NCBI GenBank assembly: GCA_025357895.1
Contig: JANYLL010000296.1
Location: 1 to 34,926, forward strand
Direction of reading: 5' to 3'
Origin: Ignavibacteriota bacterium
GTDB lineage: Bacteria > Bacteroidota > Ignavibacteria > Palsa-1295
DNA length: 34,926 bases
Shown: piece by piece, positions 1-34,926 of the stretch
How positions within the stretch are numbered: position 1 is the first letter of the stretch
How the letters are laid out: each line of letters starts with the position of its first letter
Notes under the pieces: model-generated
Seen by the model: only the letters and a program-made list of their open reading frames with translations
What the model was told of the DNA's origin: nothing
The model's database searches: none
Translations under genes and position numbers: made by a program

Positions 1-1146
1 ATGATCTATACGATGTTCGCAAAATGGGTGCAGGGCTATCGTGATCTGCCGATCCTCATGAATCAATGGGCGAACGTGATGCGATGGGAAATGCGTACCC
101 GCTTATTCTTGCGAACAGCAGAATTTCTTTGGCAGGAAGGACACACAGCACATGAAACTGAAGCAGAAGCAGAAGAAGAGGCACTGAAGATGCTCGGAGT
201 CTATCGTACGTTTGCCGAAAATTTTATGGCTACTCCGGTTATCACAGGGCGTAAGACCGATAGCGAAAGATTTGCCGGAGCGCTTCGAACATATTGCATT
301 GAAGCAATGATGCAGGATAATAAAGCTTTGCAGGCAGGTACAAGTCATAACCTCGGGCAAAATTTCTCGAAAGTATTCGATCTGAAATTCCAGGGACGAG
401 ACGGCACTGTGCAATATGCCTGGAATACTTCATGGGGTGTTTCGACAAGACTTGTCGGCAGCCTTATTATGACGCATTCCGACGATGACGGACTTGTACT
501 TCCGCCAAGACTTGCTCCGACCGTTGCCGTGATCGTGCCGATCTTCAAGACGGACGAAGAAAAAGTAATCGTACTTGAAACAGCTGATGCAATTTATAAA
601 GAGCTGAAATCAAAAGGATTCAGAGTAAAGATCGATACTCGCGATAATATGTCACCAGGTGCGAAATATTTTGAATGGGAATTGAAGGGTGTGCCGCTTC
701 GCATCGAGATCGGCCCGAAAGATGTTGCGAATAAAACTGTTGTCATCGTTCCGCGTATCGCTCTCGATTCACAGGAAGCTCCGAAACCCGGAAGGAAGCA
801 GAAGCTTTTTGTGAATATGGACGATCTCTTTGATAAAGTCGAAGCTCTTTCTGTAGAATTGCAAGCACAACTTTTGAAAAATGCAATCACCAGACGTGAA
901 GCAAATACCATTCGCGGAGTCAAAAGTTATGAAGAAATGAAAGAGATCTTTTCCAAGGGCGAAGGAGCATTTGTTTATGCCGGGTGGAATGGCGATCCTG
1001 CTATTGAAGCGAAAGTCAAAGAAGAAACGAAAGCAACGATCCGCTGCATACCGGATGCTGAATTCAGAAGTGCGAATGCACCTGATAAATGTTTAATTTC
1101 AGGTGAACCTGCGAAACATGAAGTGATTTGGGCGAAGGCGTATTAA
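1..1146 (+). CDS. proS: prolyl-tRNA synthetase (archaeal/eukaryal-type), C-terminal part, truncated by window start
   Basis: ORF runs from base 1. Class II aaRS motifs typical of ProRS: RWEMRTRLFLRTAEFLWQEGHTAHET, GRKTDSERFAGA, QAGTSHNLGQNFSKVFD, WGVSTRLVGSLIMTHSDDDGLVLPPRLAP. Confidence 0.95.
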   Translation: MIYTMFAKWVQGYRDLPILMNQWANVMRWEMRTRLFLRTAEFLWQEGHTAHETEAEAEEEALKMLGVYRTFAENFMATPVITGRKTDSERFAGALRTYCIEAMMQDNKALQAGTSHNLGQNFSKVFDLKFQGRDGTVQYAWNTSWGVSTRLVGSLIMTHSDDDGLVLPPRLAPTVAVIVPIFKTDEEKVIVLETADAIYKELKSKGFRVKIDTRDNMSPGAKYFEWELKGVPLRIEIGPKDVANKTVVIVPRIALDSQEAPKPGRKQKLFVNMDDLFDKVEALSVELQAQLLKNAITRREANTIRGVKSYEEMKEIFSKGEGAFVYAGWNGDPAIEAKVKEETKATIRCIPDAEFRSANAPDKCLISGEPAKHEVIWAKAY

Positions 1147-1167
1147 AAATCTTTAGATGATTTTTTA

Positions 1168-1706
1168 TTTCCAATCCATTTGAAACTCTCCACTTTCTTG
1201 AACAAATAACGAGCCATCTTTACCCCAAACAGGGCGCAACACTCGCTGTTTCGAGTTAAATGTCGGATCACCGGTCGTCCAGAGAAGATTGCCGTTTAGA
1301 TCAACGACATACACAATTCCAGCTGACTACCCGTCATCATAAGCGATTGATTGCTTATCAGGAGAGAGTTGTGGATTATTAAAATAATCATCGTAGGTAA
1401 TATCAAATGGAACGTCGTGGTTTTGTTTGACGATTATTTGTTTCTGTGCTCCATCTGCCGAAAAAATTGCTAAACCATCCGTTGCCACAACAAGAATTCT
1501 TCCGTCGGATAACACATTCGGTCTTGTTGCGTAACCGATCTTTGTAACTGTGCCTGTTCCAAGATTGATCTTATGTAGTTCGCTTGACGTATTATAGTAA
1601 AGTGTCCGTTAAGACCGGAGCTAGTATTTGTGCGTGTTGTTGAACTTGAACAGGAAATAAAGAAAATAGATGTAAGAATGAGGAATTCAAATTTTAATTT
1701 ATTCAT
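1168..1706 (-). pseudogene. degraded beta-propeller/PQQ-like repeat lipoprotein (one frameshift plus one in-frame TAG)
   Basis: N-term MNKLKFEFLILTSIFFISCSSS (lipobox) in one frame. It continues in another frame as TLYYNTSSELHKINLGTGTVTKIGYATRPNVLSDGRILVVATDG...LSPDKQSIAYDDG, then TAG (1327-1329), then SAGIVYVVDLNGNLLWTTGDPTFNSKQRVLRPVWGKDGSLFVQESGEFQMDWK*. Confidence 0.75.
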
Positions 1707-1975
1707 TAAGATATAGTATTTAATAAAACAAAAGAAGGGCTTAAATCTTCTGTGCGAACATTTACCTGAAAAAGAGAATGAAATATAGGGGAGTGATAAA
1801 CATTCACATACAACCCTCCATTATTCCCTAAGTGCCGGATGTGTAAAAGACAGAAACTTTGAGATAAAAAGATTTAATATTTTGCTAATGTAATTGTGAT
1901 AATCTTTTCCCCGGCTTTCATGTTGCTTTTTCTCCCTTAATCCCCTTCTCATTAATTCGAAAAATTCTCAATACA

Positions 1976-2821
1976 ATGAAAAAAAATATTTTTACTTTTT
2001 TCCTCGCTTTGGCATTTGTAACTTTTTTTGGCTGCAAAAGCGGCGGCGAAAAAGCTCAGGACGTTATTACAGTGAAAGGCTCTGATACCATGGTTCAGTT
2101 AGGACAGCGTTGGGCGGAAAAATACATGTCCGATCATAAGGATGTTCAGTTGCAAGTGACAGGCGGCGGTTCGGGAACAGGAATCAGCGCATTAATAAAC
2201 GGCACGACTGATATCTGCATGGCAAGCCGCCCCATGAAAGATGCAGAAAAACAACAGTTGCTCGTAAAGAATAAAGTTGCAGTCACGGAAACAGTTGTTG
2301 CCCGCGATGGAATTACCATCTATTTAAATACCGAAAATCCGGTTAAAGAATTAACCTTCGAACAATTAAGAAAGATCTATCTAGGCGAAACAAAGAATTG
2401 GAAGGATGTCGGAGGAAAAGATACACCAATCATTATTTATGGTCGCGAGAATTCCTCAGGGACGTATTCTTTTTTCAAAGAGCATGTCCTTGAGAATAAA
2501 GACTTCGCAAATAACGTGCAATCATTACCCGGAACATCCGCAGTGGTAAATGCAGTAAAGAAAGATCCCAATGGTATTGGTTATGGCGGAGCAGGTTATG
2601 CGAAGGACATCAAAGAGTGCGCTGTAAAGAAAGATGCAAATGGCACAGCCTTGCTTCCTGTCAAAGAAAATATCGATAACAATAGCTATCCTTTGAGCCG
2701 GAATCTTTATCTTTACACGAGCAAATCACCAGAGGGAAAGATCAAGGAATTTATTGACTGGATCCTCACGCCTACAGGTCAGGAAGTGGTTACAAAAGAA
2801 GGGTACTTTGCTGTGAAGTAA
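1976..2821 (+). CDS. pstS: phosphate ABC transporter substrate-binding lipoprotein PstS
   Basis: Lipobox FFGC; ITVKGSDTMVQLGQRWAEKYM, VTGGGSGTGISALINGTTDICMASRPMK, GRENSSGTYSFFKEHVL motifs of the PstS family. Confidence 0.92.
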   Translation: MKKNIFTFFLALAFVTFFGCKSGGEKAQDVITVKGSDTMVQLGQRWAEKYMSDHKDVQLQVTGGGSGTGISALINGTTDICMASRPMKDAEKQQLLVKNKVAVTETVVARDGITIYLNTENPVKELTFEQLRKIYLGETKNWKDVGGKDTPIIIYGRENSSGTYSFFKEHVLENKDFANNVQSLPGTSAVVNAVKKDPNGIGYGGAGYAKDIKECAVKKDANGTALLPVKENIDNNSYPLSRNLYLYTSKSPEGKIKEFIDWILTPTGQEVVTKEGYFAVK

Positions 2822-2860
2822 AAAGACACCTGCAAAATACTGAATTTATGATCCAGAAGC

Positions 2861-3475
2861 CTAAAAAGCTCCACGACCAGAAAGAACAACATTGATCGTT
2901 AAAAGTAATATCTTTATATCCTTTTGTAACGAAATTTCATCAATGTATCGAAGATCATAGGGAAGCATTTCTTTTGCGGAGTTATTTTTTTCCCTGGCAT
3001 AGATCTGCCAATAACCGGTGATCCCCGGGAGTACAGAAAGACGTTTTTTCCTTTCGTGAATTCCTTCGATCATGAATCCAAGGAGCGGACGAGGACCTAC
3101 CAAACTCATGCTGCCTGCAAGAACATTGAATAGCTGCGGCAGTTCATCTATCGAAGTACGGCGTAGAAATTTTCCGACAGGGCTGACCCGGGGATCGCTT
3201 TCCATTTTTAAAAGAATGCCTTCTGCGGCAAGTTTATATGCTCGTTCTTCGAGCAAGCCGCCCGAAGAATTGTTATACATCGTTCTGAACTTTAACAATC
3301 GGAAAGGCTTTTCGTCTTTTCCGATTCGTGTACTAATAAAAAATCCTTGTCCTCGACTTGTAACTCTTATTGCAAGCCATGCCAGAATCATTATCGGAGA
3401 AAAAAATACAATAAGAATAACGCTTAACGAAAGATCGAAAAAACGTTTTAGTTTTAAGGTGTAAAATGAGTCCAT
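2861..3475 (-). CDS. undecaprenyl-phosphate sugar phosphotransferase (bacterial sugar transferase family); start probably MDSFYTLK at 3475
   Basis: KRFFDLSLSVILIVFFSPIM...LLKFRTMYN...SPVGKFLRRTSIDELPQLFNVLAGSMSLVGPRPLL...RLSVLPGITGYWQI. Confidence 0.93.
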   Translation of the reverse strand: MDSFYTLKLKRFFDLSLSVILIVFFSPIMILAWLAIRVTSRGQGFFISTRIGKDEKPFRLLKFRTMYNNSSGGLLEERAYKLAAEGILLKMESDPRVSPVGKFLRRTSIDELPQLFNVLAGSMSLVGPRPLLGFMIEGIHERKKRLSVLPGITGYWQIYAREKNNSAKEMLPYDLRYIDEISLQKDIKILLLTINVVLSGRGAF

Positions 3476-3485
3476 AAGTACTAAT

Positions 3486-4766
3486 TCAAACAGATGCCTC
3501 TTCTGCAGCCCTTTTCCCACTCAGAATAGTTTGATCCATATTCAAATATTCCCATTCGCCGAATCTACCGCAGGGGATTATTCCGATACTTCTTAGATAG
3601 CGATGGATGGTGTCCACTGACTCGCGATGTTCAGGCGTATATATGATATATGCCGGTTCAATATGAATAATTTTTTTTACAAGGATTTGATCATTTTTTC
3701 GCAGCACTCCGATTGTCGTTAATTGTGAAATTGTTTGCTCAATAATGTCCGATTGCGGGAGAGGTCGGTAATCCGACGAAGAGATCTCTGCCATGATCGA
3801 ACTTGTTCCAGACGGAACAAGCGAAGGCGAGAAATTCATCGGAAAACTTATTCGTTGAAAAATAAATCGTTCTTCGGGAAAGTATACCCAATGTTTTTTG
3901 GAAATTTCTTCGCGCTCAATTCCCAAATTTACAGTAGTTACTCTGTTGGCTTTCAATTTTCCTGCCGCTAGGCTCACTTTATAAGGTGGGTTTTTTATGA
4001 TAGCAATAAGTTGAGGTAATGGTAAAGAGCTGATAAGTATTTCATACTTTTTTTTTCCGTTTTGAAAATCTAAAGTCCGTGTTTCCGGATTGAGTCCAAT
4101 GCACTTCTGCCCATATTGAATACTCTGAATAAAAGGAAGAAAACTATCCGGCAATGCCGAAGTTCCGCCGTGTAAGGGATACCAAAATGTCGCATTCGGT
4201 CCGTAATCCGTTCGTTTTTTTGAATATATCCCTTTTGCAACATCACGAAATCTTGGTTCCTGAACCCGATCATCTATCCAATCATGACTCATCGAACGAA
4301 GCTCGGCAGCCCAAACTTTTTTATTAAATGGGATCATAAAATTCTTTGCTATTCCTGTTCCGAAACGGTTACCGATCCACTCTTCAAAATTATGTGCATG
4401 CTTTGCTTTTCTATAAAATTTTCTGAGTAGTAGCCCAAACAAATTTTCCCATATGATTCGTTTGGGAAGTCCTTTCATGTTACCCTGATAAGGATATTGA
4501 GTATATCTATCGTTCGTATAGATCCATGAGCTTCTTTTTTGCTCTAAGAAATTATTCCCTAAAAGTGTGCGAATCAATCTCGAAGCATACGGATCTTTTG
4601 TAAACAGTATGTGGATAGCATGATCAAACGTAAAGCCATTAATTTTTACTGATCCTGCGATTCCACCATGAGTTGCGCTGCGCTCTATCAATTCATACTC
4701 ACGGTTGAGATGATATGCTGCACTAAGACCTGCCAAACCAGCACCGAGAATAATTATTTTTTCCAT
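3486..4766 (-). CDS. FAD-dependent oxidoreductase, protoporphyrinogen oxidase/UDP-galactopyranose mutase-like
   Basis: N-terminal dinucleotide-binding motif KIIILGAGLAGLSAAYHL; GGIAGSVKINGFTFDHAIHILF; start chosen at MEKIIILGAG (4766). Confidence 0.8.
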   Translation of the reverse strand: MEKIIILGAGLAGLSAAYHLNREYELIERSATHGGIAGSVKINGFTFDHAIHILFTKDPYASRLIRTLLGNNFLEQKRSSWIYTNDRYTQYPYQGNMKGLPKRIIWENLFGLLLRKFYRKAKHAHNFEEWIGNRFGTGIAKNFMIPFNKKVWAAELRSMSHDWIDDRVQEPRFRDVAKGIYSKKRTDYGPNATFWYPLHGGTSALPDSFLPFIQSIQYGQKCIGLNPETRTLDFQNGKKKYEILISSLPLPQLIAIIKNPPYKVSLAAGKLKANRVTTVNLGIEREEISKKHWVYFPEERFIFQRISFPMNFSPSLVPSGTSSIMAEISSSDYRPLPQSDIIEQTISQLTTIGVLRKNDQILVKKIIHIEPAYIIYTPEHRESVDTIHRYLRSIGIIPCGRFGEWEYLNMDQTILSGKRAAEEASV

Positions 4767-4856
4767 TAGTTTAAAAATTGACACATGTTCAAATTTTTTT
4801 AATACGAATCGACTCGTTATATAAAAGACAATTGAGATTCGAAAACGTTACAGTTT

Positions 4857-4889
4857 TTTTTAGGGCAATAATTTTTGCCCTATTTTTTT
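4857..4889. terminator. hairpin terminator overlapping the stop codon of the GT39-like gene; U-tract on both strands
   Basis: TTTTTAGGGCAATAATTTTTGCCCTATTTTTTT: TAGGGCAA/TTGCCCTA stem flanked by T runs on one side and A runs on the complement. Confidence 0.7.
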
Positions 4890-6113
4890 TACCCCATAAA
4901 CAACGGAAAATGCTGCTAAAGGAATGAGATATGGATCGACCTTGATCATCTTATGGCGTGATTGTACGAAGAAAATCATTGATACCAAGGTTGAATACAA
5001 AAATAGCGTTTGAATCAGAGACCGTGCCTTTATATTTTTGATCATGAACAGGCCGATGACTCCGGAAATGATGAGGAATATGTTAAAATAGTAGTACAGC
5101 TTCTTATATGCTGAAAACTCAGGACGAGCCGCTTCGTGGTTTCTTGTAAACCAATGGTAAAAGAATTTTTTCGTAGCAAGTGTCAATGCATCGGTCGGGT
5201 GATCGGAAATCCATTTGAATGCAGTATGCAGAAGCAATTTGTCCAGCTCCGGCTGAGTATGAGTTTTGGAATAATTCATTATGTTAGTTTCTTCAGAAAC
5301 AGATTCTGCGGTTTTTTCTGATTGAAGTAGTTCACCGGAAGCTAATGAATTATTTCCGATAAAGAGGTTATAGCCACCATTTGCACTTAACGGAATAAAT
5401 GAATGAAAGACTACAGCATTACGAATCGTCCATGGCAACAAAATTAGTATTGTAATCAGAAGGCTTTCTCCGATATATCTAAAAAGCTGTTTTCGAGCCA
5501 ATTGTATTTTACTATGCCGTATCACCCATACAGCAAAAAATACCATGCCGATCACCATATCCGGCCGGACAAGGAGTTGAATTCCGATTATCAGCCCCAG
5601 AAAAAGCCATTTTTTTTCTGTTGATTCTTCTGAAAGCGAATAAAGAATTGAAATTGTCGCTGCGATGAGGAGGATATTCAATGCATTCGGATCAATACAT
5701 TCGGCAAGCAACCAAAGCGGAACATAACACTGAAGTGCTATAAAACCCATCAGAGCGAAATGGAAAGGAATTATTTTACGGAAGAAAAAAAATATTAATA
5801 CGTAGGCAATTTGTAAAAAAATAAGATTAAGAATTTGTAATACAATGATATTGCCTTTGCAATAAAGAACAATTGCGACGATAGCAGTATAAATTGGAGT
5901 TATATAACTATGAACTGCAGGTGTTTCAGCAAAAGGATATGCAGAGGAATATCCTTTTCCAGCAATAAGATTTGTGGCTATATAATATGGTTCGCCGACG
6001 ACTGTGGGCGACGACAGGGTAATAAGTTGAACGAAAAAAAAACTCATGCTGGTTGCGCAAATAATTAGCGATAGTTTTTTTTTCGAAATTCCAATGTTAT
6101 TCCAAAAACTCAT
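4860..6113 (-). CDS. GT39/dolichyl-phosphate-mannose-mannosyltransferase-like integral membrane glycosyltransferase
   Basis: Multiple hydrophobic segments; VGEPYYIATNLIAGKGYSSAYPF...TPIYTAIVAIVLY layout; LLVRPDMVIGMVFFAVW. Start likely MSFWNNIG (6113), because the longer ORF overlaps the divergent gene. Confidence 0.75.
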   Translation of the reverse strand: MSFWNNIGISKKKLSLIICATSMSFFFVQLITLSSPTVVGEPYYIATNLIAGKGYSSAYPFAETPAVHSYITPIYTAIVAIVLYCKGNIIVLQILNLIFLQIAYVLIFFFFRKIIPFHFALMGFIALQCYVPLWLLAECIDPNALNILLIAATISILYSLSEESTEKKWLFLGLIIGIQLLVRPDMVIGMVFFAVWVIRHSKIQLARKQLFRYIGESLLITILILLPWTIRNAVVFHSFIPLSANGGYNLFIGNNSLASGELLQSEKTAESVSEETNIMNYSKTHTQPELDKLLLHTAFKWISDHPTDALTLATKKFFYHWFTRNHEAARPEFSAYKKLYYYFNIFLIISGVIGLFMIKNIKARSLIQTLFLYSTLVSMIFFVQSRHKMIKVDPYLIPLAAFSVVYGVKKIGQKLLP

Positions 6114-6290
6114 GCAGGGATTAGAAGTTGTATGTTTTCGCAGTATGCTGCGTTGTAAACGGAAATTTATAGTGCAAAGATAAGGATTTCTGCGTCTTGG
6201 TTCCGCATATATGAGGATTGAACGGTTATATTTTTTTGTTAAATTGTACCTTAACTTTAGTATTTTTACATAATCTTTCAATTCGATCGA

Positions 6291-7151
6291 ATGCATTTTT
6301 TACGTCAATGGCTCTGCTTCCTATTGTTTTTACCGATTATAGCTTCATGTTCAAAGGAAAGGGAGGAGCCGCTAAAAAAAGTTATTCCTCAATTTGTTTC
6401 TCAGCCTCCTAAAGATAATCTTAAAACAAAAGCAGTTGATACAAATTTATATAAATCTTATAAACTAACCGGCGCACAATCCTTATCCGATCTTTCACAA
6501 GAGCTCGGTGAGAAGAGAATGTTCATTCTACTGAAGATCAATCGGCGAGACCTAAAACATCTGAAGGAAGGAGAAACATATGCCATACCAAATTCAGATG
6601 ATAGTGAGAATACATACTCTCCCTACCCATTGCATGTTTCAGCGTTAGATTCAATTCACAAAATCATTATCGTTTCGCGGCGAGTGCAGGCATTTGTTGC
6701 CTATGAAAATGGGAAGCTCATCAAATGGGGACCCACAAGCACCGGCAAAAAATCCACTCCGACACCTGAAGGGCTCTATCATACGAATTGGAAGTCAAAA
6801 GAGACCCATAGTACTGTTGACGATGCATGGCTATTGAAATGGTATTTTAATCTCGATAATCTTGAGGGTATTTCAATGCATGAATATGACCTTCCCGGTT
6901 ACCCGGTCAGCCATAGTTGCATCAGGCTTTTGTCCCAAGATGCAGAAGGGATCTATAATTGGGCAGAGCAATGGAAATTGTCCCCTGATAGAAAAACCAT
7001 TGCCGAGAATGGAACACCGGTTATAGTATTCGGAGAATATGCTTACGGCAAAACCCCTCCTTGGAAAAAATTACTCTCTGATGTTCATGCTGCCGATATT
7101 TCTGAAACAGAAATGAACGAAGTGATAAAGAAGTATATGTCGCAAAAATAA
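6291..7151 (+). CDS. L,D-transpeptidase (YkuD-domain) lipoprotein
   Basis: Lipobox IIASCSK; ALDSIHKIIIVSRRVQAFVAYENGKLIKWGPTSTGKKSTPTPEGLY; active-site-like HEYDLPGYPVSHSCIRL. Confidence 0.9.
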   Translation: MHFLRQWLCFLLFLPIIASCSKEREEPLKKVIPQFVSQPPKDNLKTKAVDTNLYKSYKLTGAQSLSDLSQELGEKRMFILLKINRRDLKHLKEGETYAIPNSDDSENTYSPYPLHVSALDSIHKIIIVSRRVQAFVAYENGKLIKWGPTSTGKKSTPTPEGLYHTNWKSKETHSTVDDAWLLKWYFNLDNLEGISMHEYDLPGYPVSHSCIRLLSQDAEGIYNWAEQWKLSPDRKTIAENGTPVIVFGEYAYGKTPPWKKLLSDVHAADISETEMNEVIKKYMSQK

Positions 7152-7246
7152 AATGCAACTATCTCCTTCAAAGATTTATTTATATAGTACAATTATTTCT
7201 CTCCCTATTCAATAAAATAACTATTAAACAGAAAGGCTATTTCATC

Positions 7247-7438
7247 ATGGATGAGCTAAATAAAGAAGTTCAAAATATCAAGATACCGCCACCAGAATCA
7301 AGAGGTAATGCAATGGTACTGATATGGAAATGCACAAGTTGCGGTCATATTTTTCATCTCGATAACACTATTCTCCCGGAAAATTGCCCAAGTTGCAATA
7401 AAACGAAAGAATTTTTCGAGCAGGTAATAGAGGACTAA
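7247..7438 (+). CDS. small rubredoxin/zinc-ribbon-like protein
   Basis: 63 aa with two CxxC knuckles: WKCTSCGHIFHLDNTILPENCPSCNK. Confidence 0.75.
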   Translation: MDELNKEVQNIKIPPPESRGNAMVLIWKCTSCGHIFHLDNTILPENCPSCNKTKEFFEQVIED

Positions 7439-7450
7439 TTTTTGTAAAAG

Positions 7451-7474
7451 TGGGACTGACTAAAGTCCGTCCCA
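7451..7474. repeat. GGGACGGACT-family inverted repeat, copy a, between convergent genes
   Basis: TGGGACTGACTAAAGTCCGTCCCA; related hairpins near 21385, 21936 and 22520. Confidence 0.7.
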
Positions 7475-7481
7475 TTACTGC

Positions 7482-8516
7482 CTAATACTGTTCTCTTAGA
7501 AGTTCGACCATATCGCTCGTAACTGCAGAAGCAGTCGGAAAACTCCCTGCACCTTTGCCATGCAATATTTGCGGACCGGCATAGCGAGTGATGATCTCAA
7601 GAGCATTGAATTCATCAGATGTCGTTGCAAAAACATGTGATCTGGGTAATGCTTTAGGTTGAACGTTAGCAATTAATTCTCCGGATTCATCTAATGATGC
7701 GCTTGCAATAAACTTGATGACATTTCCGTTCTTCGAATCTCGTGCAACATCATCGGCAGTAATGCATTCGATTCCTTTCGTAATAATATTATTCGGTGTT
7801 ATATGTTTGCCGAATGCATGGTAGATAAGCACGGATAATTTCTGGGCGGCATCTTGCCCCGAAACATCTAAGGTCGGATCGGCTTCGAGAAAGCCTTTGA
7901 TCCTCGCTTCGGCAAGAGCTTGTTCGTAAGTCAGTCCATAATTTGTCATACTCGTTAAGATAAAATTCGTTGAGCCATTGACAATTCCCTGCAACGAAAT
8001 TATTTTATCTCCGATACGAAGATCATCCAGCGCTTTCAATACCGGAACGCTGCCGCAGACCGAAGCGCTATAAAAGAGATTTACTCCGTTGCGATCAGCA
8101 AGTTTTCGTAGGCGCGGAAGTTCATGAGCTAAAATAAGTTTGTTTGCAGTGATAACATGTTTGCGAGAACGGAGTGCCTGTTCTATCACATCAAGTGCTT
8201 CATATCTTCCACCGATGAGTTCGATGATGACATCAATAGAATCGTCACATAATAATTCATTCGCATCCGCAGTGATGATATCTTGTGGAAGATCGGCATC
8301 GCGTTCTTTCAGAGGATCCCGGACACATATGCCAGTGATTTCTACATCAATGCCAAACCTATCATAAAACTCATCACGTTTTGTTTCGAGCATTCGCCAA
8401 ACACCGCTTCCGACAACGCCTAATCCGAAAAGACCGATGCGAAGTGTCTTTGTTGATTTCTTGATCAACATTTCTAATTCATTATCAACTTCAGTGTCAA
8501 ATAGTATCGTACTCAT
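7482..8516 (-). CDS. hom: homoserine dehydrogenase (short form without ACT domain)
   Basis: LRIGLFGLGVVGSGVWRML, VIELIGGRYEAL, HVITANKLILA, LFYSASVCGSVPVLKAL, GIVNGSTNFILTSM, GFLEADPTLDVSGQDAAQKLSVL. Confidence 0.95.
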   Translation of the reverse strand: MSTILFDTEVDNELEMLIKKSTKTLRIGLFGLGVVGSGVWRMLETKRDEFYDRFGIDVEITGICVRDPLKERDADLPQDIITADANELLCDDSIDVIIELIGGRYEALDVIEQALRSRKHVITANKLILAHELPRLRKLADRNGVNLFYSASVCGSVPVLKALDDLRIGDKIISLQGIVNGSTNFILTSMTNYGLTYEQALAEARIKGFLEADPTLDVSGQDAAQKLSVLIYHAFGKHITPNNIITKGIECITADDVARDSKNGNVIKFIASASLDESGELIANVQPKALPRSHVFATTSDEFNALEIITRYAGPQILHGKGAGSFPTASAVTSDMVELLREQY

Positions 8517-9520
8517 GCGAAGATCTCCTGTTTTACGGTTGTGGTAATGAAAGGACGAATAAGCTTTGCAAGTTTATCTTGTGCTACAAGAAACGAATCA
8601 TGCCCGAATGGCACATCAAACGATTTATATTTTGCATTCGAAACTCTGCTTGCAGTTTCTTTGATTTCATTTTCCGAATAAAGAATATCGGATGTAGTGC
8701 CGATAAAAAGTGCTTCAGCTTCTATGTTTCCAATGGAATCAGAAATATCATAAAGCTCCATCGCTTTTGTAAGTGTTAGATATGAATGTGGCGAAAATCT
8801 TTTAACGATCTTTTCTCCCTGATGTACAAGATAACTTTCAATTTCAAAAACATCTCCATTCTTGTCACGTCCAAAACGCCCGTCGAATTCTATGCTTGAT
8901 CGGTAAGATGTCATTGCGATCTGACGTGCAAGCTGCATTCCGCGCTTATATCCATCTTCGCCAAATTCGCTTCCGAACGTTTCAATAATTTTGCGTATCA
9001 CAGAACTAAATGCAATGCGCCAAGCAGAATGCGAAATCCCGACTGCAAGGGGAATAATTTTTTCAAAAAGGCTAGGCGCAATCGTAGCAAGTTCAAGCAA
9101 TACCATTCCGCCCATTGAGCCGCCAATTCCGAGTGAGACTTTTTCGATTCCAAGGGATTGGAGAATTGCGAGATGCTGCCTTGCAATATCGCCGATAGCA
9201 ATTACCGGAAAATCTGCATGGTACGGTTTTCCTGTCTTAGGATTTATTGATTCAGGACCGGTTGATCCATAGCAGCTTCCTAGAAAATTTGCACAAATTA
9301 TAAAATATTTTTTTGGATCGATGATCTTTCCTTCGCCGATGATGCCATTCCACCAATCGCTGCAATCGGCATTCCCGGTTAGTGCATGAAATACCAAAAC
9401 TACGTTCGCCCCATTCGTCCTATAAGAGCCATAAGTCCTATAGGAGAAGTCAACTTCGGGTAAAACTTGTCGGTTTTCTAACGAGAAATTTTTTATTTTT
9501 AAAACATATTCTTCACTCAT
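8513..9520 (-). CDS. metX: homoserine O-acetyltransferase
   Basis: YRTYGSYRTNGANVVLVFHALTGNADCSDWW, NFLGSCYGSTGPESINPKTGKPY, LGIGGSMGGMVLLE nucleophile elbow, FGHDSFLV. The 4-bp overlap with hom indicates an operon. Confidence 0.95.
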   Translation of the reverse strand: MSEEYVLKIKNFSLENRQVLPEVDFSYRTYGSYRTNGANVVLVFHALTGNADCSDWWNGIIGEGKIIDPKKYFIICANFLGSCYGSTGPESINPKTGKPYHADFPVIAIGDIARQHLAILQSLGIEKVSLGIGGSMGGMVLLELATIAPSLFEKIIPLAVGISHSAWRIAFSSVIRKIIETFGSEFGEDGYKRGMQLARQIAMTSYRSSIEFDGRFGRDKNGDVFEIESYLVHQGEKIVKRFSPHSYLTLTKAMELYDISDSIGNIEAEALFIGTTSDILYSENEIKETASRVSNAKYKSFDVPFGHDSFLVAQDKLAKLIRPFITTTVKQEIFA

Positions 9521-10716
9521 GCAGCAACCTCCTCCTCTTTTAGAGAAAATTTAAATTGCTTATTATGTAGTGAAGAAAAATTAAGAGCTTCCTCAAGATC
9601 AGCTAGAAGATCATCAATATGCTCGATGCCGATGGAGATGCGGAGGATGTCATCGGTAATCCCTGCTTTTTCGCGAAGCTCTGCGCCCATTGAGAAATGG
9701 CTCATCGTAGCGGGATGCTCAATAAGTGATTCAACTCCGCCGAGCGATTCGGCTAAAGCGAATATTTTTGTTGATCCGAGAGCATGTTTAACTTCTTTTT
9801 CAAATTTTCCGCGAACTCTGAATGAGATCACACCGCCAAACCCTGTTTGCAAGCGCTTTGCAAGCTCATGCGTGGGATGGCTTTCTAATCCTGGATAAAA
9901 TACTTCGGAAACATTCGTATGTGCTTGAAGAAATTCTGCAACAGCTTGTGCATTTGATTCATGCTGGCGCATTCTCACACCAAGCGTCTTAATTCCTCGC
10001 AGAACTAGCCAGCTATCGAAAACTCCCGTTGTCGTGCCGAGAGCATTTGCAAGATATTGAAATCTTTCACCAAGTTCTGTAGTCTTCGAAACAATTGCTC
10101 CCCCGCAAACATCGGAATGACCGTTTAGCCATTTCGTAGTCGAATGCACAATAACATCGGCTCCGAATTTGAACGGCTGAAAATTAAATGGAGAAAGAAA
10201 AGTATTATCAACGCAGACCAAAAGTTTTGAAGCATGAGCGATCTTCGAGAGGGCTTCAACATCAACGACATTCAGGAGGGGATTGCTTGGTGTTTCGATC
10301 CAGAGACATCGCGTATTGGCTTTGATCGCATCAAATAGAGAAATCGGATCGCTCAGATCAACGAATGAAACTTCAAGTTTTCGCTGATCTTTGAAAAGAT
10401 TGAGAAGCCTTGCAGTGCCGCCGTAACAATCATGCGTGCAAATTATATGTGCTCCGGCACCGAAATGAGCGAGGACTGTTGCGATAGCCGACATACCCGT
10501 TGAAACCGCTACAGCTCTTGCGCCGCCTTCGAGTTCTGCTATTACATTTTCTAATGTATTGCGTGTAGGATTTCCGCTGCGAGTATAATCATATCCGGTT
10601 GATTCGCCCGGAGAGCGGAAGCGAAAATTGGATGTTTGATAAAGCGGAGTTCCGATGCTGCCATACTGCGCATCGGTATGGGTTGTTGATTGAATGGCTT
10701 TTGTTTCGATATTCAT
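9517..10716 (-). CDS. metB: cystathionine gamma-synthase / O-acetylhomoserine sulfhydrylase-type PLP enzyme
   Basis: YDYTRSGNPTRNTLENVIAELEGGARAVAVSTGMSAI, VDNTFLSPFNFQPFKFGADVIVHSTTKWLNGHSDVCGG, SLGGVESLIEHPATMSH. 4-bp overlap with metX. Confidence 0.93.
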   Translation of the reverse strand: MNIETKAIQSTTHTDAQYGSIGTPLYQTSNFRFRSPGESTGYDYTRSGNPTRNTLENVIAELEGGARAVAVSTGMSAIATVLAHFGAGAHIICTHDCYGGTARLLNLFKDQRKLEVSFVDLSDPISLFDAIKANTRCLWIETPSNPLLNVVDVEALSKIAHASKLLVCVDNTFLSPFNFQPFKFGADVIVHSTTKWLNGHSDVCGGAIVSKTTELGERFQYLANALGTTTGVFDSWLVLRGIKTLGVRMRQHESNAQAVAEFLQAHTNVSEVFYPGLESHPTHELAKRLQTGFGGVISFRVRGKFEKEVKHALGSTKIFALAESLGGVESLIEHPATMSHFSMGAELREKAGITDDILRISIGIEHIDDLLADLEEALNFSSLHNKQFKFSLKEEEVAA

Positions 10717-10779
10717 AGCTGTTCGAATGTATAAGTTAAATTTTTAACTCATCATGAACTGCCGTGAAAGATCTGAGGG

Positions 10780-10807
10780 GTAGAGACGCGATATATCGCG
10801 TCTCTAC
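10780..10807. repeat. 28-nt perfect palindrome in the metB leader
   Basis: GTAGAGACGCGATATATCGCGTCTCTAC is exactly self-complementary. Confidence 0.95.
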
Positions 10808-10840
10808 GGAGCATATCCGGTAGGAATTCCTTTAAAAGGA

Positions 10841-10870
10841 AAAAACCTATCGGAAAGCGACCGATAGGCT
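10841..10870 (-). terminator. Rho-independent terminator of the SAM riboswitch expression platform
   Basis: Minus strand: CCTATCGG-TCGCTTT-CCGATAGG-TTTTTT. Confidence 0.85.
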
Positions 10871-10924
10871 CCAACCTTAAAAACATGCGAGACGGAGAGT
10901 CTCTGCAATAGGTTTTCACTTCGG

Positions 10925-11049
10925 CTCATCTTTCCTAATGGAATCCTTACGGAACCCTTCGGCAGGATTTAGCACCTTGACTCAAAACCTTTCGATCTTG
11001 ACGGTTGCTACAGCTTCACAGGGCCTGTCCCTCAGCTGTTCTTGATGAG
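10925..11049 (-). ncRNA. SAM-I (S-box) riboswitch aptamer
   Basis: Minus strand: CTCATCAAGAACAGCTGAGGGACAGGCCCTGTGAAGCTGTAGCAACC...AAGGTGCTAAATCCTGCC...GGAAAGATGAG. CTCATC/GATGAG form P1; the AGGGA..GGCCC, GAAGC..GCAACC and GGTGCTAAATCC blocks match the S-box core. Located upstream of metB-metX-hom. Confidence 0.95.
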
Positions 11050-11105
11050 TAACAGTAGAACAACCGTTGAGAAGGGATTTAAAGTTTCCGGTAAGTATTT
11101 GTTTA

Positions 11106-11259
11106 AATGTCATTCCGAAGGAGCCGAAATTCGCTTTAGCGAATGAGCGACTGAGGAATCCCCTGAGGTTTAGAAAAAGAAACTTCTCGGTTATCCTCAG
11201 AGGATTCCTCACATCGTTTTTTTCGCTTCGCTCAAAAAATCTCCGTTCGAAATGACATT
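11106..11259. repeat. dispersed inverted repeat 'GTCATTC-GAAGAATCCC' family, copy 1
   Basis: Outer arms AATGTCATT/AATGACATT; inner arms GAGGAATCC/GGATTCCTC; homologous in layout to copies at 13633 and 15296. Confidence 0.85.
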
Positions 11260-11374
11260 AGAGTTTGAATTCCACTCACCAAAAAAAATAATGATTCCGT
11301 AACATTTTTTTTGTCCGGAATGCTGTTGTTCATTCGTCTAATTCTTTTCATTAACACTTAATTTAAATACGATC

Positions 11375-11761
11375 ATGGATAAAAATTCGAATTCATTGAA
11401 CTGGTTTGAGATTCCGGCAACGGATATCTCTCGTGCACAGAAGTTTTACGAGACTGTTTTTGCAATTAATATGGAACCCCTGCCTGAAATGATGGGCATG
11501 AAAATGACCGGATTTCCAGCCGATATGGGTAACGGTAAAGCCGTTGGCGCCTTGGCGCAGAGTGAGCAGCATAAACCTGCAACAGATGGAGTGGTTATCT
11601 ACTTGAATGCCAATCCGAGCATTCAACCTGTCGTTGATCGCGTTGAATCCGCTGGCGGAAAAGTCGTCATGCCTGTTATGGATATCAGTCCGGAGATCGG
11701 CAAGATGGCGTTCATTATTGACACCGAAGGCAATAAGATCGGAATTCACGCGCAGAATTAA
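11375..11761 (+). CDS. VOC family (glyoxalase/bleomycin resistance-like) protein
   Basis: NWFEIPATDISRAQKFYETVFAINME...MAFIIDTEGNKIGIHA. Confidence 0.9.
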   Translation: MDKNSNSLNWFEIPATDISRAQKFYETVFAINMEPLPEMMGMKMTGFPADMGNGKAVGALAQSEQHKPATDGVVIYLNANPSIQPVVDRVESAGGKVVMPVMDISPEIGKMAFIIDTEGNKIGIHAQN

Positions 11762-11786
11762 TAGAATATCTATTCAAATTCTTATT

Positions 11787-11817
11787 GAAGCCGGGATTTC
11801 CCGGCTTCTTTAATTTT
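11787..11817 (+). terminator. Rho-independent terminator after VOC gene
   Basis: GAAGCCGGGATTTCCCGGCTTC followed by TTTAATTTT. Confidence 0.85.
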
Positions 11818-11998
11818 AAGATGGCATAAATCTTGTTCTCAATTCTCTCCGTGAATCTTTTTTCATACAGTGCCGTAACAAATAATACATGAAGCTTTGA
11901 GAATAATTTTATCGATCAGTAAGTAACTTGTGGAAATTGTAGCCGCATGAAGGTCATGGGACGCTGCAAGAAGATGCTGATCATATTCTCACAATGTC

Positions 11999-13615
11999 AT
12001 GAAAAACCCCAACCTCAGCAGCCGCACAACCTATTCCTATCAAGGCGCGATCAAAATAACTCATCTTCTTCTCTTCGCTATTGTTTCCTGTTACGGAACA
12101 GCTCGAGCCCAGAATGCGAAGCTCGACGAGATCAAAAAACTCATTGCCACTAACTACACTGATAATATCAATGACTCTGCGATCATGGCTGCTGCAATTC
12201 GCGGCATCATGCAATCGCTTGATCCATATTCGCAATACCTTTCACCGGAAGCGTACCAAAGAATGCAGGAGCGTTTCAATCCTGAATCATCAACCGGCAT
12301 TGGTATCACTATCACCTCATCACATGATACGATCACTGTATTTCAAGTGAAGGCATCATCACCTGCCGATAAAGTTGGAATGCTGCCCGGTGACCGGATA
12401 ATGAAGATCGGTAAAGAAAGTGCAATCGGCCTAACACGGGATGATGCACTCGGAAAACTCGCTGATCCTACTTTCGAAGGAAAAGTTGAAGTGACAGTTT
12501 TCCGTCCGAACGGAGAAAGGTTAATGCTTTTCACTATTACACCTCGCGAAATTCCTGCAGAGAAAAAGATCGTTTGGCAGATGCTTAATGATACGACAGG
12601 GTATATCCGCTTCAGTATTTTCAGCCAAAATATCGATGTCGATATTCATGCCGGAATTCTCTCGCTTCAAAAACAAGGGATGCATTCACTCGTTCTTGAT
12701 CTGCGTGATAACGGCGGTGGCTTAGTCAAAGAAGCAGCAGATATTGCAAGTGAATTCATTGGCGGCAATTCAAAACTTTTCACACTTCAGGGAAAAACTC
12801 CGGAGAGTAAGGAAAATTATTATGCCGGAGATAAAGCTCCGTTCGAAAAATTACCGCTTGTGCTGTTAGTAGATGACGGCACAGCAAGTGCCAGTGAACT
12901 CTTAGCCGGTGCACTTCAGGATCTCGACCGAGCATTCATTATTGGAACACAAACTTTTGGAAAGTCTCTGTCGCAAAGAACATTTCCACTAAGCACCGGA
13001 GGTGCATTAAAGCTCACATGTTTTCGTGCGTATTTGCCGAGCGGCAGACTTGTTCAACGGCGATATAATGGTTCATCATATCTGGCAGAGCGTTTTAATT
13101 TTGATAGTATCATGGATAATTATGACCATACCTGTGAAGCTCCTTCAGTCTCAAAGCAGTTTCGTCCGTTCCTGACTTTTTATGGAAGGAAAGTTTATGG
13201 CGGACAAGGTATTATTCCTGATTATATTATTCCGGAAGGAGTTTTGCATCCGAGCACACAAAGACTTTTTGATGAAAGAATATTTGTAGATCTGACAATG
13301 CAGTATCTTCCTTCCCATGCCGCAACTTTGCGGAATGACTTTACCGTCAATAATTTCATGGCAGATTTCCGCGCACCGAAATCCGTGATATCAGATCTGG
13401 AATCACTTGCTAAGCAATGGAAGATCGAAGTCGATCCGAAAGAGTTAGCACTCGATTGGGATAGGATCGAACATCAATTCGCTATACAACTTGCTTATCA
13501 GCTCTTCGGAGATGATGCCTGGCGTATGCCGGATCCCAAAAAAGATAAGGCACTCGCGCTTGCTTTAGGGCATCAGTCCCAAGCACGGAAGATGTCGGAA
13601 TTGGCTGATAAGTAA
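11999..13615 (+). CDS. carboxyl-terminal processing protease (S41 family, PDZ domain)
   Basis: Signal peptide; TGIGITITSSHDTITVFQVKASSPADKVGMLPGDRIMKIG (PDZ); VLDLRDNGGGLVKEAADIASEF; LVDDGTASASELLAGALQDLDRAFIIGTQTFGKSLSQ (Ser/Lys catalytic region). Confidence 0.93.
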   Translation: MKNPNLSSRTTYSYQGAIKITHLLLFAIVSCYGTARAQNAKLDEIKKLIATNYTDNINDSAIMAAAIRGIMQSLDPYSQYLSPEAYQRMQERFNPESSTGIGITITSSHDTITVFQVKASSPADKVGMLPGDRIMKIGKESAIGLTRDDALGKLADPTFEGKVEVTVFRPNGERLMLFTITPREIPAEKKIVWQMLNDTTGYIRFSIFSQNIDVDIHAGILSLQKQGMHSLVLDLRDNGGGLVKEAADIASEFIGGNSKLFTLQGKTPESKENYYAGDKAPFEKLPLVLLVDDGTASASELLAGALQDLDRAFIIGTQTFGKSLSQRTFPLSTGGALKLTCFRAYLPSGRLVQRRYNGSSYLAERFNFDSIMDNYDHTCEAPSVSKQFRPFLTFYGRKVYGGQGIIPDYIIPEGVLHPSTQRLFDERIFVDLTMQYLPSHAATLRNDFTVNNFMADFRAPKSVISDLESLAKQWKIEVDPKELALDWDRIEHQFAIQLAYQLFGDDAWRMPDPKKDKALALALGHQSQARKMSELADK

Positions 13616-13632
13616 TTTGAATATCTCTCAAT

Positions 13633-13732
13633 TTGTCATTCTGAGCGACAGCGAAGAATCCCGTTAATAGAGGTAGCGCCTACAAACCATGACGGGATTC
13701 TTCACTCCGCTTCGCTGCACTCAGAATGACAA
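13633..13732. repeat. dispersed inverted repeat 'GTCATTC-GAAGAATCCC' family, copy 2
   Basis: TTGTCATTCTGA...GAAGAATCCCG...CGGGATTCTTC...TCAGAATGACAA. Confidence 0.9.
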
Positions 13733-13791
13733 TGGTTTAAGAGCTATACCTTTCCAAACCGCTTTCCAAACTACCTACCCCTTCCGCTTGT

Positions 13792-13799
13792 TATATTTG
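13792..13799 (+). promoter_or_regulatory. putative Bacteroidetes-type -7 element (TAnnTTTG)
   Basis: TATATTTG, 29 nt before the putative TTG start of the ferredoxin gene. Confidence 0.4.
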
Positions 13800-13827
13800 T
13801 ATTCTAAACTTTAGCATAATTAAGACA

Positions 13828-14520
13828 TTGTCACACGATAACAGCGGAAAATCGAGTCTTGAGCGTCATCAGGAGTCAATGAAGGCGGGCGGAGTCGCGC
13901 GCTGGTTCTTTGGTCCAAATGGCGGAACTGTGCCACCGACATACCAACCACCGGTACATCATGACCATGACGATCAGCAGGTCAGCGAAGCGTATGCGGC
14001 GTTCTTCAAGGATAATCCGGAGAAGACCGACGATGAATACCAGAAAATTCGCAAAGACCGCACCTTCAATGCCGATCTGAAAGATATTCCGATCCCTGAA
14101 GGGTATGCGCCGGTGACATTTGTCGAAGATGATGTTATTATCGTCGCGCCTATCGGCAGCAATGTTCGCCAGCTTGCGATGGATAACAATATTGAGATCT
14201 ATGGCGATGTCATGAAAATGCTCAATTGCCGAGGATTGGGATTATGCACTTCATGCCGTGTCTCAGCTGATCCGAACGATGCGCTTACTCCGCCGACAGC
14301 TATGGAGAAAGTCCATCTTATTCGCGATAATCCAAAATACCGTTTAAGCTGCCAGTGCGAAATAACAGGACCGGTGAAGATCAGTACAAAGCCTGCAAAA
14401 GATTACGGCAAAGTGATGAATAATTTCGTTCGCAATGCCTCGCTTTTGGGATTCTTCTCCGTAATTATGCTGGTGCTGCTTCTTGTCATCGGTTTTGACG
14501 TTGTCGGGAAGTGGTTTTAA
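13828..14520 (+). CDS. 2Fe-2S ferredoxin-domain protein with a C-terminal transmembrane anchor; start uncertain (TTG 13828 or ATG 13879)
   Basis: VTFVEDDVIIVAPIGSNVRQLAMDNNIEIYG...NCRGLGLCTSCRVS...YRLSCQCEITG (plant-type ferredoxin Cys pattern), then LLGFFSVIMLVLLLVIGFDVVGKWF hydrophobic tail. Confidence 0.8.
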   Translation: MSHDNSGKSSLERHQESMKAGGVARWFFGPNGGTVPPTYQPPVHHDHDDQQVSEAYAAFFKDNPEKTDDEYQKIRKDRTFNADLKDIPIPEGYAPVTFVEDDVIIVAPIGSNVRQLAMDNNIEIYGDVMKMLNCRGLGLCTSCRVSADPNDALTPPTAMEKVHLIRDNPKYRLSCQCEITGPVKISTKPAKDYGKVMNNFVRNASLLGFFSVIMLVLLLVIGFDVVGKWF

Positions 14521-14545
14521 AGATTTAAATAATTGATCTTTATTA

Positions 14546-14572
14546 AAAAGGCGGTTATTACCGCCTTTTCAA
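14546..14572 (+). terminator. Rho-independent terminator after ferredoxin gene
   Basis: AAAAGGCGG-TTATTA-CCGCCTTTT. Confidence 0.75.
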
Positions 14573-14606
14573 CTTTATAAGGGTAGAGAATGTTTACAGT
14601 TCCAAT

Positions 14607-14681
14607 GGTAGGCGCAGGGCTTTAGCCCGCGAGTCCGTTGCAAAATGGAATGTGTTCGCGAGCTAAAGCCCGGCGCCTACC
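14607..14681. repeat. intergenic inverted repeat (GGTAGGCGC.GGGCTTTAGC family)
   Basis: Arms GGTAGGCGCAGGGCTTTAGCCCGCGA and TCGCGAGCTAAAGCCCGGCGCCTACC, 24/26 complementary. Confidence 0.9.
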
Positions 14682-14721
14682 GAACGCATTTTTTAAGCTT
14701 TAAAATTTAAGCTTGAATTCC

Positions 14722-14795
14722 GGTCTCGTAGTTCAGATGGATAGAACATCAGTTTCCTAAACTGAGTGTCACAGGTTCGAGTCCTGTCGAGACCA
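14722..14795 (+). tRNA. tRNA-Arg (anticodon CCT)
   Basis: Cloverleaf: acceptor GGTCTCG/CGAGACC, D-stem GTTC/GAAC, anticodon stem TCAGT/ACTGA with loop TTCCTAA, T-arm ACAGG-TTCGAGT-CCTGT. Confidence 0.95.
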
Positions 14796-14815
14796 CGAAA
14801 AGAAAGCTTACAGTA

Positions 14816-14877
14816 AACAGTTGACAGTCGACAGTGAATGCGTTGACTTATTTTTTTACTGTTAGCTGTAAACTGTT
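14816..14877. repeat. imperfect inverted repeat AACAGTTGACAG / CTGTAAACTGTT, directly upstream of the epimerase gene
   Basis: AACAGTTGACAGTCGACAGT vs reverse complement of ACTGTTAGCTGTAAACTGTT, 16/20 matches. Confidence 0.7.
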
Positions 14878-14882
14878 AACTT

Positions 14883-15284
14883 ATGCCTAAACGCATCTCA
14901 CATCTCGGCATTGCCGTGAAAGATCTTGCAGCTTCAGAGGCGCTTTTTAAAAAGCTGCTGGGTGATGAACACGTGCATCATGAAGTGGTCGAAGATCAAG
15001 GCGTCAGTATTGCCTCGTTTAAAATTGGTGAAAGCATAATAGAACTTACTGCTTCGACAAGAGAAGATTCTTCGATAGCAAAATTTATAGCCAAACGCGG
15101 TGAAGGAATTCATCATCTTGCTTTGGAAGTCGATGATGTTGCAAGTGAGCTTACAAGATTAAAAGCCGAAGGCATTCAGCTTATTGATGAAACTGCAAAA
15201 CCCGGAGCACATGAAATGCTGATCGCATTCTTGCATCCGAAGTCGACAAACGGAGTATTATTAGAACTTTGTCAAAAGAAATAA
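14883..15284 (+). CDS. mce: methylmalonyl-CoA epimerase (VOC superfamily)
   Basis: ISHLGIAVKDLAASEALFKKLLG...FIAKRGEGIHHLALEVDDVASELTRLKAEGIQLIDETAKPGAHEMLIAFLHPKSTNGVLLELCQ. Confidence 0.93.
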   Translation: MPKRISHLGIAVKDLAASEALFKKLLGDEHVHHEVVEDQGVSIASFKIGESIIELTASTREDSSIAKFIAKRGEGIHHLALEVDDVASELTRLKAEGIQLIDETAKPGAHEMLIAFLHPKSTNGVLLELCQKK

Positions 15285-15295
15285 ATTTAATAAAT

Positions 15296-15428
15296 ATGTC
15301 ATTCTGAACGTAGCGAAGCGAAGTGAAGAATCCCTTGAGGTTTGCTAAGAAGCTTCTCTGCATACTTCAAGGGATTCTTCACTCTGTCCCCATCACTTAC
15401 GTGATGTGGACTCCGTTCAGAATGACAT
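15296..15428. repeat. dispersed inverted repeat 'GTCATTC-GAAGAATCCC' family, copy 3
   Basis: 15-bp perfect outer arms ATGTCATTCTGAACG/CGTTCAGAATGACAT; inner arms GAAGAATCCCTTGA / TTCAAGGGATTCTTC. Confidence 0.92.
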
Positions 15429-15429
15429 C

Positions 15430-17466
15430 ATGACAATGCAAGATACTTTCCCACTTCCAATATATGACGGAGATGATTATCCGCCGCAGTTCGACGATGA
15501 AGCCGAACAGGAAGAGGATGCCTTAGATATTGCAGCCGAAGGCGAGCAATTCCATCTTGCCGTTACAATAGATGATTTTACATTAGAAGAAAGACTTGAA
15601 TCACTTCCAAAATCTCCCGGAGTGTATCAATTCAAAAATGCCGCCGGAAAAGTTATCTATGTCGGCAAAGCAAAAAATCTTAAAAACAGAGTCCGCTCCT
15701 ATTTTCAGAATTATGCAAGAGGTGTAGGGGATGCAAAATTTCGTGCACTTGTCGAAAAGATAGCCGATGTTGAATTACTTCTGACCGATAGTGATGTCGA
15801 AGCGCTCATCTTAGAGAATACTCTCATAAAAAAATTGAAGCCGCGATATAACGTCATGCTCAAAGACGATAAGACTTATCCGTGGGTTGTTGTTACCAAT
15901 GAGCCATACCCACGAGTTTTTACAACGCGTCGCAAGCGCCATGATGGGGGAAAATATTATGGTCCGTATACGGAAGCATTATATCTTCGGTACTTAATGC
16001 GTACGCTTCGCGAAATATTTCCGATCAGAACCTGCAACTTCGATATTGACGAAGATTTTATTGAACGGAAGAAGACTCGTGTCTGCCTTGAATATCATAT
16101 CAAACGGTGCGAAGGTCCGTGCGAAGGGCTTGTAACCCACAGTGGATATAATACAATGATCAAAAAGGTCAAGCAGATACTCACCGGAAGGACGAAGGAT
16201 GTTGAGAAAGAACTCCGCGAAGAGATGCAAAAGCTTTCATCGGAAATGCGTTTTGAAGATGCCGCTCTGCGCCGCGATCAGCTGGCAGTCTTAAGCGATT
16301 ATGTAAGCAAACAGAAAGTTGTAACAGAAGAACTTATCGATCGTGATATTTTTGCTATAGCATCTGAAGAGGACGATGCTTGCGGAATAATTTTCAAAGT
16401 ACGCGACGGAAAGATCACCGGCAAGCAGCAATTCTTTTTCTCAAATGTTGAAGGAAAAGAACGGGAAGAAATATTAGAAGCATTACTCGAAAGATATTAT
16501 TCATCCACCGATTATATTCCAGAAGAAATATTTCTTCCGATCGAACTTACTGATCCCGATACGTTCGAAGCGTGGCTGGCGCGCAGAACCCGTGAGCTAT
16601 CGAACGACGATGACACAGGTGCCATGAAGCCACCGAAACTTATCGTGCCGAAGATCGGCGAAAAAGTAAAGCTTATTTCGATGGTACAATCAAATGCAAA
16701 ATTCTTACTTGGCGAAATAAAAATTCAGAAGTTAAAGCAAGATGATTTTGTACCCCATGTTTTGAAAGCTTTGCAGCGCGATCTGCATTTGAAAAAACCG
16801 CCGCGTCATATTGAATGTTTTGATAATTCTCATTTTCAAGGTTCTGAGACCGTATCTTCAATGGTCTATTTCGAAAATGCAAAACCAAAAAAATCGGAAT
16901 ACCGAAAATATAAAAATAAAACGGTTGAAGGCATTGATGACTTTGCTTCTATGAAAGAAGTAGTATATCGGCGATATGCAAAACTTATCCAGGATAATTC
17001 TGAATTGCCGGATCTTATTGTCATTGATGGCGGTAAAGGGCAGTTATCAAGTGCGTATGAAGTTCTTACAGAATTAAAGCTTACAGAAATTCCAATAATA
17101 GGATTAGCAAAAAGACTTGAGGAAATTTTTGTAGTAGGTAGTTCGGAATCAATGCTCTTGCCTAAATCTTCAAGCAGTTTGCGATTGCTACAACAGATCC
17201 GTGATGAAGCTCATCGTTTTGCAATCACATTCCATCGCTCGCTACGTGATAAGCGAACATTGCAGACTGAACTGACCCAAATTCCGGGAGTAGGGAAAAA
17301 GAAAGCGATGAAATTATTGGAAGAATGTGGCTCAGTCGAAGGGGTAAGGCATACTTCCGAGCCGGAACTTGTAAGGCTTGTAGGGCTTACGGCAATGAAA
17401 AAGATCGTTGAATATTTCAAAGAACAGGAAGCAATTGGAGCACGAGAAAATATCCCTGCCGAGTAA
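15430..17466 (+). CDS. uvrC: excinuclease ABC subunit C
   Basis: LPKSPGVYQFKNAAGKVIYVGKAKNLKNRVRSYF (GIY-YIG); CLEYHIKRCEGPC; HIECFDNSHFQGSETVSSMVYF; DLIVIDGGKGQLSSA; C-terminal HhH IPGVGKKKAMKLLEE. Start set at ATG 15430 because the ORF's upstream codons lie in the repeat. Confidence 0.95.
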   Translation: MTMQDTFPLPIYDGDDYPPQFDDEAEQEEDALDIAAEGEQFHLAVTIDDFTLEERLESLPKSPGVYQFKNAAGKVIYVGKAKNLKNRVRSYFQNYARGVGDAKFRALVEKIADVELLLTDSDVEALILENTLIKKLKPRYNVMLKDDKTYPWVVVTNEPYPRVFTTRRKRHDGGKYYGPYTEALYLRYLMRTLREIFPIRTCNFDIDEDFIERKKTRVCLEYHIKRCEGPCEGLVTHSGYNTMIKKVKQILTGRTKDVEKELREEMQKLSSEMRFEDAALRRDQLAVLSDYVSKQKVVTEELIDRDIFAIASEEDDACGIIFKVRDGKITGKQQFFFSNVEGKEREEILEALLERYYSSTDYIPEEIFLPIELTDPDTFEAWLARRTRELSNDDDTGAMKPPKLIVPKIGEKVKLISMVQSNAKFLLGEIKIQKLKQDDFVPHVLKALQRDLHLKKPPRHIECFDNSHFQGSETVSSMVYFENAKPKKSEYRKYKNKTVEGIDDFASMKEVVYRRYAKLIQDNSELPDLIVIDGGKGQLSSAYEVLTELKLTEIPIIGLAKRLEEIFVVGSSESMLLPKSSSSLRLLQQIRDEAHRFAITFHRSLRDKRTLQTELTQIPGVGKKKAMKLLEECGSVEGVRHTSEPELVRLVGLTAMKKIVEYFKEQEAIGARENIPAE

Positions 17467-18460
17467 CGGCATTATCTTAGGTATCGAAAGCTCCTGCGAC
17501 GAAACAAGCGCAGCGATATTGTGCGGCCATGAACTAAAATCTGTTGTAATTTCATCTCAGCTATTTCATACAAGTTTTGGCGGTGTTGTGCCCGAACTTG
17601 CATCTCGTGCTCATATTCGTTCGATCATTCCAATAGTTGAAGAAGCATTTTCAAAAACTCAACTTCAGGCAAAAGATATTACGGCCATTGCAGTAACAAA
17701 TGCTCCAGGCTTGATGGGCGCATTGCTTGTCGGCTTAAATTTTGCAAAAGGTCTGGCTCTTTCTCTTGATGTGCCGCTTATTGGAGTCCATCATATCGAA
17801 GCACATATTTTTTCTGCCTTGCTTGAAGAAGAAAAACCCGAATTACCTTTTCTTGCTCTCGTTGTTTCAGGTGGTCATACGTTGCTTGTGCTTGTCGAAG
17901 ATATTGGCAAGTATAGCGTGATCGGCAAAACATTAGATGACGCCGCAGGCGAAGCATTTGATAAAGTTGGTAAGATGCTTGGTATGGGTTATCCTGCTGG
18001 ACCTATTATAGATAAAACTGCAAAAAGTGGCAATCCGAGATTCGTAAAATTTCCGCGCTCGATGATGGGTGAAGATAATTTTAATTTCAGCTTCAGCGGA
18101 ATAAAAACTTCCGTGCTATATTATCTTCGTGATAATCCGAATATTCTAACCGAACATTTATCGGACATTGCAGCATCTTTTCAACAAGCAGTAGTAGATG
18201 TTCTTGTCGAAAAAACTATTCTTGCTGCACGAAAATATAATATTCGTGATATCGTCTGTGTCGGCGGAGTAAATGCTAATAATTTATTACGCGAGCAATT
18301 TAAAAGTGTTTGCGAAATGCAAAAGAAAAATTTTTTCTCGCCGCGTCCAATGCTCTCGACAGATAATGCTGCGATGATCGCAATGCTTGGCGCATTAAAA
18401 CTGGATCGAGGAATTTCAAGCGATCTTTCATTAACTGCTATGGCACGAGTTTCATTATAA
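17408..18460 (+). CDS. tsaD: tRNA N6-adenosine threonylcarbamoyltransferase (start codon uncertain; overlaps the uvrC 3' end)
   Basis: ILGIESSCDETSAAIL, GGVVPELASRAHIRSI, IGVHHIEAHIFSALL, LVVSGGHTLLV, GKTLDDAAGEAFDKVGKMLGMGYPAGP. Confidence 0.95.
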   Translation: MNISKNRKQLEHEKISLPSNGIILGIESSCDETSAAILCGHELKSVVISSQLFHTSFGGVVPELASRAHIRSIIPIVEEAFSKTQLQAKDITAIAVTNAPGLMGALLVGLNFAKGLALSLDVPLIGVHHIEAHIFSALLEEEKPELPFLALVVSGGHTLLVLVEDIGKYSVIGKTLDDAAGEAFDKVGKMLGMGYPAGPIIDKTAKSGNPRFVKFPRSMMGEDNFNFSFSGIKTSVLYYLRDNPNILTEHLSDIAASFQQAVVDVLVEKTILAARKYNIRDIVCVGGVNANNLLREQFKSVCEMQKKNFFSPRPMLSTDNAAMIAMLGALKLDRGISSDLSLTAMARVSL

Positions 18461-19735
18461 ATGCAAAAATCAAGTCTTATCGGACATACAATCGAAGCGT
18501 ATTCGGAATTTGCGAATAACTCAGCAATTCCAGCCGATGCTGTTTTGCGCAGATTTTTTCTGAATAGAAAATATCTTGGCTCAAAAGACAGACGAGTGAT
18601 AGCCACAACTTATTTCGGAGCGATAAAAAATTTCCTACGCTTGGAAGCGATAGGTCAAGATGCTTTTGCAACTGATGTCCATAGACCGGAGCTTATCATC
18701 GCAGCATATGTTATTCTCTTTGAAAATGAAAAGCCGGAGGAGATGCGACTCATCTTGACTGAACTTTCAAACGAATTCAATAATGATTATCCTCGTCAGG
18801 CATTTGAAGCAATGGCTGATCGGAGTCGCGAAGAATTTAGACTTCAAACATTGCCAATCGAAGATCGTCTTTCTATTCTACATTCTTTTCCATTATGGTT
18901 TGTAAAAGAAATTTCGAAAGAATATGAAGCAGATTTAGTTGAGCCGATATTAAAATCATTAAATGCCGAAGCTCCTATAGTCCTGCGTGTAAATACTGCA
19001 ATGATTACTCGTGATGATCTGCGAAATGAACTTGCCGAACAAGGGATAGAAACTGAACTATCAACTATTTCAGAAGATGCGTTGCTACTACATAAACGAA
19101 TTAATATCTGGGATCTTGCAGCTTTTAAGCGCGGAGCATTCGAAGTGCAGGATGAAGGCAGCCAACTTGTTGCGCCATTTGCCGATATTCATTCCAACCG
19201 AATTAAAATTCTCGATGCCTGTGCCGGAGCCGGCGGTAAGACACTGCATTTTTCTTCTCTCCTAAAAAATCAGGGGGAAATATTTGCCACCGATCCTGAT
19301 CGTAATAAATTAGAAGAATTAAAAAAACGAGTCGTTCGCAGTAATTCGCAAAATATTCGCATTGTGCATCCCGATAAGTACGATTCTCAAATCAGCAATA
19401 AATTGAATTGGTTCGATATTGTCCTCCTTGATGTTCCGTGTAGCGGAACAGGTACTTTGCGGCGCAACCCAAGTATTAAATGGAATCTCGCTGAAGAAAT
19501 GCTCACAGAGTTAATTCAAAAGCAAAGAAGGATCCTTGACGCAAATTCAAAATATATTAAACCCGGTGGGACGCTGCTCTATGCAACATGTTCACTTCTA
19601 AAAAATGAGGGCGAAGAACAGATCGAATGGTTTACGAAAGAGTATCCGGAATTTCACCTCGAAGAAACAAAACGACTCCATCCAGAATCAGACGGATGCG
19701 ATGGCTTCTTTGTAGCAAGGCTAAAAAGAAGCTGA
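18461..19735 (+). CDS. RsmB/NOP2-Sun family 16S rRNA (cytosine) methyltransferase
   Basis: AFEVQDEGSQLVAPF, ILDACAGAGGKTLHFSSLL, FDIVLLDVPCSGTGTLRRNPSIKW, LLYATCSLLKNEGEEQ. Confidence 0.92.
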   Translation: MQKSSLIGHTIEAYSEFANNSAIPADAVLRRFFLNRKYLGSKDRRVIATTYFGAIKNFLRLEAIGQDAFATDVHRPELIIAAYVILFENEKPEEMRLILTELSNEFNNDYPRQAFEAMADRSREEFRLQTLPIEDRLSILHSFPLWFVKEISKEYEADLVEPILKSLNAEAPIVLRVNTAMITRDDLRNELAEQGIETELSTISEDALLLHKRINIWDLAAFKRGAFEVQDEGSQLVAPFADIHSNRIKILDACAGAGGKTLHFSSLLKNQGEIFATDPDRNKLEELKKRVVRSNSQNIRIVHPDKYDSQISNKLNWFDIVLLDVPCSGTGTLRRNPSIKWNLAEEMLTELIQKQRRILDANSKYIKPGGTLLYATCSLLKNEGEEQIEWFTKEYPEFHLEETKRLHPESDGCDGFFVARLKRS

Positions 19736-19739
19736 GCAA

Positions 19740-20288
19740 CTAAAACGTAACTTCCACATTTCCTTCCGATATTCGAGTTGTATCAACTCCACTCCCCGAT
19801 ACGATCGGAAGTAGGGCGTTGAATTCAGCCTTAAGTTCTGTATCCAAGCCTAATCGAATCGTAAATGGACCGACGGATTTACCACCGGGCACAGCTGAGG
19901 AAGAGTAGATTCGGCCAACACCGGTATTTGGCCGGTACTCGAGTACCATTGTTGTTCCGGTTACAACGCTGCCGCTCTGAATCAAATCACCGATCGTGAA
20001 TATCCCTGCCTGCTTATAGAGATTAAATAACCGTATCGTCAGGTACAATCCGGATGGATCTCCTCCGTTAATCGTAATGATGCTTTGGCCGGCTGAGTCC
20101 GTTTTTTTTGTCGTCGGAGTCATCGAATATAAATCCCCATCCACTTTGAAGGTAAGAATATTATTAGCCGATGTTGCATCAGTTGCCTTATTGCATGAGG
20201 CGAATAAAACAAGGAAGAGCAATGGGGTAATTCTTCTTCTCATCAAAGGTGCTCTTAGAGTGTTCTCCATCCCATCATCTTTTTCCAA
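19740..20288 (-). CDS. hypothetical lipoprotein (likely start MRRRITPLL; DUF6252-like appearance)
   Basis: LLFLVLFASCNKATDA lipobox; ILTFKVDGDLYSMTPTTKK... beta-rich. Confidence 0.5.
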   Translation of the reverse strand: MEKDDGMENTLRAPLMRRRITPLLFLVLFASCNKATDATSANNILTFKVDGDLYSMTPTTKKTDSAGQSIITINGGDPSGLYLTIRLFNLYKQAGIFTIGDLIQSGSVVTGTTMVLEYRPNTGVGRIYSSSAVPGGKSVGPFTIRLGLDTELKAEFNALLPIVSGSGVDTTRISEGNVEVTF

Positions 20289-21205
20289 TGCTCCATCATC
20301 TCACGGTGTTCGGTCTCCGTATTTCCAAGCAAAGATTTCGGAAGATGTTCTGACCAGCCTTCCTCCAACTCTTCAAGATTTTTTCCGAAGAAGATCTTGA
20401 ACGTATCGGAAGTTACTTCGTCATCGTATTTGGAAAATTCCACAACTCGGTCATCGCTTGCTGTGTCGCCGAGATAAAGTAGGAAAGCTCCGGCAAGAAC
20501 GCGGCGTTCAAGTTCAGAAGCAAAGCGAAGCGAATGCCATGAATAGGCAAGTTTGGGAAGTACGGCACTTTCTTTAAGATAATGACCGATGATATCCGGT
20601 TCTACTCCGTAATACGGATAAATATGCTTTGAATGTCCATGCAGCCTTTCACTTAAAAAAGTTGCGAATGAATCTTCAAGCAATGCCCAGCCCCGTGTAA
20701 TGCCATAATGTTTTATGTATCGCGGAAAGCGCATTGCATGAGTGAGCATGGTGATAAGTTCAGTATCATTTGATTCATGTGCATTGCTGACAAGATAAAT
20801 CGCTCTTTCACCGGCGCTGAAATGCGTCGAAGTTTTTCTGCCCATCAGTGATGGCGAGCGAATATCGGTAATATAAATTGGGAAGCGCTCTACATGCCCT
20901 TCATGCGTCATCGAAAAAATACTGCGGTATGCTGTTTCCAGAACTTGTGCAAGCATTTCAATCTCGACGCTATGCAGACAGATCTTGTCATAAGAGATTT
21001 CAAAATGCGGCGTTGTATAATGAACCCATTGAACCCGTGCACGAAGTTCAGAATCGCTGATCTTCACGAGAGGTCGCTGAGTTATCGTATTCGGTATTAT
21101 CAGTGGTGTGCTGACTGACAGGGAGTGGTTACGTTCGTCTTCCATCGAAAGAGCTGGGATACTCTGAAACATTTGTTTCTTTTCAGAAATGGTAATTTCG
21201 CTCAT
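20255..21205 (-). CDS. hypothetical protein, peptidase MA-like fold candidate lacking HExxH
   Basis: HYTTPHFEISYDK...RFPIYITDI...ELITMLTHAMRFPRYIKHYGITRGWALLEDSFATFLSERLHG. Layout resembles MA-clan proteins but the metal ligands are absent. Confidence 0.5.
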   Translation of the reverse strand: MSEITISEKKQMFQSIPALSMEDERNHSLSVSTPLIIPNTITQRPLVKISDSELRARVQWVHYTTPHFEISYDKICLHSVEIEMLAQVLETAYRSIFSMTHEGHVERFPIYITDIRSPSLMGRKTSTHFSAGERAIYLVSNAHESNDTELITMLTHAMRFPRYIKHYGITRGWALLEDSFATFLSERLHGHSKHIYPYYGVEPDIIGHYLKESAVLPKLAYSWHSLRFASELERRVLAGAFLLYLGDTASDDRVVEFSKYDDEVTSDTFKIFFGKNLEELEEGWSEHLPKSLLGNTETEHREMMEHWKKMMGWRTL

Positions 21206-21384
21206 ATAAAAAATGCCTCCGTCTGTGTTTTTGGTAAGAAGTAAATCAACTTAGGGAGTTGGAATATACGGACTTTTTTCGCTAAATCCAAATGTTTTCC
21301 ACAACATTTTTTTTATTTTTTGAAAGCCTTATAGACAGTGACAAAAATGGCGGGGAAATGTGGGAAATTATTTAAAAGATTCCA

Positions 21385-21414
21385 GTGGGATAGACTCTTA
21401 GTCCGTCCGTCTCA
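21385..21414. repeat. GGGACGGACT-family inverted repeat, copy b (degenerate)
   Basis: GTGGGATAGACTCTTAGTCCGTCCGTCTCA. Confidence 0.5.
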
Positions 21415-21417
21415 TAA

Positions 21418-21915
21418 TCATTTCACAAAATCAAATGCCCTCGCATGCCAAGAATCTTTTGCCATCAATTCCCATTTCCCCTCGCGAAATTCTTTTAATG
21501 AAGTAAGTGTGTTATCAAAAACTTTTGTCGCACTTGTTACAGACCCGCTCTTTGCGATCTCGGAAAAATCCTCTCGAAGAATTGAATGAATAGATCCGTT
21601 CTCCCTGTATTGCACGCGCGGCATTCCGAAAAATTCTACTCCGTATGTTTCAGAAAGCATCCTGACGCGGCGCATCATTTCATCGGTTGAGCAGCCCGAA
21701 GGAAAAGTAGATTCATCAGCAGCGACAAGCAGAAACTGGTTATGCATCATCATCGCACTTCCTGTCACCGAGGATTGATGCGCAAGCCATGAATTGCAAA
21801 ATGATTGCATCTCGCGAAGCAGCATCTCCGCTTCAGCGTCACTAAGTTTACGATCGGCAGCAAAGATCCAAAGCCGCGATGAATCGGGAAGCAAATCAAA
21901 TGGAATGTAGCTCAT
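21418..21915 (-). CDS. conserved Bacteroidetes hypothetical protein, often auto-annotated 'ABC transporter ATPase' without ATPase motifs
   Basis: MSYIPFDLLPDSSRLWIFAADRKLSDAEAE...FLLVAADESTFPSGCSTDEMMRRVRML; no Walker A/B visible. Confidence 0.6.
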   Translation of the reverse strand: MSYIPFDLLPDSSRLWIFAADRKLSDAEAEMLLREMQSFCNSWLAHQSSVTGSAMMMHNQFLLVAADESTFPSGCSTDEMMRRVRMLSETYGVEFFGMPRVQYRENGSIHSILREDFSEIAKSGSVTSATKVFDNTLTSLKEFREGKWELMAKDSWHARAFDFVK

Positions 21916-21935
21916 ATTTTTTTATATTTTCTTAG

Positions 21936-21958
21936 TGGGACGGACTTCAGTCCGTCCA
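21936..21958. repeat. GGGACGGACT-family inverted repeat, copy c
   Basis: TGGGACGGACTTCAGTCCGTCCA. Confidence 0.75.
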
Positions 21959-22519
21959 GTCTAACTTCTTTACAACATAAACCGAGCCTAATACTCTCCA
22001 TTTTAAGCTTTTAGCTTTCGCCGTACTCGGTGTGTGTGCACAACGATCTCCTTTATTTTCAATAACTTCCAAGGGCTTAATTCAGCACCCCTCAAAACCT
22101 TAGTCTTTTTTATAATCCCCAATTTTACATTTTTAATTTTCAATTTTTAATTATTCTTTTCTCTCCCTTTTATACGTCGGGGATTAAAGCCGCAACTGAC
22201 ATCCGGCAAGAAAAGAAGAATCGATTTTTTTTGATTTGGGTTATTTACTCTGGCAATTCAAGGACTGAATGCACTGAGGGTTTTACCGCGGGATGTTTCC
22301 GGCGGGAATGCAAAGATACGAAACTTTTAGGTGTTTGTCAAGGTGCCTATCTGAAAAAAAGTGAAAATAATTTTAAAATCGTTGAATACGAATCAAAATC
22401 GCCAAATATTTTTTTGACTAAAAAAAAGTTTACATAGGTGCCTATTGCAAAATCTTAGTCGGAAGTTTGGCGGGTCAGGTCGGGTGGGTTTCAGGTGGCA
22501 TGTAATTCTGTGCCCCCCA

Positions 22520-22543
22520 GAGGGACAGGAGTGTCCGTCCTAC
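22520..22543. repeat. GGGACGGACT-family related hairpin, copy d
   Basis: AGAGGGACAGGAGTGTCCGTCCTA. Confidence 0.5.
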
Positions 22544-22590
22544 TATATTCCCCGATCTCCTGACTACTAACTACTTACTACTAACTTCCG

Positions 22591-22598
22591 TATCTTTG
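22591..22598 (+). promoter_or_regulatory. putative Bacteroidetes-type -7 promoter element before a truncated ORF
   Basis: TATCTTTG followed closely by ATG at 22603. Confidence 0.45.
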
Positions 22599-22703
22599 CA
22601 CTATGAAAATGATCTACAAAATTCTTCTTACAGCCGCGCTCTTTGGTGTCATCTTTATTATGGAAAAGTTAGGGGCGGAGTCTATTGGAGTATTATACTG
22701 ATT

Positions 22704-22844
22704 CTACTTCGCCACGATCACCTGCACCGATTGCGAATACTCACCTGCCCGCAACTGGCAGAAATAAATCCCGCTTGGCATATCATGCGCATCCCAATTC
22801 ACTTCATGTGCGCCTTCCTGGATGACTTCCAAAACACGACTTAT
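22704..22844 (-). pseudogene. orphan T9SS C-terminal sorting domain remnant
   Basis: Minus-strand translation RVLEVIQEGAHEVNWDAHDMPSGIYFCQLRAGEYSQSVQVIVAK* with an in-frame TGA just upstream. The W(D/N)xxxxxSGIYFxxL...K pattern is typical of Por/T9SS type A sorting domains. Confidence 0.75.
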
Positions 22845-22962
22845 TCAGAATAAATGTCTAAAATAAAATAGTGGGCACTCTTACGTCCCAAAGCTGTTCT
22901 TTTGCCCACAATCATTTTTTTTGGTATATTGAAGTAGTTATTATGGGCACCATCTGTAACAA

Positions 22963-24795
22963 ATGAAAGAATTAAAACATACCGAAGCTATTCTAAAAGA
23001 GGGCTATATAGAGGATTATATTAGTGGAATTCCTGTTAAGGCCACACCTGAGGAAATAGATGCAGTACAAGTCTTTTCTCGACGATTAGTAGAGGATTAT
23101 GGGTATCCGAAAGAAATGATTCAAACACGACCACAATATCGTGTTAGAAAGCGGCCATCCGATGAAGAAAAGTCTTATCCAACTGACATTGCCGTTTTCA
23201 CTGGCAAGAAGAAAATTGAAGAAGAGATATTTTTGATTGTAGAATGCAAACAGAAAAATAAAAAGGATGGATTAGCCCAACTTCAACTCTATCTTGACAT
23301 GTCCGCTGCGATAGTAGGGGTCTGGTTTAATGGAGATAATCATGCATACATCCATAAAGTTTTTCATAAAGATGGATCACGAACTTATAAGCCACTACCA
23401 AATATACCTCGCTACAAACAGAGAATAGAGGATATTGGCCTTTATAAAAGAAAGGATCTTATCAAGCCCTCTAACCTAAAAGCCGTATTCCGGGACTTCC
23501 GAAATCATCTTGCAGGAATGACTACTGGAATCACCAGAGACGAGGCCTTAGCACAAGAAATTATTAATATTCTTTTCTGTAAAATACTTGATGAACAAGA
23601 GACAGAACCTGACCAAATGGTAAAATTTCGGGCAGGTACTGGTGAATCTCCTGAAGATGTTAAAAAAAGGATACTTTCTCTTTTTGAGCAAGTTAAAAAT
23701 GCAACCTATGAAGACGTTTTTGCTGCAAATGATTCTATAAAGCTTGATCCTGAGAGTCTACAGTATGTTGTAGGCGAACTACAGAACTATTGCGTTATGG
23801 AATCCGATAGGGATGCTATTGGAGATGCGTTTGAGATTTTTATAGGTCCAGCATTACGTGGGACGGAAGGTCAATTCTTTACACCGCGAAATGTCGTAAA
23901 AATGATGGTTGAAATTATTGACCCAAGACCTGGTGAAAAAATTATTGACCCCGCTTGTGGCTCGGGTGGTTTTTTAATAAACGCATTAGAGCATGTTTGG
24001 AAACAATTAAAAGAAGATGGAAAAAAGAAAGGGTGGTCTGAAAGACAACTCATTAAAAGAGAGGTTGAGGTAGCTACAGATTGCTTTAGAGGAATAGATA
24101 AAGATGCATTTCTTGCAAGAGTAACTAAAGCATATATGGCACTAATTGGCGATGGTAGAGGGGGTGTGTTCTGTGCAAATTCTCTTTCAATACCAGACGA
24201 TTGGCCATCTGCAGCAAAGGAAAAAATTCAATTGGGTAGCTTTGACGTAGTGTTAACAAATCCACCTTTTGGGAAGAAAATAGTAGTGAAAGGTGCACCA
24301 GTACTTTCTCAATATAATTTTGGTTATAAATGGAAAAAAAATAAAGAAACCAAACGACAAGAGAAAACAAGTACATTACATGAAGATCAACCACCTCAGA
24401 TTCTATTTCTCGAGCGTTGTCTTCAACTATTAAAAGTGGGTGGTAGGATGGGCATTGTACTTCCAGAAGCCATTTTTGGAATGCCAACTTACGAATACGT
24501 TGTGACATATCTAAGAGATCATACAAGAATCAAAGGTATAATTGCTATGCCAGAAGCGTTGTTCAAAACTAGTGGGAAAGGTGGAACACATGCAAAAGTC
24601 TGCGTTCTTATTTTGGAAAAGACAGAATCACATGATTCTGAAGAATGGGATATATTTATGGCAGATGTTAAATGGTGCGGACATGATTCTAGGGGTAATC
24701 CGACAATTAGGAAGGATGAGTTTGGAAAAGATGCTCTTCTTGATGAAGTACCTCTGATTGCGCCAAGATACAAAGAATTGATGGGAGTAATATAA
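22963..24795 (+). CDS. fused restriction nuclease (HSDR_N-like, PD-(D/E)xK) plus N6-adenine DNA methyltransferase, restriction-modification subunit
   Basis: N-term PTDIAVFTGKKKIEEEIFLIVECKQKNKKDG (D...ExK); MTase motif I IIDPACGSGGFLINAL; motif IV DVVLTNPPFGKK; GTEGQFFTPRNVVKMMVEII. Confidence 0.9.
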   Translation: MKELKHTEAILKEGYIEDYISGIPVKATPEEIDAVQVFSRRLVEDYGYPKEMIQTRPQYRVRKRPSDEEKSYPTDIAVFTGKKKIEEEIFLIVECKQKNKKDGLAQLQLYLDMSAAIVGVWFNGDNHAYIHKVFHKDGSRTYKPLPNIPRYKQRIEDIGLYKRKDLIKPSNLKAVFRDFRNHLAGMTTGITRDEALAQEIINILFCKILDEQETEPDQMVKFRAGTGESPEDVKKRILSLFEQVKNATYEDVFAANDSIKLDPESLQYVVGELQNYCVMESDRDAIGDAFEIFIGPALRGTEGQFFTPRNVVKMMVEIIDPRPGEKIIDPACGSGGFLINALEHVWKQLKEDGKKKGWSERQLIKREVEVATDCFRGIDKDAFLARVTKAYMALIGDGRGGVFCANSLSIPDDWPSAAKEKIQLGSFDVVLTNPPFGKKIVVKGAPVLSQYNFGYKWKKNKETKRQEKTSTLHEDQPPQILFLERCLQLLKVGGRMGIVLPEAIFGMPTYEYVVTYLRDHTRIKGIIAMPEALFKTSGKGGTHAKVCVLILEKTESHDSEEWDIFMADVKWCGHDSRGNPTIRKDEFGKDALLDEVPLIAPRYKELMGVI

Positions 24796-26255
24796 TGAAA
24801 ACAAATGAAAGCAGACTGGGATACTTATTAAATATTCGTGAGCTTAAAGACAATATATTCCTACCCAAATACTATAGTCCATCAATCGAAAAAAGACTAT
24901 TGGCATTGGGTAAGACCCATGATATAGTATTGTTTGAAGATCTCGTTAAAAAAAAGATTGTAGAAGTCGATACTGGGGATGAAATCGGTAAGATGGCATA
25001 TGGCACAGGTAATATTCCTTTTATTCGAACTTCTGACATTTCAAATTGGGAAGTCAAAACAGACGCAAAACAAGGGGTTAGTTTATCAATTTATGAAGAG
25101 TATTCAAAAGATCAAGATGTACGTGCTGGTGATATTTTTTTAGTAAAGGATGGGACCTATCTTGTTGGACAGTCTTGTATTATTACAGAAGATTACTTAC
25201 CTTGTTTGTATCAATCACACATCTTAAAAATTCGCGTGATTGAAAATGATTATATCTCAAATTGGCTTTTCTTTGCCATTTTGAACTCACCAATTGTACG
25301 TGAACAAATACGATCATTCCAGTTCACCGCAGATATTATTGATACGATAGGAAATCGCTACTTGAGACTTTGCCTCCCTGTTCCTAAAGTGAGTAACGTC
25401 AGAAAGAAAGTTTCTGAACGAATCGAGTCTCTGAGCAAAAGGCGAACAATTCTTAGAAACTCAATGATTGCTGTTCCGAAAAAGATAGAGTCTCTTGCTA
25501 AAGCAAAGATAACAGATATTGATCCTGCTAAGGAATTCGCTTCTATCACAGATGTAGGATTCACAAGAAAGAACACAGAGATCAAGTGGGAATCACTAAT
25601 CCCAAAGTACTATGACCCGCAATTAGATCGAGATCTCTTGTCCTTTTCAAAGAATTATCAGCTTAAGACAATAGGACAATTGGTTGCTGAAGATGTTATC
25701 GAATGGGCAACAGGAATTGAAGTTGGAAAAATGGCATACGGTACTGGGGACATCCCTTTCGTTCGAACATCTGATATTACAAATTCCGAATTGAAAGCTG
25801 ATCCTAAGCAAGGAGTTAGTGAAGAAATTTATAATGCGAATAAACAAGATGTAAAATCAGAGGATATATTTATTGTACGCGATGGTACTTATCTTGTAGG
25901 AACATCCTGTATTTTGACTGAATTTGAAACAAAAATATTATTCTGTGGTGGACTTTACAAAATTCGTGTCAGGGAAGTAGACAAACTTGATCCTTATCTA
26001 TTACTTGCATTACTTAACACCATTATTGTAAAAAGACAAATGCGCTCTAAGCAATTCACTCGGGATATTATTGATACTCTAGGAAAACGTATATTTGAGA
26101 TCATATTACCTTTCCCAAAGGATAAAGGAATTTGCTCTTCAATCGCTTTAGAAATGAAGAGCATCATTCAAGAAAGAGTTAGACTTCGAGATATGGGTGT
26201 CCAAACTGCTTTATATGTAGAAAACAATGCCGATGGTATGAGTTTTGAACAGTAA
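24795..26255 (+). CDS. type I-like specificity (S) subunit with two similar target recognition domains
   Basis: Overlaps the stop of the MTase gene (TAATG). Two repeats: TGDEIGKMAYGTGNIPFIRTSDISN...GDIFLVKDGTYLVGQSCIITE and TGIEVGKMAYGTGDIPFVRTSDITN...EDIFIVRDGTYLVGTSCILTE. Confidence 0.88.
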   Translation: MKTNESRLGYLLNIRELKDNIFLPKYYSPSIEKRLLALGKTHDIVLFEDLVKKKIVEVDTGDEIGKMAYGTGNIPFIRTSDISNWEVKTDAKQGVSLSIYEEYSKDQDVRAGDIFLVKDGTYLVGQSCIITEDYLPCLYQSHILKIRVIENDYISNWLFFAILNSPIVREQIRSFQFTADIIDTIGNRYLRLCLPVPKVSNVRKKVSERIESLSKRRTILRNSMIAVPKKIESLAKAKITDIDPAKEFASITDVGFTRKNTEIKWESLIPKYYDPQLDRDLLSFSKNYQLKTIGQLVAEDVIEWATGIEVGKMAYGTGDIPFVRTSDITNSELKADPKQGVSEEIYNANKQDVKSEDIFIVRDGTYLVGTSCILTEFETKILFCGGLYKIRVREVDKLDPYLLLALLNTIIVKRQMRSKQFTRDIIDTLGKRIFEIILPFPKDKGICSSIALEMKSIIQERVRLRDMGVQTALYVENNADGMSFEQ

Positions 26256-26352
26256 ACAGTTCAATATTGAGATTTTTCTACTTTCTCTTTTCCTGAAACA
26301 CCCTTCCCCCGATCCCTGTTCTTACCGTACTTATATAATACAGAAATTATAC

Positions 26353-28212
26353 ATGTCAGAATTATCCACCTATCTCGATCAGCTTTCTAAAGATTATCTT
26401 GTATTGCATACGAAGAAAGAGGATGCATTTTGGGAAGCGAAAATGGGGCTTGGATCAGATCCGGCTCTAAGCCAAAAAAAATGCTCAGACGCGGAAGTTG
26501 CTGTTTCAAAATTTATTCAGAATGCAGATTATTTGAAAAAGCTTCGCGCATTTTCTAAAGATGGTGCAACGCCTGATGAACTCATTGCCCTTAAAGGCTG
26601 GGAAATGTTTTTCGAAGCGAACGTGATCGAAGATCCGAAGGCGCAGGCTCTTGCAGAGGAGATCATTAATATGGAAGGCGCATTGCTTGTTAAGCGCGGC
26701 GGTATGGGGCTTGGATATATTCATCCGACAACAGGCGAGAAAATTCATGCAAGTACGAATGAATTGAGCAATATGCTTATCTCCGAAAAAGATGAAGCAA
26801 TGCGTAAGGCAGCATATGAAGGTCTGCTCACGATCGGTCCGTTCGTTTTAGCAAATGGATTTATAGAAATTATAAAGGCACGCAACGAACTTGGCAGATT
26901 ATGCGGCTATGAAGATTATTACGATTATAAAGTTCAGAAGGCTGAAGGACTCACGAAGAAAAAACTTTTCGAATTGCTTGATGATCTCGAAATAAAAACC
27001 CGTGAGGCAAATAAAAATGCCGTTGAGAGTTTTATAAAAGAAAAAGGCGAACAGGCGCGTGAGCCTTGGAATTTCAGATACCTTCGCGGCGGTGATCTTG
27101 CTAAAGAGCAGGATCCGTATCATCCTTTTTCGCATTCGCTTGAACGCTGGGCACGTTCCTTCAGCGCCATGAATATCAAGTACCGCCATGCAACGTTGAC
27201 ACTTGATCTGATCGACCGCAAAGGAAAATATGAAAATGGATTTATGCACGGACCGATGCCGTCATTTTTTGACCATGGAAAATGGAATGCTGCGCGGATA
27301 AATTTTACGGCGAATGCCATTCCGAATAAGGTCGGCTCCGGCGTTGATGCGCTCAATACGCTTTTTCATGAAGGCGGGCATGCTGCGCATTTTTCCAATG
27401 TGCTGATGAATGCACCCTGCTTCGGTCAGGAGTTTGCGCCAACATCGGTTGCCTATGCCGAAACGCAATCAATGTTTTTGGATTCTGTTATCAGCGATGC
27501 CGATTGGCTCGAAAAATATGCGCGCAATGAAGCGGGCGAACCGATGCCATTTGAATTAATTGCGAAGTCAATCAGAGAAGGTCAGCCATTCATCGCGATG
27601 ATGATCCGCTCAATGCTCGGAGTTTGCTATGCAGAAAAAGCAATCTATGAAATGAGCGAAGCGGAATTGACTTCGGAAAATATTCAACGTGTTTTAGCTG
27701 AACTTGAAAAGCGAATGTACGCTCTTCCTGCATCACCTCGCCCGATCCTTGCCGTTCCGCATTTACTTGCAGGCGAATCGAGCGCATATTATCACGGCTA
27801 CGTTCTTGCCGAAATGGCAGTGCAGCAGACGCGAAAATATTTCATGGAAAAATATGGCTACATCGCTGATAATCCGAACATCGGTCCCGAATTAGAAAAC
27901 GGCTATTGGAAATTCGGCAACTCCGAAAGATTCTTTGATCTCGTCAAACACTTAACAGGTAAGCCTCTGACAGGGGATGCCCTTATTGCAGAAGCAAATA
28001 GAACCGTCGAACAAGCAATTGCTGAAGAAAAACGATTGGTCGAACATGCACATACAAATTCAACTGATGGCGCTACACCGAATCTGCAAGCAGATATTAA
28101 AGTAGTTCATGGTAATGAAAAGATCACAGAATTTACCAATGGTGATTTCTCAAAAGCGAATGAGGAGTTTAAAAATTGGGTAGTGAAGCATTATCCGAAG
28201 GAAACTGCATGA
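26353..28212 (+). CDS. M3 family metallopeptidase (oligopeptidase-like)
   Basis: ALNTLFHEGGHAAHFSNVL (HExxH variant HEGGH); AETQSMFLDSVISDADWL. Start set at ATG 26353 (MSELSTYLDQLSKDYLV), since the ORF extension overlaps the S gene. Confidence 0.9.
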   Translation: MSELSTYLDQLSKDYLVLHTKKEDAFWEAKMGLGSDPALSQKKCSDAEVAVSKFIQNADYLKKLRAFSKDGATPDELIALKGWEMFFEANVIEDPKAQALAEEIINMEGALLVKRGGMGLGYIHPTTGEKIHASTNELSNMLISEKDEAMRKAAYEGLLTIGPFVLANGFIEIIKARNELGRLCGYEDYYDYKVQKAEGLTKKKLFELLDDLEIKTREANKNAVESFIKEKGEQAREPWNFRYLRGGDLAKEQDPYHPFSHSLERWARSFSAMNIKYRHATLTLDLIDRKGKYENGFMHGPMPSFFDHGKWNAARINFTANAIPNKVGSGVDALNTLFHEGGHAAHFSNVLMNAPCFGQEFAPTSVAYAETQSMFLDSVISDADWLEKYARNEAGEPMPFELIAKSIREGQPFIAMMIRSMLGVCYAEKAIYEMSEAELTSENIQRVLAELEKRMYALPASPRPILAVPHLLAGESSAYYHGYVLAEMAVQQTRKYFMEKYGYIADNPNIGPELENGYWKFGNSERFFDLVKHLTGKPLTGDALIAEANRTVEQAIAEEKRLVEHAHTNSTDGATPNLQADIKVVHGNEKITEFTNGDFSKANEEFKNWVVKHYPKETA

Positions 28213-28691
28213 CGAACAACAAAGAAGAACTTCTCGCTGCCTTCGACGCAGTATGGTCGCATCCATGGGAATCGTTAGAAACCATTGTAAAAGATGTATC
28301 AGAAGAAGAAGCGTGGTATCAGCATCCGATCTATTCCAAAGAAGAACGTGAAGTTGGGCATCCGCCTTCAGGTTCGATACTATGGCATGTAGTGCATCTC
28401 GGACATTGCTATAAATGGTATAAAGAACTCATTCTTGCAATGCCGGAGAGACCACCGGAGCCTTCTCCACCTGAAGCGAAGAATCTTGCCGAAGGAATAG
28501 CGAATCTAAAACTATGCCGAGGAAATTTGCGCGAATGCATCTCGAATTTACGTGTAGATAAATTCACAGAAAAAATATATAATGGAAGTACGATTTCCGA
28601 TCAGGCACGAATGATCGTGCGTCATGATGCCTGGCATGGCGGGCAGATAGCCGTTGCACGTAGGCTATACAGGATGAGAGATATTCCCTAA
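28209..28691 (+). CDS. DinB family protein
   Basis: ATGA overlap with the preceding stop; ILWHVVHLGHCYKWYKELIL...MIVRHDAWHGGQIAVARRLY (His residues of DinB fold). Confidence 0.75.
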   Translation: MTNNKEELLAAFDAVWSHPWESLETIVKDVSEEEAWYQHPIYSKEEREVGHPPSGSILWHVVHLGHCYKWYKELILAMPERPPEPSPPEAKNLAEGIANLKLCRGNLRECISNLRVDKFTEKIYNGSTISDQARMIVRHDAWHGGQIAVARRLYRMRDIP

Positions 28692-28714
28692 TTTTCAGGA
28701 TTTATTGGCGAAAT

Positions 28715-29329
28715 TTATTTTTTCATGTACTTCCAATTCCTCGATTTGCCTTCTGCCATCCATTCAAGTCCCTGAGCCAATCGCTTATCCCGCGTATCAT
28801 CGGTCTTCGCTTCTTCGAACCACATAATGTATTCTTTGCGATGCGAGGGTGAAAAATTTTCGAATGCAGTTTGCGCCTTTTTATTTTTTTTGAAGGCTGT
28901 TTTAAGATATGCAGGTGTGGGGAGTTCTTTGGCAGACTTTTTTTCACGAGAGGGAAGTTTTATTCCTTCATCATTAAGCTTCATTGCTTCCTTGATATAA
29001 CCCAGCAGAATTTTATCGGAAGGCAAATCTTTTATGCTCACTAACTTCCCGGAGTGACCCATTGCCGCTTCGCTTTGTGCCATTTCCAATAACTTTCGGT
29101 CTTTCATAAGTGCCGCTTTCCAAAAACCGAATACAGCATGATTTTTGAATGCTGCCATTGACATCATCATCTCGCCCTTATAATCGAAATGCGGAAAACT
29201 CCATTTCATCTTCTCTTCAACATCCGGGCAAGCTTTATGGACTAATTCCCGAATATGAATTAAAATAGGTTTTGCAAACGGCTGGGCTTTAGCAATGTAT
29301 GCGTCAATTTTGGGGTTGAATTTTTGCAT
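28715..29329 (-). CDS. YdeI/OmpD-associated-like protein with DUF1801 domain
   Basis: KFNPKIDAYIAKAQPFAKPILIHIRELVHKACPDVEEKMKWSFPHFDYKGEMM...FENFSPSHRKEYIMWFEEAKTDDTRDKRLAQGLEWMAEGKSRNWKY. Confidence 0.85.
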   Translation of the reverse strand: MQKFNPKIDAYIAKAQPFAKPILIHIRELVHKACPDVEEKMKWSFPHFDYKGEMMMSMAAFKNHAVFGFWKAALMKDRKLLEMAQSEAAMGHSGKLVSIKDLPSDKILLGYIKEAMKLNDEGIKLPSREKKSAKELPTPAYLKTAFKKNKKAQTAFENFSPSHRKEYIMWFEEAKTDDTRDKRLAQGLEWMAEGKSRNWKYMKK

Positions 29330-29444
29330 AAGGATAATAATAAATCCACTGGAATTAAACCAAAATCTATGATTCGAAATTCCTCACTTGTAATAGGTAA
29401 TTTTCTTCCGCAACCTCGTGGAACGCAAAACTGTTATATTAATT

Positions 29445-30773
29445 ATGGAAGAAAAGAAACCCCGAACCCGGAAAGCAAAGAATGGCGGTTTTGATGGCGA
29501 GGACGGCACTCAGACGGTACCGCATTGTTCATTTTGCCTTCGCTCAGCTAATGAAGTAACCACGCTTATCAGCGCACCTTATGGCTCGGCATTTATTTGC
29601 GATATTTGTTCGGCGAATAATGTAGAGCTCCTTCGCGCTCACTTGCCGCAATATGCAACAAAAGCAAATGCCCGCAAAGCCGGGTTATCGCATTTTACGC
29701 CTCGTGCCATTAAAAAAGAGCTTGATGATTATGTAATTGGTCAAGAAAAGGCAAAGAAAGTTTTGTCTGTGGCAGTCTATAATCATTTCAAGCGTATTGA
29801 ATCCGAGACGATCGTAGGGGTCGAAGGCTTTGAAGACACGGAGATAGAAAAAGCGAATATTCTGATGCTCGGTCCGACAGGTACGGGCAAAACATTGCTT
29901 GCAAGAACGCTTGCAAGAATTCTGGATGTGCCATTTGCTGTTGCCGATGCTACGACGCTGACAGAAGCGGGATATGTCGGCGATGATGTCGAATCTATTC
30001 TTTCCGCATTATTGCAAGCTGCGGATTATGATGTTGCAAAAGCAGAAAAGGGAATTGTCTATGTTGATGAGATAGATAAGCTTGCACGCAAAAGTGATAG
30101 TGCTTCGATCACGCGTGATGTTTCAGGTGAGGGAGTGCAGCAGGGATTTTTAAAATTGCTTGAAGGCACGGTTGCCGGTGTTCCCCCAAAAGGCGGACGC
30201 AAACACCCTGAGCAGCCTCTTGTATATATTAATACAAAACATATTCTCTTTATTGCAGGCGGAGCTTTTGAAGGATTGGAAAAAATTATTCAGAAACGCT
30301 TGCATAAGAATCCGATAGGTTTCGGAGCACAATTCCCTCATAAAGATTCTGAGCATCTTCGTAATGTCTTTCATTTTGTTGAGCAGGAAGATCTTTTGAA
30401 ATTTGGTTTCATTCCTGAATTAATAGGTCGTCTGCCCGTATTAACAGCTCTCGAAGCTCTTTCTCATGAGGCAATGATGCAGATCCTGACCGAGCCAAAG
30501 AATGCTCTCGTCAAGCAATACCGCAAGCTCTTTGCGATGGAAGGTGTCGATCTTATTTTCGAGCGCGACGCACTTGAAGCGATAATAGAAAAAGCGGTGC
30601 TTCGCGGTACCGGTGCGCGTGCTCTGCGTTCGATCATGGAAAGTGTACTGACGGAGTTGATGTTCACACTTCCGGACGATCAAAAATTAGAGAAGTGTAT
30701 TGTTACGCGTCATTCAGTCGAAGGCATTGCAGCTCCGCTTCTTATTCGCAGCGGAGAAAAACAAGCGGCGTAG
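29445..30773 (+). CDS. clpX: ATP-dependent Clp protease ATP-binding subunit ClpX
   Basis: Zn finger CSFCLRSANE...FICDICSANN; PRAIKKELDDYVIGQEKAKKVLSVAVYNHFKR; LMLGPTGTGKTLLARTLA; IVYVDEIDKLARKS; GARALRSIMESVL. Confidence 0.97.
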   Translation: MEEKKPRTRKAKNGGFDGEDGTQTVPHCSFCLRSANEVTTLISAPYGSAFICDICSANNVELLRAHLPQYATKANARKAGLSHFTPRAIKKELDDYVIGQEKAKKVLSVAVYNHFKRIESETIVGVEGFEDTEIEKANILMLGPTGTGKTLLARTLARILDVPFAVADATTLTEAGYVGDDVESILSALLQAADYDVAKAEKGIVYVDEIDKLARKSDSASITRDVSGEGVQQGFLKLLEGTVAGVPPKGGRKHPEQPLVYINTKHILFIAGGAFEGLEKIIQKRLHKNPIGFGAQFPHKDSEHLRNVFHFVEQEDLLKFGFIPELIGRLPVLTALEALSHEAMMQILTEPKNALVKQYRKLFAMEGVDLIFERDALEAIIEKAVLRGTGARALRSIMESVLTELMFTLPDDQKLEKCIVTRHSVEGIAAPLLIRSGEKQAA

Positions 30774-30779
30774 ATCGCG

Positions 30780-31538
30780 ATGAAAGTCACCGAGCGATTT
30801 TCCGATAGAGTTGAGAACTACGTAAAATATCGCCCGAATTATCCTAAAGAAATAATCCGATTTCTCGAAAATGAGATCGGGCTTGCTTCAACTTCAATTA
30901 TTGCTGATATTGGTTCGGGTACCGGAATTTCTTCCGAGATGTTTTTGAAAAATGGAAATACGGTCTATGGTATCGAGCCGAATAGAGAAATGCGCGAAGC
31001 CGGCGAAAAGTTATTGAATTCTTATTCAAATTTTTATAGTATAAAAGGATCTGCTGAAGATACTTCGCTGGCGAACCACATCGTAGACCATATTACTGTT
31101 GGGCAGGCATTCCATTGGTTCGATACTGCAAAGGCAGCGATAGAATTTAAGCGAATTATAAAAAAAGATGGCTGGGTAGTTCTGATTTGGAATGAACGCG
31201 AGACGAATACATCATCGTTTCTTACTGCGTATGAAGAATTTCTGAATACTTACGGTTCTGATTACAAAGAAGTCAATCACGTAAATGTGTACGGTTCAAT
31301 CGAACAATTGTTTAGCAAAAAAGGATATAAGCTCAAATCATTTCCAAATAGCCAGATTTTTGATTATAGAGGATTAGAAGGAAGGGTGCTTTCATCATCC
31401 TACATCCCTTCCGGTGAGGACTCCAAATATTTTTTAGTGCTTGCAGAGCTTCAAAAACTATTTGATAAATATAAGGATGATGGATCAGTGATCTTTGATT
31501 ATACGACGAAAATATTTTATGGACAGCTTGCTTCTTAA
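30780..31538 (+). CDS. class I SAM-dependent methyltransferase
   Basis: VTERFSDRVENYVKYRPNYP; IADIGSGTGISSEMFLKNGNTVYGIEPNREM; HITVGQAFHWFD. Confidence 0.88.
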   Translation: MKVTERFSDRVENYVKYRPNYPKEIIRFLENEIGLASTSIIADIGSGTGISSEMFLKNGNTVYGIEPNREMREAGEKLLNSYSNFYSIKGSAEDTSLANHIVDHITVGQAFHWFDTAKAAIEFKRIIKKDGWVVLIWNERETNTSSFLTAYEEFLNTYGSDYKEVNHVNVYGSIEQLFSKKGYKLKSFPNSQIFDYRGLEGRVLSSSYIPSGEDSKYFLVLAELQKLFDKYKDDGSVIFDYTTKIFYGQLAS

Positions 31539-32913
31539 CTCATCGACGATCGAAATAATTGTATTTTCGTTTGCAATTTTTATTTTATTGAGCGCCGCTT
31601 TCGTCTTTTACCATTTTTATCATTTCAGATTTGTCTCCTTTGTAAGGAATGATCATACTCTGGATATGGATCCGGCAAGCATTGAAGGGTACAGTGATAA
31701 ATATTACTATCTGCCGGGAGAAAGTATCTCGTTCTATCTATGCTCCGAATACGAACATAACTCACTTCTTTTTCGCAAAATGACTGCACCCAATAAATTC
31801 TATGATGTATTGTCTCAAGAATTTACAAAAAGTATACAAGTGCGAAATCCGGATTCATCGGAGCAAGGCTGCGGATGGAAAAAAACATTAGAGATAAGGC
31901 TTGATGAAAATATAAGACCCGGATATTATCAGGCATTTCTTACTTCTCAGGATGGCGCTGCTGAATATACTATTATCTTTATTATAGGCTCTCTCAAGAA
32001 ATCGGATATCATACTTGTTGCACCGGTCAGTACGTGGAATGCTTATAATACATACGGCGGAAAATCGCTTTATCAAAACACCTTCGAGGCAAAGACCGTC
32101 TATAATCTTTCTTCGCTGCGTCCGAACAATGCTTTCCTTTTTAATCATGATATTCATGTCGAGGTAAATGCCTTCAATTGGTTTGCCGAGAAATACGAAA
32201 GTGTTAATATTATTCCGGATTATTATTTGGAATCGAAAGATGTGCTCGTTCATTGCAAGATCCTGGTGCTTGTTTATCATTGTGAATATATTTCACAAAA
32301 AATGTATGATAACACTTTAGATTTTCTCAACAAGGGCCGCTCCATGATCTCGCTCGGTGCGAATCAATACTATTGGAGAATTCGGTGGCATGATAATTAT
32401 TCCAGGATGGAATGCAGGAAAGATCTGACATTCTTTGAAGGATCATTTAAATACGGTGGAATGTGGAAACACCATTTTCGGCGCCCGAAAAATTTATTTG
32501 GCGAGGATTATTCGGGTTCGGGAATGCATACCTTTGCCCCATATAAGGTGCTTGATTCATCGCACTGGCTTTTCGAAGGGACTCAAATTTGCAACGGCGA
32601 TCTTTTTGGAATGCATGGAATTAACGAATTTGGAATTTGTGGAGCAGAAACTGATAAGGCAAAAAAAACTTCTGATATAGAAATCATTGCTCATGGAATG
32701 AATTGCGATTCTGAAAAAACCGGAAAAAATTACGATGCCACCAATCCCGAATGGAATGGAAATGGCGGTGGCGATATTGTCTTAAAGAAACATCCGAAGA
32801 ATAATGCAGTTTTGAGCACAGGTTCAATTCAAAGCTGTTCAGGTCTTGGCATTGACCCTGTTTTTACGGCAATCATAAAAAACTTCATTTCGCGGTATCT
32901 ACCTTCTCCATGA
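31519..32913 (+). CDS. N,N-dimethylformamidase beta-subunit-like protein with N-terminal membrane segment
   Basis: N-term hydrophobic helix IEIIVFSFAIFILLSAAFVFY; LVAPVSTWNAYNTYGGKSLYQN; SMISLGANQYYWRIRW. Confidence 0.6.
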   Translation: MDSLLLNSSTIEIIVFSFAIFILLSAAFVFYHFYHFRFVSFVRNDHTLDMDPASIEGYSDKYYYLPGESISFYLCSEYEHNSLLFRKMTAPNKFYDVLSQEFTKSIQVRNPDSSEQGCGWKKTLEIRLDENIRPGYYQAFLTSQDGAAEYTIIFIIGSLKKSDIILVAPVSTWNAYNTYGGKSLYQNTFEAKTVYNLSSLRPNNAFLFNHDIHVEVNAFNWFAEKYESVNIIPDYYLESKDVLVHCKILVLVYHCEYISQKMYDNTLDFLNKGRSMISLGANQYYWRIRWHDNYSRMECRKDLTFFEGSFKYGGMWKHHFRRPKNLFGEDYSGSGMHTFAPYKVLDSSHWLFEGTQICNGDLFGMHGINEFGICGAETDKAKKTSDIEIIAHGMNCDSEKTGKNYDATNPEWNGNGGGDIVLKKHPKNNAVLSTGSIQSCSGLGIDPVFTAIIKNFISRYLPSP

Positions 32914-32962
32914 AACGCTCCGAAAGGAAGCAGTGTTTGGTACTGCCGTTAAGGATAACAAT

Positions 32963-33034
32963 TGCCTCATGGCCTAATGGTATGGCATCTGATTCTGGAT
33001 CAGGAGGTTCTAGGTTCGAATCCTAGTGAGGCAG
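32963..33034 (+). tRNA. tRNA-Gln (anticodon CTG)
   Basis: Acceptor TGCCTCA/TGAGGCA; anticodon arm TCTGA-TTCTGGA-TCAGG; T-arm CTAGG-TTCGAAT-CCTAG. Confidence 0.95.
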
Positions 33035-33068
33035 CAATAAGAAAAACATATCAAAGAACAATATATTT

Positions 33069-33100
33069 AACGTTACGATATAGATCGTAGCGTTTTTTAT
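33069..33100 (+). terminator. Rho-independent terminator downstream of tRNA-Gln
   Basis: AACGTTACGAT-ATAG-ATCGTAGCGTTTTTT. Confidence 0.8.
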
Positions 33101-33189
33101 TTTAACAAAACTATGGTGAATATCAAGTGATTACCAGTTCATCCCAAAGCCCAGACAATATAAAACTTTCGCGCGTTGATTTGAAGTGT

Positions 33190-33197
33190 TATATTTG
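33190..33197 (+). promoter_or_regulatory. putative Bacteroidetes-type -7 element upstream of GH114-like gene
   Basis: TATATTTG in TGTTATATTTGTAGGG, about 34 nt upstream of ATG 33231. Confidence 0.4.
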
Positions 33198-33230
33198 TAG
33201 GGATAGTAGGTATTTGACCTAATTATTTAC

Positions 33231-34397
33231 ATGAAAACTGCAGGAATAATTATTTTTATCCTCTCGATAAACACTTCAACTGCTTTTGCGCAGAGACCGC
33301 CGATTATTTCTCATGCTTGGGCGTATCAATTACAACGAAACGATGTTGTCAAGATTGCTGAAAATAAAACCTTTGATCTGATCGTCATGGACTATTCAAC
33401 AGATGGATCTGCCGATGCAAAATATTCTTCATCTGATATTGCAAAGATAAGACAGAGCGGCAAAAAGACTTTTGCTTACATTTCCATAGGCGAAGCAGAA
33501 AGTTATCGTTCTTATTGGAAATCGGACTGGTCTCAAACTCCTCCCGTATGGCTTGGCCCTGAGAATCCTCAATGGCCGGGAAATTTCAAAGTCCGATTCT
33601 GGTATCCTGAGTGGCAGAACATTGTTTTCGATTACATAAAAGATATTTATAGTCAAGGCTTTGATGGCATATATTGTGACATCATAGATGCTTATTATTA
33701 TTGGAAGACCGAGCATCCCGAAGAACCGAAAGCCGATTCTTTAATGATTCAGTTTATAGTAAATATACGCAGCTTAGTTGCAACATTAGGAACACGAGCA
33801 TTCTATATAATCCCTCAGAATGGGGAAAGCATTCTGCACGAGGAGAATATAACCAATGATCTAAGGAAAAACTTTTTCAACGCAATCGATGCTATCGGAG
33901 TAGAGGATGTATTTTTTCATGGTACTTTAGAAGAGAACAATTTGTACAACCCTGAAATATCCCGGTTTTCGAATCTTCAAGAATTCTTAGACAATAATAA
34001 ACCTGTACTTTCGATCGAATATTTGACTAAAAAGTCCTTAATTGACGAGTACGTGCCGTATGCTCATGATAAAGGATATGTTCCATATTGTAATGTGCGT
34101 AAACTGGATACGTTGTTCGATGGTATCTTGGCAGAAAATTCGGTTGATGGGACATCAAAGTTGGAACCGATCGTTACTCAATACAATATTGATGGCTCGA
34201 TAACTATTGTATTTCGGAACCAAGAATGCAAACAGATACTATTATATGACATGTTCGCCAAAGAAACAGATATAATGTTTCAACCTAATTCGCCGCTTTG
34301 CATATCGAAAGAGCTTCTCCACTTACCTCGCGGAATATATTTTCTCAAAATTATTATTGCGCAGACCGCGTACTATAAAAAAATAGTTCTATTGTAA
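33231..34397 (+). CDS. secreted endo-alpha-1,4-polygalactosaminidase (GH114/TM1410-like) with T9SS-type C-terminal sorting domain
   Basis: Signal peptide; WAYQLQRNDVVKIAENKTFDLIVMDYSTDG; GKKTFAYISIGEAESYRSYW; QGFDGIYCDIIDAYYYW; C-term LPRGIYFLKIIIAQTAYYKKIVLL*. Confidence 0.8.
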   Translation: MKTAGIIIFILSINTSTAFAQRPPIISHAWAYQLQRNDVVKIAENKTFDLIVMDYSTDGSADAKYSSSDIAKIRQSGKKTFAYISIGEAESYRSYWKSDWSQTPPVWLGPENPQWPGNFKVRFWYPEWQNIVFDYIKDIYSQGFDGIYCDIIDAYYYWKTEHPEEPKADSLMIQFIVNIRSLVATLGTRAFYIIPQNGESILHEENITNDLRKNFFNAIDAIGVEDVFFHGTLEENNLYNPEISRFSNLQEFLDNNKPVLSIEYLTKKSLIDEYVPYAHDKGYVPYCNVRKLDTLFDGILAENSVDGTSKLEPIVTQYNIDGSITIVFRNQECKQILLYDMFAKETDIMFQPNSPLCISKELLHLPRGIYFLKIIIAQTAYYKKIVLL

Positions 34398-34560
34398 TCT
34401 GCCTTGACTAAAACTCCTATGGTTCATATTTTTTTTAGGGTCTGTCACATTCAGTTTTTTTTTGTGTTTTAGGAGTAAACAACAGTTGATCAAGTTCAAA
34501 CTTAGAGATGATTATTTCGATAATGATCTGGCAATCGGCAGATGAATTTATTTGACTATT

Positions 34561-34576
34561 TTGCATAATTATGCAA
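34561..34576. promoter_or_regulatory. putative ArgR operator (ARG box)
   Basis: TTGCATAATTATGCAA, 16-bp perfect palindrome containing TGNATWWWWATNCA, followed by a second imperfect site TTGCATGATTGAATGG; 32 nt before argC ATG. Confidence 0.65.
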
Positions 34577-34608
34577 CTTTTTGCATGATTGAATGGTTTA
34601 CTCTTCCT

Positions 34609-34926
34609 ATGCAGAATGGAAAAAAGCAAATCACGGCGTCAATTTTGGGCGCATCCGGCTACTCCGGCTCTATGGCGTTGCGGATTTTGCTGCGCCATCC
34701 GCATGTCACCGTAGATAAAGTTTTTGCTTCATCTTCTGTAGGTGAGAAAGTCCATACTCTCTATCCTTCGATGAGGAATATGACCGATAAGAGCTATGAA
34801 GAGTATTCCCATGACAAAATTGAAAACTCGGATATCATCTTCATTGCTCTTCCCCCAGAGAATGCCATGCATATTGTACCGCAACTTTTGAAGAGCGGGA
34901 AGAAAGTGGTCGATCTCAGCGGTGAT
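34609..34926 (+). CDS. argC: N-acetyl-gamma-glutamyl-phosphate reductase, truncated by window end
   Basis: MQNGKKQITASILGASGYSGSMALRILLRHPHVTVDKVFASSSVGEKVHTLYPSM...IIFIALPPENAMHIVPQLLKSGKKVVDLSGD. Confidence 0.93.
   Translation, partial: MQNGKKQITASILGASGYSGSMALRILLRHPHVTVDKVFASSSVGEKVHTLYPSMRNMTDKSYEEYSHDKIENSDIIFIALPPENAMHIVPQLLKSGKKVVDLSGD

Follow-up and report, generated by a model that had tools for sequence, protein, structure and literature searches.

A probable compact Type IIG/IIB-like restriction-modification enzyme with duplicated TRDs in an Ignavibacteriota draft genome

Gene content and setting of the locus

The window, by which we mean the whole 34,926-nucleotide stretch analyzed here, carries two adjoining, intact open reading frames on the forward strand. 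The first (22963..24795, +; 610 aa) encodes an RM subunit in which a PD-(D/E)XK nuclease is followed by a helical connector and a gamma-class N6-adenine methyltransferase. The second (24795..26255, +; 486 aa) encodes an S subunit with two homologous TRDs. The two genes overlap by 1 nt within the sequence TAATG, S starting on the stop codon of RM, as an earlier note on this DNA had described. The scanned neighbors encode an S41 peptidase, UvrC, TsaD, an M3 peptidase, a DinB-like protein, an OmdA-like protein, and a small methyltransferase. These are ordinary, housekeeping-type genes, and no helicase gene is found among the scanned neighbors in the window, in agreement with the note's observation that a helicase or translocase ORF is absent next to the pair.

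The GC content of RM (37.8%) and S (35.3%) lies below that of the window (40.8%). Just upstream of RM, at 22703-22838 on the reverse strand, sequence left over from what looks like a T9SS-type C-terminal sorting tail reads NWDAHDMPSGIYFCQLRAGEYSQSVQVIVAK and then a stop, consistent with a gene disrupted at the insertion site. Together, the low GC of the two genes and the upstream remnant fit acquisition by transfer.

The host draft genome is 92.6% complete in 434 contigs. The only HsdR found in it lies on contig C125 (G000, locus L045), within a separate type I system where it adjoins its own M~S gene. The HSDR_N and helicase ORFs stand there in adjacent frames, such that this HsdR is split or frameshifted, and a 229-aa ORF accompanies them and the M~S fusion. 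The M~S protein of C125 aligns with the window RM over a short motif stretch only.

Domains and fold of the RM and S subunits

Pfam places HSDR_N_2 at residues 36-149 of RM (43.9 bits, cut-off 25) and N6_Mtase at residues 282-571 (125.6 bits). The nuclease domain, which we delimit at residues 29-149 (23047..23409, +), carries the motif E30, D75-x18-E94-C-K96, Q106xxxY110, with PTD at position 73, ECK at 94, and QLQLY at 106. The methyltransferase domain (23806..24675, +) carries DPACGSGGF and NPPF, with PACGSG at position 330 and NPPF at 433. The earlier note had read an N-terminal D...VECK motif in an HsdR-N-like context, followed by adenine-methyltransferase motifs, and both readings are borne out by these matches. 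Of the Pfam domains that the note proposed looking for, the HSDR_N-type and N6_Mtase domains are present on RM; Methylase_S, in contrast, gives no match on S even at E<=1.

An AlphaFold (AF2) model of the whole RM protein reached a pLDDT of 87.4 and a pTM of 0.81, and its best fold match in the PDB is RM.BsaXI (8e-26). We also modeled the N-terminal domain in isolation (pLDDT 88.3). Its best PDB matches, BsaXI, the restriction-endonuclease-like fold protein 3ijm, and DrdV, are all nucleases, with a modest fold match (6e-4, TM about 0.37); the nuclease fold on which the earlier note's reading depended is thus recovered. RM.BsaXI is likewise the best PDB match by profile, the alignment with the RM family profile spanning residues 29-578 at 2.6e-87.

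The profile alignment places D75, E94, and K96 of RM on D90, E105, and K107 of BsaXI. In BsaXI, mutating any of four nuclease residues (E73, D90, E105, K107) kills the enzyme (PMC11997821). The fourth of these, E73, is replaced in the window RM: an invariant, non-acidic P-Q, formed by P57 and Q58 of RM, occupies the position in 14/14 sequences of the window's clade. Elsewhere E is usual at this position (74% of intact sequences), and L017 and L018, which are nested in the window's clade on the tree, have it. E30 lies in the first helix; 71 of 71 intact sequences have E there, and most decayed ones have lost it. Over the 91 pairs formed by the 14 sequences of the window's clade, pairwise identity averages 65% in the nuclease and 56% in the methyltransferase, a ratio of 1.16, against 0.72 in relatives with a dead nuclease. 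Greater conservation of the nuclease than of the methyltransferase is expected if selection maintains nuclease activity.

The S subunit matches NCBIfam MAD5 (1.4e-20), an EcoKI-type S model (2e-9), and PADLOC Specificity_I (5e-22), and its halves are 43% identical over 228 aa; the note's description of a two-TRD, type I-like specificity subunit holds. Neither S nor the TRD alignment found a match when searched against PDB sequences. From the half-to-half alignment and the TRD tree, we assign TRD1 to residues 1-250 (24795..25544, +) and, from the tree, TRD2 to residues 251-486 (25545..26252, +). Among the S subunits examined, only those of L089 (42%) and L091 (47%) show a comparable duplication; both are on viral contigs and beside RM proteins of the window's clade. 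On the TRD tree the TRD2s of these three proteins form one group (99/96) and the TRD1s another (84/83), both inside a nine-row group (100/99) together with the TRDs that L023, L088, and L035 each carry as one fused copy. By this grouping, a single TRD duplication probably predates the S subunits of the window, L089, and L091.

With M.BstXI (2M + [CCA]~[CCA]) as precedent, in which an S subunit with two similar TRDs reads a symmetric split site (PMC3874165), the duplicated TRDs lead us to expect that the window S would recognize a symmetric or near-symmetric split site. The TRD2s differ from the TRD1s at one loop (FCGG vs QSHI), which may leave room for a small asymmetry in the predicted site.

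Relatives of the pair and decay of the nuclease

Relatives were gathered from genome, plasmid, and viral scans, the genome-contig scan with a single protein giving only two. We aligned 123 homologues and placed 100 on a methyltransferase-domain tree. The same layout recurs in full-length relatives of 71-54% identity from other phyla and from viral contigs, which argues that the arrangement is more than chance. RM and S stand side by side in L089 and L091 as in the window, and RM is fused to one TRD in L023 and L088. L023, from a Verrucomicrobiales MAG, is the closest relative at 71% identity; there RM and TRD form one gene of 852 aa, immediately preceded by a small HTH gene. Plasmid relatives from Skermanella, Tessaracoccus, and Paenarthrobacter consist of RM and a second gene, without HsdR.

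The N-terminal domain is absent from 14 of the 100 relatives, all fused to a single TRD. At six M-only loci (L037, L038, L039, L078, L083, and L087), a separate PD-(D/E)XK-like gene lies upstream. These upstream genes form one family of 214-384 aa in which GDFYxR and ESKG are invariant across the five aligned, and they probably represent an REase family. No Pfam match was obtained for those tested (L037, L038, L039), and no PADLOC match for L037 and L087. In L067 and L077 the gene upstream of M-only has HNH-like motifs, read by eye, and that of L077 has a weak PADLOC REase_II match. The M~TRD proteins of L036 and L081 have no adjoining nuclease gene. Taken together, these gene arrangements show a nuclease for most enzymes of the family, whether fused or encoded apart; in MADS, other effectors have perhaps taken its place.

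In Spiroplasma citri, two plasmid copies (L015, L179; about 50% identity) are fragmented into at least two ORFs. A relative with 43% identity in a Helicobacter heilmannii prophage (L180:3977-6400) is annotated as a hypothetical protein, and its length of 807 aa suggests an RM-TRD fusion. Downstream of RM+S at L044:2563-6735, we read by eye a CRISPR-type effector-like set together with a PAPS-reductase-like gene.

The catalytic triad is kept in 73 of the 100 relatives, as D-E-K or, in two, as D-D-K; the count includes L094, whose contig does not reach the first triad residue. All of these stand alone, with strong MADS-type neighbors in 0/73; L068 has a weak AAA match nearby (2e-7), below the threshold used. 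The triad classes are defined by the very residues counted, so that 73/73 describes the class, and the neighborhoods are the test. For many genome loci the flanks extend only about 1-1.5 kb, which makes the absence of MADS neighbors weaker there. The triad is decayed in 13 relatives, and 11 of the 13 adjoin homologues of MADS kinase/ATPase, HerA-like, or AAA genes. The other two are L123, which is cut off at a contig end, and L062, where MADS genes are simply absent.

A Fisher test of triad loss against MADS genes gives 3e-12; the tree allows one or two independent events, which leaves a phylogenetic pair test without power, and we claim no significance for the association. On the tree, one or two changes account for the lost-nuclease group, which sits among intact enzymes within a larger group (99). 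Midpoint rooting served the drawing only, and we infer the direction of the nuclease change. MADS-type loci with a decayed triad in the MAD2-like protein include L021, L022, L043, L057, L063, L111, L116, L124, and L126, the decay having come about by several different substitutions. In L116:5806-10013, one viral contig carries two MAD2-like methyltransferase genes in tandem.

Class assignment and meaning

We read the locus as a compact Type IIG/IIB-like (BcgI/BsaXI-type) restriction-modification enzyme, with a probability of roughly three in four. An N-terminal PD-(D/E)XK nuclease and a gamma-class methyltransferase share one polypeptide, a separate S subunit carries two TRDs, and no translocase stands beside the genes. 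The likeness to BcgI that the earlier note proposed is strengthened, the closest solved enzyme by sequence and fold being the Type IIB enzyme RM.BsaXI; within Type IIB, closeness in sequence and fold was measured against BsaXI, and likeness to BcgI is one of layout.

RM.BsaXI with S.BsaXI and BcgI, which belong to Type IIB, a subset of Type IIG, share with the window the RM fusion, the separate two-TRD S, the N-terminal PD-(D/E)XK domain, the gamma-class methyltransferase, and the absence of a translocase. The window RM is smaller (610 aa vs 916 aa in BsaXI), most likely lacks the BsaXI paddle insertion, and has another residue in place of E73. Its TRDs are near-duplicates, whereas the half-sites of BcgI and BsaXI differ. 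Like the window, M.BstXI pairs M with a separate S whose two TRDs resemble each other; from their homology, the two window TRDs may likewise read one and the same half-site. The M of M.BstXI, however, has no nuclease domain and its REase is separate, unlike the fused nuclease of the window. Single-TRD fusions have counterparts among the relatives, L023 being HaeIV-like and the M-only proteins resembling the layout of the homodimeric M.DrdI, in contrast to the window's separate S carrying both TRDs. Type I HsdM and HsdS share the M and S folds and bipartite recognition; the window differs in having no HsdR translocase and in fusing the nuclease to M.

We infer the stoichiometry, site symmetry, cleavage, and cleavage geometry of the enzyme as follows. 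Two RM subunits would assemble with one S (2RM:1S), and S, through its two homologous TRDs in inverted orientation, would recognize a short split target with full or near symmetry. Host copies of this target would carry m6A on both strands, added by the methyltransferase domains. Where the target is unmethylated, the N-terminal nuclease domains would cleave to its left and right at short, constant distances, probably once two complexes have come together. Cleavage would need Mg2+ and perhaps AdoMet, without ATP-driven translocation.

Alternatively, the N-terminal domain might keep the nuclease fold but no longer cut, or be structural, so that the pair only methylates. The replacement of an acidic residue essential in BsaXI throughout the window's clade, the decayed nuclease domains of MAD2-like proteins, and M~TRD relatives such as L036 and L081 with no adjoining nuclease gene all speak for this. 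However, the window RM keeps D75, E94, K96, Q106, Y110, and E30, its nuclease domain is, within the clade, better conserved than the methyltransferase on average, and the drift expected after decay is seen in decayed relatives and not here. We therefore regard a methylation-only pair as unlikely. Still less probable is a Type I M.S core served by an HsdR translocase acting in trans, a partner that the earlier note had named as a challenge to its reading. Contig C125 does carry HSDR_N and helicase genes, and the genome is an incomplete, fragmented draft; yet that HsdR belongs to another system, adjoining an M~S gene that matches the window RM only over a short motif stretch. We found no HsdR with an SF2 motor partnering the window M and S. 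Moreover, a nuclease domain is already built into the window RM, and no HsdR adjoins its close relatives in other genomes and on plasmids.

The best NCBIfam models, MAD2 for RM and MAD5 for S, might point to a remnant or minimal MADS defense system (MAD2 + MAD5), and the homologous methyltransferase-S core and shared N-terminal domain are genuine likenesses. The scores nevertheless fall far below the curated cut-offs (386.6 vs 720 and 73.5 vs 400 bits), no kinase, HerA, or AAA partner lies near the pair, and the window is far from the MADS branch on the methyltransferase tree. The nuclease triad, kept in the window RM, is gone from MADS-type relatives, which stand with kinase, HerA, or AAA genes. 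These observations largely refute a MADS identity, which we consider very improbable.

The window locus is probably an ordinary, active compact restriction-modification enzyme. The TRD duplication and the relationship to MADS are additions to the earlier note. One homologous methyltransferase family spans RM+S with duplicated TRDs, RM~TRD, M~TRD with its REase encoded separately, and MADS-type proteins whose nuclease has decayed. These forms illustrate, in nature, steps by which Type II systems have been proposed to arise from Type I-like scaffolds (PMC6158711). The family also yields a testable claim on the origin of the MADS methylase. We put at about even odds that the MAD2/MAD5 core descends from an active stand-alone Type IIG RM+S whose nuclease died once kinase/HerA/ATPase effectors took over restriction, in which case the self-sufficient ancestral state would have a living relative in the window. 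How MADS restricts is listed among the unknowns in PMC12904381, and the relationship to MADS is the part of this locus worth following.
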